In this document: one piece after another, positions 1 to 64,000 of the stretch
Layout: each line of letters opens with the position of its first letter
Numbering within the stretch: the stretch's first letter is position 1
DNA from: Sulfurisphaera javensis
GTDB taxonomy: Archaea; Thermoproteota; Thermoprotei_A; Sulfolobales; Sulfolobaceae
DNA: 64,000 nt
Reading direction: 5' to 3'
Assembly (NCBI RefSeq): GCF_041154675.1
Contig: NZ_AP031322.1
Coordinates: forward strand, 1-64,000
Position numbers and translations under genes: made by a program
The notes under the pieces: generated by a model
Told to the model about the DNA's origin: nothing
Databases searched by the model: none
What the model saw: the letters and a program-made list of their open reading frames with translations, nothing else

Positions 1-886
1 TTGTTGGAAAACTCTCCTTACAAATCTCTCTCCTAAAACTACAATAAGGATAAAATGGGCAACCATTTATAGGTGGAGGAACATTATCATCATTTAATTT
101 GATTTCTTTCGTCTCACCTCGTATATCAATTATACTATTAATAAGAAATTGCGTGTAAGGATGAAGGGGGTTTTTCAGTATGTTTTCGAAATTCCCTTCT
201 TCCACTAGTCTACCTTTATATAAGATTAAACTCTTTGCTCCACCTATTTGATTTGCAAAATATCTTGCTATTGCTAAATCATGAGTAATTATGATAACTT
301 CCAATCCTTTTTTAACTAAATCAGAAAGAAGATTAATTATACTTACTCTATATGAAGCATCAAGCATTGATGTTGGTTCATCTGCTATTAATATTTTAGG
401 ATTAGGAATTAATGATCTAGCAATGTTCGCCCTTTGTAACTGACCACCAGACATTTGATGAGGGTATTTATAATACTCATTCTCAGTTAAGCCAACGCTC
501 TCTAAGAGTTTTATTACCTTTTCTTTGTAATTTTTTCTTCCATAGTACTTTTTAACCACGTAGCCTAACGATTCTCCAATTGTTTTGTTTGGATTAAATG
601 ATGCGTAAGGATCTTGTGCAACATATTGAATTTCTCTCCTTATAATTTTCAAAGCTTTTCTTTTATTCCTCCAAACATTAATATCGTTATAGAAGTATTT
701 CCCTTCTGAAATTTTTTGTAAACCTAATAATACTCTAGCTAAAGTAGTTTTCCCTGCACCGCTTTCTCCAATCACTATAGTTGAAGAATTTATTTCTGTA
801 GATATGTCATGCAAAGCGTAAATATTTTCACCTTTTTTTAAAAATCCTTTAGAAAATTTAACCGTTACTTTTTCTAACTTTATCAT
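1..886 (-). CDS. Peptide/sugar ABC transporter ATP-binding protein (3' end outside window)
   Basis: Cytoplasmic ATPase of a Dpp/Opp-family importer. The frame opens at an ATG at 886 and runs off the left edge, so the C-terminus is missing. Visible are a Walker A (GESGAGKTT), an ABC signature (MSGGQLQR) and a Walker B (ILIADEP). Near the window edge is the start of the cysteine-containing C-terminal segment (GCPFYP) typical of oligopeptide/dipeptide ATPases. It overlaps the neighbouring ATPase gene by 29 bases, so the two are co-transcribed with the permease further right. In Sulfolobales such Dpp-type systems also import di- and oligosaccharides; the glycosidase neighbours favour a sugar, but this is inference. 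Confidence 0.9.
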   Translation of the reverse strand, partial: MIKLEKVTVKFSKGFLKKGENIYALHDISTEINSSTIVIGESGAGKTTLARVLLGLQKISEGKYFYNDINVWRNKRKALKIIRREIQYVAQDPYASFNPNKTIGESLGYVVKKYYGRKNYKEKVIKLLESVGLTENEYYKYPHQMSGGQLQRANIARSLIPNPKILIADEPTSMLDASYRVSIINLLSDLVKKGLEVIIITHDLAIARYFANQIGGAKSLILYKGRLVEEGNFENILKNPLHPYTQFLINSIIDIRGETKEIKLNDDNVPPPINGCPFYPYCSFRREICKESFPT

Positions 887-1814
887 ACATGAAACACCTT
901 ACTTCTCTACCATCAACATGGTAAAAATCTGGTTCCTTAACTTTACATTCCTCCATAGTATAGGGACATCTAGGATAGAAGGGACAACCATGTAGAGGAA
1001 TTTCTCCCTCTTTTATTGACCTAACGCTTATTTCTCCATGAATTGAAGGAATCGAATTCACTAAAGCTTGAGTGTAAGGATGATATGGTTTGAAGATAAC
1101 TTCATAAGTATTTCCAATTTCCATTACCCTACCGGCATACATAACTACAGTTTTTGTTGATAAATATTTAGTTAATGCTATGTCATGAGTAATAAAGAGT
1201 ATTGTGGTTCCCAATTCCTTATTTATATTTACAATTAAATCTATTATTCTTCTCTGGGTAACTACGTCTAAAGCGCTGACCGGTTCGTCCATTATTACTA
1301 TTTTAGGGGTTAAGAGAAGAGATAAAGCAATTAATACTCTTTGTTTCATTCCTCCACTTAACTCGTGAGGATACATTTTGAGGACTTTCTCATCTAAAGC
1401 AACCATCTTTAATAGTTCTTTTGCCTTTTTGTTCACTTCTTCTTTATTTTTCCAATTATGGGAAAGTGCTGTATCATAAAAATGATCTATTATTCTCATT
1501 ACTCCATTTAATGAGTTTTGACTAGCTTGAGGAACATAACTTATTTCTTTCCATAAAATATCTCTTTTAAACTTAGAGTAATCCATGGCAAGAAGATCAT
1601 TTCCTTCAAGTAAAACTTTACCAGAAATAATTTTTCCAGGCTTCTTTATCTGTCTTATTATCGACTTAGCCAAAGTAGTCTTACCTGATCCGCTTTCCCC
1701 AATAATACTAATTATTTCTCCTTTTTCAACATCAAAATTAATGTCACGTAAGGCTGGAATCTCTTTATCTTCTAAAAAATAAGACACTGAAAGGTTCTTA
1801 ACTTCAAGAAGCAA
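858..1814 (-). CDS. Peptide/sugar ABC transporter ATP-binding protein
   Basis: Second ATPase of the same importer (318 aa, usual length for the family). Walker A is GESGSGKTT near residues 38-46, the signature is LSGGMKQR, and Walker B is IVIMDEP. The C-terminal segment GCPFYPRCPYTMEEC carries the three cysteines often seen in this subfamily. It begins 3 bases after the stop of the upstream permease gene and overlaps the following ATPase, giving the order permease-ATPase-ATPase. With two ATPases, this fits a DppD/DppF pair. Confidence 0.92.
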   Translation of the reverse strand: MLLEVKNLSVSYFLEDKEIPALRDINFDVEKGEIISIIGESGSGKTTLAKSIIRQIKKPGKIISGKVLLEGNDLLAMDYSKFKRDILWKEISYVPQASQNSLNGVMRIIDHFYDTALSHNWKNKEEVNKKAKELLKMVALDEKVLKMYPHELSGGMKQRVLIALSLLLTPKIVIMDEPVSALDVVTQRRIIDLIVNINKELGTTILFITHDIALTKYLSTKTVVMYAGRVMEIGNTYEVIFKPYHPYTQALVNSIPSIHGEISVRSIKEGEIPLHGCPFYPRCPYTMEECKVKEPDFYHVDGREVRCFMYDKVRKSNG

Positions 1815-1817
1815 TGC

Positions 1818-2825
1818 TTATTCACCAACTTTTACTCTAGGATCTAGCAAGGAATAAGTTAGATCAGCTAACAACATTCCAATGACTACTGCAAATACTA
1901 TTATTACTAAAATCCCCATTTCAACTGGGTAATCATTATTCATTACTGAGTTGTAAAGTAATAACCCAACACCTGGATAGCTAAATATCTCTTCTACAAA
2001 TATTGATCCTCCAAAGGAAAACCCAAGAGTGATTATTAAACTTGTATAAAGTGGTAACATTGAATTTCTTCCGACATATTTGCTCTCAATTATTTTATCC
2101 ATTACACCTCTCGTTTCTGCAAAGTTAACGTAATCTTCACCAAGAGTATAAATTGTATTAGCCCTCATATGTAATGCCCATCCAGCTAAGTTAATTAGAG
2201 TTAATGTAGTTATAGGCAAAACAGCATGACGTAAAACACTTATTACAAACGGAAGATTAAACCCTGGAGTTACATTAACTGAATAAGCACCACCAGTAGG
2301 AAATATTCCTAAAATATAGCCTAAAAAGAAAAGAAAAATTGTTCCTAATATATATACTGGAATCGACCTTATTGTAATAAAAGTCATCGTAAGGATAGAA
2401 TCAGTTTTAGTACCTCTTTTATATCCCATCTTTTCACCAATCCTTACACCTATTATGAAACTTATTACAACTGAAGTGACTACAATGAAAAGAGTCCAGG
2501 GTAAAGCATTAGCAATTAATTTTGTCACTGGTTCTTCATATATTATACTTACTCCCATATTACCGTGTAGAAAGTTCCAGAGGTAAGAGAGAGCTTCAAT
2601 TATTGGATTTCCATGAGGTTTTAATGTTTGGAGATATTGTTCTAAGCTTGCATAAATTTGTTCAGCTCTTTGGCCAGCTAATGCAGATGGTGAAATTTGA
2701 GCAAAAATATAATTTGCAGGGCTTTCAGGAGAATACTCTAGTAAAGCCCACGTAAAAATTACGGTAGCTAAAATTGTTACAATTGCCATAATTCCACGTC
2801 TTATAAGATAGCCCTTCATATTCAT
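1818..2825 (-). CDS. ABC transporter permease, DppB type
   Basis: Integral membrane permease of the importer (335 aa), with about six hydrophobic segments and a long extracellular loop after the first helix, as in DppB/OppB. The C-terminal region (residues about 235-330) holds the ATPase-contacting loop (MDKIIESKYVGRNSMLPL) and the FVEEIFSYPGVG motif of the family. A second ATG two codons in (2819) is possible. A TATA-like TTTATATAGC lies about 20-25 bases upstream on this strand, so the transcript is probably leaderless. It is transcribed divergently from the binding-protein gene. Confidence 0.92.
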   Translation of the reverse strand: MNMKGYLIRRGIMAIVTILATVIFTWALLEYSPESPANYIFAQISPSALAGQRAEQIYASLEQYLQTLKPHGNPIIEALSYLWNFLHGNMGVSIIYEEPVTKLIANALPWTLFIVVTSVVISFIIGVRIGEKMGYKRGTKTDSILTMTFITIRSIPVYILGTIFLFFLGYILGIFPTGGAYSVNVTPGFNLPFVISVLRHAVLPITTLTLINLAGWALHMRANTIYTLGEDYVNFAETRGVMDKIIESKYVGRNSMLPLYTSLIITLGFSFGGSIFVEEIFSYPGVGLLLYNSVMNNDYPVEMGILVIIVFAVVIGMLLADLTYSLLDPRVKVGE

Positions 2826-2831
2826 TATTAT

Positions 2832-2944
2832 TTTTATAAAGCTATATAAACCTACTCTAAACGTTAATATTAGATTAACAGTAAACTAAAAGTTTTGATA
2901 AAGTTTATATATTATGCTTGCGTTGAATAAAAATTGATGATAAA
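2832..2944. promoter_or_regulatory. Divergent promoter region of the ABC importer
   Basis: The 119-base gap between the divergent permease and binding-protein genes holds a TATA-like box for each direction. The rightward box (TTTATATATT, 2904-2913) is about 35-40 bases before the ATG at 2945. The leftward box (around 2840-2850) is just upstream of the start at 2825. I saw no copy of the AACATGTT ara-box described for Saccharolobus sugar genes. Confidence 0.55.
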
Positions 2945-4930
2945 ATGAGTGTAAAATATAAATCTATTTTTTACAAGATATTCGGCATTTTAATGTTAAT
3001 AACAATGATAAGTTTAATAGCTCCAATAACAATTGTTAACTCCCAGACATCAAGCAATACATTAACAATTGGATGGGTAACGTCTTCTCCGTACTCAAGT
3101 CTTTCAACATATAATCCAAATATATTCTCTGGCGGTCTAGGAGGTGCGTTTTACGGATTAGTTTATGCGTACTCAGCTATACTTAACGTTTCGAATAATC
3201 AGATGCTTCCAGGAATTGTTGAGAACTGGACTTTCTCACCATCTAACTGGGTTCAAGAATTTAATAAATTAAGTTCAGTAAATGTTACGCTCTATTTAAA
3301 TCCAAATGCACATTGGGCTAATGGACAACCAGTTACAGCTTATGATATTTTAGCTACGTGTTTAATCCTTGATATGTATAGTGCACCGCCTTATCCGAAT
3401 TACACTGTTATAAATAATTATACAATAACAATATCTTATCCTAAAGACTACGTATCACCTTATTTAATGCCTTTCACATTATTAGATACTGTTGGATTGG
3501 GTGAAGTTGCTGTAATTATTAACTATAATGTATATAAACCAATAATTCAACAAATTGAAGGTAATTGGACATTACTACAAGAAGGAAAAGTAAGTCCAAA
3601 GACTTTTAGAAACATGATACATAGTTATAATCCGTCAGCAGAAGGATTTCCAATAAGTGCAAATTATAATGGACCATTCTATGTTTCTCATATTACCTCA
3701 AGCGAGATAGTATTATCTAAAAACCCTGGATTCTATGCTGCAAATATGATACCATGGAATCAAGTTATCATATATCAATTCTCTTCGTCTGATGATCTAA
3801 TTGCTGCATTAAAGTCTGGAGAGATTGATTTACTTTACTCTGGTGCTACATCAGTTCCCTCATCTGTTCTTTCTTCATTACCTAGTTATTATAAGACCGT
3901 CTCAGTACCTCAACCTGGAGGATATGCAATCTACTTTAACTTACAAAACCCATGGATGAAATATGTTCAAGTAAGGCAAGCTATTGCCTACATATTAAAT
4001 AGAACAGCTATCGCTCTAGCAGGAGGAGTTAAGTACTCACCAGTTCAAGTTCCTAATGGAATACCAAACTTCTCATACTTTAATGAATTTATGACTCCAT
4101 CAGTAGAACATCTTAATCCATATTATACGAATTTAACCGAAGCAGCAAAACTGCTAGAAAGTGTAGGATTTTACGAGAAGAATGGAGTATGGTACACACC
4201 AACTGGTCAGCCATTCACTGTAAATATTACTGATGTTATCTCATCTTCGCCTGGTGTAACAAGCATGTTAACTGTAATTGTTGATGAATTGAAATCATTT
4301 GGTATACAAGCTTCGTATTCAATTATAACTACTGTATCTGTTGTCCACGCGTTATATGCTTCCGGCGATTATGATATGATATTCCAAAGCTGGGGAGGCT
4401 ATTATCCTGGTACTATTGATTGGTATTTAGAACTTCAATATCTTAGCGGTGTTCCATACAATGTTACTCATTGGAACTTGCTTGTACCATTACCAAACGG
4501 TACAGTTTACAACATGTCAAAATTATATTCAGAAAGTACTGCACCAAATTCAACTCAACAACTGATTTCAGCTAATGATGAGATAGCTTATGGATTAAAC
4601 TATTACTTACCAGCATTGCCATTAGTGTATGAAGATTACATAATAACTTACAATACAAAAGTTATTTCAGCTCCACCATCAACTTCATGGTTCTGGGAAG
4701 AAGCATCATATGGAATAGGTGGTACAGCACTGTTACAAGCAGGATTCCAGTATGGATTATTGGTTCCAACTACTATGGTTACGACGACAACAACAGTACC
4801 AGTAACAACTACACCATCAACCAGCGTGACTACGACAACGCCAACTGTTAACACGTTATTAATTGCTGGAATTGTGGTAGTTATCATAATAATTATAGTC
4901 GCAGCGATAGTATTTTTAAGGAGAAGATAA
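2945..4930 (+). CDS. Extracellular solute-binding protein of the Dpp-type importer
   Basis: Substrate-binding protein (661 aa) anchored to the outer membrane face. It has an N-terminal signal/anchor (residues about 10-33), a class C solute-binding (SBP_bac_5) body, a Thr/Ser/Val-rich stalk (around 610-635), and a C-terminal membrane helix followed by arginines (LRRR). This anchored architecture is typical of crenarchaeal Dpp-like binding proteins for oligosaccharides. Many N-X-S/T sequons suggest N-glycosylation. Next to the glycosidase genes it probably binds an oligosaccharide, but a peptide cannot be excluded from sequence alone. Confidence 0.9.
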   Translation: MSVKYKSIFYKIFGILMLITMISLIAPITIVNSQTSSNTLTIGWVTSSPYSSLSTYNPNIFSGGLGGAFYGLVYAYSAILNVSNNQMLPGIVENWTFSPSNWVQEFNKLSSVNVTLYLNPNAHWANGQPVTAYDILATCLILDMYSAPPYPNYTVINNYTITISYPKDYVSPYLMPFTLLDTVGLGEVAVIINYNVYKPIIQQIEGNWTLLQEGKVSPKTFRNMIHSYNPSAEGFPISANYNGPFYVSHITSSEIVLSKNPGFYAANMIPWNQVIIYQFSSSDDLIAALKSGEIDLLYSGATSVPSSVLSSLPSYYKTVSVPQPGGYAIYFNLQNPWMKYVQVRQAIAYILNRTAIALAGGVKYSPVQVPNGIPNFSYFNEFMTPSVEHLNPYYTNLTEAAKLLESVGFYEKNGVWYTPTGQPFTVNITDVISSSPGVTSMLTVIVDELKSFGIQASYSIITTVSVVHALYASGDYDMIFQSWGGYYPGTIDWYLELQYLSGVPYNVTHWNLLVPLPNGTVYNMSKLYSESTAPNSTQQLISANDEIAYGLNYYLPALPLVYEDYIITYNTKVISAPPSTSWFWEEASYGIGGTALLQAGFQYGLLVPTTMVTTTTTVPVTTTPSTSVTTTTPTVNTLLIAGIVVVIIIIIVAAIVFLRRR

Positions 4931-5112
4931 TGAGCCTTCAAGAATATAGAGTATTATTAACCATGGGATACATTTTTTTAATTCTTTCATTATTCTCATT
5001 ATTTTTTGAAAATTCATCTTTACTTCCAATAACCTTATCAATTTTTTTACTTTCGATTATTCTCATAATTTTCTCAATTTATAAAATAAAGAAAGAGATA
5101 AAGAATAAATAG
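4930..5112 (+). CDS. Small two-helix membrane protein
   Basis: Sixty-residue protein made of two hydrophobic stretches (about residues 9-26 and 31-50) and a lysine-rich tail. Its ATG shares one base with the stop of the binding-protein gene and it is followed 21 bases later by the permease, so it sits inside the transporter operon. No family recognised. It may be an accessory subunit of the importer; this is inferred from position only. Confidence 0.65.
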   Translation: MSLQEYRVLLTMGYIFLILSLFSLFFENSSLLPITLSIFLLSIILIIFSIYKIKKEIKNK

Positions 5113-5133
5113 GATGGAGATAACAGTTTAAAT

Positions 5134-5994
5134 ATGAAACTTACTCATTATCTTAAGTTAATTTGGAGAAATAAGAAAAGTAGAGTTGGATTAATTATAA
5201 TACTTTTCTACATAATCTTAGCATATATTATGCCTTATTTCGTACCTCCTCCAATAGTAACTAGTGTTAATCCAAGTAAAGAATTTCTTCCTCCTCAATT
5301 AAACAATCCCTATTATATTTTAGGTACTGGTCCTATAGGAGAAAGTATATTAGCAAATATTGTTTATGGTGGAGGGTTTATAATTGATGTTGCTGTATTA
5401 GCTGGATTATTTACAACCCTTATAGGAATTCTTGTAGGAATAATAGCCGGGTATATTGGTGGTTTTACAGATACTATTTTAATGGCTATTAACGATATCG
5501 TTATGACTCTTCCCTCCTTAGTAGTATTATTAATTTTAGCTGCAATGATTAGAACAACAAATCCTATAATAATTGCCTTAATTTTAAGTTCAATGAATTG
5601 GGTAGGCTTGGCAAGATCTATAAGATCACAAGTTCTACTTTTGAAATCAATGCAATACATCGAGATAGCCAGAATGTTGGGCCTAAGTAGATTTCACATT
5701 ATATTCAGAGAGATAATACCAAACTTAGGTTCTTATATAGCAATTCATTACATATTTAACGTTGAATCCGCATTATATGCAGCTGTAGGACTTTATTTCC
5801 TTGGTGTATTACCAGTAAATCCAAATAATTGGGGATTTATGATAAGTAATGCACTAAATATGGGATTAATTTATGGCGGTAAAGGTGTATGGTACTTGAT
5901 ATTTCCAAGTTTAGCTGTCATCGGTTTAATGTATGGTTTAATGCTACTTAGTTATGGAATTGATGAAATAACTAACCCGAGGTTAAGAGGTTGA
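5134..5994 (+). CDS. ABC transporter permease, DppC type
   Basis: Second membrane permease (286 aa) of the importer, partner of the DppB-type protein on the other strand. It has five to six hydrophobic segments, an extracellular loop near residues 40-75, and the ATPase-contacting EAA-like loop ARMLGLSRFHIIFREIIPN around residues 180-198. Family length is about 280-300 residues, so it is complete. The next gene starts at a TTG overlapping this stop codon. Confidence 0.93.
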   Translation: MKLTHYLKLIWRNKKSRVGLIIILFYIILAYIMPYFVPPPIVTSVNPSKEFLPPQLNNPYYILGTGPIGESILANIVYGGGFIIDVAVLAGLFTTLIGILVGIIAGYIGGFTDTILMAINDIVMTLPSLVVLLILAAMIRTTNPIIIALILSSMNWVGLARSIRSQVLLLKSMQYIEIARMLGLSRFHIIFREIIPNLGSYIAIHYIFNVESALYAAVGLYFLGVLPVNPNNWGFMISNALNMGLIYGGKGVWYLIFPSLAVIGLMYGLMLLSYGIDEITNPRLRG

Positions 5995-6497
5995 GAATAC
6001 CTTATTATGTTTATGATAATATAGCAGTTGATTCGTTATTTTTAGATAAAGTTAGTGAAGCAATGGATAGAGTGTTTTTGATAATACCTTCTTGCGAAAA
6101 GGAAGAGAGAGAAGGAATAGAAGGATTAACTGAAGAAAAAGTTCTTCAACTCTTAGAAGATGCTTACTTTTCTTTGAGGGAAGAAAAGAGAAGGATAAAT
6201 AAATTTGACATAATGAAAAACTTTTACAATCCCGGTATTTATATAAGTAGTAGATATAATGAAATAAGAAGAAATGCAGAGATAAAAATCTTTAGAGATA
6301 TTCTTGAAAGAGTTCTTAATAAAATTAAAACTACAAAATCAAGGAAAGTTTGGTATGAAGTAAAGTTAAAAGAAGAACAAGTTTTTGTTTGTGATAAGTT
6401 GTCAAAATCTTATTCGATCCTTTACAGAGCAGATGAGAACTTCAGAAATTATTTTAATTATTACATGAAACAGTTTAATGATGATAATAAACGATAA
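5991..6497 (+). CDS. Hypothetical protein in the transporter/alpha-galactosidase operon
   Basis: Charged, soluble protein of 168 residues; I recognise no domain. It is predicted helical with Lys/Glu-rich stretches and no signal peptide. The start is a TTG overlapping the permease stop (TTGA), and the next gene's ATG lies 20 bases before its own stop, so it is translationally coupled to both. Its constant position between a sugar-type permease and a galactosidase would be worth testing in other genomes. Confidence 0.7.
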   Translation: MRIPYYVYDNIAVDSLFLDKVSEAMDRVFLIIPSCEKEEREGIEGLTEEKVLQLLEDAYFSLREEKRRINKFDIMKNFYNPGIYISSRYNEIRRNAEIKIFRDILERVLNKIKTTKSRKVWYEVKLKEEQVFVCDKLSKSYSILYRADENFRNYFNYYMKQFNDDNKR

Positions 6498-8064
6498 TGG
6501 AAGTTATGGTGTTTATATCGAGAAAGAAAGTGAAAAAATTCCTTTTGAAATAAAGGGAAAAATTTTAGCCCTAACTTTATCCCCAATAATTGATTATTCA
6601 ACTGGATTTAAGTACTATAATGAGCTCTATGCTTTTGGAAAGACTGATGCTCAAACTCCTCATTTAAGAGTAACTGATGAAAGCATAATAAGGGAAGTTT
6701 ATTATTGGACTTATCCTTCTTGGAAAATAATTTACCCTACTATTGCAATCCTCTCTTACGATGTAAATTATAAAGCTTATATTACAACCTATAATAATGG
6801 TTTAGTTGCCTATTTCGGAAAAAACTTTCTGGAAGTAAAAGGTAAAAGAGGGAAGTTTGGTTGGATTTTATTTACTGCTGAAAGTAAAGATCCTTATGAT
6901 GCTATAAGAAAAGCCTATGAGAAAATGAGAGATAAGCTTAACGTAAAACTTAGAGAAGAGAAGAAAAAGCCTAGAATTGTAGGAAAGATCGGTTGGTGTA
7001 GTTGGAATGCATTTCTTAGCAAAGTTTCTGAAGAGGATGTTATAAAAACTGTTAAAAGTATCATAGAAAAAGGGCTAAAATTAGATTTCGTTTTAATTGA
7101 TGACGGTTGGGAGAAAATAAAGGATTTTGCTTTAGATTCCTTAGAACCTAATGAAAAATTCTCTTTTCCTAGATTAATTAAAAAGTTAAAAGAGCTAGGA
7201 ATAAACGAAATTGGTTTATGGACTACAATAAACTTATATTGGAAAGGTTTTACAGAAAAAGTTAAAGAAGAGTTGAAAGATGGAGAAAAGAAGGGAGATT
7301 ACTATTTTCCTCCTACTGATTTAGAAAGAGCATTCCTATTTTATTACAATTATTTCAAAAGAATTAAGGATTATGGTTTCACTTTTGTCAAAATAGATAA
7401 CCAATGTATAATGAAAGAGAAACCAGAAAATATACATACAGCTATTCAGCTAGTTGCAAAACTTCTCGATTTAGATATACTTAATTGTATGTCTATGGAA
7501 CCTGAATGTTACTCAAATTACTTTTCCTCAAATTTAATGAGAGTGTCAAATGATTATATACCGATGTGGAGAGAAGCTGGGAAAATTCAATTAATTAATG
7601 CCTCTTATAATTCCTTATTTTATCAAAATATTGCTTATCCAGATTTTGATATGTTTTCCTCTTATGATACTGACTCCTTACCTCACATAATTGCAAGAAT
7701 TTTTAGTGGTGGCCCAGTATATATTACTGATAAAGACGTAGAAAAGACTAGGATTGACTTATTCAGACTGGTTAATCAAGTTGATTTTCCAGCAATGGTA
7801 ACTAGAGATATCCTATTCGTAAATCCGTACATAGAAGATGTATTCTTAAAGCTAGCTACAAAAATTAACGGAAAACCAGCCTTAGCTTTGTTTAATGTTA
7901 ATAACAAAAAGATAAAGGAAAAAGTGAAAAAAGAAGTTTTCCCGTTTACAGTAAATTGTGGCAAATTTACTAAAATTATAAGTAAAGAAAAAGGGGAAGT
8001 AGGAGATGAAATAGAGCTTGAAGAGATGGGTGTTGAAGTACTCCTATTCGAGTGTAACAACTAA
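6478..8064 (+). CDS. galS: GH36-type alpha-galactosidase (GalS-like)
   Basis: Predicted cytoplasmic retaining alpha-galactosidase of glycoside hydrolase family 36 (528 aa), related to GalS of S. solfataricus and to plant raffinose synthases. Visible motifs are KIGWCSWNAF and LIDDGWE, the nucleophile segment FVKIDNQ (Asp307) and the acid/base segment RVSNDYIP (Asp359). Their spacing of 52 residues is close to that of the characterised enzyme (Asp367/Asp425). It is shorter than GalS, mainly at the N-terminus. As the last gene of the importer operon it would release galactose from imported alpha-galactosides. Its 3' end overlaps the convergent GH116 gene. Confidence 0.88.
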   Translation: MMIINDNGSYGVYIEKESEKIPFEIKGKILALTLSPIIDYSTGFKYYNELYAFGKTDAQTPHLRVTDESIIREVYYWTYPSWKIIYPTIAILSYDVNYKAYITTYNNGLVAYFGKNFLEVKGKRGKFGWILFTAESKDPYDAIRKAYEKMRDKLNVKLREEKKKPRIVGKIGWCSWNAFLSKVSEEDVIKTVKSIIEKGLKLDFVLIDDGWEKIKDFALDSLEPNEKFSFPRLIKKLKELGINEIGLWTTINLYWKGFTEKVKEELKDGEKKGDYYFPPTDLERAFLFYYNYFKRIKDYGFTFVKIDNQCIMKEKPENIHTAIQLVAKLLDLDILNCMSMEPECYSNYFSSNLMRVSNDYIPMWREAGKIQLINASYNSLFYQNIAYPDFDMFSSYDTDSLPHIIARIFSGGPVYITDKDVEKTRIDLFRLVNQVDFPAMVTRDILFVNPYIEDVFLKLATKINGKPALALFNVNNKKIKEKVKKEVFPFTVNCGKFTKIISKEKGEVGDEIELEEMGVEVLLFECNN

Positions 8065-10517
8065 CTCTTTCTCAGCAACGATCTTACCTTCAACTTTTTT
8101 GCCATCACAAACTATCTCCTTTACTTTCTTTCCATTGACTTCAATTTCTTCAACCTCAATTTTTCCTTCGATTAGCTGAATTCTCAATTCTTTTCCCGTG
8201 AAAATGGCCTTTCCCCAGAAGTCCGGTAAAAGTATTATCCATTCAATTTCATTAACCGGATCAAATGATAATTTTTTCCCATCAAATCTTATTCCAAAAT
8301 ATGCTGGAATTATCAGAAGAGAAGATAAAGGTCTGGAATAGTGTGCTCCCCATTCCCAATGGTTCCAGAAATTGCCAGCTAAAGCATATCTATCATATAC
8401 TTCTTTAAGAACTTTCTTAGCTTCATCTATCATCTTTTCGTAAATTAAATGAGAAGCTAAGTAGAACTCTACACCACTCCATGGAGTATCTTGCTGAATG
8501 CTTGCCTTAATCTTTAAAGGATTCTCATATTCTCTTCCAAAAGGTCTATAATTATCTGGATAAGCACCATTAATTGTCCCCTCTCCTTCCTTAAGATTAT
8601 ATCTTATTATGGAGTTTAAGACTTTCTTAACAGTTTCCTTATCTAATAGATTATCATTAAGAAGAGTCAGATAGAACTCTCCAAGGAGTTGTGAAGCATT
8701 TGAAGCTTTATCTCTAAACCCAGAAACTGGATCGTACCAATTATCAAAATACTCTCCGTTCCATAAAAGTTCTTTATAGAGATATAATAAGTCTTTGACA
8801 TCATAACCTAATAACTTTAATGCAACTATTCCCAAAAATGACGTAAATGAGGAAATGCCTATGTTAGTCCAATCATCAAATGTGTTTACACTCATTGGCA
8901 AGGACTCCATATTTACGATTGAACTAATAAACCACGGGTTATTAAATAACCAAGAATTTTCATCAATTTTTAAGTAATTTTGAATTTGCCAGACATATTC
9001 ATGACCAGCAGGAAGTCTACTGTAAATTAAGCCTTTATATGAGTGAGTTCTTAGTACACTATTCATTGCTTCTTTAGCTATTGGTTCTAAAGTTTTTTTT
9101 TAAACACTTCATCCCTAGTGTAGGTCGAAACATAAGCCCACATTAATACAAACTCCGGATTTAGATCATTTCTGCCATATTCATCAACAATTCCTCTAGT
9201 TATGAAGTGCGGTATTCTTCCTTTAGGATCTTTTCCAGTCTCCCTCACAACCTCTTTAACGGTTTTTAACAACTTCTCGTAAGAAGAAAGAATTGAAGGA
9301 TCTTTACTTAGTTTTTCAACATATTTCTCCTTATTTTCTGGAATAGTCAATGAATATAAAATATAATAGGGAGAACTATCAGACAGTATATTTTCAGAAG
9401 CTTTTATTAAGATGTTTTTAGCTAATGAGGGAAAAAGTGAAGTTAATACTGGCATGAAGTAAGTTATTACATCAATTGTGTTAAACGCACCATTTACTGG
9501 GCCATCAGTATAAGGATGTTCCCCAACTCTCCTTTCGTCTGAAGCATTATAATATCCTTCCCATATGTAAAAGTCACCTTCCTTTGATAACCATGTTGCT
9601 TTTTGTAAAGTAGTTAATTGGGAACCAGCTAAATCAGCAATCCATTCCTCAACCCCTTTAGGGTGATAAAGTAAATCATGAAAAGTTTCTGTTTGCCTCT
9701 TTAGATAATCGTAGTTCTCCTCAACGTAATTAATTACATCAATGCAATTAGAGAAGTAATTCTCATAATAATGACCTATTTTCTTACCCCTAAAGTTCAA
9801 ATGATTTTGGAAGTACCAGGCTAAAATAAATTTATTCCCTTCTGTAGTGATAATTCCCCATTTTTCACCCTCATTTCCAGAAATGTAACCTTTCTCTCTG
9901 AGCTCATTCCACTCTTTATAAGACGGGAAACTGTTTAACTTGGCAAAAATTGGTTTTTCAGCCTTAATACAAAGATTTCCATTATATCTAGGGTCTTTAG
10001 GGTCTGTTTCGCCAGAGAAATACAAAACATCTCCCTTAAATTCAATTCTTCCATTTTCGAATGGATTCTTAATTCCAATAATGTAAGTAGCTCTGGTGTC
10101 ATACTCAAATATTGCAACTGGCAATGATGAGTTTTTTAGGTCATGAGGAATGAAAGGAGAGAAAGCCTCAAGCTTTATTTCAAAATCATCTTTAAAAGTT
10201 AAGTAAGCTATTGGTGGTTCTCCTACATATTCTATTTCTTTAACTGGTCTTACCCATGGGGCTGTATAAGGACTTGCACCATAATAGTAATCATAAGCTT
10301 GAAGAATTCTAACCTTTCCTTGATATTTAATTGCAGTAAAGAAATCGTATTGAGTTAAATAATACGTTTTCCTTATGTCTAATCTCTCTGTAAAACCGCC
10401 ATTATTAAAGATTGTCCAGTCATAAAGTCTTCCGTCTGCCCTTATTTCTATTGAACCAGTACCTAAACCTCCTAATACTACTCCAGAGTCTAGTGAATAA
10501 GAATATTTATATTTCAT
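8044..10517 (-). CDS. GH116 glycosidase split by a -1 frameshift at an A9 run
   Basis: Two frames together make one GH116 (GBA2-like beta-glucosidase/xylosidase) enzyme. The first (10517-9087, 476 codons) holds the N-terminal beta domain and the predicted nucleophile Glu320 (YIWEGYY). The second (open from before 9066 to 8044, 340 codons from its first ATG) holds the acid/base segment NTFDDW. They meet at nine consecutive A (9093-9101 on the reported strand as T9), read TTT-AAA-AAA-AAA-CTT-TAG. A -1 slip there gives about 824 residues and restores the family sequence (KKTLEPIAKEAMNS). Neither half alone has both catalytic residues. S. solfataricus alpha-fucosidase is a known case of -1 frameshifting at an A-rich heptamer; sequencing error or a true null allele remain possible. 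Confidence 0.85.
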
Positions 10518-10768
10518 GATATGAGATACAAAATACTCATTAATTTAATTTACGATAATGAAGTGACAATTTCTTTTTTCTGATAAAATATAAGGAATTA
10601 ACGAAATTTATCGTAATGTATATAGAAAGTTAAAAGATTTCTTGAAAGATCTACTGATGAAATAAGTTAAGAGGAGGAGGGAAGTTAAAAAAGTACAAGT
10701 GAAGACATCATATAAAGAGAAATGACAAAGATATACTCTTTGTAAAACCAAAAAGCCATAAGTTTTAT

Positions 10769-12700
10769 TTATTGAGCCTCATTTCTTACCGAGTTAACAA
10801 GTTTAATTGCATATTTTATAAACCATGGAGAGACACTTCCAATATAGTACGGTAAACCAACTTTTTTACCAGTTATTGCATCAATTCTCGAACTTTGATT
10901 CCATACACCTAAACTCTTTATAGTTTCCCACTCTCTCTTCGCAATTTCTAGTCCTTCTTCTTTTAATCCCTTTAAAATCATGTGAGCTGAAACAGCGAAA
11001 GCTACTCTTGACCAACAACTCCTCATTTGGTCTGTTTCTGTGTCTATACTTCCATCTGGATTAACTGAGTTAACTAAGCAATATTTAGAAGCCTTGTAGT
11101 TCAACTCATATATACTCTTTAATGCAGAAATTATTTTCTCTTCATCAGCTATTGGTTCTAAACTAAGTAACTCACACCAAAATTGTCCTAGTAACTGGGA
11201 GGACATACAACTTTCCTTTTTTGTATTTGAAGATTTCCATGCAATGAAGTATTTTCCGTTAAAGAGAGAATTATATGTCTCCATTCCTTTCCTTAAACAA
11301 TCCTCATAATTAGAAGAGTCTTTCCCTAAAATCTTAGAGGCTGAAATAAAAGCTCTTAATGCACAAAGGAACATTGAGGCTACATAAGAGGAAGCACCAA
11401 ACATATAAGTACCGTCATAGGAATTATCTAATCCTCCTTTACTGTCTGGAATACAGTCCTTGTCTTTATCTAGAGAAAGCAAATAATCAATAGCCTCTTT
11501 CATTTTCTCATAGTTCCTCTTTAGAAAATCAAGGTCGTTTGTGAATTTGTAATCTCTATACATCATTAAAACCCAGGTTGATGCTAAATCTGTCCATGGA
11601 TAATTAGAAGATGCACCATAGATTGGTGATTCAATACTTTCCTCTCCAAGATCATGTGGTACTTCACCATTCCTCAAAAACAAACCAAAGTACTCATCCA
11701 TTTTCTTCACTAAATCTGGGTATAATTCAAGTAAAGCAAATGATACAGCATCGTAAGTCATGGTACCAATAGTGTTCATTAGAAGAGTAACCTCTGGATC
11801 TTCATAAACTGCAAATCTGCCATCTTTGGTTAACCAACTGTAAGTTAAAACGTAAAGACCATCACGATAAACTTCATTTATCCAACTATCTTCATCTTCA
11901 AGTTCAGGTTTTAAATCGTTTAATAAAACGTATTCTGCAACCTCATAAGAGTTGTTAAACCAATTTTCATAATAGTGACCATAGGGATAATTATAAGGTC
12001 TACCATTAAAGTACCATGAAAGAATAAATTTTTCTTCACCATGAACCTCTTTCCATACAATGCCAGCAATTTCTTCCCTTGCGTAAGGTTCGATTTTATA
12101 ATAATCACTTTCCCTTAGTTCAAGAAGTGGAGTGATATCTTCAGTCATTCCCTTTCTTGATGGTCTAAGATAGCTATAGCCAGCAAAAACTTTACAACCT
12201 ATACATCCTAAAAACATATTACCATAAGCTGGGTCTTGTTGTAAAGCTTTTTCGTTTGTAAAAAGTACCCCATTAATTTTCCTCTTTATTGCATAATTCT
12301 CTCTACCTTCTCTTCTACTTCCTACTAAGTTTGGAAAAGAAATAGCAAATACTCCTTCTCCTTTTACATGGAATACAATAGCAGGTAATGACGAGTCTTT
12401 AAGACTTTTATTTATGATTGAGAAAACTGTAACTGTAGTGTTTACCTCTGGTATTTCATAAGTAATTATTGGGAATTTCTCCTTTGAAATTATCTTCTTA
12501 ACTTTTCTGTATTCTGGTGGGTTTTCAATGTTTTTACCAGGGTTAGTTTGAAGGAAAATTCCATCTTTAACAATATGAAATCCTCTTATTGACCTTCTTG
12601 GATTACTCCAATTATTCATTATTGTGACATTATCAATTGTTAAATCTGGAAAGAATTCAATTTTCCCAGTACCGATACTACCAATTGGGATGCCGTTCAT
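10769..12700 (-). CDS. GH116 beta-glycosidase
   Basis: Intact GH116 enzyme of 643 residues, close in length to S. solfataricus SSO1353 (beta-glucosidase/beta-xylosidase). The N-terminal GIPIGSIGTGKIE motif opens the beta domain, followed by an (alpha/alpha)6 barrel. Predicted nucleophile is Glu300 (FAVYEDPE) and acid/base Asp429 (NSYDGTY). The spacing of 129 matches the 127 of SSO1353 (Glu335/Asp462). No signal peptide, so probably intracellular, acting on imported beta-glucosides, xylosides or GlcNAc-sides; the exact sugar cannot be read from sequence. A paralogue lies immediately downstream. Confidence 0.88.
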   Translation of the reverse strand: MNGIPIGSIGTGKIEFFPDLTIDNVTIMNNWSNPRRSIRGFHIVKDGIFLQTNPGKNIENPPEYRKVKKIISKEKFPIITYEIPEVNTTVTVFSIINKSLKDSSLPAIVFHVKGEGVFAISFPNLVGSRREGRENYAIKRKINGVLFTNEKALQQDPAYGNMFLGCIGCKVFAGYSYLRPSRKGMTEDITPLLELRESDYYKIEPYAREEIAGIVWKEVHGEEKFILSWYFNGRPYNYPYGHYYENWFNNSYEVAEYVLLNDLKPELEDEDSWINEVYRDGLYVLTYSWLTKDGRFAVYEDPEVTLLMNTIGTMTYDAVSFALLELYPDLVKKMDEYFGLFLRNGEVPHDLGEESIESPIYGASSNYPWTDLASTWVLMMYRDYKFTNDLDFLKRNYEKMKEAIDYLLSLDKDKDCIPDSKGGLDNSYDGTYMFGASSYVASMFLCALRAFISASKILGKDSSNYEDCLRKGMETYNSLFNGKYFIAWKSSNTKKESCMSSQLLGQFWCELLSLEPIADEEKIISALKSIYELNYKASKYCLVNSVNPDGSIDTETDQMRSCWSRVAFAVSAHMILKGLKEEGLEIAKREWETIKSLGVWNQSSRIDAITGKKVGLPYYIGSVSPWFIKYAIKLVNSVRNEAQ

Positions 12701-13569
12701 ATAATAAAGAATTCTTTTTAGATATATTTAAATATTTTAATTTACTATAACAATAGAATTCTAATTATTTTCTGTGATGAGTGAAGTAAAATTATAATAT
12801 ATTCTAGAAATTTTAATCAAAAATTTTTCTGGTTTTTAAATGCATAATTCTTATATATGTATGGAATATTATATTATATTATATTCTTCAATAAAAATAG
12901 ATTCTAGGAATATATTAAATATTTAGTTATAGAGATATAAAGATACAGGATTGTCTGTCTAAATTATGAGTTTAAAGTTCAATTAAATTTATACTCATAG
13001 TATATGAGTTAAAACTTAGCTTAGAAAATTTTTGTAGAAAAGTTTTTTATTAAAATAAGGAATATATCTTAGAGGTGTTAATTAAACCATGAAAAATAAA
13101 TATAAATTATTTACAATAGCAACTGTTTTAATTTTCTTATAATTAAAACCAAAAATTGTTATATCACCCTTAAATGTAAGTAACTACACTTTAATTCTTA
13201 CAATTCCAGTAAATGCAATAAACCTTAATGAACCTATAAACGCTTTATCACAATCATTGAATATTGAAATTAATTATATAGAATTATATCTAACATTCTT
13301 AGAACCTAATGGTTTTGGAATTAGCACATCAGTAATAATTCCACCTTATACTATACCTACTCAGGAACAAGTATATGGATAATAGGAGAGTGAGAATTTT
13401 GACAAAAGGTATTACATAGATTTTTTTTAAAAGATTATAACTCATCATTATATATTTCTCAGTTTTTAGCATAAACCAAAATAATTTTGTTCTTGGTTCA
13501 ACTAAGTTTAAATTTTATTGGCACGTTTCCCTATTAATCATTTTTAGTCTTTCCTTCATACAATACATT
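12701..13569. other. Long spacer with one decayed reading frame
   Basis: About 870 bases of very AT-rich DNA between divergent glycosidase-island genes. Apart from the broken secreted-protein frame at 13089-13383 I see no gene, RNA or clear repeat. A TATA-like AAGTTTAAATTTTA near 13505-13518 may serve the amidohydrolase at 13570. Confidence 0.5.
13089..13383 (+). pseudogene. Broken secreted-protein gene (N-terminal fragment)
   Basis: The frame from the ATG at 13089 encodes a signal-peptide-like start (MKNKYKLFTIATVLIF), hits TAA at codon 18, then stays open for about 80 codons with normal amino-acid content (LILTIPVNAINLNEP...) before TAA-TAG near 13380. It resembles the N-terminal part of an extracellular protein, perhaps a second binding protein, but too little remains to name the family. 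Confidence 0.5.
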
Positions 13570-14754
13570 ATGAAGTTAGTTTTAACTGGTAAAGTGTTTG
13601 ATGGAGAGAAAATAATTGAAAAGGGAAGCGTTATTATTGAAGAAGATAAAATAATTGACGTTGTTGAAGGTGAAGAAAAAGGAGACAGAGTTATTAAAGG
13701 AAACTTTATCTTACCCGGACTAATTGATACTCATGTACACTTCTTTGGAGTTGAAGATGATAACGTTCTTTCTTGGAACTTAGTAAATGAAATTGATGCA
13801 GCAATAAGAAGCACTAGAGATATGGAAAAACTCTTACGTTCAGGTTTTACTACTGTTAGAGATTTGGGTAGTAAAGTTGCAGTTAATTTATCTAAATTAC
13901 AAAGGAGAGGAGAAATAATTGGACCAACAGTAATAGCCTCTGGTTACTCTTTAGCTATTACTGGAGGTGATGATGATCCTAAAGACTTACCATTAGACAT
14001 TGCACAAAGACTTTCCTATTCATTTTACTGTGATTCCCCTTACGAGTGCAGAAAAGCTGTTAGAATGGCAATTAGACAAGGGGCTAGTGTGATAAAAGTT
14101 TATGCTTCTGGAGCTTTTTCTCAAGGTGAAATTATATTACCAGGATTTAGTCTAGACGAATTAAAGGCAATTGTTGATGAGTCTCATAGGGCTGGGTTAA
14201 AAGTAGCATCTCACGCCTATGGAAAAGAAGCTATAATGAACTCAATCTTAGCTGGTGTAGATACAATAGAACATGGTCTTGGTTTAGATGATGAAACTGC
14301 ATCAATGATAAAAGAAAAGGGAATTTGTTATATTCCTACTCTTTCAGCTTATGAAATTGATTTTCCAGTTCCAAAGGAAGTTAGAAAATATAGGGAAGAA
14401 TTAGTAAAGAGACATTTTAATGAAGATATGAGAATTGCTGTATCTAAGGGACTTAAAATTGCAACTGGAACAGATTATGTTGGTTCTAAACAAAGACCTC
14501 ATGGCAAAAACTATAGAGAATTGGTTCTTCTTTCTAGATATATGAATCATATTGAAGTGCTAAAATCTGCAACATCTATCGCTGGTGAATGTTTAGGATT
14601 GAACGTTGGAAAATTAAAACGTGGTTATACAGCTGATATAATTGTTGTTAAGGATGATCCAACAGTTTCAATAGAAAACCTTTCTCCTTCGAACATCATA
14701 TACGTTATTAAGGAAGGGAAAGTATATAGAGGATATGGAAATTATGAAGAATAA
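13570..14754 (+). CDS. Metal-dependent amidohydrolase (imidazolonepropionase/prolidase-like)
   Basis: Cytoplasmic hydrolase of the amidohydrolase superfamily (394 aa). Metal-binding motifs of the TIM barrel are visible: HVHFFG near residue 56, a lysine in VIKVYASG (the usual carbamylated position), [12 protein letters not shown] and the late aspartate in ATGTDY. The flanking small beta domain ([16 protein letters not shown]) and C-terminal [10 protein letters not shown] are also typical. Members hydrolyse cyclic amides, Xaa-Pro dipeptides or related C-N bonds; I cannot choose the substrate. It is followed 29 bases later by the GH31 gene on the same strand. Confidence 0.85.
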
Positions 14755-14783
14755 TCTTATTTTCCTTTATTTTCATTTCCTTT

Positions 14784-16763
14784 ATGCAAGTTGAAGAAAA
14801 GGATGGAATTTATAGGATAAGAATAAACAATCCTTTACCTCCAGTAGAATTTAACTTCCAAGGGGTTAATTCATCAAAATCGTTACACGACTTTAATCTT
14901 ACGATCGAAGAGAAAGAGAATTCATTGATAATTTCAAAACCCCTAGAGTTAGAAGAGCATATAGTTGGTTTAGGTGAAAAAGCTGTTGAACTTGATAGAA
15001 GAAGATTTAGATTTAGAATGTGTAATATTGATGCTGGAAAATACTTCAAGTTTTCTGATCCCTTGTATATAAACATACCTTTCTTCATTTCTGTATACAA
15101 AGGTAAAGCAACGGGATATTTTATTAATTCAGCATCATGTGATTTAGTAATTGACATTGGTGTATCAGATTATTCAAAGATAAAGATCTTCGTACCTCAT
15201 AGGGATGTTGAACTTTTTATCTTTGAAGGTCCAACTATTGAGAAAGTCTTAGAAAGATATACTGACGTTACTGGTAAACCTTATTTAATGCCAGAATGGG
15301 CTTTAGGTTATATGATATCTAGATACTCTTACTATCCACAAGATTATATTATAAAACTTGTAGACTTAATGAAAGAGTTTAGAGTAACAGCTGTATTCTT
15401 AGATATTGACTTCATGGATTCATTTAAACTATTCACATGGGATAAAGAGAAGTTCCCTGACCCTCAGAAGTTCATTGAAGAACTACATAAACGTGGAGTT
15501 AAATTAATTACAATAGTGGATCATAGTGTTAGGGCTGATCAAAAATATCCCATTTTTATTTCTGGTTTAGGTAAGTTCTGTGAAACTGGTAAGGGTGAAT
15601 TGTTTGTAGGAAAATTATGGCCTGGTAACACTGTTTATCCAGACTTCTTTAAAGAAGAAACTAGGAAATGGTGGAGTGAATTAATTTACAATTGGTTAAA
15701 ACAAGGAGTTGATGGTATTTGGTTAGATATGAATGAACCGACAGACTTTACAACTTACGATACTTATTACGAAATTCTTAACCAACTTCATGCCACTATG
15801 AAAGATGAAAGACTTTTACTTACCTTTCCCCCTAATGTAGTTCATGAATATAAGGGTAAAAAAGTCCCTCATTTGATGATTAGGAATGCTTACCCACTTT
15901 ATGAAGCTATGGCAACTTTTGAAGGTTTTAAGGATAAGGAACCATTTATTCTCTCTAGGTCCGGTTATGCTGGAATACAAAAGTATGCTTGTGTTTGGAC
16001 TGGGGATAATACTCCTTCGTGGGATGATTTAAAACTACAGCTACAGTTAGTCTTAGGTTTATCTATTTCCGGTGTGTCATGTGTTGGTATTGATATTGGT
16101 GCTTTTCAAGGAAGAGGTAGTAGGGATATTGACAATTCTCCAGAACTTTTAGTTAAATATTTTGGTATTGCTTTATTCTTTCCCTTTTTTAGAACTCATA
16201 AGGCAACTAATGGAATTGATACTGAACCTATTTTCTTACCTTCATACTATAGAGAAAAAATGAAAAAAATAATTGACACTAGGTATAAGTTTTTACCTTA
16301 CCTATATTCTTTAGCTATTGAATCTCATGAAACTGGACATCCAATAATTAGACCATTATTTTATGATTTCCAGGAAGATGAAAACACATATAGAATTGAA
16401 GATGAATATATGGTTGGTAAGTTCCTACTTTATGCTCCAATAATAACCCCAACAGAAAGAAGGCTAGTTTATTTACCTAGTGGAAGGTGGATGGAATTTT
16501 GGACCAAAGAAATCTTTGAAGGGAATAGTTGGATAAATTCTTCATCAGACTTACCAATATACATTAGGGAAGGAAGTATAATACCACTTGAAAATAACGA
16601 TATTTTAACGTTTGGAAATTACGGAAAGTTCAAATACAATAATGTTTTCATTGAGAGAGAAGGAAACTTACTAAAGTTATCTAAACCCTTCTTCGTTAGA
16701 AAAATAATTACAGAGAAAAAAGAAATTGAAGTAAATAAGGAACTAACTTCAATAGACCTTTAA
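14784..16763 (+). CDS. malA: GH31 alpha-glucosidase (MalA-like)
   Basis: Family 31 retaining alpha-glycosidase (659 aa), predicted cytoplasmic. The nucleophile segment is GIWLDMNEP (Asp315) and the acid/base segment [10 protein letters not shown] (Asp408). The WLDMNEP signature matches alpha-glucosidases such as S. solfataricus MalA (693 aa) better than alpha-xylosidases. It lacks some N-terminal residues relative to MalA. It would release glucose from maltose-type oligosaccharides. The 3' end overlaps the convergent alpha-mannosidase gene by 15 bases. Confidence 0.88.
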
Positions 16764-19559
16764 CGTTAGTATCTCATAATTTTTATAACTAAACTCCACT
16801 TTATTCTTTTTTACTATCATCTCCCTTTCTACTTCCTCATCCTCAATTATGTTAGTTGATATTACTTTTGAAGGATTAAACCATAAGGTTAATTCACCTT
16901 TACCCTTACTGTTAAGAACGTTATAAAGTCTAATTATTATACCTTTATTATCTTCTGAAAGTTTTAATGTCTCTAAAATTAGTCCCTTTCCTTTAAGAGA
17001 GATAAAGCTTTTACTTTCTTTCAATTTTCCTTTTGTAACAATTAAGGGAATATTTAACTCATAACCAAGTTTGTAAATCTCACTTTCTTTCCAATCATCT
17101 TTATGAGGAATGATATAAATATTTACTTCATTCTCTTCAGAATCAGTTTCATAATCTGGGAAAATTGGAGTTTTAGATATTGTAACTCCTATGTCACCCC
17201 TTTCAACACTTACACCATACTTACCATCAGTAACTATTCCAACACCATAATTATCCTCTGATATATCTAACCATTTCTGGAACGGAACCTCAAACCTTGC
17301 TTTCTCCCATGAAGTGTTTTTAATAGTACTTCTTTTTAATACTCCATATGGAATCTCGAACACAGCCTCATTAGCATTTAAATTTGTCTTAACCCAGAAC
17401 TTTAACAAAAGTTCTCTATCTGGAATCTTAGTCATTAATTTAACGTTTATCATTTTCTTTTCAGCATAAAGGCATATTTCCTCTATCACATCAGATTTCC
17501 TAAAATTGAAGGTAAAAGTAATACAACTCTTTATTTTATCCCTTGTAACAGTGTAAGATTTTGCTTTCAATTCAAACTCAGTCTCCTTATACGAAGGCTC
17601 TATATCCCAAGCATCAGCCCAACCTGGTATACTTTCATAAAATGAAAGCTTACTTCTCTCTCTCAAAACTTCCCTTCCTTCCTCTTTATCGTAAATTGAA
17701 ATAATATGTCCCTCTTTATCTAGCTTTACTAATAACTTTGAGTTCTCTAAAGTTAGTCCCTCTACTTTAACTTCATCCTTAACCTCTTCCTCTTTACAGG
17801 GTGAAAAGCCTAATGGAGGAACTTTTACTTTGATTAATTTCCCATTAATATTAACAAAATCTTCCCTTTCCCATGATAGAGAGTTAAAGACTAAACATTC
17901 ATCTCCATCTCCAACAAGCTTTTTAATACTTTCCATTGTAATTTTTTCGCTTTCTTTTATAACATATTCTAACTCTGGATAAACGGTTTTGTAAACTTCA
18001 TTTATTGCTGAACCGGGCAAAACGTCATGAAATTCATTCTTTAAGAGTATTTTCCAAAGTGATTGAATCTTCTCTTTATCATAATTTCCAGCAATGGTTG
18101 ACCAAATCTCAGCTTCCCTTAATGAGATTTCAGCTCTTCTGTGTAAGTATTTCATTCTTGAATGGGAAGTTAAAACACCTCTGTGAGTCTCTAAGTAAAG
18201 TTCACCTACCCATTCTTCCTTAGGATTAGCTTCAAAAGGAAAACCATCTTTTATTTTAGGAACAAAGGGGAGATTGTCAAATATCTTTTTCTTTATTAAC
18301 ATTTCTTCAGTTGGTCCTCCTCCTCCATCACCATAACCATAAGCATAAAGCATTGGTTGATCTTTATCTTTCCAGTTATTCCATTGTTCCATTAAGCTAT
18401 CTATTGTAAAAGTTGAATTATACCCTCCTCCACCATTACCAAATGCTATTGCTTTTAATGAAGAACCATCAATTCCTACCCAGTTAAAAAGAGAATAAGG
18501 GAATTTGTTTGTGTCATTCCAAAATACTTTGTGAGTTGCAAAGTATTTTATTTTACTCAGTCTAGCTATTTGTGGTAATTGTGCTGAGAAACCAAATGTA
18601 TCTGGTAACCAAAGTATTTCAGAGTATTTTCCAAAGTTCTCCTTGTAGAAGAGTTGAGAATAAAGAAGTTGTCTTGCAATAGACTCTCCAGAAGGTAAAT
18701 TAGCATCAAACTCAACCCAACCAGCACCTAATATCCATTTTCCTTCTTTTACTTTCTCCTTGATTTTTTCAAATAGAGAAGGATAGTCACTCTTTATCCA
18801 ATCATAATAAATAGCCATACTTTGCATAAAGACAAAATCATATTTTTCCATTAAAGAAAGGACTGTTGAGAACGTTCTAGCTATTTTTCTCCTAGTCTCA
18901 TCAAAGTTCCATAGCCATGCAGTATCTGTATGAGCATGACCAATAGCATATACTATTCCACGTTTGTAATTTAACTCTTTTAGCTTTTCCTTAAGGAAGT
19001 TTATTGCTTCTGTATAATCTGTTGTATATTCTTCCTTATTTGAGTAACCGTAGCTAAGCAAATAGGTAGGGAATTTATCATAAACCTTAGATGCTAAATA
19101 AAGTTGATCTGCAGACACACCTACAAATGGTACAAATTTAAGAGCTTCCGATAGAATTTTTAGAATCTCATCTCTTTCGAAATACTTTGATAATTCAAGG
19201 AGTGAAATACCATAAAGCCAGAAAATAAATGCTGAGTCATTTCTTACAAACTTATAAGGCGTTCCGTAACTTATTTCGACCCTTTCACCAAATGCTTTGA
19301 ACGGAGAAAACTCAGCTTCAATCTTTATTTCACCTTTTGGTAATGGGAAATAGTTATGGTAGCCGTCTAAAGAGAAATATGGCTTACTATTGAGTTTTAT
19401 TAACGCAGAACCAGAATAATCGGCAACTAACAAAAAAGAGTTATCGTCTTCATTATTTAATGAAATTGAATTGCCGTTCCAACTTAGTCTTTCAATTTTT
19501 GTAAATGAAGTTGCTAAAATGTATGATAATCTTTGGAAAATCTCTTTTTCGCTTCTCAT
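16749..19559 (-). CDS. GH38 alpha-mannosidase
   Basis: Zinc-dependent class II alpha-mannosidase (936 aa), similar in length to the S. solfataricus enzyme. The motif [13 protein letters not shown] places the zinc ligands at His210 and Asp212. [13 protein letters not shown] gives the nucleophile/zinc ligand Asp285. [11 protein letters not shown] and HDVLPGSAI (catalytic-domain end, zinc-ligand His region) follow, and the C-terminal third is the beta-sandwich. No signal peptide. In Sulfolobales such an enzyme can trim mannose from glycoproteins or imported glycans. Monocistronic as far as visible. Confidence 0.92.
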
Positions 19560-19872
19560 AATGTAAAAGATGGTTAAAGGAATAAAAACGTTAGTATTAA
19601 TAGTAGCATTTTCAAGAAAGTGCTAAATAAAATGCTTAGGTTAATTGAAAATGCAGAGTACTCTGAGCTTGGAGATATAGTTAGAATTTCACTCCAGGAT
19701 TAGGGAAAAACTGATAGATTCTCCTATTATAATATCTACACTTGAGAAAGAGACTATTTTACTTGTTTCAATTAATGATAAGCTGTTTTTTATAACTTAG
19801 ACTCACAACATAAGGTCTTAATTTTTATTCAAAGACTTTCTTGTCGGATCTATTAATAATACATTAAAATAT

Positions 19873-20123
19873 TTGACTATTAGAAGAAAACCTTAGTTAG
19901 ATTAGATGATGCCTATAAGAGCTTAGTAAAGTTTTCGTTAAAGAAATATAGTAATGCTAAGCATATATCTGATGTTCTTAATGAATTGCTAAGAGAAGGT
20001 CTAAAAAGCAATAAGGAGACTAGAAAAGTTGAAATGAATATTATTGTAGAGGTTGAAAGTGCAGAGAAATTAACACCAGAAGAAATAGGGAGGTTAATAG
20101 ATGAAGTGAATAGCGGTGGTTGA
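19873..20123 (+). pseudogene. vapB: Decayed CopG-type VapB antitoxin gene
   Basis: From a TTG at 19873 the frame reads (M)TIRRK and then shifts by one base at a short A run near 19890. The next frame continues KTLVRLDDAYKSLVKF...EVNSGG to TGA at 20121-20123. This is a ribbon-helix-helix/VapB-like antitoxin of about 83 residues. One missing A explains the break, so it is either a frameshifted pseudogene or an assembly error. It overlaps the broken vapC that follows by 8 bases, the usual vapBC arrangement. Confidence 0.65.
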
Positions 20124-20430
20124 TACTAACGTACTAGTTTATGATTTTATATCAGATTCCCATGAAGAGGCAAAGAAGAAATTAAATGTTATTGAAAGAA
20201 TGGTCTTACGCTTTAACATATTAGTTAAATTTATTCTTATGGTAATAACAAAACTGAAAATATATAATCAGCTCGTAAAAGAGAAAGTTGAAGAAATCCT
20301 AAAGAATAGTGTCATTGTTAGAGTTCGCAAGGAAGATTTTATCGATTCTATCAACTTAAATATAAAAAATTAATGATTTCTTCTTGTTACCGTAGCTAAA
20401 AGATTAAATTTTCCTGTAATTTGGGTTTAG
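20116..20430 (+). pseudogene. vapC: Decayed VapC toxin gene (PIN domain)
   Basis: Starts with a PIN-domain N-terminus (VVDTNVLVYDF, with the first catalytic Asp), loses conservation after about residue 30, meets TAA-TGA at 20371-20376, then continues in the same frame with FLLVTVAKRLNFPVIWV, the C-terminal PIN region. Homology stops at about 20426, exactly where the convergent truncated DUF3800 gene ends. Two stop codons and the missing last acidic residue make it non-functional as a ribonuclease. Confidence 0.7.
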
Positions 20431-20596
20431 GATTATCATTAGAGTACTTAAATACTTTAAATTTACCGAAAACGTTAATAGAAATTTTTTCGTAATCTTT
20501 CCTATATTTCTCCTCATCGATAATAATTGAAATGCCAAGAACAAATGGATTATTTTTCTCGTCAGGTTCTCCTGATTCATCAATGGCAATAATCAT
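20396..20596 (-). pseudogene. Truncated DUF3800 gene
   Basis: The 66 codons align throughout with the first part of the full-length DUF3800 protein at 40888-41556: MIIAIDESG, the central FGKFKV, then KYS and NPKPK/LPKPS. Similarity ends near residue 58, where the sequence joins the vapC remnant tail to tail at about 20426. The remaining roughly 155 residues are missing. DUF3800 proteins have an RNase H-like fold with the conserved DESG; their job is not established. A hairpin like the one before the intact copy lies 60 bases upstream. Confidence 0.8.
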
Positions 20597-20599
20597 TAA

Positions 20600-21227
20600 C
20601 GAGAATAAGTATTAGAATGTATTAAAGTTTTCACGAAAAAATCAATGACTTCATCCTGCCCGTAATCCCCGGGCAGTCCTCATATATTTATGTTAACTGT
20701 AACCTTAAAAACTATTCCTTTATCCTACCAAAGATCTTATATAACTCTTTTTCTGCTTTTTATTTCTCTCTTTAAATTCTCATAATACTGGATATCCAGC
20801 TTGTTATTCCATTCTTTTGTAAATTATGAAAAGGGAAAAAGCATTAAAGAACCTATGAATTAAAACATTTATACCACAAGAAAATTCTGATACTTATTGC
20901 ATTAGAATATTAAACAAAGAACGTAAGCGCTGCTAAATTCGCTTAGGAAATTTGCATATATCACCTCAGAATTTATCACTTACATCTTGAATAAGGTGTA
21001 AAAGTAAGGCTACAATGCTTTTGTGGAAACAGTTTCAACGGCATTAGAAGATAACACTGTTTGCACTATCATAAATAATTTGACTAAATTTGTATAAAAG
21101 AAGTGATATAGACTTTAATAAATTATTAAGTAGAGCTATTTAGTTACTTCTTCACTGTTTCACTTGTCAAATATACTGATAAATATATATATTTTAGTAA
21201 AACTAGTTTAACTATGGTGAAATCAGT
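20600..21227. other. Spacer with no recognisable gene
   Basis: Apart from the hairpin at 20656-20676 I see no open frame with coding character and no RNA gene here. The last 30 bases hold a TATA-like stretch (ATATATATATTTT) and a GGTGA Shine-Dalgarno-like motif for the antitoxin gene at 21228. Confidence 0.45.
20656..20676 (-). other. Hairpin upstream of truncated DUF3800 gene
   Basis: Stem CTGCCCG (20656-20662) pairs with CGGGCAG (20670-20676) around a 7-base loop. Read on the minus strand, with its flanks (GAGGA before, GATGAA after), it is the counterpart of the repeats at 40787-40853, with a compensatory T-A to C-G change in the stem. Confidence 0.6.
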
Positions 21228-21488
21228 TTGACGATTAAAGTCAATGTTGGTAAAAAAGGTATCATAATTATTCCTAAAAGTATAAGAGATCTTTTAAACA
21301 TAAAGGAAGGTGATTCATTACTTCTAAACGTTATTGATGGAAAAATAGTTTTAGAGAGGGAGAGAAAGATAAACTTAGAGGATCTAAAGAAGAAATTTGA
21401 AGAGCATGAGAAAAGAATTGCTTATGCTAAAAAACCAAGGTTAGGGGAATTAGAAAAAGTAGAATTAGAGGAGGAATTTGAAGGTTGA
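21228..21488 (+). CDS. vapB: AbrB-family antitoxin
   Basis: Antitoxin with an N-terminal SpoVT/AbrB swapped-hairpin DNA-binding domain (residues 1-48: VGKKGIIIIPKSIRDLLNIKEGD) and a charged C-terminal tail for toxin binding (86 aa). The start is TTG at 21228, supported by GGTGA eight bases upstream and because the nearby ATG at 21214 is out of frame. The stop overlaps the toxin start by four bases (TTGA). Such proteins usually repress their own operon. Confidence 0.85.
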   Translation: MTIKVNVGKKGIIIIPKSIRDLLNIKEGDSLLLNVIDGKIVLERERKINLEDLKKKFEEHEKRIAYAKKPRLGELEKVELEEEFEG

Positions 21489-21877
21489 TCTTTGTAGATG
21501 CAAATTTCTTAATATACTTAAACTTAGGTATTAAAGAGGCGAAGGATTATTATTTTAGATTACTAGAAAACGAAAGCTTAACACTAGATCCTTTAGTTCT
21601 TGATGAGGTAATATATGTTTCAAAAAAGAAGTATAATGTAAAGTTCGAAGACACATTAACCTTCATTGACGAATTAGTTTTACCTTATGTTACAGTGTTT
21701 CCGATTACTGAGGGAGAATATGAAAAAGCAAAGAGATTCATGATAGAATACGCAATTCCACCTTCAGATTCCCTTCATGTAGCAGTAATGTTGAATAACT
21801 CCATTAAGAAGATTTTATCAGAAGATAAAGATTTTGACAAAATCAAAGAAATTGAAAGAATTTGGATTACTTATTAA
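21485..21877 (+). CDS. vapC: VapC-type PIN-domain ribonuclease toxin
   Basis: PIN-domain endoribonuclease toxin (130 aa, normal length). Acidic active-site residues are visible: IFVDANFLIYL (Asp5), a Glu in VLDEVIYV, PPSDSLHVAVM and the final SEDKDFDKI. It starts at a TTG coupled to the AbrB antitoxin stop. Together they form the only apparently intact toxin-antitoxin pair in this decayed region. Confidence 0.88.
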   Translation: MIFVDANFLIYLNLGIKEAKDYYFRLLENESLTLDPLVLDEVIYVSKKKYNVKFEDTLTFIDELVLPYVTVFPITEGEYEKAKRFMIEYAIPPSDSLHVAVMLNNSIKKILSEDKDFDKIKEIERIWITY

Positions 21878-22280
21878 GGATTGAAAATCCTTGATTTATT
21901 GAATTACCCAGCTCTTACTTAAATAAAAGCATAATATTCTCATCTTGTGATTTTTTGCTTCTTAGTAATGATCCATTAGATCACTAAGACTGTGTGATTA
22001 TAAAGGGTCTAGTAACTATCAAGCTGTAAAATCATTAGCTCTTATAGCGGATTAAAACGTTACTCTTTCAAGGTCTTTATACTAATGGAGTCTTTAATCA
22101 TAGTACTAAGGCTTCCAGTAATTGCTAATGTGAGTACGAGAGAAGTATTCATCAAATATGACTTCCTTAACTCACTAGGAGTTAAAAAATAATCACAAAT
22201 CTTTACTTATAAAAAACTAAACAGTAAAAATTTTGTTTTTCAATAAAAATGCTTATAATAACATGATGAAAAATTAACAT
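21878..22280. other. Spacer with possible gene remnant
   Basis: Mostly non-coding. A 36-codon frame from an ATG near 22086 to TAA at about 22195 (ending STREVFIKYDFLNSLGVKK) looks like the tail of a larger protein whose beginning is gone; I cannot name it. The final 60 bases before 22281 are AT-rich and may hold the promoter of the truncated transporter gene. Confidence 0.35.
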
Positions 22281-22727
22281 ATGAAATCATTGTTAGAAGT
22301 AAGTAGGGAAAAGAGAATAATAAGGATATTACCAATCCTATTTTTCTTATATTTCATAAATTTCCTTGATAGAGTAAACATCTCATATGCAATTGACGCA
22401 GGAACGTTTCAATATTTAGGAGTTGCAAAGAATCAAGTAGGAATAATAGCTTCCTTTGCTTCCTCATTATTCTTTGTAGGTTATTTTATTCCTCAGATAT
22501 TCTCTAATTTAGGAATAAATAAATACGGTGTAAGAAAAGTCTTTTTGATCACTTTTATAGCTTGGGGAATAATCACAATTCTAACTGGTTTTGTCACTGC
22601 TGTTATTCAAGTTGAAGTCTTAAGATTCTTACTTGGAGTTGCTGAAGGACCATTTTATGCTGGAGTTATATTTTACAAAAATGTGGACAGAAAGCCTTTG
22701 GATGGGGATGAATGTCACAAAACTTAA
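22281..22727 (+). pseudogene. Truncated MFS transporter gene
   Basis: The first about 131 residues are a typical major facilitator N-terminal part with four hydrophobic segments ([32 protein letters not shown]), in the style of anion/metabolite:H+ symporters. After FYAGVIFY (about 22676) the frame runs into unrelated sequence ([12 protein letters not shown]...) that matches a repeat also found at 38343-38367, and stops. About two thirds of the usual 12-helix protein is missing. Confidence 0.8.
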
Positions 22728-22735
22728 ATAGTAAT
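22674..22735 (+). mobile_element. Possible IS200/IS605-type element end
   Basis: At the point where the MFS gene breaks, 24 bases (TACAAAAA-TGTGGACAGAAAGCCT) match 38343-38367 with one substitution and one gap. The GAAAGCCT-plus-GGGG pattern resembles the 3' ends of tnpB-carrying IS605/IS1341-type elements. No tnpA or tnpB remains. The family assignment is from recalled pattern, not a search. Confidence 0.35.
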
Positions 22736-22762
22736 ACTAGTTAAAAACCATTATGGCTAAGG

Positions 22763-22848
22763 CTCCAGAGCCAACTGTCCGCGAGGACAGTTCTATCGAG
22801 GAGGAAATCGTGAGTATTAAAATGAAGATTTCCTCCTCGGCTCTGGAG
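22763..22848. ncRNA. Three-way-junction inverted repeat / candidate structured RNA
   Basis: Three perfect stems nest in 86 bases. The outer stem pairs CTCCAGAGC (22763-22771) with 22840-22848. Hairpin A pairs AACTGTCC (22773-22780) with 22785-22792 around a GCGA tetraloop. Hairpin B pairs CGAGGAGGAAATC (22797-22809) with 22827-22839 around 17 bases. GCGA is a GNRA loop, which favours RNA. It lies between two gene fragments; it may be a small RNA or the core of a palindromic mobile element. Strand is unknown, but a GNRA loop appears on the plus strand. Confidence 0.5.
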
Positions 22849-23264
22849 AGTGGAGAAATCTAGCTACTTTCGGTTCAATGGATGAAGTGAGACACACACA
22901 AGTACAGTTATTGCTATCACATGATAATATATCGGTAAGTCCAAAATTTGCTTTTGCACATAAACTGTTTTGGACTGATAGATGGTTACCGATAGCCGCA
23001 AGATCATTCTTCAACGATACAATAACTGGAACTACAGCAACAGAATTTGCATTATTAACTACTTTTGCATTTGAAACTGGCTTCACAAACTTGCAATTTG
23101 TAGCTTTTGTAGCAATGGCCAATAAATCAAATGATTTTGTATTTTCTACTGCTATACAAAGTATTCAAACAGATGAGTCAAGACATGCTCAAATCGGACA
23201 TCCAGTGTTAAAGACATTTGCAGATATTACTAAATTGTCTGAGGAAATGAAAAAGAAGGTATAA
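22849..23264 (+). pseudogene. Fragment of a toluene-monooxygenase-type diiron hydroxylase large subunit
   Basis: An internal piece of about 137 residues of a TmoA-like alpha subunit of soluble diiron monooxygenases. It retains the metal-ligand motifs MDEVRHTQ (Glu and His), the middle Glu in FETGFTN, and DESRHAQIGH. It lacks the N-terminal about 100 residues with the first ligand Glu and the C-terminal half. The open frame begins directly at the right edge of the inverted repeat, so the junction is a rearrangement breakpoint. No other monooxygenase component is nearby. Confidence 0.75.
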
Positions 23265-23451
23265 GATTTTTTAACGTAATTTTTTCTTTTATTGTATATC
23301 TTTTTCATACATCTTTAGTATCGAGCCATTCAAGTTTCCTTTGCGAATTGAATTCTAGTTTCTCCATTTCTTATAATTCAATGTAGAATTAATTCAGTAG
23401 AACCGTCTAAATCGTGAAAGAAACGATAGACATATGGATATTATTCCATCC

Positions 23452-23943
23452 TCACAAAAAATTATCCAAAATATTATAGTTTTGAGCAATAGCCCAGACA
23501 ATCTGAAGTCTATATGGAGTGTGATACTTACTAAACCTCCACCAAGGAATTAAACGACTCCACCAGATTATTAGTAAAGAGAAAACGCTGAAGTTCTTGA
23601 GGCAGAGAGAGGAACGAGAGAGACCCCGTTCCACAAGTCCCTTAACCTTATCCGAGAACTCAGTGAGCAGACCAGAGACGAGAAGGTCAACCTCATCCCT
23701 CCCACTACGATCCAAGCGTCTCTTAACGTGGTTAAGACAAAGCTGTCTTCTCGCATTTATACCCGAGAGCTCGAGTGCCGAGTGCACCGACTTAATCATA
23801 TCCGCAACCACGAACATGAAGTTGAACCTCTTCCACACCTTGGCCAGCAGTCTCCAGTAACCCTTGATACCCTCCTTATATAAGTATGCAAAATTTTTGA
23901 CCGAAAGATTTATTACTGAACGCTCCTGGAACCAAAGACTCAC
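23452..23943 (-). pseudogene. Transposase remnant
   Basis: The 163-codon frame contains KVWKRFNFMFVVADMIKSVH and ARRQLCLNHVKRRLDR, which looks like the core of a DDE-type insertion-sequence transposase (Asp in VVAD, then the CxxHxxRR block). Its start (SVINLSVKNFAYLY) matches a second remnant at 46203-46248 with 41 of 46 bases identical. The local DNA is richer in GC than its neighbours, consistent with mobile DNA. I cannot fix the IS family. It is too short for an active enzyme. Confidence 0.55.
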
Positions 23944-24044
23944 ACTTGAAATACTCCTTCAAAAAACAGGGCTCAGAAATCAGCTTACATCTTTCTATCT
24001 TAACTTGACACTAGTAGAAAGGTTTAATAATTATATAATTACAT

Positions 24045-24274
24045 GTGAACCACACAACGATAAGTATTAACAAAGAAACTAAGGACAAACTTGAAAGATT
24101 AAGGAGAAGAATGGAGAAAGAAAGGGTAAACCGCTTACCTGGGATGAATTCTTTGAATACTTAATAAGGGAAAAAGAAGTTCAAAGAGATTTAAGATTAA
24201 GTGAGGAAGAAGCCAACATTTTGTTAAAGTTGACTGAAGAAGGTAGGAGGAGTTGGAAAATAAGAAATGCTTAG
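24045..24274 (+). pseudogene. vapB: Frameshifted VapB antitoxin gene
   Basis: From a GTG at 24045 the frame reads MNHTTISINKETKDKLERL and continues to about 24124, where one lost base shifts it. The next frame continues GKPLTWDEFFEYLIREKEVQ...KIRNA to TAG at 24272-24274. This is a typical about 76-residue archaeal VapB. A remnant vapC follows directly. Confidence 0.65.
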
Positions 24275-24634
24275 ATACTGATGCCTTAATTTACAAAAAA
24301 GGGTAAAGGAGAAGTTTCAAGGAAGTTACATAACATGCATAACCTTATTCGATTTTTAAGAGGAATTGCTTATTTAGGAAAGGACGTTGAGGAGTTCAAG
24401 GAAGATATTGAAGATTATTTCAACGTCATTTGCTTAGATAATGATTCAATAAAGTTAAGTTCAAAAATTTATGCAAGTCTAAGGGAAAAAGGAGAGTTAA
24501 TAGATGATCCAGATTTGCTTATAGGAAGTATTTGCATTTCAAATAATTTGACACTAATTACTAATAATTTAAGCCATTTTGAAAGACTTAAGACTTACGG
24601 ATTAAAAATAGTAAAGGCTGATGAAATAATCTAA
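24268..24634 (+). pseudogene. vapC: Frameshifted VapC toxin gene
   Basis: PIN-domain pieces are spread over three frames. LDTDALIYKKG ends at TAA, YITCITLFDF is in another frame, and the last 99 codons from 24335 give FLRGIAYLGKDVEEF... and DDPDLLIGSICISNNLTLITNN. At least two frameshifts (one at a T5 run near 24347) and a stop separate them. All four acidic active-site regions are still recognisable, so decay is recent. Confidence 0.7.
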
Positions 24635-24815
24635 TCATTTGAAAGAAGAAAACTCATTCTCAGCTCTATTGAATATCGCCCTCCAGAACAGTTAGTTTCT
24701 CATTCCATAATTTTATGCATTATCTGTAACCTAGAGAGTTTGCCGAATTTAATTTTGTTTTTCTCTTCTTCAATATTACCATCTTCATGGTATTATTAAA
24801 GCTATATTTTTATTC

Positions 24816-24885
24816 GAAAGTTTAAACTAATACTTTCATCATTCTCTCTTCTGGCTTATTTCACTTTCATTGCAATATTAATAGC
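24816..24885 (+). promoter_or_regulatory. Probable DNA-damage-responsive promoter of the dpo2 operon
   Basis: The ANTTTC hexamer, described as the DNA-damage response element in Sulfolobus islandicus, occurs as ACTTTC at 24832-24837 and 24863-24868 and inverted (GAAAGT) at 24816-24821. A TATA-like TTATTT (24856-24861) is centred about 28 bases before the GTG at 24886, so the mRNA should be leaderless. The hexamers and operon content agree with damage induction; the sequence alone does not show regulation. Confidence 0.6.
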
Positions 24886-25122
24886 GTGGGAAGAACACAA
24901 CCATCATTCACTAAAGCAGTTGATTCACAATTAGAGACTTTAAGTAGAATAGCCTCACGTTTACACTCTTATCAATTTGAAAAGTTATTGGAAAAAGCTA
25001 AAGAGAAAGTTAGATATCTTCAGAGTGCTTCCTATGACGAGTTCATTAATCCTTACGATTTAGTAATTCTAGCTATGATTATTACACTAGCTGAGGAGTG
25101 TGAGAAAAATGTACGTTCTTGA
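24886..25122 (+). CDS. Small conserved protein of the dpo2 operon
   Basis: Helical 78-residue protein starting at GTG 24886. No known motif; it has the look of a helical adaptor (QLETLSRIASRLHSYQFEKLLEKAK shown only in part). It matches in size and position the small gene that precedes dpo2 in Saccharolobus. Its stop overlaps the polymerase start region by 14-23 bases, so the two are coupled. Probably a polymerase partner or regulator; function unproven. Confidence 0.8.
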   Translation: MGRTQPSFTKAVDSQLETLSRIASRLHSYQFEKLLEKAKEKVRYLQSASYDEFINPYDLVILAMIITLAEECEKNVRS

Positions 25123-26764
25123 TGCCTATCCAGAAAGGGGAGGAGTTAGAATACTGCTAAACGACTTTGAAAAGGAGTTCATAAAAACAACTTTCCCAGT
25201 TTATGCGATTACAGATAATCCAGATATCGTACTTCAACATCCAGAAGTTAAATATTACGAGGAAGAAAAGTGGAGAACTTTAGATGGTAAAGAAGTTATA
25301 TTATACCGTTTTGAGGTTGAGAGTTTTAACGCTTATTATTACATGAGGAAAAGGTTAAACGTAGTTAATGAATTACCAACTGTCCTTTCACAAACACTTT
25401 ATAAGCTAGGAATTAGACCATTCTCTGAACTTTATGACACTTCTTATACACTCAATTTCCCTAAAATTAAAGTTGCTACTATTCGTCATTTAAGGTGGTA
25501 TGATGGTTGTGATAATTGTTATGAAGTTGAAATTAACGGTAAAGTAGAGAGGTATTACTCATTCCCAGATATTGAGGCAGATGTTATTGAGTGTTATGGC
25601 TTTCCTTGTAACAAAGTAAAGGCTCAAGTTAAGATTGATGGAAGTAAGAAAAGGTCACCAGTAGGAATTCGTGGATTAATTGAATGGTCTTACATAACTA
25701 GAACTCCTTTACATGAAATTGCATATGAAACTATTGGAAAAGCTTTGACAACTAATGAGGCTTGGGTTGCTCTTCAGAGGAAGATTATAATTCCTAAAGT
25801 AGTGCCTAGAGTGGAGAAACTGAGAAGATTGGAAGACATAATGATTGCTGACAAAGGTGGGCTTGTTTTATTCCCTAAACTTGGCTGTTTTAATAACGTT
25901 TATCAAGTTGACTTTAAGTCAATGTATCCCTCTCTCATTATAAAATACAATATTTCAGCAGAAACAATTGATGCTTGTGATGATATAAAGACTGAGCTTC
26001 ATTCAATTTGTCTTAAGGAAAAGGGAATAGTACCAGAAGCATTAAGTTGGTTAGTTAAGAGGAAAGAAGATTTAAAGAAGGTTGATGAGGAAAGGGCTGA
26101 AGCAATAAAATGGATTTTAGTTGCGTCTTTTGGTTATTTAGGCTATAGGAATTCAAGGTTTGGAAAGATTGAGGCTTATGAAATGGTAACATACTTTGCG
26201 AGAAAAACGCTAAGGAAAGCAATTGAAATAGCTGAGAAATTAGGTTATGAAGTACTTCACGGAATAATTGATTCTTTAGTTATTCATGGTGATGGAATTA
26301 AGTTCGTGGAAGAAGTTGAAAAAGAAACTGGATTACGTTTAGATTACAAAAGACTTGATTGGATAATATTTACTAAGACTAGGAAGGACACCCCTTATCC
26401 AATGAGATATATAGGGAGAAGGGAAGACGGAGAAATTATTGCTAAAGGATTAATAAGATCTAATATGCCAAATTTAGTCAAGGATTTCCTTTCCTCCTTT
26501 CTAGATATTTTATCTGAGAAGAGAAATTGCGAGGAAGTAAAGAATTCTCGCGGAGAAATAAAAAAGGTGTATGAGGAGTTTGAAAGAAAACTATTTTATG
26601 GTGAACCAAAGGATTACATTATTTGGATAAAGGACAAGCCTTATGTAAGAGGTTTAAAAGGATTTTATGAGGCTGAAGATAGTTTGAAAGATAAGGATGT
26701 TTTTTATTATAAGTCATATTTAGATAGATTATATAATGACGTAATGGAGATGATAGCATGTTAA
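25100..26764 (+). CDS. dpo2: B-family DNA polymerase PolB2 (Dpo2)
   Basis: Crenarchaeal PolB2 (554 aa from GTG 25100; the ATG at 25109 is the likelier start). It lacks the N-terminal exonuclease half of replicative PolB1. Motif A is intact (VDFKSMYPSL, Asp271), motif B is diverged (KWILVASFGYLGYR instead of KxxxNSxYG), and motif C reads GIIDSLVIHG (Asp391), with the second catalytic Asp of DTD replaced. This divergence is known for the PolB2 group, once called inactivated, yet S. islandicus Dpo2 is implicated in damage tolerance. It sits between its two usual partners in a probable damage-induced operon. Confidence 0.93.
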   Translation: MRKMYVLDAYPERGGVRILLNDFEKEFIKTTFPVYAITDNPDIVLQHPEVKYYEEEKWRTLDGKEVILYRFEVESFNAYYYMRKRLNVVNELPTVLSQTLYKLGIRPFSELYDTSYTLNFPKIKVATIRHLRWYDGCDNCYEVEINGKVERYYSFPDIEADVIECYGFPCNKVKAQVKIDGSKKRSPVGIRGLIEWSYITRTPLHEIAYETIGKALTTNEAWVALQRKIIIPKVVPRVEKLRRLEDIMIADKGGLVLFPKLGCFNNVYQVDFKSMYPSLIIKYNISAETIDACDDIKTELHSICLKEKGIVPEALSWLVKRKEDLKKVDEERAEAIKWILVASFGYLGYRNSRFGKIEAYEMVTYFARKTLRKAIEIAEKLGYEVLHGIIDSLVIHGDGIKFVEEVEKETGLRLDYKRLDWIIFTKTRKDTPYPMRYIGRREDGEIIAKGLIRSNMPNLVKDFLSSFLDILSEKRNCEEVKNSRGEIKKVYEEFERKLFYGEPKDYIIWIKDKPYVRGLKGFYEAEDSLKDKDVFYYKSYLDRLYNDVMEMIAC

Positions 26765-27336
26765 GGACTGGTTTTTCTTACCTAGATAAACTTATTCAAA
26801 AAGACGAGATTGTTGAGTTTTATTCAGAGGATGATGATTTGCTTAAGAGCTTTTATCATAGGGTTATAGCTTTATCCTCACCAATACATGTAGTTATAGT
26901 TTCTGAAAGAGGAGGTTTAGATCCTTACCTAGTTAAGAGATTCCAGGATGTTTTTGATATTCATGAGGAAGTTTATATAAGGAGAGCTTTTAAGGCTGAA
27001 GATGTTGTTCCGACAATTGAAAGTATGGGTGATGAGGATTTGATAATTATTGACCCTTATCATCATAAGAAGTTATATACTGAAATTGCATCAGCTATAA
27101 AGAAAAGAAAGGGAAGAACTTTCACGTTCAGTTTTACTAATAGAGAGTTACATGGTTCAATATTTGGCTTGCATATTGCTCATTCTTTAATAAAGCTAGA
27201 AAAAGGGAGAAGGGGGTTTAGATTCGTGATTAAGAAAAGTGTGATTATTAGAGAAATCGAAATACCAGAAAGTATATGGTCTCTTTATGGTAAAGTTGAT
27301 GAGGATGAGGGGCTATTAAAGTGGGTAATACAGTAA
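26758..27336 (+). CDS. RadA-like protein of the dpo2 operon, lacking Walker A
   Basis: Protein of 192 residues overlapping the polymerase stop by 7 bases. The layout (TGFSYLDKLI start, a Walker B-like DLIIIDPYHH strand, FTFSFTNRELHGSIFGLHIAHSLIKL) resembles the RecA/RadA core. There is no GxxxxGK[ST], so it should not bind ATP in the standard way. It equals the third gene of the Saccharolobus dpo2 operon in position. Likely an accessory factor for damage synthesis; inferred from context. Confidence 0.75.
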   Translation: MLRTGFSYLDKLIQKDEIVEFYSEDDDLLKSFYHRVIALSSPIHVVIVSERGGLDPYLVKRFQDVFDIHEEVYIRRAFKAEDVVPTIESMGDEDLIIIDPYHHKKLYTEIASAIKKRKGRTFTFSFTNRELHGSIFGLHIAHSLIKLEKGRRGFRFVIKKSVIIREIEIPESIWSLYGKVDEDEGLLKWVIQ

Positions 27337-27389
27337 TAGTTGATAAAGCATATATGTTCTCGCAATATGTCCAACAATATTTTTACTAA

Positions 27390-28541
27390 TTAATATATAG
27401 CCTTTATGATAGCTTCAATCTCTTTATCAGAATAAATTTTAATCCACGTTACTGGATTGTCAATTACGTTAATTCCTTTTTTAAGCTTCATCTTATCTAT
27501 AATTTCATCATAAATGTTAATCTTCATCAATAACTCAGCTTCATCTGTTAATCCAATTATTAACCTCTTTGCATAAGGTACGTAATACCACTTACTTTCT
27601 TTACCTTTAAATTTACCTCGTAATTCACCATAGCTTCTTGGATCAAAAATAGATAAAGGAACTTCTTCTACCCAAATTTCATGAGCGTATCCTTCCTTAT
27701 TCTTTTCTTGCTCAACAGTATAAGTATCTCTAAACGAAACAAAGAATAGTTTAGGCTTACCATCTGGCTCAGTCGTATAATGAGGATGACCAACCTGAAC
27801 AAAAGTATCATCTATTCCTAGGAGAGGCATTAGTGAACCTTGAAGAATAGCAAACTTATCTAAGTCTTCAATTCCAATAATTTCATCTAATGATGGTCCA
27901 ATAAAAGTCTGTAACATCCATTTAGATAAAGTATTCATTTCAACAAAAACTTGTAATCTAGGAATCAAAGTTAAATCAAGAACATCATTAGCTCTAGACC
28001 AAACGCCAAACTCACCGAAACTCTGCACTGTAACTTTCTCTAAATCATAAATATTCATAATCCTATAAAGCTCAATGCCAGAAGAATCAGAATTTGGAGA
28101 AACCGCAATAGCATCATGCATATATCTATAAGCACCAGTAGGTCTAATAGGTAAACCAGAATCCTTTTTTAAATCTTTCATGAGAATCTTATAACCTTTT
28201 AACTTCCATTCAGGGTCAAAAATGAAAAGATATGCATTATCACCATGAGTTGAAGTTATATAATATTCATCCCTCGTTTCATTGTAAAATCCCCTAACAG
28301 CATTATTTGTGTAATTTGCATCAACTGGAAAATTATAAGGCAAAATTTTTACAGCTCGAGAAAGATCAACGTTTAAACTTCTGTCAATAGGAGCCACATA
28401 ACCTTCTCTTTTTATACCATTTCGATCACTCCAACCGGTAAATAATAACCAATGTTTATCCCTCTTTATATCATATAAAATGTAAGGAGTACCTACACCG
28501 TAAAATTGAGTTCTTTGAGGAAGAAGAACTGGTTTTATCAT
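27390..28541 (-). CDS. Predicted beta-propeller protein, possibly glycosidase-like
   Basis: Soluble 383-residue protein rich in beta strands with aromatic repeats (GVGTPYILYD, KHWLLFTGWS, RGFYNETRDEYYI, PDGKPKLFFVSF). This is the pattern of five-bladed propellers such as GH43/GH130-type enzymes, but I cannot identify catalytic residues with confidence. No signal peptide. It stands alone, convergent to the dpo2 operon with a 53-base gap. The function is open. Confidence 0.6.
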   Translation of the reverse strand: MIKPVLLPQRTQFYGVGTPYILYDIKRDKHWLLFTGWSDRNGIKREGYVAPIDRSLNVDLSRAVKILPYNFPVDANYTNNAVRGFYNETRDEYYITSTHGDNAYLFIFDPEWKLKGYKILMKDLKKDSGLPIRPTGAYRYMHDAIAVSPNSDSSGIELYRIMNIYDLEKVTVQSFGEFGVWSRANDVLDLTLIPRLQVFVEMNTLSKWMLQTFIGPSLDEIIGIEDLDKFAILQGSLMPLLGIDDTFVQVGHPHYTTEPDGKPKLFFVSFRDTYTVEQEKNKEGYAHEIWVEEVPLSIFDPRSYGELRGKFKGKESKWYYVPYAKRLIIGLTDEAELLMKINIYDEIIDKMKLKKGINVIDNPVTWIKIYSDKEIEAIIKAIY

Positions 28542-28792
28542 AATTTAATCTTGAAATAGATAATATTAAGTTTTAGGTACAATAAGGAACGCAGAGCTTA
28601 TGTTCTAAAATTATACATTTTTAATGTATAATCTATGAATAATAATTTCTTAAAGATAATTAATTTTGTAAAAATTAGTGAGATACTAAATTTTGAACTT
28701 TAACACTCCTTTCATGAACGTAAGAAGATGTTAATTATCTTTATTAACGTCGTTAGCCTTGTTATTGAATTCCTATTTAGACATCAAAAACC

Positions 28793-30439
28793 TCAACTAC
28801 TGTTGTTTTTATTAGATTTGCTTGTCACTTCTTCCTTATAAAATTCTTTACCTTCTTTTAAGAAGTCGAAAATAGAGACTAACATTACCCTTTCATCTTT
28901 TTTCACTGGTATTAGGACAGACAATTCAATTCCTTGCTGCTTGGCTGACTTTATTCTTTGAATTACACCCTCCAAATCTAATAAAACTGCTAAAGGCTCC
29001 ATTACTGCATAAATTCTCTTTGTTATTGATGAATATTTATTCATTAAGTCAAATAACTCATCACTTGGCAATACTCCAATACTTGCCTTAGCATCATAAA
29101 TTGTATTAGTTGACCTTACGTAAATATCTGGTATTTTACCGGAAAAGATTACACTTTCAACTTCTATGTTATTAGGATCTATTTTCTCATTTTTAATTAA
29201 ATGTCTAATAGTAACAGCTTTCAATTTTCTGTGAAGTTCACTTTCATTACTTCCAGCTGTTCTTTCAGCTGGAACGTCTAAATTAATATAATTCTTTCTT
29301 AGCCAAATCCAACTTTCGTTTAATATTTTCTCATAGTTTGTTCTAACGTTTGCCAAACCGTCATAATAACTATTTTTGATGGTGAAGCCTGAAGCTAAAT
29401 ATGTTAACACTTTAATTTCTTCTAACGTAAACTTTTCTTCAATAATAGTTGATGGTTGACCCTGAATGTACATTGAATATTTATCACGCAAGCATTTAGG
29501 CATGATAACTATAGTAAATTTATTTCCTACAAAACTTATAATACTTGATTTGAAGACTTCTTCAAATTCTTTGTCATTTACTAATTCACATAAATCGTTA
29601 GATAAAACATATATCCCATCTTTGCTTATTGCATTTTGTAGACTGTATCTGTAATTAACCTTAGAAATTTTGAGAGGATTAAAAGAATATCCCCTAATTT
29701 CCGCAAATCTAGTTACAATTGCTGAAAGCGATTCTTCAATTTTTGGATGCTGGAGTTCATCATAAACTATTACAATAAACTTACCATTAAGTTGATTAAC
29801 AAATCCCAAGAAGTTATTCAAATAGAAATAAAGATCTCCATTAATTTCACGCTTTGGTTGTAGTGATTGTACAGAGTTAGATGATGGAGGAGGTGATGAA
29901 ACATTTAAATTTACAAGTATCTCACTTTCAATTTGTAAAGGAATTTGAGGAGGCGTAAAGAATTTAGGCTCTGGAAGTTGAAATTCCTTTATTTCAGTGT
30001 TAAATGAGAATTTAGGAATTGTTGGATCAATTTCCAGGGTAACTGATGAAGGTAACAGAAATATGGGTTCTGGGACTTCTAAGGGTTTAACTTCAATTTG
30101 AGTAACCTTAGGAATTTCACTATTTATATCTAAGGTAATTAATGAAGGTGACTTAAACTCTGGTTCTACTACATCGATGTGAATTTCTTTGCTAGTTGTT
30201 ATGATTTTCTTCCTCTCTTCTTTTACAGTATTTTCCTCCTTCTTTACTTCTTGCTTTTCTACACTACGAGATTCATTTAACAATGATGATGAACTAGTGA
30301 TGTTAACGTTATATGACTGCATCTTATTCTGTCTATTTTGTGTCGTTTCCTTCTCTTTTTCTGATTCCTCTTCACATCTTGTGTAAAAGATTTCTTCGTC
30401 TTCCTTCTCTTCATTCTCTTTCTCTTCCATGTTTATCAC
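28793..30439 (-). CDS. PD-(D/E)XK nuclease-like protein with long disordered N-terminus
   Basis: 548 residues. Residues 1-75 are Glu/Lys-rich and low in order. Residues about 85-185 are proline-rich with four to five spaced PEF/PEP-type repeats (VEPEFKSPSLITLDI, VPEPIFLLPSSVTLEI, LPEPKFFTPPQIPLQI). The middle is alpha/beta. The C-terminus has a nuclease-like core: Glu401 (SELHRKL), then GKIPDIYV (Asp438) and IYDAKAS (Asp449, Lys451), fitting the E-(D)-x-(D/E)xK pattern of restriction-type nucleases. It is the last of four leftward genes and is preceded 13 bases earlier by the 137-residue gene. No named family is evident. Assignment of the fold is by motif only. Confidence 0.7.
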   Translation of the reverse strand: MINMEEKENEEKEDEEIFYTRCEEESEKEKETTQNRQNKMQSYNVNITSSSSLLNESRSVEKQEVKKEENTVKEERKKIITTSKEIHIDVVEPEFKSPSLITLDINSEIPKVTQIEVKPLEVPEPIFLLPSSVTLEIDPTIPKFSFNTEIKEFQLPEPKFFTPPQIPLQIESEILVNLNVSSPPPSSNSVQSLQPKREINGDLYFYLNNFLGFVNQLNGKFIVIVYDELQHPKIEESLSAIVTRFAEIRGYSFNPLKISKVNYRYSLQNAISKDGIYVLSNDLCELVNDKEFEEVFKSSIISFVGNKFTIVIMPKCLRDKYSMYIQGQPSTIIEEKFTLEEIKVLTYLASGFTIKNSYYDGLANVRTNYEKILNESWIWLRKNYINLDVPAERTAGSNESELHRKLKAVTIRHLIKNEKIDPNNIEVESVIFSGKIPDIYVRSTNTIYDAKASIGVLPSDELFDLMNKYSSITKRIYAVMEPLAVLLDLEGVIQRIKSAKQQGIELSVLIPVKKDERVMLVSIFDFLKEGKEFYKEEVTSKSNKNNSS

Positions 30440-30452
30440 CGCGGATTATCAC

Positions 30453-30866
30453 TTAGTAATTTGGGTGGAGCTTCCATAAAGTCTCAATTAGTGATTTAGA
30501 TATAACTGCTCCAGATCTCCATTTGATTATTTCCCATAAACTTTCTTTTGCGGATAACCCGTTTTTACCTACGCTGATGTCCAAAGACGGATCAAGGAAT
30601 AAAATATAATTTACTAACTTAAACAATTCTGACACAGTGTATTCTCTCTTATAAAAGCTTTCGACGTAAGTATTTCTATTCGTATTTATGTATATACGGA
30701 ACATGTCGACAGAAGCATTTAGATTAGAATCTATATGCACATATTTGTCATATTTTTCGCAAGCATCCATTATATCATCTATCGTTAAGTCTATTTGCTT
30801 TAAAAACCTATTTATAAATACTTTAAAGTCATTAACTACTTGTTCCTTAGGAACGAAAAATACCAT
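30453..30866 (-). CDS. Hypothetical protein, nuclease operon
   Basis: 137-residue soluble, largely helical protein; I recognise no domain. Its start overlaps the end of the 110-residue gene by 31 bases and it is followed closely by the PD-(D/E)XK gene, so it belongs to one transcription unit. Conserved-looking features cannot be judged from one sequence. Confidence 0.65.
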   Translation of the reverse strand: MVFFVPKEQVVNDFKVFINRFLKQIDLTIDDIMDACEKYDKYVHIDSNLNASVDMFRIYINTNRNTYVESFYKREYTVSELFKLVNYILFLDPSLDISVGKNGLSAKESLWEIIKWRSGAVISKSLIETLWKLHPNY

Positions 30867-31168
30867 AAGAGTTTGAATAATATGTCAGCAATTCCATTTT
30901 TATTGTGAAAATAAATTGCTATTCTTTTATCAGAGGGAACAATTTCCATTCTCCTAATATCCAAGAATTTTTGTAAAAGCACGTTTTCGAATAGTTCCTT
31001 ATGTGCGCTCATTAACATTGGTCCTAAAACATGCCTGGTTGTCATTATAACGTAAGAATAATAATTATACATTGGTAAAATTGAAATTACACTTTTCTCA
31101 AGGTCTTGTAGTGCGTTTTTAAAATCGTCGACAGAAGAAATACCTCTCTCTACTTTAGGTATTTCCAT
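30836..31168 (-). CDS. Hypothetical protein, nuclease operon
   Basis: 110-residue helical protein with no recognisable motif. It starts 18 bases after the end of the 132-residue gene and overlaps the next gene by 31 bases. Base composition is like its neighbours. Function unknown; position suggests a subunit of the same system. Confidence 0.6.
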   Translation of the reverse strand: MEIPKVERGISSVDDFKNALQDLEKSVISILPMYNYYSYVIMTTRHVLGPMLMSAHKELFENVLLQKFLDIRRMEIVPSDKRIAIYFHNKNGIADILFKLLWYFSFLRNK

Positions 31169-31186
31169 GTCAAAGTTTCGAAATAA

Positions 31187-31585
31187 TCATTCTAAATCGA
31201 TCGCTAAAGATCTAATTAAATGAATAGGGGTTTTACTCATAATCCAATTATTAATTAGCGCTTGTCTATAGTCATGTCCTATTTCGTATAAGTTTCTTAG
31301 TTGAACAGGATCGACACCAACACCATATAAATCCTTAATAAGTTTTGCTAAACTGTTTTCAACATATAAACCTTTCTCATTAATCCCTCCAAGGAAATAA
31401 GGTAATAATTCTTGATTAATCTCACCTAGTTTTGGATGCTTTTGAACCTCTTGTATTAAGTAATTGCCAAAATCATCTAGGGTCTTCAAATTTACGTAAA
31501 TTGGGACAACGCAATTTTCAATATACTCTCTCCACTTATCTTCAGTTAAAGGTTGTTTACCTTGATAATTACACTTACTTTGCAT
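31187..31585 (-). CDS. Hypothetical protein, first gene of the nuclease operon
   Basis: 132-residue soluble, mostly helical protein (MQSKCNYQGKQPLTEDKW...). Two N-terminal-half cysteines do not form an obvious zinc site. It is the first gene of the four-gene leftward group. A TATA-like TTTATAAAA lies about 25-35 bases upstream (31600-31608), which supports a promoter here. No family recognised. Confidence 0.65.
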   Translation of the reverse strand: MQSKCNYQGKQPLTEDKWREYIENCVVPIYVNLKTLDDFGNYLIQEVQKHPKLGEINQELLPYFLGGINEKGLYVENSLAKLIKDLYGVGVDPVQLRNLYEIGHDYRQALINNWIMSKTPIHLIRSLAIDLE

Positions 31586-31771
31586 AATACATTATCTTAC
31601 TCATTTTTTATAAACCTTAAGTATAGGAGTAAGTCTTGAGTAACTAGTCTTATCTCTAGAGAAAATTAGCAATTTTAATTGACTAGTTTAATCTGTTGTA
31701 CAAAGTAAGACTCTCTTGTTTAATCATGATAGATAGCGAGATAATGAGAACCAATTTTGTAAAGCAGTTCT

Positions 31772-32338
31772 TCACAAAGACTCATCTAAAACCAGTATAT
31801 TTGACTTGATATGATTTAATATAAACTCTACTTTTTGCTCAAGTTCATCAGAGAGTTTTATGATTTCCTCATCTGGTATCTTATTTTCTTCGCCAGTGGA
31901 TAAGTATACTTTTCGTATCTCACTTATCTTTTTTGCCTCTTTATCTATTTCATCATCTTTAGGGATAATTTCCTTACCCTCTATTCGATTACTATAGTAG
32001 GTGTAAAAGAAGAGAAAGAAACGATATTTAAATTCATGCTCTTTGTGGAGATTTTTAAGGTCATTATTTATTCTCTTTATAATTTCGTGAAATGCTAAAA
32101 TGCCATACTTCTCAATTTCTTCACTTAACAGTCTTATTGCACAATTTCTCAACAGCGATATATAGATATATTTAGATAATTCTTCTATTGCAGACCATAA
32201 ATTTATTATTATAACTTTTCTATCATATCGAGACTTGAGTGATTTATAAATATTGAAGTAATCTTTAGCATAATCTAATTCATTTTTGAAATACTCATAG
32301 CACTCTAACCGGATATCCGTAATAATTAGTATACTCAC
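31772..32338 (-). CDS. HEPN-domain protein, AbiV-like
   Basis: 188-residue helical protein. The layout resembles AbiV-type HEPN proteins: an N-terminal helix with YAKDYFN, a second helix NLWSAIEELSKYIYISLL (AbiV: ALEELGK), a middle K/F-rich stretch, and EIRKVYLSTG...IPDEEI (AbiV: the LRERALYVDF...SPSE region). AbiV is a lactococcal abortive-infection protein; HEPN proteins are often ribonuclease toxins. No clear Rx4-6H motif is visible, so catalysis is uncertain. It starts at GTG 32338, 44 bases inside the preceding gene. Confidence 0.6.
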   Translation of the reverse strand: MSILIITDIRLECYEYFKNELDYAKDYFNIYKSLKSRYDRKVIIINLWSAIEELSKYIYISLLRNCAIRLLSEEIEKYGILAFHEIIKRINNDLKNLHKEHEFKYRFFLFFYTYYSNRIEGKEIIPKDDEIDKEAKKISEIRKVYLSTGEENKIPDEEIIKLSDELEQKVEFILNHIKSNILVLDESL

Positions 32339-32768
32339 AAAGGATTTTCTCTACTCTTTCAATATTTCTTCCTATAACATAACCTAACATTGACCCTATT
32401 GCTAAAGATATTGCAGTAGATATTAATTGAGACTCATTAGTATTATCCTTACTAGCAGCGTAACCAGCACCACCACCAACTACGGCACCACCAACTGCAC
32501 CCATTTCTTCAAAAGTGACCGTTTCCACGATCTGAAAAGAAATCCATATAACATGTAATTCTTCAACTATATTCATTACAGTATTTACAATGTTATTGCA
32601 AATCTCCTTAGAGTTAGGTAAAGAATTTGCGTTTACACGTAAGGAAATCATAATCCTTTCAGACTTTAGTTCTTTGATAATTGGAGTGTCATCTAGTTTT
32701 TTTAAGCATCTATTAGCAACTTCCTTTACCTCATCTGTTGAGAGTTTTTTCTTTTTTGCTTCAATCAC
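32295..32768 (-). CDS. Glycine-zipper membrane protein paired with the HEPN gene
   Basis: 157-residue protein. A soluble N-terminal alpha/beta part (1-88) is followed by a glycine-rich hydrophobic hairpin: GAVGGAVVGGGAGYAAS, a short polar turn, then ISLAIGSMLGYVIGR. This is a glycine-zipper membrane hairpin like those of pore-forming or membrane-inserting proteins. The 44-base overlap with the HEPN gene implies coupled synthesis. It may be the membrane-acting or sensing partner; no characterised relative is recognised. Confidence 0.65.
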   Translation of the reverse strand: MIEAKKKKLSTDEVKEVANRCLKKLDDTPIIKELKSERIMISLRVNANSLPNSKEICNNIVNTVMNIVEELHVIWISFQIVETVTFEEMGAVGGAVVGGGAGYAASKDNTNESQLISTAISLAIGSMLGYVIGRNIERVEKILCEYTNYYGYPVRVL

Positions 32769-33264
32769 TATTCTGTAATTCGAGACACATAATAAAATTT
32801 GATTGAAAGATTAAAAATCTTAACAAACAATAGATTATACTCCTCATAGCTAACAAGTCTTAGTAATTTCTCTATTGTCACTTTGTGATATGTCTTAGAA
32901 TTTTTAATATTTGGTTAGTATCCTGAGCAAAAATATTAGATTAGAAAACTAATTTTAGTCTCCCTGTTTTTTATTGTTAAAATCTAAGTTGGATAAATTC
33001 CAATAAAGGTGAAAAACAAAATAAAAAACCGTCAATATAAGAACCTTATCATAATGTTGTCATGAAGTATAAGTTATTTCTATAACTTCTTAAAATATTT
33101 AAACACTATTCATATATAAATCTTCTAATCTTTAGATAGAGACCGTAGATACCTTATTTTGTCTATTTGACTACACTATGACATAGTTCTTGACCAAAAG
33201 TTAATTTTTAATTCTACTATTTTAAGAAGATAATTTTTTAAAGATAAACTCTCTTTTACGCTTA
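32769..33264. other. Spacer without recognisable gene
   Basis: About 500 bases of AT-rich DNA between a leftward and a rightward gene. I find no coding frame, RNA gene or strong palindrome. Promoters for both flanking genes presumably lie at its ends. Confidence 0.45.
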
Positions 33265-34380
33265 ATGCGTAAGAATTTTCTACTTTCCTCTTGGTTATTT
33301 GGTTTTGCAAATGGATTGTCTTCTCCTCTAATTTCCCTTTACATTTATGTTACATCTTCCATATATTTTAGTCTTAAATTTCTCCTTTTCACTTCACTTT
33401 TCTTATTATTTGCTTACTTTATTTCTGGTTACTTCTCAAAAGAACGTGAGGTAATAACTTTTTACAAGATAGGAATCTCTCTTTACATAATTTTTTACAC
33501 TCTCCTAGCAATCTTTAATATTAATTCTTATAAATACGTTGATATCTTATCAATAATTTATGGTTTTGCTCAAGGCTTTTATTGGTATGGATGGGATGTA
33601 ATTTTCTACAATACTCCTAAAAAATTGAATTTCTTTAATAAATCAGCATATTTAGGCTTTATCTCCTCTCTTTTAGCACCAGCAATTTATGGTACAATAT
33701 TAACGCTTTTTCATAAACTTGGTTATCTCCTTCTCTTTTTGTCTTCTTCAGCTCTTCTTATAGTTGTAATTTTATTAGCTGAGAACATGAAAGTGAAAGG
33801 AGTATTCAATTTTAAAGACTCTTTCTTAGTTATTACTAAAAATGAAAATTATAAAAATACTATGATATCTTTGTCTTTAATTGCAGGATTTAACTATATT
33901 ACGGGAAATATCAACCCTATTATTCTTTATTCATTTACGAGAAATTACTTAGATTTCTCTCTAATAAACTATGTTTTAAATGCTGTATCTCTTACATCAA
34001 TCTACTTAGTTAGACAAAGATACGTTAGCAAAGTAAAGCCTTACAACATTGTTCTTTTGTCTTCTTTAGCAATTTCCTTCTCTTCTTTTTCTCTTTTCTT
34101 CTTTCCACTTATGTATTTAATAGTATATAATTTCTTCTCTCCATTAATTTATCCTATAATAGACATTTATAATTGGAATAACATGGATAGAAATTATCTC
34201 ATAAATTATTTAATAAATAGGCAAATTTTCCTTAATGTCAGTAGGATTCTCTCAGCCACTATAGACATTTTAGTATTTTCATCATTTGACGTAATCTCTT
34301 TAGTACCATTACTATTACTAGCTTCAATAATATTCTATAGAAAAAGAAAGGTTGCAGTTCCATTGACACAAAGTTTGTAG
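33265..34380 (+). CDS. MFS-like membrane transporter
   Basis: 371-residue integral membrane protein with about 11-12 hydrophobic segments and a short central cytoplasmic loop (AENMKVKGVFNFKDSF), consistent with the major facilitator fold. The usual motif A (GxLaDrxGrr) is not evident, so it is a diverged member. Substrate unknown. It is a single gene upstream of the CoA synthetase, 157 bases apart. Confidence 0.7.
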   Translation: MRKNFLLSSWLFGFANGLSSPLISLYIYVTSSIYFSLKFLLFTSLFLLFAYFISGYFSKEREVITFYKIGISLYIIFYTLLAIFNINSYKYVDILSIIYGFAQGFYWYGWDVIFYNTPKKLNFFNKSAYLGFISSLLAPAIYGTILTLFHKLGYLLLFLSSSALLIVVILLAENMKVKGVFNFKDSFLVITKNENYKNTMISLSLIAGFNYITGNINPIILYSFTRNYLDFSLINYVLNAVSLTSIYLVRQRYVSKVKPYNIVLLSSLAISFSSFSLFFFPLMYLIVYNFFSPLIYPIIDIYNWNNMDRNYLINYLINRQIFLNVSRILSATIDILVFSSFDVISLVPLLLLASIIFYRKRKVAVPLTQSL

Positions 34381-34536
34381 TACTCTAGCATTAAGCCCTA
34401 GATTGTTGTATGCAAACTTGAAATTACGGAAATATCTAAATCTTTACACAATCTCCTATAAGAGATATTATAATAAAAATGAGATAACTAAGAAATTAAA
34501 TGCAATATTTTTATTTTTCTTATCGTATTTTATATT

Positions 34537-36036
34537 ATGCTTACATATGAAGAAGCGAAAAGAGCTTTTGATTGGAATCCTACAATACGAAATTTAGAGG
34601 GGAATCCATTAGATATTTTAACTTCTCATGAAGGAGTTGCGATAGAATATTTTTCGAAAGATGAAAGGAGAAGTATCACGTTTAAAGAATTAAAAAGTAA
34701 GGCACTTCGTCTAGCAGTTTATTTAAAAGAAGTTGAAAAGGTTAAGAAAGGTGATGTGATATCAGTACTTGCTTCAAAAAAGATCGAACAAGTTATTGCA
34801 TTGTTAGCTAGTTTTTCAATTGGTGCGATTTACCAACCTTTATTTACTGCATTCGGACCAAAAGCTATTGAAATTAGGACTAAGGATAAACCACCAAGAA
34901 TAATTTTCTGTCAAGACGATCAAAAAGATAAGGTTAACTGTGTTCCCTTTTCAAAGTTTGATGAAATGCTAAATTATGGTGAGTTAAAAGAAATTGAAAA
35001 GATAAACTGGGATGACCCAATTATATTGCTTTATACATCTGGGACTACTGGTATACCAAAAGGTGCATTAATATCAAAGAGATTATTACTTAACGCTTAC
35101 GTTTATATGAAGTACGGAATAGGATTAAGAGAAAATGACGTGTTTTGGAATCCTGCAGACCCAGGTTGGGCTTATGGATTATATTATGGTATAATTGGTC
35201 CATTAATGTTTGGGAAGACAGTGTTTTTCCTTGATGAACCCTTTAATCCTGATAGGACAATGGAATTTATGGAAGAGAACAAAATCACAAATTTTGCATT
35301 TGCTCCAACAGCTTACAGAATGATAGCTGGTACTGTAATAAAGAAATATGATTTAGTTTTAGAAAGAGCAAGCTCTGCTGGAGAACCATTAAATCCTGAA
35401 GTCATAAAGTGGTTTAAAGAGAAATATAATGTAATAGTGAAGGATCATTATGGGCAAACTGAAGTTGGTATGGTTGTGTATAATGGTTGGGGTTATGATA
35501 TGCAACTGAAAGCTGGAAGTATGGGATTACCGGCATTAGGATATGAAGTTGACATAGTTGATGGAATTATAGCTGTGAAAAAAGATTCGCCAGGTTTTCA
35601 TTTTCTTGGATATTTAAATAGACCAGAAAAAACTCAAGAAGCTTTTAGAGGAAATTGGTACTTAACTGGTGATGAAGCAAGTAAGGACCAAGATGGATAT
35701 TTCTGGTTTATAGGAAGAAAGGATGATGTAGTTAAGGTTTCTGGATATAGAGTTGGACCTTTTGAAGTAGAAAGTGTATTATTGGAACATCCAGCAGTAT
35801 TAGAATCTGCAGTTATTGCTGATGAAGATCCAATAAGGGGACATATATTACATGCTTATATAGTATTAAAACCAAAATATCAACCTAGTGAAGAGTTAAA
35901 AAGAGATATAACGGAGTTTGTTAAAACTAAGTATTCAAAACATGTACATTTAGAGAAGGTTGACTTTGTAAACAGTTTGCCAAAGACTGAAAGTGGAAAA
36001 ATACAAAGATACTTATTAAAAAAGAAAGTTCAGTAA
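34537..36036 (+). CDS. Acetyl-/acyl-CoA synthetase (AMP-forming)
   Basis: Activates a short carboxylate (likely acetate or propionate) with ATP and CoA. 499 residues. The ANL-superfamily motifs are intact: LLYTSGTTGIPKGAL (P-loop-like), DHYGQTEVGM, the hinge region TGDEASKDQDGYFWFIGRKDD, GYRVGPFEVES, and the catalytic-lysine motif PKTESGKIQR at the C-terminus. It is shorter at the N-terminus than bacterial Acs (about 650). An acetate-type permease is encoded at 43481-44041. Confidence 0.9.
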   Translation: MLTYEEAKRAFDWNPTIRNLEGNPLDILTSHEGVAIEYFSKDERRSITFKELKSKALRLAVYLKEVEKVKKGDVISVLASKKIEQVIALLASFSIGAIYQPLFTAFGPKAIEIRTKDKPPRIIFCQDDQKDKVNCVPFSKFDEMLNYGELKEIEKINWDDPIILLYTSGTTGIPKGALISKRLLLNAYVYMKYGIGLRENDVFWNPADPGWAYGLYYGIIGPLMFGKTVFFLDEPFNPDRTMEFMEENKITNFAFAPTAYRMIAGTVIKKYDLVLERASSAGEPLNPEVIKWFKEKYNVIVKDHYGQTEVGMVVYNGWGYDMQLKAGSMGLPALGYEVDIVDGIIAVKKDSPGFHFLGYLNRPEKTQEAFRGNWYLTGDEASKDQDGYFWFIGRKDDVVKVSGYRVGPFEVESVLLEHPAVLESAVIADEDPIRGHILHAYIVLKPKYQPSEELKRDITEFVKTKYSKHVHLEKVDFVNSLPKTESGKIQRYLLKKKVQ

Positions 36037-36272
36037 TCACATTTAGATATTAAAGCGATCCAAGCTTATAATCTCAGTTTTTGTAGAGTTTCAATTCTAC
36101 TCTTTCAATTCGATAAAAATTAACACATTTGTATTACTTAATTACATAAAAAAGTTTTATATGGTTTATATGAGTATTTTAATTCATTAAATTTTCTCAG
36201 TTAAAATCAAATAGTGTGAATAAAAAAGTAGTATAATGAAAAATAAAAATATATTACGAAGTTATAAAATTT

Positions 36273-37847
36273 TTACCTTTTTGTTGTTTCTCCTTCTTCT
36301 GCCCATAAATTAACGCTCTTTCCAGCGTTTGTTAACGCATGTGGTTTTTTGAACTTCAAATATAAGGCATAACCTACAGCTCCTACAAGGTATAATATGC
36401 TTGCTATTGCGGCTGGAGTTTCTGGAAATACAGGTGGCCATATTGATGCATATAGTGCATATCCTAGAATACCAGTAGCAATTGCTGGAAGTATATAATG
36501 TTGAATTCTATGAGTGATAGTATGTAAGGTATCCTTATGGATTTCTTTTAATCTTCTGTATAATGTAATGACTGATGTGTTAAGAAGGAAATGAGTTAAT
36601 ACCATTCCAAATAAAGCCATTGTTGTCAAGAACCCAAAAGTATCTGAAAGTGCCGTAAACACTGCGGGATTCTTAGTAGTTAGATAGAACATTTGTAAAG
36701 GTGATACTCCATTTGCTAAAAACATTCCGAAAGCTGTTGCAATAGATAGTACTGTAGATAAAGTTCCTATGAACAATAATGATATATATGGACTGTGGTA
36801 TTTTGGATGAATTTTTGCGAACTTCTTTGGTATTACATTGTCTCTAGCCATTGCGAAATAGACTCTTCCAGCATTGCTTTGCATTGCTACTGAATCAGAG
36901 AATGCTGAGTTCATGGCTACTAAGAACAAACCTAATGCACCAAAGAGACCCAAGTATAATCCCATAACAACAATCCCTGGTATAGTTGAAATGTCTGGAT
37001 TACTATTATTTGCTAAACTTACTAAATTATTAACCCCCCAACCTACAGTTATTGCATATGCCATTTCAGTTAAAACAGCACCAACAATAAATACTCCAGT
37101 CATTAATGCTTTTAATATTTGCCTAGGATGTTGTACCTCTTCTCCTAATGGAGCAGAACCACCATAACCAATAAAGCTAGTTATTGAGAATACCATTGCT
37201 AAACCGAGTGCTCCACCAGGTCCTCCATAAGGTGCAAATTCTGAGGAATATTGTGGCCATGCAAATGGATTAAACACTGCTAATGTATTATCTGGAGCTT
37301 TTGCTATCACAATTGCTCCTAAGATAGCAAGAAATGATACTTCAAAGAGTGATGCATATTTTAGAGTAGTTATTTGAGGTCTTATTCCCAAAATTGCTAA
37401 TGTTATTGGAACCCAAACGAACAATAGAATTAAAGGTATCCATATCCATGCTGGTAACGATATATGAAAATAATAGTCTAAGAAAGCTGGTAAAACAGCC
37501 CCACCAATATAAGTAGGAATTGCAGCAGTACTAGTTGTCTGATAAAGAACATATAACCATCCAGAGACGGTTGCAGGAACTGGTCCGAATGCATTAGCAA
37601 TATATCCGTAATAACCACCAGCACTCGAATGTCTTTTGGCTAAGTGATATAATGTATTTACTTCTAAATACATAGCTAAAGTTGCTAGGAGAAAAGCTAA
37701 TGGCGTAATAGCAAAGGCAAATGCCATTGCTGATGTTATAAATGCTACTACGTCACATGCTGGAGCCATAGCAGCTATTTCTTCAGCTAATGCGCCTAAA
37801 GTATTAACTTGACCTTTTTTCAGCCTGGGAACTTCTGTTTGTGACAT
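36273..37847 (-). CDS. APC-family amino acid permease
   Basis: 524-residue membrane protein with 12-14 hydrophobic segments. The N-terminal region (GALAEEIAAMAPACDVVAF) and the unwound-helix motif GGYYGYI after helix 2-3 mark the amino acid-polyamine-organocation superfamily. Start ATG 37847 is preceded by a TATA-like stretch. Substrate is likely an amino acid but cannot be specified. Convergent with the CoA synthetase gene. Confidence 0.88.
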   Translation of the reverse strand: MSQTEVPRLKKGQVNTLGALAEEIAAMAPACDVVAFITSAMAFAFAITPLAFLLATLAMYLEVNTLYHLAKRHSSAGGYYGYIANAFGPVPATVSGWLYVLYQTTSTAAIPTYIGGAVLPAFLDYYFHISLPAWIWIPLILLFVWVPITLAILGIRPQITTLKYASLFEVSFLAILGAIVIAKAPDNTLAVFNPFAWPQYSSEFAPYGGPGGALGLAMVFSITSFIGYGGSAPLGEEVQHPRQILKALMTGVFIVGAVLTEMAYAITVGWGVNNLVSLANNSNPDISTIPGIVVMGLYLGLFGALGLFLVAMNSAFSDSVAMQSNAGRVYFAMARDNVIPKKFAKIHPKYHSPYISLLFIGTLSTVLSIATAFGMFLANGVSPLQMFYLTTKNPAVFTALSDTFGFLTTMALFGMVLTHFLLNTSVITLYRRLKEIHKDTLHTITHRIQHYILPAIATGILGYALYASIWPPVFPETPAAIASILYLVGAVGYALYLKFKKPHALTNAGKSVNLWAEEGETTKR

Positions 37848-38342
37848 CGCTAAATATTAGGGTAAGCCTAATATATAAGTTTTTTGGGTAACCCAAAATT
37901 CAAAATATCGTTTCTTCTACTTTGTAAAACTTATGAAATAATTTAATTTTATATAAGAAATCAATGAATCTAGCTACTTCCTAAAAACAACCATTAAAAA
38001 TCATCATTCTCCATCTCTTACTGTGTATATTAAGTGCATGTATTCTTTTTCTGGTTTGAATGTTTTCTTCTTTATTCTTTCTCTTTCCCTTGTCACTCTT
38101 GATGTTTTAATGTGAAGATAGGTGTAAGTTTTCTTCTTATGTTAGTAAGTATGGAAAGTCTTTAGACTAATGTAATTATGAGCATAGACAATAACGTACA
38201 AAGACTTTAAGGGGACAGTAGCGTTTTTATCTTTAAATTCTTACATAATCTCTGTTTGTTTTATATCCTTTTTATATTAATTTAACTATCCTAAGAAAAC
38301 AGTTTTCCACGACAATTTCAAACGAGATAAGGAGAAAGATAA

Positions 38343-38395
38343 TACAAAAAGTGTGGGCAGAAAGCCTCACTCTTTAGGGAAGGGGAGAGAAGTAG
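38343..38395 (+). mobile_element. Possible IS200/IS605-type element end
   Basis: Begins with TACAAAAAGTGTGGGCAGAAA and GCCT, matching 22674-22697, followed by TCACTCTTTAGGGAAGGGGAG. This GAAAGCC plus CCTC/TTTAGGG/GGGGAG pattern is what I recall at the 3' ends of tnpB elements. No transposase gene is left nearby. Confidence 0.35.
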
Positions 38396-38431
38396 CGTTA
38401 AGCTTATTTTGATAGAAGCAAAGAGATAATC

Positions 38432-38501
38432 AACGGGGGCTTCAGCTCGAGCAAGTTCATTATGGTCAGCACACCGCCTATTCATCATTGTGCCCCCTGT
38501 T
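38432..38501. other. Long-stem palindrome, candidate RNA or element end
   Basis: GGGGGC (38435-38440) pairs perfectly with GCCCCC (38492-38497). With one bulged T the stem extends by three more pairs (AAC/GTT). The about 51-base loop holds a further palindrome, GCTCGAGC (38446-38453). The 3' side ends in GTTTTC. It is much richer in GC than its surroundings. Confidence 0.45.
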
Positions 38502-38923
38502 TTCTAATTCTGAATTTTGAAGTAATTAAATATTTCTGTTTTTATCTTTACTCTATTAATATCACATTAGAAATAATATCATAATGGCTCACTTTGTTAT
38601 CGAAGATTAAGGAAAACCTCTCCTCAGAGCGTTACTTCCCAAAATCACCCCCTTGAAAATAAATCAAGCTAGATAAAAAGTAGTTCCATAATTTTAATTA
38701 GTTAGATAAAAGTCATTTTCATTTAGCATATAAAAACATCTTAACATATATCGTCAGAAAGGTGTAAATTATTTTGGAAAATATATTAATATTATAAGTT
38801 TTATCTTAGCCTTTATAAAGAGAAAAACTACATGAAGACCCTATGCTATAGTAATTCATTTTATTTCTTGTTAATTTGTATTTATTTTTACTAACATAAA
38901 ATAAAGTCTTAGTAATATTCTTC

Positions 38924-39150
38924 ATGAATCGAATTTGGGAAGTACCGTTCAAGGCGTGGAGAAAATTAGACTCCTCAGAAGAACCAAAAACTTTTTCAGA
39001 ATTAGTATGGTTAGACAATCATTTCATTTGCGAAAATTAGATGAACTATTAACAAAAAATCAAGAAGGGATATCATTTAAAAGAAGAAGGAGGGAAAAAG
39101 AAAGTTATCTCTTCGATAGACTTACCAAAGCAAGATTATCAGATATTTAG
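38924..39150 (+). pseudogene. Short overlapping frames of uncertain status
   Basis: An ATG at 38924 gives 38 codons (MNRIWEVPFKAWRKLDSSEE...HFICEN) with good coding character, then stops at 39038-39040. The frame from 38935 continues to 39150 with KNQEGISFKRRRREKESYLFDRL. They may be two parts of one broken gene of about 75 residues. I do not recognise the family. Confidence 0.3.
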
Positions 39151-39283
39151 ACTTGGTAAAGATAGATAATTAAACGTAAAAATATAGGAAAGAAACTCAT
39201 AATAAGACTTATTAAGAAGCTAAATTTAAGCTAGATAAATTTTAATTCACTTAAAGAAGTTTTGGATGAGATTGGAGATGTTG

Positions 39284-39309
39284 AAATCTCATCTGTTTCG
39301 ATGAGATTT
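39284..39309. other. Perfect 10-bp hairpin
   Basis: AAATCTCATC (39284-39293), loop TGTTTC, then GATGAGATTT (39300-39309). It stands alone in a 450-base spacer (39151-39599) in which I otherwise see nothing. It could be a transcription end or a protein-binding palindrome. Confidence 0.45.
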
Positions 39310-39599
39310 ACACTCTTATAAAAATAGATTAAAAACGTTAAAAAGAAGAAATAGAAGGAGAAAAAGGGAGATTCATTCTATCTTCTTCACATATTATTTT
39401 AGAGGTAAACAAAATATAGTGTACAACGAGATAAAACAATTCTCGTCATTTTTATAGATAAATCTCGATGGAGGAATAGTCAAGGTCATTAGAGAATATC
39501 CTTTTTATTAGCTGAGTCTAATGAACTTAATGACTTTACCTTCTTTTAAGTTAATTGTAACTAAGGTTAACGAGAAGTGATAAGAGTTAGGGAAAGTAG

Positions 39600-40448
39600 T
39601 TAACTTTTATCACCAGATATAATTTCTCTACTTAAGTCAATTTTACAAACCCTATCTGCTAATTTTTTTATTTCATATAATGAGGGAAGTTCACTTAGTC
39701 TCATTTCTTGTTTTAAGAAAAGTCTTGAATCAAATTTTATGATAATACCTAAACTTAACGTCTTATGGACAGCCTTTATCTTATCATTAACATAATTTAA
39801 AGCATACTCAAGAAACTCTTTTGCCTCATTTACCTCATCCTCTTTGACTTTATTTATTATAAAAGCTAAGGGATTACTAATCCCTTTATATCTAGAAACT
39901 CCTTCTACTTCTATCAAATAATCTAGTGATTTTTGAAGTATTTCTTTCGGAAATGTCGTAATGTAAATTCGATATTTAACATCATCTTTAAATACGCTTT
40001 CATATACTTCTCTTTCAGTCTTTGCGATTTCAGTATCAAAACCAATTAATGGTTGATTATCTATAATAACACAATTAAAATTATCGCTTAATAGAACTTG
40101 TTTGTACGCTTGGATAAACTTCTCTCGCAAATCTTTGTTCTCGATAATTATCTTTGTAGCTTTTTCCGTTTCAATATTATCACCACCAAATTTAAAAATA
40201 GTTATACTACCAGTACCCACTTGTATTTTCTTATAAGTTTCATTAATTTCGTTCTCCATTGAGGAAATTTTCGATAAAAGTCCCTTACTTTTAATACCTA
40301 AAATTCGTGATAACGTTCCAGTAATGTCCCTGTCTATTAATAAAACTTTATATCCATGTGAAGCTAACTCCACACTAAGGAGTAATGAAACTGTAGATTT
40401 TCCTACTCCACCTTTTATTCCTAATACTGAGATTCGATAAGTTTGCAT
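39600..40448 (-). CDS. ParA/MinD-family ATPase
   Basis: 282-residue cytoplasmic P-loop ATPase. The deviant Walker A is KGGVGKST (residues 12-19), with KVLLIDRD as switch region and FNCVIIDNQP as Walker B. This family positions plasmids, chromosomes or protein complexes. No parB- or segB-like gene is adjacent, and the neighbours are decayed DNA, so it may be a relic of an integrated element or a stand-alone protein. Confidence 0.85.
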   Translation of the reverse strand: MQTYRISVLGIKGGVGKSTVSLLLSVELASHGYKVLLIDRDITGTLSRILGIKSKGLLSKISSMENEINETYKKIQVGTGSITIFKFGGDNIETEKATKIIIENKDLREKFIQAYKQVLLSDNFNCVIIDNQPLIGFDTEIAKTEREVYESVFKDDVKYRIYITTFPKEILQKSLDYLIEVEGVSRYKGISNPLAFIINKVKEDEVNEAKEFLEYALNYVNDKIKAVHKTLSLGIIIKFDSRLFLKQEMRLSELPSLYEIKKLADRVCKIDLSREIISGDKS

Positions 40449-40786
40449 TCATAACTATACGTGATTCAAACAATTTAAATTTTAATCTTTGCTAATAAAA
40501 TTCTTGTAGAAGTTTTTTATTGATGATGAGCTCGATCCTTACGGATCAGTGAAGAGTATTAAGATCTGAAATCTCATAATAAAGTTAATTACCTTTAAGA
40601 TATTCCTAACGCTACTCTAGAAGTAATTTTTTACTCTTTACCTAAACTTGAGAATGAAAGCTGAAAAGTAGTTAGAACTTTGGTTGAATATTCTATACTA
40701 ACTCATCAATACTACGCCTTAGCCTTCTTACCGCGTGATGTAAGTCAAAAAGCTTTTTATAGCATTACTGGGAATATTTATTCGAG
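40449..40786. other. Spacer with possible decayed coding frame
   Basis: On the plus strand about 40573-40790 one frame reads DIPNATLEVIFYSLPKLENES, stop, KVVRTLVEYSILTHQYYALAF and so on, interrupted by TAA and TGA. It looks like a lost gene end rather than random sequence. GATCC-TTAC-GGATC near 40531 is a small palindrome. Nothing else is identifiable. Confidence 0.35.
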
Positions 40787-40853
40787 GACTGTCCGGGTAT
40801 ACGGACAGAATGAATCAAGTTAAGCAGACTGTCCGGGTATACGGACAGAATGA
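40787..40853 (+). repeat. Two identical 27-base palindromic repeats before the DUF3800 gene
   Basis: Copies at 40787-40813 and 40827-40853 are identical and 40 bases apart. Each contains TGTCCG-GGTATA-CGGACA, a 6-bp stem, inside GAC...GAATGA. The second ends 34 bases before the GTG of the DUF3800 gene. A minus-strand version at 20656-20676 precedes the truncated DUF3800 copy and keeps the stem through compensatory changes. It may be an operator or an RNA element. Confidence 0.65.
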
Positions 40854-40887
40854 CGCGTTTATATATTTTTAATTTCTACTTATTCCA

Positions 40888-41556
40888 GTGATTATTGCTA
40901 TAGATGAGTCAGGGAATCCTTCAAACGAGAACCCCTATATTCTAGGAATATCTGTTATCTTGAAAGAAAAGGAGTATGAAAAGAATTACGTTAAGATTCC
41001 AGAGAAGTTATTTGGAAAATTTAAAGTTTTAAAATATTCAGAAAGCTTACCAAAACCAAGTAGAATTGAAGGACCTAATGCAAAGGGACTATTTATAGAA
41101 TTTCTTTCTAATTACGTTATTCCAATAGGAATAATTATAGAAAAGTATGAGAAAATAAAAGGTGAACTTGCCGTAAACATTTGGGGAAGACTGATAGCCT
41201 ATCACGTAAATGAGATATTACTCAAATTTAAACCTAATGAGGTTACCATAATTTACGATAGAAATCCTTTACTCACTAATAATGAAAAAATGTTTATTAT
41301 TAATAATTTTCATAAATGGATAAAAGGTGTGAAGAGCGTAATAAGATTGAACATAGGTGGAAAGGATAGGGACATTTGGGTTTCATCTGCTGACTTTATT
41401 GCCGGGTTAATAAGGGAAGAACTTTGGTGTATTGAAGGAAAATTGATAGGAGAGTATTGCAAAAGCGTTAACGAGTGGTTTAATCTCCTTAAACCTTACA
41501 TTTATTTTTATACTACAGATGATATAAAAATTCTATTTGGTATTCTTTACAAATAA
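40888..41556 (+). CDS. DUF3800 protein
   Basis: 222 residues, full length for the family. It opens with IIAIDESG, the conserved acidic motif of DUF3800 (RNase H-like fold), and has later acidic positions in TIIYDRN and the segment DIWVSSADFIAGLI that completes the fold. The start is GTG 40888. Biochemical role of DUF3800 is not established; members occur in mobile and defence contexts. A truncated relative lies at 20396-20596 in this window. Confidence 0.85.
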   Translation: MIIAIDESGNPSNENPYILGISVILKEKEYEKNYVKIPEKLFGKFKVLKYSESLPKPSRIEGPNAKGLFIEFLSNYVIPIGIIIEKYEKIKGELAVNIWGRLIAYHVNEILLKFKPNEVTIIYDRNPLLTNNEKMFIINNFHKWIKGVKSVIRLNIGGKDRDIWVSSADFIAGLIREELWCIEGKLIGEYCKSVNEWFNLLKPYIYFYTTDDIKILFGILYK

Positions 41557-42205
41557 TAACTGATAAACTACTCAAGTAACTATTCCTTCCGAATTAATAA
41601 TTGAAGTACCAACACTGGAAATTTCAGACGTTAATCACGGAGTTCAAGTCCGGCAGTACTATAGGTTTAAAATATAATAAGATTCCCAAAAATAAATTAA
41701 GCTATTTCTAAATAATATTACATAGATAAGTATACAATTAGTAGCTTCTACTACTATTTTATCAGTTCTATCCCTTAATAGTGCTAACTTTAGGACTTCT
41801 TGATTATGAGATATTAGGTTTGTGCCTTGTTTTTTATGAAATCAAAAATGAATTCTAATCTATTATTAAAGTCTATCTATAATTATTACTTATGTGATCA
41901 TATATGTGTATCTTATTAATTTAAGTTAAAATTTTCCCTTAATTTATGTCTTTGCCTGATTGTCCTAAATTGAAACTTAATCTTACGATAATCCGAAATT
42001 TGTAGTCTCATATTGAATTTTATATGTAATGATGGATTAGGTTATTTAATATTCAGAATATTGAGGTTATCATCTTTCTTTATTGTCATTTATATAGGGA
42101 GTTTAATAGCATGTTTTAAGAGAACAACTATTACGGTTTAAGAGAAATATAATTATGAAACAATGAGTAACATAACATTTTAACCTTATAATCTAAGAAT
42201 TCTTT
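41557..42205. other. Spacer without recognisable gene
   Basis: About 650 bases, AT-rich, no coding frame that I trust. A T-arm-like GGAGTTCAAGTCCGG at 41638-41652 was examined and is not part of a tRNA. The promoter for the gene at 42206 should lie near the right end. Confidence 0.45.
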
Positions 42206-42940
42206 ATGCAGTATGTCATTGGCGAGATAGATGACGATGCTGTTAAGATATTGCAAGAGATAGTAAAATACCTTTCTAGTTACAATGTAGACAAGGATTT
42301 TATTACTGACGTGTTTTCAATATTTTACTCTAATAATCCATCATTAATCTCTCCTCTTCAGCTAGAGAATACATCAAACTGTTATATTTTCGAAAGTTAT
42401 CTGATCCTTTTATCTAAATGGATAAGATTAATGACAAAAGGGTTTAAGGAAAGGAGTGTTATAGTCTCTGCAATTGTTATAGATGAATTACTAATGATGC
42501 TAAACCCTAAGATTGAAGAAGATAAGCAATTACTTAATGAAATTCAAGGAAAAAGGAGTAAAGATATTTCATTAGATAAAATTAAGAGAATAGTTGATAA
42601 CATAATTGCTGATTTAGAAGAAAGGATAACGACAAGTGACTTAATTATTTACTTCATAAGGGTTTTAACAGAAAGCGAATCCTTAGATCCTTTCTCAGAA
42701 TACTATGTATTTAAGTTTATGAAGAAGCTCATGGAATATCCAAAGGAGATTGCTGATATAGTTAAACTATCAAGAATAAAAGAAATTAGGGAGATTATAC
42801 TTGAAGCAATTGAAGGGAACTCGGAATTAAGTGAATATGTAAAACAAACTAGAGAATTAACAAGAACGATAAGCATAGAAGAAGCTTTAAGTATTCTGAA
42901 GGAAGCTTTAAGTAGAAGCCTTAGCTTGAATAGCTTATAA
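42206..42940 (+). CDS. Hypothetical helical protein
   Basis: 244-residue soluble protein, almost entirely helical, rich in Ile/Leu/Glu, with no membrane segment or recognised motif. The C-terminus (TRTISIEEALSILKEALSRSLSL) is probably a coiled coil. It stands alone between two long spacers. A real gene by length and codon use; no function can be offered. Confidence 0.7.
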   Translation: MQYVIGEIDDDAVKILQEIVKYLSSYNVDKDFITDVFSIFYSNNPSLISPLQLENTSNCYIFESYLILLSKWIRLMTKGFKERSVIVSAIVIDELLMMLNPKIEEDKQLLNEIQGKRSKDISLDKIKRIVDNIIADLEERITTSDLIIYFIRVLTESESLDPFSEYYVFKFMKKLMEYPKEIADIVKLSRIKEIREIILEAIEGNSELSEYVKQTRELTRTISIEEALSILKEALSRSLSLNSL

Positions 42941-43480
42941 TAGTTTTAAAAATATTGTGATAATGAAAATTTTCTTTGAAAAGTAATTGGGTTAACTAAA
43001 GTAAGCTTTCTTAACTTTTCCATTAACGAAAATACAATTTCTATAACTGACATTAATTTGAACAATAATAGTACCAAAGCCTCAGTTGATATGCTTTAAC
43101 TGGAAAATCCATCGTTGATATTATAAATGACTTATTTTTAAATAAGAACGAAACATCCTTATGAGATTTAGGATTTAATAGGAAAATATAAGCCTCATAA
43201 ATTAAGTTAGGTAGAAAGAAGTTTAATTATAAAAAAGAATTATTAAAAATTAAAATTTATAAATCAACTAATGTTTGGGTTCATTTTGTTTTAACTTTCA
43301 ACTTGAATTAAAATTTCTTCTACTAATTCATCCTATTCTCCTTGCGATATTATAACCCTTCTTTAAGTCTTAATCTTAAATATTATATTTCTTTTGAAAA
43401 AATTAATTAGTATGTTTCTCAATTCAACTAGAAATAGATTTTAAAAAATCTTATTTGTCTTTTTACTATTCATTGCTCTA
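42941..43480. other. Spacer without recognisable gene
   Basis: 540 AT-rich bases between convergent genes; no gene, RNA or strong repeat seen. Confidence 0.4.
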
Positions 43481-44041
43481 TTATTTCATTATTGGTTTTC
43501 CCAATGGCGGACTTTTCCCTAGACTTTCAGCTACCACAGTGCTCAGACCAGTATACCATGCAGCAATTGCAGTTAATATCCCTACATAACCACCTGCATG
43601 AGTTAATCCACTATTATTCATCATTGCTCCTAAACCTAATAGGAAAAATGTTATCCATAGTAGTAAAAACGTAGTAAATAAACCTAGATTACTTTTGAAT
43701 GTGCCAAACCACATAACTAGAGTAAATATCCCAAATGCTATTAGTACAAGACCTATTCCTTGTAATGTAACTCCTCCGATAAATCCTCCAGCTGTCAGGA
43801 AATACCATTCCCAAAAGGCCCCATAAGTAAAAAATGCTGTATAACCAAAAGTGTTTCCAGACTTCCATTCTAGTATGCCGGCAACTAGCTGAGCTAAGCC
43901 TCCATAAAATGCAGCTAACCCTAAAACAACTGAAACTCCTTGAGTAATTAATCCAGCATTATAACAAGATAATACTAGCGTAGTTAGGGCGAATCCAGAA
44001 AGTCCTAATGGTGCAGGGTTTGCGCTCTTTTGATCTGTCAT
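43481..44041 (-). CDS. GPR1/FUN34/YaaH-family acetate transporter
   Basis: Acetate/succinate transporter (186 aa) with six hydrophobic segments. The family signature [14 protein letters not shown] is at residues 8-21. The protein is complete. It would move acetate across the membrane and could feed the CoA synthetase at 34537, though the genes are 7 kb apart. Confidence 0.9.
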
Positions 44042-44251
44042 GTTGTTTCTCTCTATGCAAAAATAATTAAAAAAGTTAGCTACATTGATACAAAAATTAT
44101 GTAAGAAATTTTTATCGTTAGGTGTTGCTATTGTATAAAGGAAATTATATATACTTTTTCGTTTATATTTATAGTTAATTAAATTTTTAAATCTCTGAAA
44201 TAAAATTAATAAACTAGGAAAAATTAAATTATTATAAATAATTTATAAAAG

Positions 44252-44596
44252 TTATACTTCCTTTCTTTTTTGTATATACTCAATTAACTCATCTATTACT
44301 TTTTTCACTGCTATTAAAGGTTCCTCATGATATTTCAAAAACTCCTTACCTTTTTCTGTTATAAAGTACTTCTTTACTTCTATTCCTTTGTTATTTTTCT
44401 CTATTCTAGGAACTATTAACCCCTTTCTTGTCATATTTTTTAATATGACATATATTGAACCTTCTGGTAATTCATAATTCAACTTCTCTTTTATTATTTT
44501 TTCTAGTTCATAACCGTGCTTAGGTTCTTCATCTAGTGACTTTAATATTAAGAGAGTTATAATTCCCTTAAGGATAATTTCAGTAATTTCTCTCAC
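44252..44596 (-). CDS. PadR-family transcriptional regulator
   Basis: 114-residue winged-helix regulator: ILKSLDEEPKHGYELEKIIKEK and YELPEGSIYVILKNMTRKGL form the PadR N-terminal domain, followed by a basic wing and a C-terminal dimerisation helix. Its ATG overlaps the stop of the MFS gene by four bases, so both are co-expressed; it probably regulates the transporter operon, as PadR proteins often do. Confidence 0.9.
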   Translation of the reverse strand: MREITEIILKGIITLLILKSLDEEPKHGYELEKIIKEKLNYELPEGSIYVILKNMTRKGLIVPRIEKNNKGIEVKKYFITEKGKEFLKYHEEPLIAVKKVIDELIEYIQKRKEV

Positions 44597-45933
44597 CCAA
44601 ATAATGGAACTTTACTTCTTCTTGGAGGTTTAGGCAATAATAAAGTTAAAGCAAAGGCTATGAAAGCCATTATACTTACTATTTCACTCGCAAAGACTAA
44701 GTTAGTAAACTGTGAAATTGCACCAACAACTACAGGTCCTACAGCGCCTCCTCCAGTAACTCCTAGCCCCCAGACTAAAGAGTTAGCAAAGCCAGAGGAG
44801 TTTCTGGGTACGAAATCTCCAACTAACGATAACATTAACGGAAAAGCACTGAAATTAAAGAAACCGAATATAACTAGGAGCGCTTCATTAGGAATTCTTA
44901 AGAAGACTAAAATTGAAAGTGCAGCACCTAAAGTTGATATGGCATATAATAATCTTCTTCCATATCTATCTGAAAGTAATCCTAATATTGGCTGTCCAAC
45001 AATCGCTGCAGCTAATGCTATACTTATTGCTTCTCCTAAGTTAACATTATAAGAATAACCATAATCTTCAACTAATAATGTTGGAAGGAATTGTGATATT
45101 CCTTGACCAAAGACGCTTCTAAGAAATGCTGTTATTGTTAATAAGATTATTATTGACATAGTAGTTTTACTAACTGTCTCTTTCTTTACCTCACTTTGCT
45201 TTGGGTCATCTAATTTAATTTTAAGGAAGAATGAAGGTAAGGAAGCAATTACTGAAACTATACCTAAGATTACTGATGCTAAAATCATATCATTATGAAG
45301 TATTGCAAAGAGAATTAACGTTAATGTTGGATATAAGGCTCTTCCTAGACTTCCCATAGAACCGTTTACTCCTAATGCAAATCCTGCACTACCTTGATAC
45401 GTTATTGAAAGCATTGCACCTCCAAGTGGATGATAAAAGGTTGATGAGAATCCAGCTAAGGCTACAGAGAAAAATACTAATGGTATTGAGTGTATTTTAA
45501 GAGAAAATCCAAATAATATTAGACTAAGCCCCCATAGTAAAATTCCTAAGCCCATTAAACCAGAATAATTTCTTGTCCTGTCAGCTATTCTAGATACAAA
45601 TGGAGCCGTTAAGGCTGAAATACCAAAAAAGAATACTCCAGAAAGTATTCCTATGATTATTTTTGTTAATCCTAAATAAATTATTAAATAGGTAAAAGTT
45701 ACTGGGAAAAACCATGTATTTCCGTCATTTATGAAATGGGAAATTGATGTTAAGGCAAGTATTCTGCTTTTCATAAGAGTAATTAGTAAGTTATCCCTAA
45801 AATATTTATCCCTAAATAAGTTTAGGATTCTTTCAAAATGCTTCTTATTTCTATAAGTTTTAAATGGACTAAGCTTTCTGTGTAAAGACATTTCACTGAA
45901 AAATTTCACATAATCCATACTACTTACATACAA
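44593..45933 (-). CDS. MFS efflux-type transporter
   Basis: Up to 446 residues with 12 hydrophobic segments; SHFINDGNTWFFPV and LLSDRYGRRLL mark a major facilitator of the fosmidomycin-resistance-like type. The open frame has about 53 polar residues before Met54 (45774); an AT-rich ATAAATATTTT about 35 bases before that codon suggests the true start may be 45774. Paired with a PadR regulator, it is probably a drug or metabolite exporter. Confidence 0.85.
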   Translation of the reverse strand: MYVSSMDYVKFFSEMSLHRKLSPFKTYRNKKHFERILNLFRDKYFRDNLLITLMKSRILALTSISHFINDGNTWFFPVTFTYLIIYLGLTKIIIGILSGVFFFGISALTAPFVSRIADRTRNYSGLMGLGILLWGLSLILFGFSLKIHSIPLVFFSVALAGFSSTFYHPLGGAMLSITYQGSAGFALGVNGSMGSLGRALYPTLTLILFAILHNDMILASVILGIVSVIASLPSFFLKIKLDDPKQSEVKKETVSKTTMSIIILLTITAFLRSVFGQGISQFLPTLLVEDYGYSYNVNLGEAISIALAAAIVGQPILGLLSDRYGRRLLYAISTLGAALSILVFLRIPNEALLVIFGFFNFSAFPLMLSLVGDFVPRNSSGFANSLVWGLGVTGGGAVGPVVVGAISQFTNLVFASEIVSIMAFIAFALTLLLPKPPRRSKVPLFG

Positions 45934-46368
45934 AACAACACTTCCGGTAAGTTTTGAGACTCTAATTTATCAAGTTCTAAGTATTTAATTAAGATTAAAT
46001 CTATAATTAATAGTTCGAAAATATTCTTTAATTCCTATTTCAACTCCACAATAGAATTAAACATTTTATTCTTAAAGAATTCTTTCAAGCTCTTGAAAAT
46101 AGCCTTAGTTATATTAAGCTACGAAGAGTATTTAGGAGTAAAAATAACGTTACTGTTTCCGGAAAGTCATTTTAGAGATTAAAACTTACTGGGCTTTCTT
46201 AATATAAGTATGCGAAATTTTTAACCAACAAATTTATTACTGAACGCTAACGTTTCATGATCTTATAAAATATATGCCCGAGGAAAAGGGAATCTGGATA
46301 ATAGTTAAAAGACATGACTTGTTACTTTTTTACTAAACTCTAAAAATGGAAATTTAAACACCATTACC
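45934..46368. other. Spacer with transposase remnant and shared inverted repeat
   Basis: No intact gene. It holds 18 bases (46148-46165) present inverted at 57176-57193, and the transposase-related stretch 46203-46248. Confidence 0.45.
46203..46248 (-). mobile_element. Transposase fragment (46 bases)
   Basis: Forty-one of 46 bases match 23879-23924 in the same orientation. Minus-strand translation SVINLLVKNFAYLY matches the SVINLSVKNFAYLY of the transposase remnant at 23452-23943. Only this short piece survives here. Confidence 0.6.
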
Positions 46369-46833
46369 TTACTCTATTAATATTTTCTTTGCTTTCTCAT
46401 ACATTTCTTTAGTAGTATCAATATAGCCTTCGATGTCTTTCAATTTAGCTTCATGAAAACCTCAAATGCGCAAATAGTAAGCTGTAATCCAACCTTTATT
46501 TAACCAACCCCCTAATGTTTTAGACAAGTTGTATGCTACATTACCTAGTGTGTAAGTATACAATCTTCCTTCTTTTAAATACTGCTGGTATTCTGAAGTG
46601 TTAAATTTCTCCGCTAAAGCCTTAACAATCTCTTTAGCGACCTTATAAGCTTTCTCTGAAGGCTTGAATAACGTCACTTTTTCTTAAGTACTCCTCACAT
46701 TACTTCAAATATTTATCATCTAACTCAAGCCTAGCTTTGATACCTTCTCTAGGGTCAAGTTTAGATAAAGCAGAGATTATAAGATCCTTTGCATTAATAC
46801 CTTTCTCCTCAGCTTTTTTATCAGCTCATCCAT
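46369..46833 (-). pseudogene. PaREP1-family pseudogene
   Basis: Read leftward, a decayed PaREP1 protein appears: ADKKAEEKGINAKDLIISAL, stop (TAA), a one-base insertion near SEKAYK, the open part 46677-46462 (YKVAKEIVKALAEKF...NKGWITAYYLRI), TGA where the family has Trp (HxWGFHEA), and GFHEAKLKDIEGYIDTTKE to the end. At least two frameshifts and two stops. PaREP1 proteins are repeated in crenarchaeal genomes and of unknown function. Confidence 0.75.
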
Positions 46834-46926
46834 AATTTATTATCTTTTTCCTTACCCTATAATGATTTTTAAACACATTGAACACCTAACCTATCTGCTT
46901 AAAAATTGTAAACCATGATAAGCTTT

Positions 46927-47304
46927 TTAAAAGTTCTTCCTTTTTCCTCTAAAATACTGGATAATCTCAATCGCTATTCCTACTATTATTAAAAGAATAC
47001 TTATTTGTAAATAGTTTGAGTTTGGAAATATCTTCAAGCCTTTCAGAACTATACTTGCATTTCCGTCACCAAAAAGTTTGAAGTTTCCTTTAATAACTAT
47101 TGAATCTCCGTTTTCAAGTAGTACAAAATTTATTCCTCTCTGTACTAAAAATGTACCATTATTAACAGAGACTACTGCTTTATTATACCATTGGGGCATT
47201 GTAAAGGTTGAATTAGTATATACTATTGTAGAAAAGGGAAAGGTTAATTCGCCTAATGCGATAATTAAAAGACTTATTGAGATTAATATTCTTCCAAACT
47301 TCAT
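46927..47304 (-). CDS. Small membrane protein of the ABC export operon
   Basis: 125 residues: an N-terminal signal/anchor (ILISISLLIIALGELTF), an extracellular beta-rich part, and a C-terminal membrane helix followed by RGKRK. It overlaps the preceding gene by 4 bases and is the last gene of the five-gene unit. No family recognised. Confidence 0.7.
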   Translation of the reverse strand: MKFGRILISISLLIIALGELTFPFSTIVYTNSTFTMPQWYNKAVVSVNNGTFLVQRGINFVLLENGDSIVIKGNFKLFGDGNASIVLKGLKIFPNSNYLQISILLIIVGIAIEIIQYFRGKRKNF

Positions 47305-47924
47305 ATTGTCACTCTCCTAAATAATAGATAATCAACATAGACTATAATGAAAGACAAAACTAGAATATATTGTGAAACAGAGAACATACCTTTAAGTAAT
47401 AGGAAAAGAAATCCAAAAACCAATATTATACTTATGAAGAAACTTCTATATGGTCTTTTTAAAATAATTGTTATTAGTAAAGATATATTAGAAATGAATA
47501 AGTATAGGGAAAAGAACTCTATGAACCATAATGAAGGAGGAGTAAAGGAGGAAAGATAGAAAACTACTTCAGTAGCTAAGATGTAGAGTATTCCTAAAAG
47601 TAAAACATCAATAAAATAGGAAGCAAGGAAGAACTTTTTCCTTCCCCTCATTTGAAGGAAAGAAATGATTGTACCATCAAATAGATCTTGCCCTAAACCT
47701 AGGCTAATATTTTTTATATTTAATGTTGTTAAAATTAGGCTTTCCACCCATAGTATAATATTAAATGTAGCTAGTTGTTGGGTACTATCAACTATTCTAG
47801 TTAATGGGTAAAGAGAATTATAGGAAATTACAAGACCTGTAGCTAACGCAAAACTTAAATCTATGTAAGCTAAAAGGCCATTATCACCATATCTATGTTT
47901 TATTAAAAGTTCAATCATTCCCAT
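47301..47924 (-). CDS. ABC transporter membrane subunit
   Basis: 207-residue protein with six hydrophobic segments and no soluble domain, overlapping the ATPase gene by 10 bases. It is the probable ABC-2-like permease for that ATPase. No sequence motif of its own; assigned by position and topology. Confidence 0.7.
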   Translation of the reverse strand: MGMIELLIKHRYGDNGLLAYIDLSFALATGLVISYNSLYPLTRIVDSTQQLATFNIILWVESLILTTLNIKNISLGLGQDLFDGTIISFLQMRGRKKFFLASYFIDVLLLGILYILATEVVFYLSSFTPPSLWFIEFFSLYLFISNISLLITIILKRPYRSFFISIILVFGFLFLLLKGMFSVSQYILVLSFIIVYVDYLLFRRVTI

Positions 47925-48787
47925 CCGATTTCTCCCTGAATGCTCTTATCAATAATTGAGTTTCTAACGTAAAATATCCTAACGCCTTTAGAATTTAATC
48001 TTTGTATTATTTCAACTATATTTCCCTTAATTTTTATTTGATTTCCTAATACTTCAACTGTGAATCCCTTTAACGCTTCTAAAGCTTTATTTATATTATC
48101 TACAACAATGTAAAACTCCTCTAAGAAATCATTTCTTAAAATGTTGTTTACTTTTCCATAGTATTTTAATATGCCATTGTTTATGGCTAAAACATGAGTA
48201 GCAAAAGCTAATACTTCAGCTGGTAAATGAGAAGCTAAAAGGACTGTTATTCCTTTTTCTTGTAATCTCATAAACATATTGTATACTTCATACCTAGATG
48301 TTATATCCATATTTGCTGTAGGTTCGTCTCCTATAATTATCTCAGGATTTTTCATTAAAGCGAAGATTATTTGTAATTTTTGTTTTGTTCCGGTTGATAA
48401 TTCTTTAAATTTGTTCTTTAGGAAATGATAAAGGTTAAACTCCTCAAGTAATTTTTTAGTTTCAGATATTGGAAAGTTAAATTCCTTAGAGAATTCATTC
48501 AGTAAATCGCTTACCTTTAAATAAGGGGGAAGAAAAGGTTTATCTAGAACTAGAGATACTTTTCTAACTATCTTTTCACTTTTCCAAGGGTCTTCTCCTA
48601 AAACTGATAAATTCCCGGAAGTCCTATTAGTTAAACCAGATATTATTTTAATTAGTGTTGATTTCCCAGCACCATTAGGTCCCATAATTAGGACTATACT
48701 TTTTTCATCAATAGAAAAAGTAAGACCATGTAATACTTCCACATCACCATATCTTTTTGTTAAGTTTTCAGCATTAATTACTGTCAT
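47915..48787 (-). CDS. ABC transporter ATP-binding protein (ABC-2/export type)
   Basis: 290-residue ATPase with Walker A GPNGAGKST, signature LSTGTKQKLQ, Walker B IIIGDEPTANMD and switch LLASHLPAE. The C-terminal extension with a small alpha/beta part is usual in CcmA/NatA-type export ATPases. Paired with the overlapping membrane gene. It starts 50 bases after the preceding gene's stop. Confidence 0.9.
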   Translation of the reverse strand: MTVINAENLTKRYGDVEVLHGLTFSIDEKSIVLIMGPNGAGKSTLIKIISGLTNRTSGNLSVLGEDPWKSEKIVRKVSLVLDKPFLPPYLKVSDLLNEFSKEFNFPISETKKLLEEFNLYHFLKNKFKELSTGTKQKLQIIFALMKNPEIIIGDEPTANMDITSRYEVYNMFMRLQEKGITVLLASHLPAEVLAFATHVLAINNGILKYYGKVNNILRNDFLEEFYIVVDNINKALEALKGFTVEVLGNQIKIKGNIVEIIQRLNSKGVRIFYVRNSIIDKSIQGEIGWE

Positions 48788-48838
48788 ATTGCGTTAATAG
48801 GCTCTTGTTATTAAAAACTTTTTCAAAATGATTTTATA

Positions 48839-49810
48839 CTATAAAGAGAAAAATTTTATTTTCAAATAACCAATTAAAACAAGTACTATGGATACTAAAC
48901 TATAATATGATTCTTGATATATAAAAAACGAGATAATGTAAGAAGCCAATACTGTAGAATAATAAATTATATTTTTACTTCCAAAAGGCGAAAGGCCAAA
49001 AACTCCTAGACTGAAAGATAAAAGACTTATTAAATATTTACTAAATAGAGAAAAGCCAAATATTCCTAATAAAGCAGTCATCAACAAAAATGGAAAAATT
49101 GATGCAGAGAAAGAAAACAAAAGTGTTGTGAGAAGTTTTGCTATGTAAATTCTCTCAATTCCTATTATCCTTGCAATCTCTTTATACTCCTTTCTAGGAA
49201 AGATTGAAAGATTAAAGTATGAATAAATATCTACGAATACCATAGTAATAATCATAAGTATTAGTATTGACGACCAAGGTAAAGATAAAAGATTAAACTT
49301 GCTTGCAATGCTAACGTTATAATAGGAAGGAATTGACAAAACCTTACCGTCAACCTCAACTACAGATAAGTTTCTTGATATAAATGAACCTTTAGCAATT
49401 GAAATGTATTGAAATGCAGAGTTAGGATTAACTGAAATTATTATTTTTCTACTATTCGCTAGTATTTCAATTTTTATCTTTTGACCTTGAATATAACTTA
49501 CATGAGAGTAAATACTAAATGAACCATTCTTACTTATTTCTTCTCCTATAAGATTATTATTAATGTAAACTTTTATAATTGAAGAAATGCCTTGACCATA
49601 ATAATTGAAAACATATCCGTTAACTTTTACTCCGAAAAATGAAGCCTCTGTATAGCCTATAACGTTAAAGAAATAAAATGATAAAACATAAAGTAAAAAA
49701 GAAGATATTGCCAACAAGAATAAGATTAATGGTACAAAGAAGTAAAGTCTTTTAAGTTCTACTATAAAAATGTAAGAATACCTCATCTGGTGTAACTTTT
49801 CTAATTTCAA
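48839..49810 (-). CDS. Permease with extracellular beta domain
   Basis: 323 residues: one N-terminal helix (about 28-45), an extracellular domain (about 55-165) that looks like a carboxypeptidase-regulatory/Ig-like fold (VNGYVFNYYGQGISSIIKVY, NGSFSIYS), then five to six helices. It overlaps the upstream ATPase gene by 59 bases from its first ATG; Met9 is an alternative start. Probably the membrane partner of that ATPase. Confidence 0.65.
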   Translation of the reverse strand: MKLEKLHQMRYSYIFIVELKRLYFFVPLILFLLAISSFLLYVLSFYFFNVIGYTEASFFGVKVNGYVFNYYGQGISSIIKVYINNNLIGEEISKNGSFSIYSHVSYIQGQKIKIEILANSRKIIISVNPNSAFQYISIAKGSFISRNLSVVEVDGKVLSIPSYYNVSIASKFNLLSLPWSSILILMIITMVFVDIYSYFNLSIFPRKEYKEIARIIGIERIYIAKLLTTLLFSFSASIFPFLLMTALLGIFGFSLFSKYLISLLSFSLGVFGLSPFGSKNIIYYSTVLASYIISFFIYQESYYSLVSIVLVLIGYLKIKFFSL

Positions 49811-50453
49811 CTATTTTATCTTTTTCAATATTCTCTTCTTCCTCTTCCCTTTGCCATATTTCCTTTATTCCTTCATTAGAACGATATAATACGACTTTGT
49901 AAAGTAATTTTTCTTTTTTATCATAAAAAACTATTTTACCTTTAAATAGTATAATAACATCATTTATAAATTCCCAGATGTCTCTTAAATTATGATGGGA
50001 TATAACTACACAACCATTAAAATTCTTTACTATTTCCTTCAATCCAGGTGTAAAATCGTCGATTAGAAGGCATTTAGGAGAATATGGCAAATATAAGTAA
50101 AAACTTAATTTCTTCTTTTCTTCTAATGACAGATCTTTCACTTTCTTATCTTTTTCTAAGTCTATAGTCTCGAAATGTTCTAAAGAAGTGAGATTAAGTA
50201 TCTCTTTCACTTTTAAATATGGAGGAAATTTAGGAACTTGAGGAATATAAGCAATTTTCCTTTTATCTACATCAAAATACACTTCACCACTACTTGGCTT
50301 TATTTCTCCAGCTAAAATTTCCATTAAAATTGTTTTCCCCGAACCGTGTAATCCAACAATACCTATCCTATCCTTATCTTCAACTTGAAGAGTAATATTC
50401 GAAAGTATCTCATTATTGTGAACCAGTTTACTCACATTTTTTAATTTTATCAC
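49752..50453 (-). CDS. ABC transporter ATP-binding protein, short
   Basis: 233-residue ATPase: Walker A GLHGSGKTI, a diverged signature LSLEEKKKL in place of LSGGQ, Walker B KCLLIDDF and switch VVISHHN. Walker B lacks the usual Glu after Asp (DD instead of DE), so hydrolysis may be slow. First gene of the export operon; divergent from the secreted-protein gene, 66 bases apart. Confidence 0.8.
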   Translation of the reverse strand: MIKLKNVSKLVHNNEILSNITLQVEDKDRIGIVGLHGSGKTILMEILAGEIKPSSGEVYFDVDKRKIAYIPQVPKFPPYLKVKEILNLTSLEHFETIDLEKDKKVKDLSLEEKKKLSFYLYLPYSPKCLLIDDFTPGLKEIVKNFNGCVVISHHNLRDIWEFINDVIILFKGKIVFYDKKEKLLYKVVLYRSNEGIKEIWQREEEEENIEKDKIVEIRKVTPDEVFLHFYSRT

Positions 50454-50519
50454 ATGGATAAATTGTAGAGACAGTATATAAGGAAAATACTTATATTAAC
50501 ATACGTACAATTGTCTAAC

Positions 50520-52250
50520 ATGAATTCATTCCTTTTACCTATTTTTATCCTTAGTCTATTTGCCTTAAGCTTATTACCTTATCCTGTTACGAGCTCGGCT
50601 TATTCCTCTTTTATCACTATAATTAACGGTTTACCAGTAATTGAAAAACTTACTATTGCTAATAATACATTAGTTCTTAATTTAGAAAATCTTAACGGAT
50701 ATAGTTATAATTTTTCCTTTACAAGTTCTAATAGGACTACATTACCTAGCAATATAAAAGTTTACCCTTATGATGGTTATCTTATAGTTATTTTTTATCT
50801 CAATTCTAGTAATAAAAGTTACTATGACGTTTATGTAATTAATCCAAATTATATGAACATAGTCAATAATTATGAGTTTCCGAACAATACCATATTTTAT
50901 CAAGGATATGCTATTGAGATTAACTATACTATTTCCACTTATGACCAAGTTAAAATAGGTTTAATAAATTCTAGTGTCTTGAGAGCCATAGTACCAATTT
51001 TAAATATTTCAATACACGTTGTTAACGTAACTAGTAATCAAAAAATGACTTATAAACTAAATATGAGTAGTTTTCCTCTAGCGTTAATTTACAATAATTC
51101 AATTTTTTGTGATAATGATAACAATTTTATTAATTATATGATTAATAATGATACGATTTATATATTATCAATGAATTACACTGATATGAAATATTTAATA
51201 TACTCAATAAATTTAATAAGTAGCAAAATAAGAGTGAATACATTAAATTTTGAAGGATATTTAAGTAGTATTGATAATAATGTTTTTGTATTTTATAATA
51301 ACAACGATACAATATTTTGCAATGGAGCTCATTATATTTATATACCTAATAATAATAATATTACATCATTACTACATAATCCATTGTTAATTTATCTTCC
51401 AAAATATACAATAGTAAATCAAAATCAGCATATAAAATCTAAAAAATTCTTCAATTATTCTGTGACAGAAAATAATATATTGCCTCTTATGCAGTGTATC
51501 TTTTTTGGAACTAATATATCTATTATAAAAATAAAAATAATTCAAATAAACACTAGCGTTATTGGCCCAATAATGCTTTCCGGGCTTCCAGTAAATTTAT
51601 CTATACTTCTATCACTAAATGTATATGACTATAATACCACTATTATAATATCTTCAGCTTACTTCACTAGTCCTAAAAATCTTTTGTTTCCAATGTTGTT
51701 TTACAAATTATACATTTATAATAATGGGAAAGCATTATTGTTACCATTTGTATATAAGTATGCTCTTTATGGTTCTAATCTTATAATAAAGGACTCAAAC
51801 GGGTCAACTTATATTATAAATCTTACTAATCTTAATGTTACTGAATTACCTAAAGATGAAGAGATTGTAGACGGGGTAGTCTTTAATGGTAAAGACACAT
51901 ATTATAGTTATTTTGATAGTGTTCGGGACTTTGCTGCTGTAACTAATTTAGTTACATTTGAGACTTGTCCAGCTATTGTTACTTTAATTAATGGAAGTAG
52001 TCTTTGGTATAATTCGACAATTTTTACCATACCTCATGGCTATTTCACTTTAGGAATTTACGGAAATAAATTAATTTTAATTAAAGGTAATCATGTCTAT
52101 TATTCTGATCTAACTCACTTTAGTAACATTAACGTGAAAATACAATATGACGCTAGAGGAAATCCTTCTATTTTAACATATATCTTAGTAACTGTTATCT
52201 TTATAATTATAGGTTCAACTATTCTTATAAGATATAAAAATAATCTTTAA
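50520..52250 (+). CDS. Secreted, membrane-anchored glycoprotein of unknown function
   Basis: About 576 residues from ATG 50520 (a TTG at 50511 is less likely). A signal peptide (FLLPIFILSLFALSLLPYP), a long beta-rich ectodomain with very many N-X-S/T sequons, and a C-terminal membrane helix (ILVTVIFIIIGSTILI). TATATAAGG lies at 50475-50483. Its promoter region is shared with the divergent ABC operon, which suggests a common task such as export or surface assembly. No family recognised. Confidence 0.75.
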   Translation: MNSFLLPIFILSLFALSLLPYPVTSSAYSSFITIINGLPVIEKLTIANNTLVLNLENLNGYSYNFSFTSSNRTTLPSNIKVYPYDGYLIVIFYLNSSNKSYYDVYVINPNYMNIVNNYEFPNNTIFYQGYAIEINYTISTYDQVKIGLINSSVLRAIVPILNISIHVVNVTSNQKMTYKLNMSSFPLALIYNNSIFCDNDNNFINYMINNDTIYILSMNYTDMKYLIYSINLISSKIRVNTLNFEGYLSSIDNNVFVFYNNNDTIFCNGAHYIYIPNNNNITSLLHNPLLIYLPKYTIVNQNQHIKSKKFFNYSVTENNILPLMQCIFFGTNISIIKIKIIQINTSVIGPIMLSGLPVNLSILLSLNVYDYNTTIIISSAYFTSPKNLLFPMLFYKLYIYNNGKALLLPFVYKYALYGSNLIIKDSNGSTYIINLTNLNVTELPKDEEIVDGVVFNGKDTYYSYFDSVRDFAAVTNLVTFETCPAIVTLINGSSLWYNSTIFTIPHGYFTLGIYGNKLILIKGNHVYYSDLTHFSNINVKIQYDARGNPSILTYILVTVIFIIIGSTILIRYKNNL

Positions 52251-52310
52251 CTAAAGATTTTTAAATTCGAAGAGAAAAGCTTATATAGATTTTTCACGAT
52301 AATATAATTA

Positions 52311-52706
52311 ATGAAAGGGCTAAGCGAGGGAATTACCCAGATAATTATTTTAACTGCTGCTGTGATAATGACGTTAGTTGTGATTGGTTTTGTTTTTGGA
52401 TTATTCGGAGCCTTATCACCAATGATTGAGGCATATCAAGTTTATAATGCAGTAATATATTCTCAGAATGGCAAATATTATGTAAATTTTAGTATTAAGA
52501 ATAATTTAGCTATAACAATAGATAGTGTTCAAGTAGTTGGAACTCCTTTAGTAAATTCTACACAAATATATTTACCACCAGGGGTTCATACTTTAAAGAC
52601 TGAATTTACGCAATCTGCTAATTTGGCACAAGGAAATGTTTATACTATTGAAATAGCTTTAAGTAATGGGAATAGTATCTCTGTATCGGCAAGTTATGAA
52701 GGATAA
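52311..52706 (+). CDS. Type IV pilin-like protein
   Basis: 131 residues. MKG-LSEGITQIIILTAAV is a class III signal peptide, to be cut after Gly3 by PibD, followed by a hydrophobic helix to residue about 33 and a beta-rich body. TTATATAGA at 52281-52289 is about 26 bases before the ATG, so the transcript is leaderless. Could be a pilus, archaellum-like or other surface subunit. Confidence 0.8.
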   Translation: MKGLSEGITQIIILTAAVIMTLVVIGFVFGLFGALSPMIEAYQVYNAVIYSQNGKYYVNFSIKNNLAITIDSVQVVGTPLVNSTQIYLPPGVHTLKTEFTQSANLAQGNVYTIEIALSNGNSISVSASYEG

Positions 52707-53295
52707 GAAAGTAATAATTTCCCATTATGTTATAACTACTGATGTTAATGATTTATCTCCCTTAATAAATTTCCTTGAGAAATACAAGATAAGAGCTTAT
52801 AACTATAAGGTGAAATACGTTAATGGAAAAGTTTTTGTTAGAGCTATTTTATCAGATAATGTTATTCTCTCTATAGAAAATTTAACATTAGATGAGGCTG
52901 AAAAACTTATTCCTCCAGAGATACAACCTTCAAAATATTACATTGAATTCCACAATGTCAGACCAGAAAATATCTCATTCTTCAATTCACTATCATTTTA
53001 TTCCGCTGAGTTTCACGTTTTTCCTAGTTATATATTTTGTAAAATAGATGAATATAGGTGTAAAGTTAAGGAAGAGGAGATTTTAACTAAATTATCTGAA
53101 ATCTTTTCTACAATTAAAAATATAACAAAACCATTTAATATGAACTTCTTAAACAATAAGGAGAAATTAATTTGTGAAATTATTTTAAAATATAATGGGA
53201 TTAGAAATCCCGAAGAGATAGAAAATTGTGAAATAATAGATGATAAAGTAATTTATAAAGGTAATATAATAGCTCAAATTAATTTACCACCTTGA
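52696..53295 (+). CDS. Hypothetical protein coupled to the pilin-like gene
   Basis: 199 residues from ATG 52696, which overlaps the pilin-like stop by 11 bases; an in-frame ATG at 52666 lies further inside that gene and is less likely. Soluble alpha/beta protein, no motif. Its 3' end overlaps the convergent dUTPase-like gene. Coupling suggests a role tied to the pilin-like protein. Confidence 0.65.
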
Positions 53296-53753
53296 TATTT
53301 ACCATTATAAGGCTTTGCAGTAGGTTGATCTAATTTAATGAAGATTAAGTGATGAGTAGCAATTCCTTTCTTTAAGGAGGAATCATAAACTGGAGTTATT
53401 GCAACATTTACCTTACCCTGATACCCAGCATCAATAACAGTTGGAGGGGCAAGAAAACCATTTCTTGCCAAGGTACTTTTCAACGTTATTAAAGCTATTA
53501 AGTCTAAAGGCATTCTAAATTCTTCACAACTCTCGAATAGATAAGTCTTAAAAGCCTTTAGTATTGCTTTATCTTTAAACTCTATTTCTCTTAGTTTCAC
53601 CTTATTATCTGGTAATTCAGCCCCTTGAACGATCTCATAGTATTTATCACCACATATTCTCAAATCATAGCCATTTTCTCTAACATTCTCCTCTACATAG
53701 TTTAGTATAACATTACCTAGAATACTTTTAATAGACTGATGTGAAAGTATCAC
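53274..53753 (-). CDS. dUTPase / dCTP deaminase-family protein
   Basis: 159 residues starting at GTG 53753. Motifs: ENGYDLRI at the N-terminus, [10 protein letters not shown] (in place of the RSSLAR motif) and [17 protein letters not shown]. The last fits trimeric dUTPase motif III (ViDxxYxGxVxV), and the Glu of dCTP deaminases (GxxVLEF) is replaced by Ala. I therefore favour dUTPase, which removes dUTP from the nucleotide pool. The C-terminus ends GGKLI. Confidence 0.75.
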
Positions 53754-53821
53754 ATTATTTATTCTCTGTTGGTTTCGCTTTTAAATTAATTGACCAGTAG
53801 TACTTACTTTAGTATTTCATA

Positions 53822-53832
53822 AAATTTAAATA
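53822..53832 (+). promoter_or_regulatory. TATA box of the thermopsin-like gene
   Basis: AAATTTAAATA centred about 28 bases before the ATG at 53855, implying a leaderless transcript. Confidence 0.5.
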
Positions 53833-53854
53833 GAAGTCTCCAAAAAATTAAATT

Positions 53855-56800
53855 ATGAGTTTACGGCTTTTTCTTTTATTCGTTTTATTAATTGAAATAT
53901 TACAATATATAGTAGTTCCTACATCTTTTGGTATTTCGTCAAATTATTTATTTCCTCCTAAAGAAAACGTAACTTTAGCTGGAAAATACATGCCTTATGG
54001 AGTAAATCCTAATCCTTATACATCTGAGCCTGCTCCAATGGGAATAGCTGATATAGGAATTGGCCCTAATGGACCATTCATTAGAGAAACGACACAATTT
54101 AAAGGAATTATTTATCTTTACTCTTTATCTGCTGAAAGCTCCTTGAATAATTCATGTGTAGGTTTTCAGTTAAACGTAGTGTTAAATTACAATTATAAGG
54201 GCAATACTTATGCTTTATGGATACAAGATGTTGCATTATTTAATACTCAAAATAATTATATTATATTCCTTGATAATATATGGAATTTTACAACTTTTGA
54301 CGCTAATGTAAGTGGCGTTTCCGGAAATGGTGAACTAAGTAATTATAACGGTGTCTATTACTATTATTACTTTGCTCCTGGTAATGGTGTATATTTAAGT
54401 TTACCATCCACTATTTACCTCTTAGTAAACGTTACTACTAATTCTTATGGTCAACCAGTAATCAATTTCTGGTATAATGATGGTTATGGTTGGGTTGAGT
54501 ATGATTCTGTTACAGTAACTAACGTTTATAATGCTTCAAACGTATATTTCTTGATTGACGGTTATCAATATACTGGTTATGGTAATTATTATGATGCTGA
54601 ATTAGTCTTAGTTGGTCCGGGAGGTGGAAGTTGTGCTTATTTATATGAATCCCAGGTTTATCTTTCTCTTCAATATTGGAATGGCCATAATTTCCAAACA
54701 GTAAGGAATGCATATAACCATGGTTATGATACTGCTGAAACAACAAATAACGCAAACGTAGGTGTTTATTATTATCCTTCAAATGGTGAGTATGTCTCTG
54801 GTATTACTGCTGGATTTGGTACACCAGGTGAATTATGGAATCAAGATTCCGTGTCTACACTAATAATTAACACTGGAGTTAGCAGTGGTTATGTTTTAGT
54901 ATTTAATGCTTCTGTTCCATATTCCGATATAGAGAATTACCCTTCATTTTATGAGATTCCATTCACAAATGGTGAGGTTTGCTTGACTCTTGATCCTATG
55001 GAGTACGGTATAGTAGTTTATTCTTCTAATGGTCAAATAGTAGGTGAGGCTAATGTAATAACTGACCAAGGAAGTACAGTATCAACTAATGTTGAACCTT
55101 TCAAAATATCAGTTCTTCAATCCTCTATTTCTGGTTCAACGGCTACAGTTACATTTAATATTCAAGCTTATGGCTATGTCACATTTTACGTTAACTCCTC
55201 TTTTCCATATAGTTTTCAAAGTAACCCCGTTTACATAAATGGAGAGGGAACTGATATTTTAACTATTTATGACTTATCACCTGGTAATTATGAAATTATA
55301 GTTTATGCAAGTTTGTTTGAAGGGTTCTACTGTGAGATAAATCTTAACTTGCATATTGGGATTCCAAAAGTTCCAGTTACATTTTCTTTAACAGTTATTG
55401 GACAAGCTCCACCTATATCACCAACTATAACGTTCACTTTTCCTAATGGAAGTACAGAAGTTTTACCTATATTTAATGGAGAAACAATTAATGTACCACA
55501 AGGAACCACTTATGATATTCAACAAGTTATAAGTGAAGGAAATATTAGATGGGCTACAAATAACGTTACTTCAGGGACTATTAACAATCTAGAAACGTTA
55601 AATATAGTATATTATGAGCAGTTTAAAGTTAACTTTAGCTATAAATTGATAGGTAATGGAGATTTTGGAAATCCAACAATAACATATTATTGTTTTAATA
55701 TTCAAAAAACTGCCATTGCACCAGCTACTGTATGGGTAGATTATGATTCTGTCTATGAATATTCGCAAATATTACCCGGATCAAATTCACAAAGTAGGGC
55801 TATTGCTAATAACTTTGAAGGTGTTGTATACTCTCCAGAAACTGTAATTGTTTACTATCAAGTTCAATATTATATAGTTGTTAATTCATCAATTCCGCTT
55901 TATGCTCTAGTCAATGGAGAAAACGTAAGTTTTACTTCAAATTGGTACAATGAGAGTGCTTCAATTCAGATTGAAAATATGCCTTATTACATTTCGCCAA
56001 CAGAAAGGGAAATTATAGTTTCAGTATCGCCTAACTCTTTTATTATTGTAGACTCTCCAGAAACAGTTAATGTAAAGACAATTACACAGTATTATATAGA
56101 TATAAAGAGTCCAATTCCAATTTACGGTATAATAAACGGGATAAACGAAACATTAACTTCAAATTGGTATAACGAAAGTGATAAAATAATTATAGAAAAT
56201 ATAACTTATTATCCTAACAAATTTACTAGGGATATAATAACGTCAGTAATGCCGTCCAGAAATATTATTGTGAATTCCTCAATTGAAATTTCAATAATTA
56301 CATTAACACAATATTATATCAATGTGAATTCTTCTATACCTATTTATGCTTTAGTAAATGGAAATAATGTTAGTCTTAACTCAAATTGGTATAACTCTGG
56401 GTTAAAAATAGAAGTAGAGAACTTAACTTATTATCCTAAGCCAAATGAAAGATATGTAATAACATATATTTCGCCAGAATCTTTCACTTTAAATTCTCCA
56501 GTAAATATTACCGTTAAGGTTATAGAACAGTTTTTAGTTTCAGTAAGCTCAAAAATACCAATAAAAGCGTTAATTAATGGAAGTGAAACACTATTAAATT
56601 CCTCATGGATAAATAAAGGAACAAAAGTTTATATCATAAACTATACTTACTATGTTAATTCAAAAGAGAGGGAAATTATTGTAAATATTACACCCTCACA
56701 ATCATTTACAGTGAATTCTCCAGTTACAGTAAATGTAAAAACACAAAGACAATATTTGGTAACTATTGATAATATTTCTTCATGGTATAGTGCTGGTGCA

Positions 56801-57007
56801 ACTATAATGTTAAATGCAAATATACCATTTTATATGGTAGGAAAATTCATAGGAACTTATAATGCTTCACCAGGATCAATTATTGTAGTTAATCAACCAA
56901 TAGAGGAAAAACTAGTAGAATCTCCAAATTACTTAGTTATCGGAAGCTTACTAAGTATTACAATAGTTACTGTTATCGCTATATTATTTATTAAAAAATA
57001 TAAATGA
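53855..57007 (+). CDS. Thermopsin-family (peptidase A5) surface protein with tandem repeats
   Basis: 1050 residues. Signal peptide (about 1-25), then a thermopsin-like domain to about residue 330 (YSSEPAPMGIADIGIG-type start, GVNPNPYTSEPAPMG; VGVYYYP). Thermopsins are acid proteases active outside the cell at low pH. The middle is beta-rich. From about residue 668 follow four repeats of about 73-75 residues sharing IP(I/L)xAL(V/I)NG, SNWYN and YY, then a partial fifth. A C-terminal helix (YLVIGSLLSITIVTVIAILF) anchors it. Many sequons. Whether the protease site is intact cannot be judged here. Confidence 0.85.
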   Translation: MSLRLFLLFVLLIEILQYIVVPTSFGISSNYLFPPKENVTLAGKYMPYGVNPNPYTSEPAPMGIADIGIGPNGPFIRETTQFKGIIYLYSLSAESSLNNSCVGFQLNVVLNYNYKGNTYALWIQDVALFNTQNNYIIFLDNIWNFTTFDANVSGVSGNGELSNYNGVYYYYYFAPGNGVYLSLPSTIYLLVNVTTNSYGQPVINFWYNDGYGWVEYDSVTVTNVYNASNVYFLIDGYQYTGYGNYYDAELVLVGPGGGSCAYLYESQVYLSLQYWNGHNFQTVRNAYNHGYDTAETTNNANVGVYYYPSNGEYVSGITAGFGTPGELWNQDSVSTLIINTGVSSGYVLVFNASVPYSDIENYPSFYEIPFTNGEVCLTLDPMEYGIVVYSSNGQIVGEANVITDQGSTVSTNVEPFKISVLQSSISGSTATVTFNIQAYGYVTFYVNSSFPYSFQSNPVYINGEGTDILTIYDLSPGNYEIIVYASLFEGFYCEINLNLHIGIPKVPVTFSLTVIGQAPPISPTITFTFPNGSTEVLPIFNGETINVPQGTTYDIQQVISEGNIRWATNNVTSGTINNLETLNIVYYEQFKVNFSYKLIGNGDFGNPTITYYCFNIQKTAIAPATVWVDYDSVYEYSQILPGSNSQSRAIANNFEGVVYSPETVIVYYQVQYYIVVNSSIPLYALVNGENVSFTSNWYNESASIQIENMPYYISPTEREIIVSVSPNSFIIVDSPETVNVKTITQYYIDIKSPIPIYGIINGINETLTSNWYNESDKIIIENITYYPNKFTRDIITSVMPSRNIIVNSSIEISIITLTQYYINVNSSIPIYALVNGNNVSLNSNWYNSGLKIEVENLTYYPKPNERYVITYISPESFTLNSPVNITVKVIEQFLVSVSSKIPIKALINGSETLLNSSWINKGTKVYIINYTYYVNSKEREIIVNITPSQSFTVNSPVTVNVKTQRQYLVTIDNISSWYSAGATIMLNANIPFYMVGKFIGTYNASPGSIIVVNQPIEEKLVESPNYLVIGSLLSITIVTVIAILFIKKYK

Positions 57008-57175
57008 GAATATGTAAGTTACTATTCATATGTTTTTAAAAGCTATAATCTAAGTTATAATAAAGATGGAAATCCCTAATGGAAGATAAAAGAACCCTCA
57101 GAAATATAAAACAGTAGTAATTACTGAAAGTTTTTAGACAGTTTTTATGATTAAATACCCCCATCATACAAAGAG

Positions 57176-57193
57176 TTTCCGGAAACAGTAACG
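57176..57193. repeat. 18-base inverted copy of 46148-46165
   Basis: TTTCCGGAAACAGTAACG here is the exact reverse complement of the stretch at 46148-46165. Both contain the palindrome TTTCCGGAAA and may be ends of the same vanished element or tails of related coding fragments (FPETVT in translation). Confidence 0.55.
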
Positions 57194-57245
57194 AAAGCCA
57201 AAGCAATACTCAATAATTTATTAGCAATAAAGAATATTCTGTTAT

Positions 57246-58034
57246 ATGCCTTGTCATGGCTTACACGCAATACCCTCTGGTCCAGTGGAATTTTCGGATA
57301 TTGCTACAACGTATGTGATTTGCGGAGAGAAATTGAACGTTATGATAGATGCTGGTGTTTCAAATTCTATTGCTGACTTTTCTTTTCTTGATAGACTAGA
57401 TATTGTTATATTAACTCATATTCATATAGACCATATAGGCCTTTTGCCAGAAATAATTCAAACTTACAAGCCTAAAGTTTTAGTTAAATCTGGTTTCAAG
57501 AAGTATCTCACGACAGATGAAGGAGTAAAAAAGCTAAATGAAAGTGCTGAAAAGGTTTTAGGAGATTTATATTATATTTATGGTGAGTTTAGGAAAATCG
57601 ATGAAAGTAAAGTATTTGAAATCAATGGTGGAGAGGAGTTAGATCTAGGAGGAAATAATTTAAAGATTTTATATACTCCTGGTCATGCAAAGCATCATGT
57701 ATCTGTTCTAGTTGACGATTTCTTATTTACCGGTGATAGTGCTGGTGCATACTTTAACGGATCAGTAATTCCAACTACTCCTCCAGTTATTAACTATGAA
57801 GAGTACATAAAAAGTTTGAAGATGCAAATTTCATTAAAGCCACGCATTGTAGGTTTAGCTCACGGAGGTTTGGTTTCACCAAGTGTAATGGAAGATCACT
57901 TAAAGCAAATGCTAAGTGGAGAAGTTAATATTAACATTGATTTAGGTGGAATAGCCGGAGAAATACTTAAAAAGCAAGTTGAGGTTAACTTGAGAGGTTT
58001 AATGGAAGCTATTAAAAATAAGGATAAAAAATAG
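57246..58034 (+). CDS. Metallo-beta-lactamase-fold hydrolase
   Basis: 262 residues. Metal ligands of the fold are visible: LTHIHIDHIG (HxHxDH), TPGHAKHH, FTGDSAG and late AHGG. Soluble, cytoplasmic. Members act as glyoxalase II, lactonases or nucleases; there is no beta-CASP domain, so a small-molecule hydrolase is more likely. Convergent with the DUF1059 gene, 2 bases apart. Confidence 0.88.
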   Translation: MPCHGLHAIPSGPVEFSDIATTYVICGEKLNVMIDAGVSNSIADFSFLDRLDIVILTHIHIDHIGLLPEIIQTYKPKVLVKSGFKKYLTTDEGVKKLNESAEKVLGDLYYIYGEFRKIDESKVFEINGGEELDLGGNNLKILYTPGHAKHHVSVLVDDFLFTGDSAGAYFNGSVIPTTPPVINYEEYIKSLKMQISLKPRIVGLAHGGLVSPSVMEDHLKQMLSGEVNINIDLGGIAGEILKKQVEVNLRGLMEAIKNKDKK

Positions 58035-58036
58035 CT

Positions 58037-58396
58037 TTACGTTACTTTTATATTTTGCTTTATTTTATTTAATGTATCTTGAGGTATAGATGTAAGATTA
58101 TGAGACATTTTCGCATGAACCATTAACTCATTTAATAATTCTTCTTCAGAAGAAGCGTTAGTTATTTCAAATCCACAATTCATGCCAACACTAGCGCAAC
58201 TGAATGAATATTTTCCAGACATTTTTATATTACTTTTTATTTTATTTAACAAATCTGGTGGAATTGAGGTTATTCCATGACTATTTTTAGCATGAATCTT
58301 TAACATCTCTAATAATTCTTCCTCACTACCAGCATTCTTTATTTCAAACCCACAATCCATTCCTACACTTGCACAACTAAATGTATACTTAGGCAT
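58037..58396 (-). CDS. Tandem DUF1059 protein
   Basis: 119 residues made of two copies of the DUF1059 unit (about 55 residues each): KYTFSCASVGMDCGFEI...HAKNSHG and KYSFSCASVGMNCGFEI...HAKMSHN. Each has two cysteines and a histidine that could bind metal. DUF1059 proteins are small and of unknown function. A third, single-unit copy lies on the other strand at 58482. Confidence 0.85.
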   Translation of the reverse strand: MPKYTFSCASVGMDCGFEIKNAGSEEELLEMLKIHAKNSHGITSIPPDLLNKIKSNIKMSGKYSFSCASVGMNCGFEITNASSEEELLNELMVHAKMSHNLTSIPQDTLNKIKQNIKVT

Positions 58397-58481
58397 ATGT
58401 TGTAATTGTCTGTCACCTATTTAAGGAAGCGTTAAAAGATTTTTAACTAATTCATAAATATCATATTTTTTTCTTATTCCT

Positions 58482-58685
58482 ATGGTATTCGGATTAGGAA
58501 AGAAGAAAAAGTTCGAATTTAGTTGTTCTAGTTTAGGGATGGACTGCGGATTTATGGTTAAAAACGCCACGTCAGAGGAAGAATTACTGGAAATTCTAAA
58601 AATCCATGCAGAAAAGGCTCATGGAATAAAAGAAATTTCGACAAGTTTATTAGAAAATATTAAGAAAAATATTAAGAGAGTGTGA
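58482..58685 (+). CDS. Single DUF1059 protein
   Basis: 67 residues: a basic start (GLGKKKK) and one DUF1059 unit (FEFSCSSLGMDCGFMV...HAEKAHG). It overlaps the following regulator gene by four bases (GTGA), so they form one operon, divergent from the double-unit gene. The cysteine/histidine pattern hints at metal or redox sensing, unproven. Confidence 0.85.
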   Translation: MVFGLGKKKKFEFSCSSLGMDCGFMVKNATSEEELLEILKIHAEKAHGIKEISTSLLENIKKNIKRV

Positions 58686-59458
58686 AAATGGATCTTATTG
58701 ATAAGAGAATTCTTTTTTATTTTTTAAAAGATGGGAGAATTTCACAACGGAGAATTGCATCAAATTTAAATCTAACTCCGGCGAGCTTAAATTATAGATT
58801 TAAAAAACTTATTGATGACAGCATACTAAAAGGGTTTAAGCTTTATGTGAACCCAAACTTTTTCAGTAAGCAACAGATTTTTATTGCATTTAAGAATTAT
58901 AATGATATAGATTCTGATTGGATATCCTTTAAATTAAAGTGCGTAGAATGGTTAAACGTATATGGTATTCAAGTGAAAGATACAACAGAACTTAAAGATA
59001 GAATAGATTACATGACTAAACAATTAGGCGAGCCGGTACTTACTTATTATCCCGTTCAGTCCTTACTTAAACCATCGAATTTAGACCAAAAAATAGTTGA
59101 AATATTAAAGCAAGACCCTAGAGCACCTCCTTCTGAAATATCTAAGAAACTAGGAATAAATAGTAAGACTATAGAGAAACATATAAAATATTTGAAACAC
59201 AGAGGACTTATATTAGTAGTTCCAGTTATAGATTTAGGAAAAACTGACATTGTAATTTTTTCAATATTTTCAAAGAATATTGAGGATATATCCGTAGTCT
59301 TACAAGATTGTAAAATATGGCAATTTACTGATGGTTATGCAGGAATTACTGTATGCTATGCTGATAATATGGAAAGAGCAAGAAAATTTATTCAAGCTGC
59401 CAGAGAAGTAGATAAGAATGCGGATGTTATGATAATATATGACTATATTTTCAAATAA
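58682..59458 (+). CDS. Transcriptional regulator with two winged helices (Lrp/AsnC-like)
   Basis: 258 residues, GTG start at 58682 or ATG at 58688. Two helix-turn-helix domains: SQRRIASNLNLTPASLNYRFKKL near residue 20 (shown in part) and PSEISKKLGINSKTIEKHIK near residue 145. A C-terminal RAM-like region follows. Coupled to DUF1059, it may control that gene and the divergent tandem copy. Confidence 0.8.
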   Translation: MKMDLIDKRILFYFLKDGRISQRRIASNLNLTPASLNYRFKKLIDDSILKGFKLYVNPNFFSKQQIFIAFKNYNDIDSDWISFKLKCVEWLNVYGIQVKDTTELKDRIDYMTKQLGEPVLTYYPVQSLLKPSNLDQKIVEILKQDPRAPPSEISKKLGINSKTIEKHIKYLKHRGLILVVPVIDLGKTDIVIFSIFSKNIEDISVVLQDCKIWQFTDGYAGITVCYADNMERARKFIQAAREVDKNADVMIIYDYIFK

Positions 59459-59542
59459 TTTTTTATTCCAGAGATTAATTGTTATCATCTTGTTAAAAAA
59501 TTTTTAACTAAATGATTTAATTGAAGTGATAAACATGGACTT

Positions 59543-60064
59543 ATGGTTTATGAATGCTGTGATCAAAAGTTTGAAAGTGAAAAGGAATTTAAAAAACACA
59601 TAAAAAGTAAATGTTGGCATAGAATTTCGTATTCAATCACTTTAAAAGTAAATGTTAATAGAGATGAATTATTTAACATCATAAAAAATCCTAAGTTAAT
59701 TTTTGGATTATGCAATATAATTACACCAATTGGAGATAATGCAATACTTTATTTGCCTCTCAAAAAAATAAAATATGGTACTACGCTTAAAAGAAGTATT
59801 ATTGGAAAAATAGAGGGACCGAAGTTAAATGTAGATATGTTAGAATACAAATTTATATCAAATAAGCTGATTTATGATTTTTCATTCAGAATTAAAAGAA
59901 TAAATGAAAATCAAAGCGAATTAACAATACTATCAAGTATGAGTATCAATATAGGACTACTAGGTAGACTTTTACCTAGCGAAGTTATAAAAGCTCTAAA
60001 AAATATAGTTACACCTCAAATTATATTAAATGATTATATTACAAATAATTTAAAATCTTTATAG
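59543..60064 (+). CDS. Zinc finger fused to SRPBCC-like domain
   Basis: 173 residues. The N-terminal 26 have a C2H2/CCHC-like pattern (Cys5, Cys6, His19, Cys24, His26). Residues about 30-173 look like an SRPBCC (START/Bet v1-like) lipid or small-molecule-binding fold (SITLKVNVNRDELFNIIKNP, long C-terminal helix). The combination could be a DNA- or RNA-binding sensor; inference only. Confidence 0.65.
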   Translation: MVYECCDQKFESEKEFKKHIKSKCWHRISYSITLKVNVNRDELFNIIKNPKLIFGLCNIITPIGDNAILYLPLKKIKYGTTLKRSIIGKIEGPKLNVDMLEYKFISNKLIYDFSFRIKRINENQSELTILSSMSINIGLLGRLLPSEVIKALKNIVTPQIILNDYITNNLKSL

Positions 60065-60154
60065 GTATTTTAGAAATCGAATTTTTATTAAAGAGTAATA
60101 TTCCTAATCTGTTATTTGGGAAAAGTTTATAATTTTTTAATGATATACCATTTT

Positions 60155-60727
60155 ATGAAATCACTAAGTATTCTGTTTCTATTAATTGGAATTTTAGGAA
60201 TAGTAGCGTTTAGTCAAACTTATTCAATTTCTGCCAAACCTCTTTATCTCTCTTTGTATTCCACTTTTACAGTTTTCAACGTAGTAAATACCACCTATGT
60301 AGGGATTAAAGGTTATATTAATTATACAATAGATTATGTTGTTGCAAATACATGGATAGAGATAGAAATAGTGAATTTCACAACGCATAATCAAATAGCT
60401 TCTTTAACTGCTTACTTTACATCTTCTGATAGTAATTATATTTATTACGATCCATCATTAAATTCCGTTATATTCTTTATAAACATTAGTTCAGACAAAC
60501 CAGTTACAATCCCAATATCTACTCTTAGGATACCCGGACCGCTCTATAACGTTAATGGTGAGCCAGTTTCTAATGTCACAATTATACCATTAGGTTATTT
60601 AGTCAATGTTGACGGAACTCCTATTAATGAGACACAAGTATTTCAACAATATCTTAACGGGACAAGTATAATAAAATCTATGATTAATGGTCTAGCTGGA
60701 TATTACGTATTATATTTTTATGGATAA
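60155..60727 (+). CDS. Secreted protein of unknown function
   Basis: 190 residues from ATG 60155; the longer frame from TTG 60116 is unlikely because AAGTTTATAAT (60123-60132) sits at TATA distance from 60155. Signal peptide SLSILFLLIGILGIVAFS, then a beta-rich domain with N-glycosylation sequons and no C-terminal anchor. It precedes the pilin-like gene by 43 bases, so the two may be one operon. Confidence 0.7.
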   Translation: MKSLSILFLLIGILGIVAFSQTYSISAKPLYLSLYSTFTVFNVVNTTYVGIKGYINYTIDYVVANTWIEIEIVNFTTHNQIASLTAYFTSSDSNYIYYDPSLNSVIFFINISSDKPVTIPISTLRIPGPLYNVNGEPVSNVTIIPLGYLVNVDGTPINETQVFQQYLNGTSIIKSMINGLAGYYVLYFYG

Positions 60728-60770
60728 GTTTCAGTAAAGTCACTCCCTCATTTTTTAATTTTTTGTTATT

Positions 60771-62087
60771 ATGAAAGGAATCTCGAGTATACTGGGAGCC
60801 TTAATATTTCTTCAAATATTATTAGTATCTCTCCTACTCGTTATACATATTCAAAATAGCGAAACTAATACAACAATTAAGACAATCCAAAAGCTTCAAC
60901 AACTCTCCGAAGATTCACCTGTTGTAGAAATTGATCAAAATAATGTAACATATATTTATTCTATGACACCACAGATGATAACTCATATAATTTACCCTAA
61001 TGAAGAAGTTCAAAATGTTTCAATAACTTTAGGTAAAATACCCGTTAGTAAAATCCTTGGAAATTATCCTTGGGCAATTATAGTAACTTCGAGTGGAAAT
61101 TGGTATAATGTATCCTATATTTCATATTTTGATTCTAATGCCATACTATTCCCTAACTATCATAATTATGGAACACCGGATGGAGGAATAGTAGAAAATA
61201 TTAGTAAAGATCCTAATTGGAATTATTTGGGTGGAGTTTATGGCCCTAGCGCTTATTCTTTAGTCCCACTGAATGTAACAGTAGGAAATACAACTTTCAC
61301 CTATGGTGTAACTGGGGCTGAAGTAGTGGTTTATCCGGTCTCCTCGGATGGCTGGATAAATATTACCTACTATTCACCTCTAATATGGCAATATTATTTT
61401 GTTACTCCGCCTGGCCCTCCATCCCCTATATCTCCCGTGCTGTGGCAAGGTTATAAGCCATCCGATACTGCAAGTATTGGAGTTTATATGCCAATAAATG
61501 TATCATATTCTGGTTGCTCTGTAGCAACTAATCTAAAGTGGATAAATGGAATATCTTATGAATACATATACATGTACGTTGGTACATCAAATTCCTACGA
61601 AGTTTATAGTATTAATAGTAGCCACGGCATTTACTTAAGTAAATGCATTGAATACCACGTAACACTGGGCACTTTCACGGTAGAACATATAGGTAATATT
61701 GAGATTCCGTTATGGAACCTATTTCTATCTTATCCTATATATGGACTTAATATGACTATACCATTAGCATGGTTACCTAACTATGTTTACCCTGATTATG
61801 GACTTAATGGTACTGGCACTCTACCACCAACAAATCCACCTACAGCTATAAGCGTATATCAAATAGATATTAATATTCATAAGGGAGAATGGTTAACTTA
61901 TGGGTATTTAACAAACAAGTGGATATTATTATATAATTATACTTACGATTATAATAAATACGAAGGATCTAATACTCCAAACGAACAATGGCATGTTAAA
62001 ATATTCAACCTTCAATATTTAACTCAATATCCTTTGTATATAGTAGTACCAGAAGGTGTATATTTATTGGAAGTAAGTCTAAGTTAA
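60771..62087 (+). CDS. Large pilin-like surface protein
   Basis: 438 residues. MKG-ISSILGALIFLQILLVS is a class III signal peptide, with PibD cleavage expected after Gly3 and an N-terminal assembly helix. The large body is beta-rich and sequon-rich with no second membrane helix. It is bigger than ordinary pilins (100-200), which suggests a pilus-tip or other specialised subunit. Confidence 0.75.
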   Translation: MKGISSILGALIFLQILLVSLLLVIHIQNSETNTTIKTIQKLQQLSEDSPVVEIDQNNVTYIYSMTPQMITHIIYPNEEVQNVSITLGKIPVSKILGNYPWAIIVTSSGNWYNVSYISYFDSNAILFPNYHNYGTPDGGIVENISKDPNWNYLGGVYGPSAYSLVPLNVTVGNTTFTYGVTGAEVVVYPVSSDGWINITYYSPLIWQYYFVTPPGPPSPISPVLWQGYKPSDTASIGVYMPINVSYSGCSVATNLKWINGISYEYIYMYVGTSNSYEVYSINSSHGIYLSKCIEYHVTLGTFTVEHIGNIEIPLWNLFLSYPIYGLNMTIPLAWLPNYVYPDYGLNGTGTLPPTNPPTAISVYQIDINIHKGEWLTYGYLTNKWILLYNYTYDYNKYEGSNTPNEQWHVKIFNLQYLTQYPLYIVVPEGVYLLEVSLS

Positions 62088-62225
62088 TTATTTTTTACTC
62101 ATATTTGTGGAAACATTAGTAGGTACGATAAGTTTTTAATCCATTCCTACATTGGCAGATAACAAAAGTTAGACAAGCCTTTTTAAGGGGTGAAGTTTTT
62201 AAATCGTAATGAAGTCTTTATAAAC

Positions 62226-62303
62226 TCCGGAAAGTCTATGTACAATAGGATCAATGTGAATAACAATATCTTTAATATAACATTGGTCTAAACTCTTTCC
62301 GGA
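62226..62303. repeat. 9-bp inverted repeat pair
   Basis: TCCGGAAAG (62226-62234) and CTTTCCGGA (62295-62303) are exact inverse copies 60 bases apart, flanking AT-rich DNA. They share CCGGAAAG with the palindrome at 46148-46165. Confidence 0.45.
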
Positions 62304-62315
62304 ATTACTAGCGTG

Positions 62316-62491
62316 TCCTCCTAGAAAGAGAGGAAACTAAAAACGTATATTCCAAGGGGATAGGGATAATGGGCTGAAGACCTAGCCCGTAATAAACCAC
62401 TAGATGAAATAGAGCGGAGTTCATTCCCTAAGGTGGTAAACCACAAACTTATGAACTGCCTTGATGAACCCTCGACCTTTAGGGTAAGGTC
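62316..62491 (+). ncRNA. Candidate structured RNA / element end downstream of pyruvate kinase
   Basis: A GC-richer stretch with several stems: TCCTC/GAGGA (62316-62334), GGGCT/AGCCC (62371-62388), AGTTCAT/ATGAACT (62418-62457) enclosing GTGG-TAAA-CCAC (62433-62444), and at the end ACCCT/AGGGT (62468-62485), which competes with GACCTT/AAGGTC (62474-62491). The GAACCCTCGACCTTTAGGGT end recalls tnpB-element 3' ends, but no tnpB is present. It is convergent with pyruvate kinase, so part may act as terminator. Strand uncertain. Confidence 0.4.
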
Positions 62492-62507
62492 TGTACTGGT
62501 AACTAAT

Positions 62508-63816
<1,309 letters not shown>

Positions 63817-63824
<8 letters not shown>

Positions 63825-64000
63825 ATGCCGATGAACCTCTCTTTTGAACGCTTCCAAACTTCCTGTTAATCCTATTTATAACTAGAATACCAGCGTTTCT
63901 TACCATATAATAAGCGTTAAGGAATTCGTTTGGAGTTAAACCTTCAGAGTAAACTATTTTAGATATTTGTACTACTTCTGGGACATCAGAGTTAGGAGGA
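63817..64000 (-). CDS. 3' end of unidentified gene upstream of pyruvate kinase
   Basis: Minus-strand frame open to the window edge, last about 60 codons: PPNSDVPEVVQISKIVYSEG...LNAYYMVRNAGILVINRIN, ending KRGSSAYV-TAG at 63817-63819. It overlaps the pyruvate kinase start, so they share an operon. Too little to identify. Confidence 0.6.

Follow-up and report, generated by a model that had tools for sequence, protein, structure and literature searches.

Organization of the split GH116 gene

The window analysed here, a stretch of 64 kb from the start of a single Sulfurisphaera javensis contig, contains a GH116 gene whose reading frame is interrupted at a run of nine A. The whole gene extends on the minus strand over 10517..8044, and a second, intact GH116 gene lies upstream of it on the same strand. 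The features of this region are listed below.

10769..12700, minus strand: second GH116 gene, intact, 643 aa, upstream of the split gene and on the same strand
10518..10768, minus strand: gap of 251 bp between the two GH116 genes; the congeners have a 367-aa gene there
10517..9087, minus strand: upstream ORF of the split GH116 gene, 476 aa by ORF translation, with TAG at 9087-9089
9093-9101, minus strand (T9 on the plus strand): A9 homopolymer, site of the frame break, read in frame as AAA AAA AAA
9087-9089, minus strand: TAG that closes the zero frame, separated from the A9 run by a single CTT codon
9100..8044, minus strand: downstream (-1) frame of the split GH116 gene, open from the A9 run to 8044

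On the minus strand the joint reads GAT GAA GTG TTT AAA AAA AAA CTT TAG. A -1 step at the A9 run gives one conceptual GH116 protein of 824 amino acids. An earlier note on this DNA had claimed that the gene shifts to the -1 frame at the run, with a TAG just after it, and that such a slip would produce one continuous GH116 protein; the sequence and its open reading frames confirm the former and conceptual translation the latter. The interval originally assigned to the feature, 9066-9110, encloses the joint, but the gene itself occupies 8044-10517 on the minus strand. The split of the GH116 gene in S. javensis is real.

In the -1 frame a TAA adjoins the run on its 5′ side (TGA AGT GTT TAA AAA AAA ACT), so that the overlap of the two frames is confined to the A-run and its 3′ edge. 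Within TTT AAA AAA AAA CTT TAG the slippery heptamer A_AAA_AAA is found in the phase of the zero frame. The first ATG of the -1 frame is located at 9066, from where 340 amino acids are encoded down to 8044.

Domains, catalytic residues and predicted fold

Pfam analysis detected the GH116 N-terminal domain (PF12215, 4.6e-24) in the first ORF and the catalytic domain DUF608 (PF04685, 8.8e-20) in the second. The first ORF covers the N-terminal β-sandwich and the first part of the (α/α)6 barrel, and the -1 frame covers the remaining catalytic barrel and the C-terminal β domain. The catalytic residues were placed by profile alignment to solved GH116 structures; according to the PDB titles, E441 of TxGH116 is the nucleophile and D593 the acid/base. 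The nucleophile Glu320 (codon 9560-9558, zero frame) aligns with the Glu of the TxGH116 motif 'AWENG', and the acid/base Asp548 (codon 8877-8875, -1 frame) aligns with the Asp of 'QTYDTW'. This agrees with the earlier assignment of Glu320 and the acid/base Asp to separate frames. Only in the conceptual 824-aa product do the catalytic Glu and Asp share one polypeptide.

The fold was checked on the intact homologue of the congener genome G078 rather than on the S. javensis fragments. The predicted structure of this homologue (pLDDT 81, pTM 0.88) consists of a β-sandwich and an (α/α)6 barrel, with 8ic6 / ExoMA2 and TxGH116 as the best matches. In the prediction the joint falls within the opening turns of helix 476-497, which belongs to the catalytic barrel, and the 476-aa product would therefore be expected to end mid-barrel. 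As this product ends within the (α/α)6 barrel and lacks the acid/base Asp, neither fragment should be active alone. The conceptual full-length protein resembles SSO3039, TxGH116 and ExoMA2 in its GH116 domains and in its catalytic Glu and Asp; those three are single intact polypeptides, whereas the S. javensis gene is split. From the literature, the protein would be placed in subfamily 2 (SSO3039-like).

Homologues and the ancestral length of the tract

A set of homologues was gathered by whole-genome searches. All 15 Sulfolobaceae homologues, including those of three congeners, are intact single frames with no internal stop. It had been proposed to check whether relatives keep the run and the split, and the aligned homologues have neither: an A-run is absent from the joint in all 15, and the congeners read GAA TTT ATG AAA TCC TTA TAT CCT at this position. 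The product of a -1 shift, or of an A10 tract, contains one Lys more than every aligned homologue (those of the Sulfolobaceae and five more distant ones). A tract of A7, encoding VFKKTLEP, gives the usual family length at the joint, and two divergent homologues are shorter still. Since no homologue carries the extra residue, the parsimonious ancestor is A7 and not A10. On the basis of the alignment, an ancestral run of A7 is the more likely; a history from A10 to A9 is possible, but an extra codon would have been needed first.

The S. javensis genome was also searched for a redundant intact copy, and none was found; the other hit in this genome is a distant GH116 protein of 637 aa encoded at 904 kb. 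The split gene is the only close homologue of this GH116 β-glycosidase type in S. javensis. A scan of named genomes yielded only two distant homologues, from Bathyarchaeota.

Long A/T runs and the reliability of the A count

The run in the GH116 gene is the only A9/T9 run observed in the window, compared with approximately 16 expected from dinucleotide shuffles. In the complete S. javensis genome (2.57 Mb) there are 16 distinct A/T runs of at least nine, most of which are intergenic or lie no more than about 45 bases from the 3′ end of an ORF. Two of the 16 are located well inside genes. One is an A10 in a kinase-like ORF that is intact; the other is the A9 of GH116, the sole run of the 16 for which an internal break of a conserved gene was seen. 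The A10 run is at L047:1505-1514 (genome position 2,498,204), and its kinase-like host ORF encodes 451 aa with a hydrophobic N-terminus. In the three congeners, for which ORFs of 120 aa or more were counted, none of 32 runs of at least nine lies inside an ORF, apart from those within 8 bases of an end. Genes of Sulfurisphaera avoid long A/T runs, and the GH116 run stands out as a mutation would.

Homopolymers are the commonest site of count errors in sequencing and assembly, and the remainder of the GH116 gene is in good order, as would be expected if the real run were A10 or A7 and the gene intact. Against such a miscount speaks the design of the KD-1T genome project (AP031322; 2,569,661 bp), in which 150-bp paired NovaSeq reads and Nanopore R9 reads were assembled with Unicycler at a coverage of 482x (PMC11636327); a published hybrid assembly of this depth makes such an error unlikely. 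Moreover, runs of 10 and 11 were called elsewhere in the same genome, a true A7 would require an overcall of two bases, and a true A10 would mean an extra codon seen in no aligned homologue. We infer that the A9 count in the assembly is correct and consider a miscount, including the A10 count that the earlier note named as a refutation, improbable.

Selection on the two halves of the gene

Invariant alignment columns were defined over 13 close homologues. S. javensis keeps nearly all of them in the upstream half (124 of 127) as well as in the downstream half (64 of 65). Synonymous change on the S. javensis branch is near saturation, and because saturated synonymous sites spoil dN/dS, we used branch dN alone together with a bootstrap. 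The dN of the S. javensis branch was 0.084 for the upstream and 0.128 for the downstream half. The downstream half has evolved slightly faster than two relatives would predict (Fisher p 0.018; bootstrap fraction 0.035), an excess that is marginal and becomes non-significant once deeper outgroups are required.

The conservation pattern indicates strong purifying selection on both halves for nearly the whole S. javensis branch and would allow a slight recent relaxation of the downstream half. As both halves were constrained along the branch, the break should be recent, or partly bypassed. The same downstream conservation would be seen in a functioning recoded gene, and loss of function is thus unproven. 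An old pseudogene was ruled out, as both halves are conserved too well.

Comparison with fucA and signals for programmed recoding

The α-L-fucosidase gene fucA of S. solfataricus (SSO11867/SSO3060) is encoded in two frames at an A-run, and a -1 shift is required for its expression as one protein (PMC8211752). It was reported with a putative stem-loop, tandem rare CAC codons and an overlap of 40 nt between the frames, and its interruption is common to two strains (PMC8211752, PMC8037382). As a positive control, our family search recovered fucA, split into parts of 81 and 426 aa, from one Saccharolobus-side genome, and no fucosidase match was obtained in the four Sulfurisphaera genomes. The interrupted fucA has a run of A6 and an intact relative one of A7, with near-identical flanks (L083, L084). 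At this joint the interrupted gene therefore has one A fewer; the review, in contrast, assigns the shorter run to the full-length genes (PMC8211752).

Both fucA and the GH116 gene are Sulfolobaceae glycosidase genes in two frames at an A-run that need a -1 shift, and in both a change in homopolymer length separates interrupted from intact genes. They also differ. The fucA site persists in the intact relative, whereas the GH116 relatives are without the run; fucA was published with a putative stem-loop, but none was detected downstream of the GH116 run; and the fucA frames overlap by 40 nt, while those of GH116 share no more than the run and its 3′ edge. For the downstream region, stem-loop folds of 40-100 nt were computed without pseudoknots, and none of them was more stable than shuffles (z 0 to +1.7); at 80 °C the folds were unfolded. 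Likewise, no SD-like motif of the GGTG/GAGG type occurs within 60 nt of the A9 run, an interval that also covers the sequence in front of the ATG at 9066.

If -1 recoding at A9 were programmed or under selection and set the enzyme level in a fucA-like manner, this could account for the in-frame A_AAA_AAA heptamer, the restriction of the frame overlap to the run and the strong constraint on the downstream half, and fucA shows that the mechanism exists in this archaeal family (PMC8211752). However, neither the split nor the run is present in any homologue, neither a downstream structure nor an SD-like element was found, and the extra Lys of the -1 product, near the start of the barrel helix, is absent from all aligned homologues. 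We therefore regard this explanation as quite improbable. The earlier inference of a second recoding case holds for the split, the catalytic residues and the slippery run, but not for programmed recoding, for which conservation and stimulators are missing. An evolved frameshift switch at A9 is not supported by these comparisons.

Two further explanations fare less well. In a phase-variable locus, replication slippage would change the length of the run back and forth, with the gene off at A9 and on at A10 or A7. A long homopolymer within an otherwise conserved gene, in S. javensis only, would suit such a locus; a surface role is not evident for GH116, however, and the run is not conserved, and phase variation is in our opinion very improbable. 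We give least credence to a split enzyme whose two subunits are translated separately and become active on assembly: conservation holds in both fragments and the downstream frame has its ATG at 9066, but no Shine-Dalgarno sequence precedes this ATG, the break is predicted to fall where a barrel helix begins and not at a domain boundary, and no relative is organised in this way. The missing Shine-Dalgarno sequence was also the reason to reject internal re-initiation at ATG 9066.

Origin of the frame break and possible bypass

Most probably, a poly-A tract for lysines in the GH116 gene has undergone a recent slippage indel that is confined to S. javensis and gives rise to truncated products and perhaps to some full-length enzyme. 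An A7 lysine tract would have arisen in the S. javensis lineage, and replication slippage from A7 to A9 (the most parsimonious path, with A10 to A9 as the alternative) would then have split the gene. Translation would normally halt after 476 residues. Some full-length enzyme may be formed if ribosomes slip back one base on A_AAA_AAA in an unprogrammed manner, or if RNA polymerase slips on A9 and the transcript gains one A or loses two.

By analogy with described cases, unprogrammed slippage at A9, for which the earlier note had left room, is plausible, be it ribosomal or transcriptional. A nine-A cassette caused 40% -1 shifting (PMC3711429), insertions of A and AA in the A8 repeat of M.HaeIII were bypassed (PMC3812077), and in some endosymbiont genes 12-50% of the transcripts regain the frame through poly-A slippage (PMC5009743). 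The GH116 gene shares with the endosymbiont poly-A genes and the M.HaeIII A8 indels an indel in a long A-run of an otherwise conserved gene. Their rescue was demonstrated from transcripts or protein, whereas that of GH116 is expected, and it would be leaky and unprogrammed. Bypass may occur at the A9 of GH116 too.

If A9 bypass yields working enzyme, the gene would be a rare natural system in which to study ribosomal or transcript slippage in a hyperthermophilic archaeon; to our knowledge, no cellular -1 shift other than that of fucA has been described in detail for hyperthermophilic archaea. Without bypass, the gene would be a recently broken one of the ordinary kind. That the GH116 gene represents a second naturally recoded Sulfolobaceae glycosidase, in which slippage at A9, by the ribosome or by the archaeal RNA polymerase, supplies so much full-length enzyme that selection continues to act on the downstream half, seems unlikely. 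Were it true, archaea could live with, or use, homopolymer frameshifts. Caution is required here, as a slippery heptamer and a conserved downstream half are to be expected wherever slippage has newly inserted or removed bases in an A-tract.

Gene neighbourhood and relationships of the two halves

In all three congeners, the homologue of the second GH116 gene also precedes that of the split gene. The order is GH116 (638-646 aa), a 367-aa transporter-like gene and the GH116 homologue; the genes overlap, and the GH116 homologue closes the set. The congener 367-aa protein has no Pfam match. Its S. javensis homologue (59% identical) is encoded at 33265-34380 on the plus strand, about 23 kb away. 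A remnant of the 367-aa gene in the 251-bp gap was considered and rejected, as there is merely a match of 10 residues at chance level. The G078 GH116 homologue has a Shine-Dalgarno sequence (TTGGAGGATG), which is absent from the S. javensis gap. Convergent to the split gene, a raffinose-synthase-like gene (PF05691) is located downstream at 6478-8064 on the plus strand and was not seen at the corresponding place in the congeners. Judged from gene order, the operon context has evidently changed in the same lineage as the gene break.

The upstream half of the split gene (9087-10517) groups with the homologue of G151, a member of another genus, and not with the congeners (99% support); the downstream half groups with G151 weakly (52% support). 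GH116 identity to the congeners is 66-69%, and that of the neighbouring genes ranges from 46 to 82%. With these unequal supports for the two halves and the widely varying identities of the neighbours, horizontal replacement of the gene is one possibility. Elsewhere in the window, a truncated MFS transporter ORF of 148 aa (22281-22727, plus strand) matches no more than the initial third of the Pfam profile and looks like a gene remnant.

Follow-up and report, generated by a model that had tools for sequence, protein, structure and literature searches.

According to a 2026 survey, RM, CRISPR-Cas and argonautes aside, known defence systems are generally of low prevalence in Thermoproteota, a large group of archaea most of which are heat-loving (PMC12988326). 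In Sulfolobales, a two-gene cassette of the SiRe_2374/SiRe_2373 type, composed of a wHTH protein and an AAA ATPase fused to a PD-DExK nuclease, is reported from most members of the order and has been proposed to act against viruses (PMC11065993). This cassette is the nearest published system that we found for the locus described here, which lies in a 64,000-nucleotide stretch of the Sulfurisphaera javensis genome, hereafter called the window. The locus carries two genes, A and D, whose pairing extends to many archaeal families. As a conserved and unnamed nuclease pair present in about 10% of Thermoproteota genomes, it is a candidate for part of the defence gap in this phylum.

Organization of the locus

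The original prediction had described a four-gene operon in which three small helical proteins of 132, 110 and 137 aa preceded a 548-aa nuclease-like protein. Each of the four ORFs can be read on the minus strand of the window where it had been placed (Table 1), but the three small ones are pieces of a single gene, split by a TGA codon and a frameshift. They match, in order, consecutive parts of one intact 361-aa protein from a relative (L029), with identities of 52, 51 and 35%, and gene A of the window is therefore disrupted. A profile of A matches window positions 30830-31576, with stops inside, and in most Sulfolobaceae relatives A is intact, one ORF before D coding for some 360-390 aa. The real unit is almost certainly made of two genes, A then D, the first of which is disrupted, and not of four. 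More generally, what look like small subunits in raw sequence may turn out to be fragments of a single broken gene.

Inspection of the sequence before ORF2 and ORF3 revealed no TATA-like site comparable to that found upstream of A. Because A is broken, the module is probably non-functional in this genome, though D is open; a sequencing error may lie behind either the TGA or the frameshift in A. A is a mostly helical partner protein, for which AlphaFold, run on one intact sequence alone, returned no usable model (pLDDT 35).

Table 1. Features of the A-D locus in the window
Feature	Position	Strand	Basis
Gene A, disrupted (partner gene of about 360 aa in three ORFs)	30453..31585	-	Collinear alignment to intact L029 protein and profile match
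ORF1, 132 aa, piece of gene A	31187-31585	-	Aligns to L029 protein residues 3-128
ORF2, 110 aa, piece of gene A	30836-31168	-	Aligns to L029 protein residues 139-238
ORF3, 137 aa, piece of gene A	30453-30866	-	Aligns to L029 protein residues 241-359
In-frame TGA splitting ORF1 from ORF2 of A	31187..31189	-	Same frame on both sides; relatives read through
Frame change within A, ORF2 to ORF3, at a T run	30855..30880	-	Consecutive protein parts in different frames
TATA-box-like TTTATAAA, about 25 nt upstream of A start codon	31607..31614	-	By inspection
Gene D, open, 548 aa: N-terminal repeats, AAA-like domain, C-terminal PD-(D/E)XK-like domain	28793..30439	-	
D residues 86-200: low-complexity stretch of tandem motifs that contain Pro and are diverged versions of LxFPxPPxVxxSSLDxxx	29840..30184	-	Self-similarity test
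D residues 206-340: alpha/beta domain, AAA+-like, without Walker A	29420..29824	-	Two-sequence AlphaFold model; VIA Z at most 8.8, near background
D residues 395-535: PD-(D/E)XK-like nuclease domain (E399, H403, K407, E428, D438, D449, K451)	28835..29257	-	

The nuclease domain of D

Judging from its conserved residues, the C-terminal domain of D is very probably a PD-(D/E)XK nuclease. Residues E399, H403, K407, E428, P437, D438, D449 and K451 are invariant in 13 Sulfolobaceae D proteins, and E399, H403, K407, E428 and D438 are kept in 38-39 of the 39 homologues collected across the phylum, the motif II Asp (D438) in all 39 and the motif I Glu (E399) in 38. The E-D-DxK core originally proposed stands, within Sulfolobaceae, for D438, D449 and K451; its Glu has to be moved, as the conserved residue is 399, not 401, and E399 is probably the catalytic Glu.

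Motif III takes two forms: D proteins of the Sulfolobaceae type have DxK, those of the wider type ExE, and position 451 is accordingly Lys in 17 and Glu in 21 of the 39 homologues. Conservation of D449 and K451 among homologues, on which the nuclease assignment had been staked, is on its face lost in the wider family, yet the lysine reappears at position 461. The swap is reciprocal, with K451 and E461 in 16 rows of the alignment and E451 and K/R461 in 21; it holds in 37 of 38 readable rows (the exception is L045, and one further row is unreadable), these rows forming clades, so that the independent events are few. In the PD-(D/E)XK superfamily, the lysine of motif III has been described as moving to the helix that comes next (PMC1913061), and the D family fits this superfamily, whose motif III reads (D/E)xK or its migrated-lysine variant. 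Since the lysine reappears at 461, the nuclease reading of D survives the ExE variant.

The window copy of D keeps the whole nuclease core. At position 481 it carries Glu, where almost all D proteins of the Sulfolobaceae type have Arg; this may point to relaxed constraint. At the structural level, the nuclease part weakly matches EcoT38I (Z 7.9, close to the background of the tool; rmsd 3.5 over 121 residues) and SfsA (Foldseek probability 0.91, E 0.08). These model-based matches give weak backing to what the sequence suggests, and sequence searches of the PDB found nothing. The multisubunit nuclease first envisaged thus retains its nuclease core, which motif conservation, the K451/E461 swap and the weak likeness to EcoT38I and SfsA all favour, and loses its four subunits.

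N-terminal repeats and middle domain of D

The N-terminus of D is charged and of low complexity, in agreement with the Pro-repeat region announced for the 548-aa protein: repeat self-similarity reaches 67, above all 200 shuffles, which score at most 58. Several D proteins contain 3-4 copies of an LxFPxPPxVxxSSLDxxx-like motif. When a profile was built from 14 copies, it recovered 3-4 copies in L031, L037 and L038, none of which had contributed to the seed, and no protein with at least two copies among 968 other neighbours or in shuffled D sequences. These tandem motifs may serve to dock A.

Residues 196-548 were modelled with AlphaFold from two sequences, at low to medium confidence (mean pLDDT 64.6, pTM 0.64). 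In this model, the middle domain resembles AAA+ domains at VIA Z scores that are near the background of the tool, and a viral fold library returned generic AAA matches only. A Walker A motif or P-loop is absent from the D alignment.

Distribution and pairing of A and D

Homologues of D occur in 20 of 118 relatives. Among 398 Thermoproteota genomes, D was detected in 35 with a Sulfolobaceae-weighted profile and in 45 with a broader profile, whose weakest matches are doubtful, and A was detected in 37. The distribution of the pair is patchy, amounting to about a tenth of the genomes of the phylum. A and D are found together in 30 of the 42 genomes that hold either of them (35 with D, 37 with A; Fisher p = 2.5e-33, an optimistic value because the genomes are related), and over 31 pairs the distances among A proteins track those among D proteins (Mantel r = 0.67, 0/5000 permutations). 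In nearly every intact locus, D lies 3' of A on the same strand, the two genes overlapping by up to 61 nt or standing up to 27 nt apart. That the pairing holds in many archaeal families is our strongest result. The relatives that carry the pair include genomes that we take to be those of S. acidocaldarius and M. sedula; if the antiviral reading is true, the system is carried by genetically tractable Sulfolobus strains.

D-like proteins of 458-508 aa were also seen in L120, L127 and L128 (family f8), where A is missing and the surroundings, with a membrane transport protein next to D, are conserved. They are perhaps a solo lineage of D.

The original prediction of an undescribed system is borne out insofar as A-D is absent from the family libraries searched: Pfam, NCBIfam, PHROGs and PADLOC families gave nothing convincing for either protein, and the models of PADLOC-DB 2.0.0 gave no match. 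A search of the open-access literature found no paper or library entry on A-D, which is weak evidence of novelty, and nothing was found in the literature under candidate S. acidocaldarius locus tags, inferred from neighbouring mal genes. Scans of genome collections yielded a single relative.

Genomic neighbourhood

The neighbours of A-D include a pAgo gene (L046), HerA (L126), a type I S subunit (L045) and Csx1-type CARF proteins, as well as PIN, HEPN and PaREP1 proteins and transposases. Of the PADLOC models, 143 had a match among A-D neighbours and 50 among random genes, but there is redundancy between models, and since a CRISPR locus fell within the random control regions we claim no enrichment. 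This defence-gene context is suggestive only; in the presumed S. acidocaldarius genome, the pair sits among metabolic genes. No methylase is present in the A-D operon of the window, as had been noted at the outset for restriction methylases, and none recurs beside D, a single N6_N4_Mtase being found among 100 A-D neighbours.

Several other arrangements were observed around these loci. In L046 (3378-12537), the pAgo gene that flanks A-D is on the opposite strand, and D is directly followed by the gene for a HATPase/NO VEIN-type protein of 958 aa. Genes with an HExxH, metallopeptidase-like motif lie directly beside A-D in L114 (3975-5186 and 18775-19650), L126 (6999-7883) and L129 (2550-3437); they were considered as a third component and rejected, being limited to few genomes of one family. 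In the window itself, the A-D genes are adjoined at 31772-32768 (minus strand) by genes for a 157-aa protein with a weak glycine-zipper match and then a 188-aa protein. The two recur next to each other, away from A-D, in other Sulfolobaceae (G004 contig C27, G007 and G010), and this conserved adjacency marks them as a two-gene unit separate from A-D. On the other side, at 25100-27336 (plus strand), a family B DNA polymerase of 554 aa is followed by a 192-aa protein without Pfam match; the polymerase block is conserved in relatives at other positions.

Decay, selection and exchange

The S. javensis genome holds a second copy of D (G000:C1 2456697-2457629), which is far more decayed and is adjoined by a piece of the start of A at 2457638-2457696; the two together correspond to L004 about 9700-10700. 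Several other Sulfolobaceae copies of A-D are fragments, and in the presumed M. sedula genome D is open and A is split. Among close pairs of sequences, dN/dS is below 1 for both A and D, with A of L034/L035 near 0.8, and most of these pairs are under purifying selection.

The genes that flank A-D in the window are found at unrelated places in relatives, and the flanks of the module are not conserved. The window copy of A is closest to the L029 copy, from a different genus, then to those of L034 and L035, and not to copies of its own genus. These sequence comparisons suggest that A-D has been exchanged across genus lines and often lost.

Possible functions of the A-D pair

We put at about even the chance that A-D is a two-component conflict or defence nuclease, of which S. 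javensis holds a decayed copy. In such a system, D would be the effector, its C-terminal domain cutting nucleic acid; its middle AAA-like domain, devoid of a P-loop, would act as a scaffold and not as a motor; and the tandem motifs at its N-terminus would dock A or another partner. A, as a sensor or regulator, would keep D inactive or direct it up to the arrival of a trigger, for instance invading DNA, and the whole would be horizontally exchanged and often lost. The pairing of A and D, their co-divergence and conservation, their decay and the pattern of active-site residues are established by the comparisons above; cleavage, docking, control by A and the defence role itself are what we infer. 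The defence role, first proposed together with the nuclease, is plausible. We hold more tentatively, at somewhat under even, the fuller reading of an unrecognised archaeal antiviral or anti-plasmid two-component nuclease, with a scaffold lacking a P-loop and tandem docking motifs, that is exchanged among Thermoproteota.

A toxin-antitoxin or abortive-infection pair, with D as toxic nuclease and A as antitoxin, kept by addiction or by the killing of infected cells, would also account for two adjacent, co-diverging genes that are patchy and decaying, and a published Sulfolobales pair follows a similar logic (PMC11065993). We find it unlikely: D is open while A is broken, both here and in the presumed M. 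sedula genome, and a free toxic D would be hard to tolerate; moreover, A is large and has no match to an antitoxin-type DNA-binding domain. Purifying selection in most close pairs, and the occurrence of the same nuclease fold in housekeeping families, would suit a host nuclease pair working in DNA repair, recombination or DNA uptake, unrelated to defence. A presence limited to about a tenth of genomes, absence from close relatives, frequent decay and the lack of conserved neighbours speak against this role, which we rate as slightly less likely still.

The module could, finally, belong to an integrated plasmid or virus, as cargo or for its maintenance, in line with its patchy and horizontal spread, the transposases among its neighbours and the remote D-like C-terminus that a Halorussus plasmid encodes. 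However, neither window D nor an intact A has a relative among 72,556 plasmids and 50,697 phages, scans of viral contigs confirmed no A-D relatives, and no replication or partition genes recur beside A-D among the first 25 neighbour families listed; the plasmid link raised in the original prediction is not supported by these searches, and we consider such an origin improbable. As for a true four-gene operon encoding a multisubunit nuclease, the four open frames in order behind one promoter-like site would allow it, but three of them are collinear parts of a protein that is intact in most relatives, which makes it extremely unlikely.

Comparison with known systems

Like the SiRe_2374/2373-type pair, A-D is a two-gene cassette of Sulfolobales whose larger protein joins an AAA-type domain to a C-terminal PD-(D/E)XK domain. 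The two differ in both components. A, with its 360-390 aa or so, has no wHTH match, and D has an N-terminal repeat region, no Walker A and no match to PF01637; in a PF01637 search of genome G017, the D locus was not among the matches. A-D is also patchy whereas the SiRe pair is reported to be widespread, a separation drawn from the published description of the SiRe pair.

Other resemblances concern D alone. The CoiA-like family (PF06054), which also belongs to the PD-(D/E)XK nucleases, has a similar ExxxHxxxK stretch before a metal-binding Asp, which we treat as a lead only. A PF06054 search of 8 genomes holding D found nothing at E <= 10, and motif III, DxK or ExE in D, is EXQ in CoiA (PMC1913061); for these two reasons, membership of D in the CoiA family was rejected. 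EcoT38I, a type II restriction enzyme, and SfsA show a weak fold similarity to the modelled D nuclease domain, with no sequence relationship detected.

A more distant counterpart is found on the Halorussus pelagicus plasmid NZ_CP035121.1, where a 1403-aa protein ends in a D-like C-terminus with ES..H...K, PDI and EIETLYGTG motifs (E 6e-54 with the full D profile). Unlike D, this nuclease-like domain is fused to a long N-terminal part. It belongs to a three-gene stretch (L165:302-9128) in which a 629-aa protein and then a 792-aa protein with PLD-like motifs, recognized by inspection, come before it, and in which no A was detected; the stretch may be another conflict system built on the same nuclease. 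Both the nuclease superfamily and the logic of a two-gene nuclease are already known.
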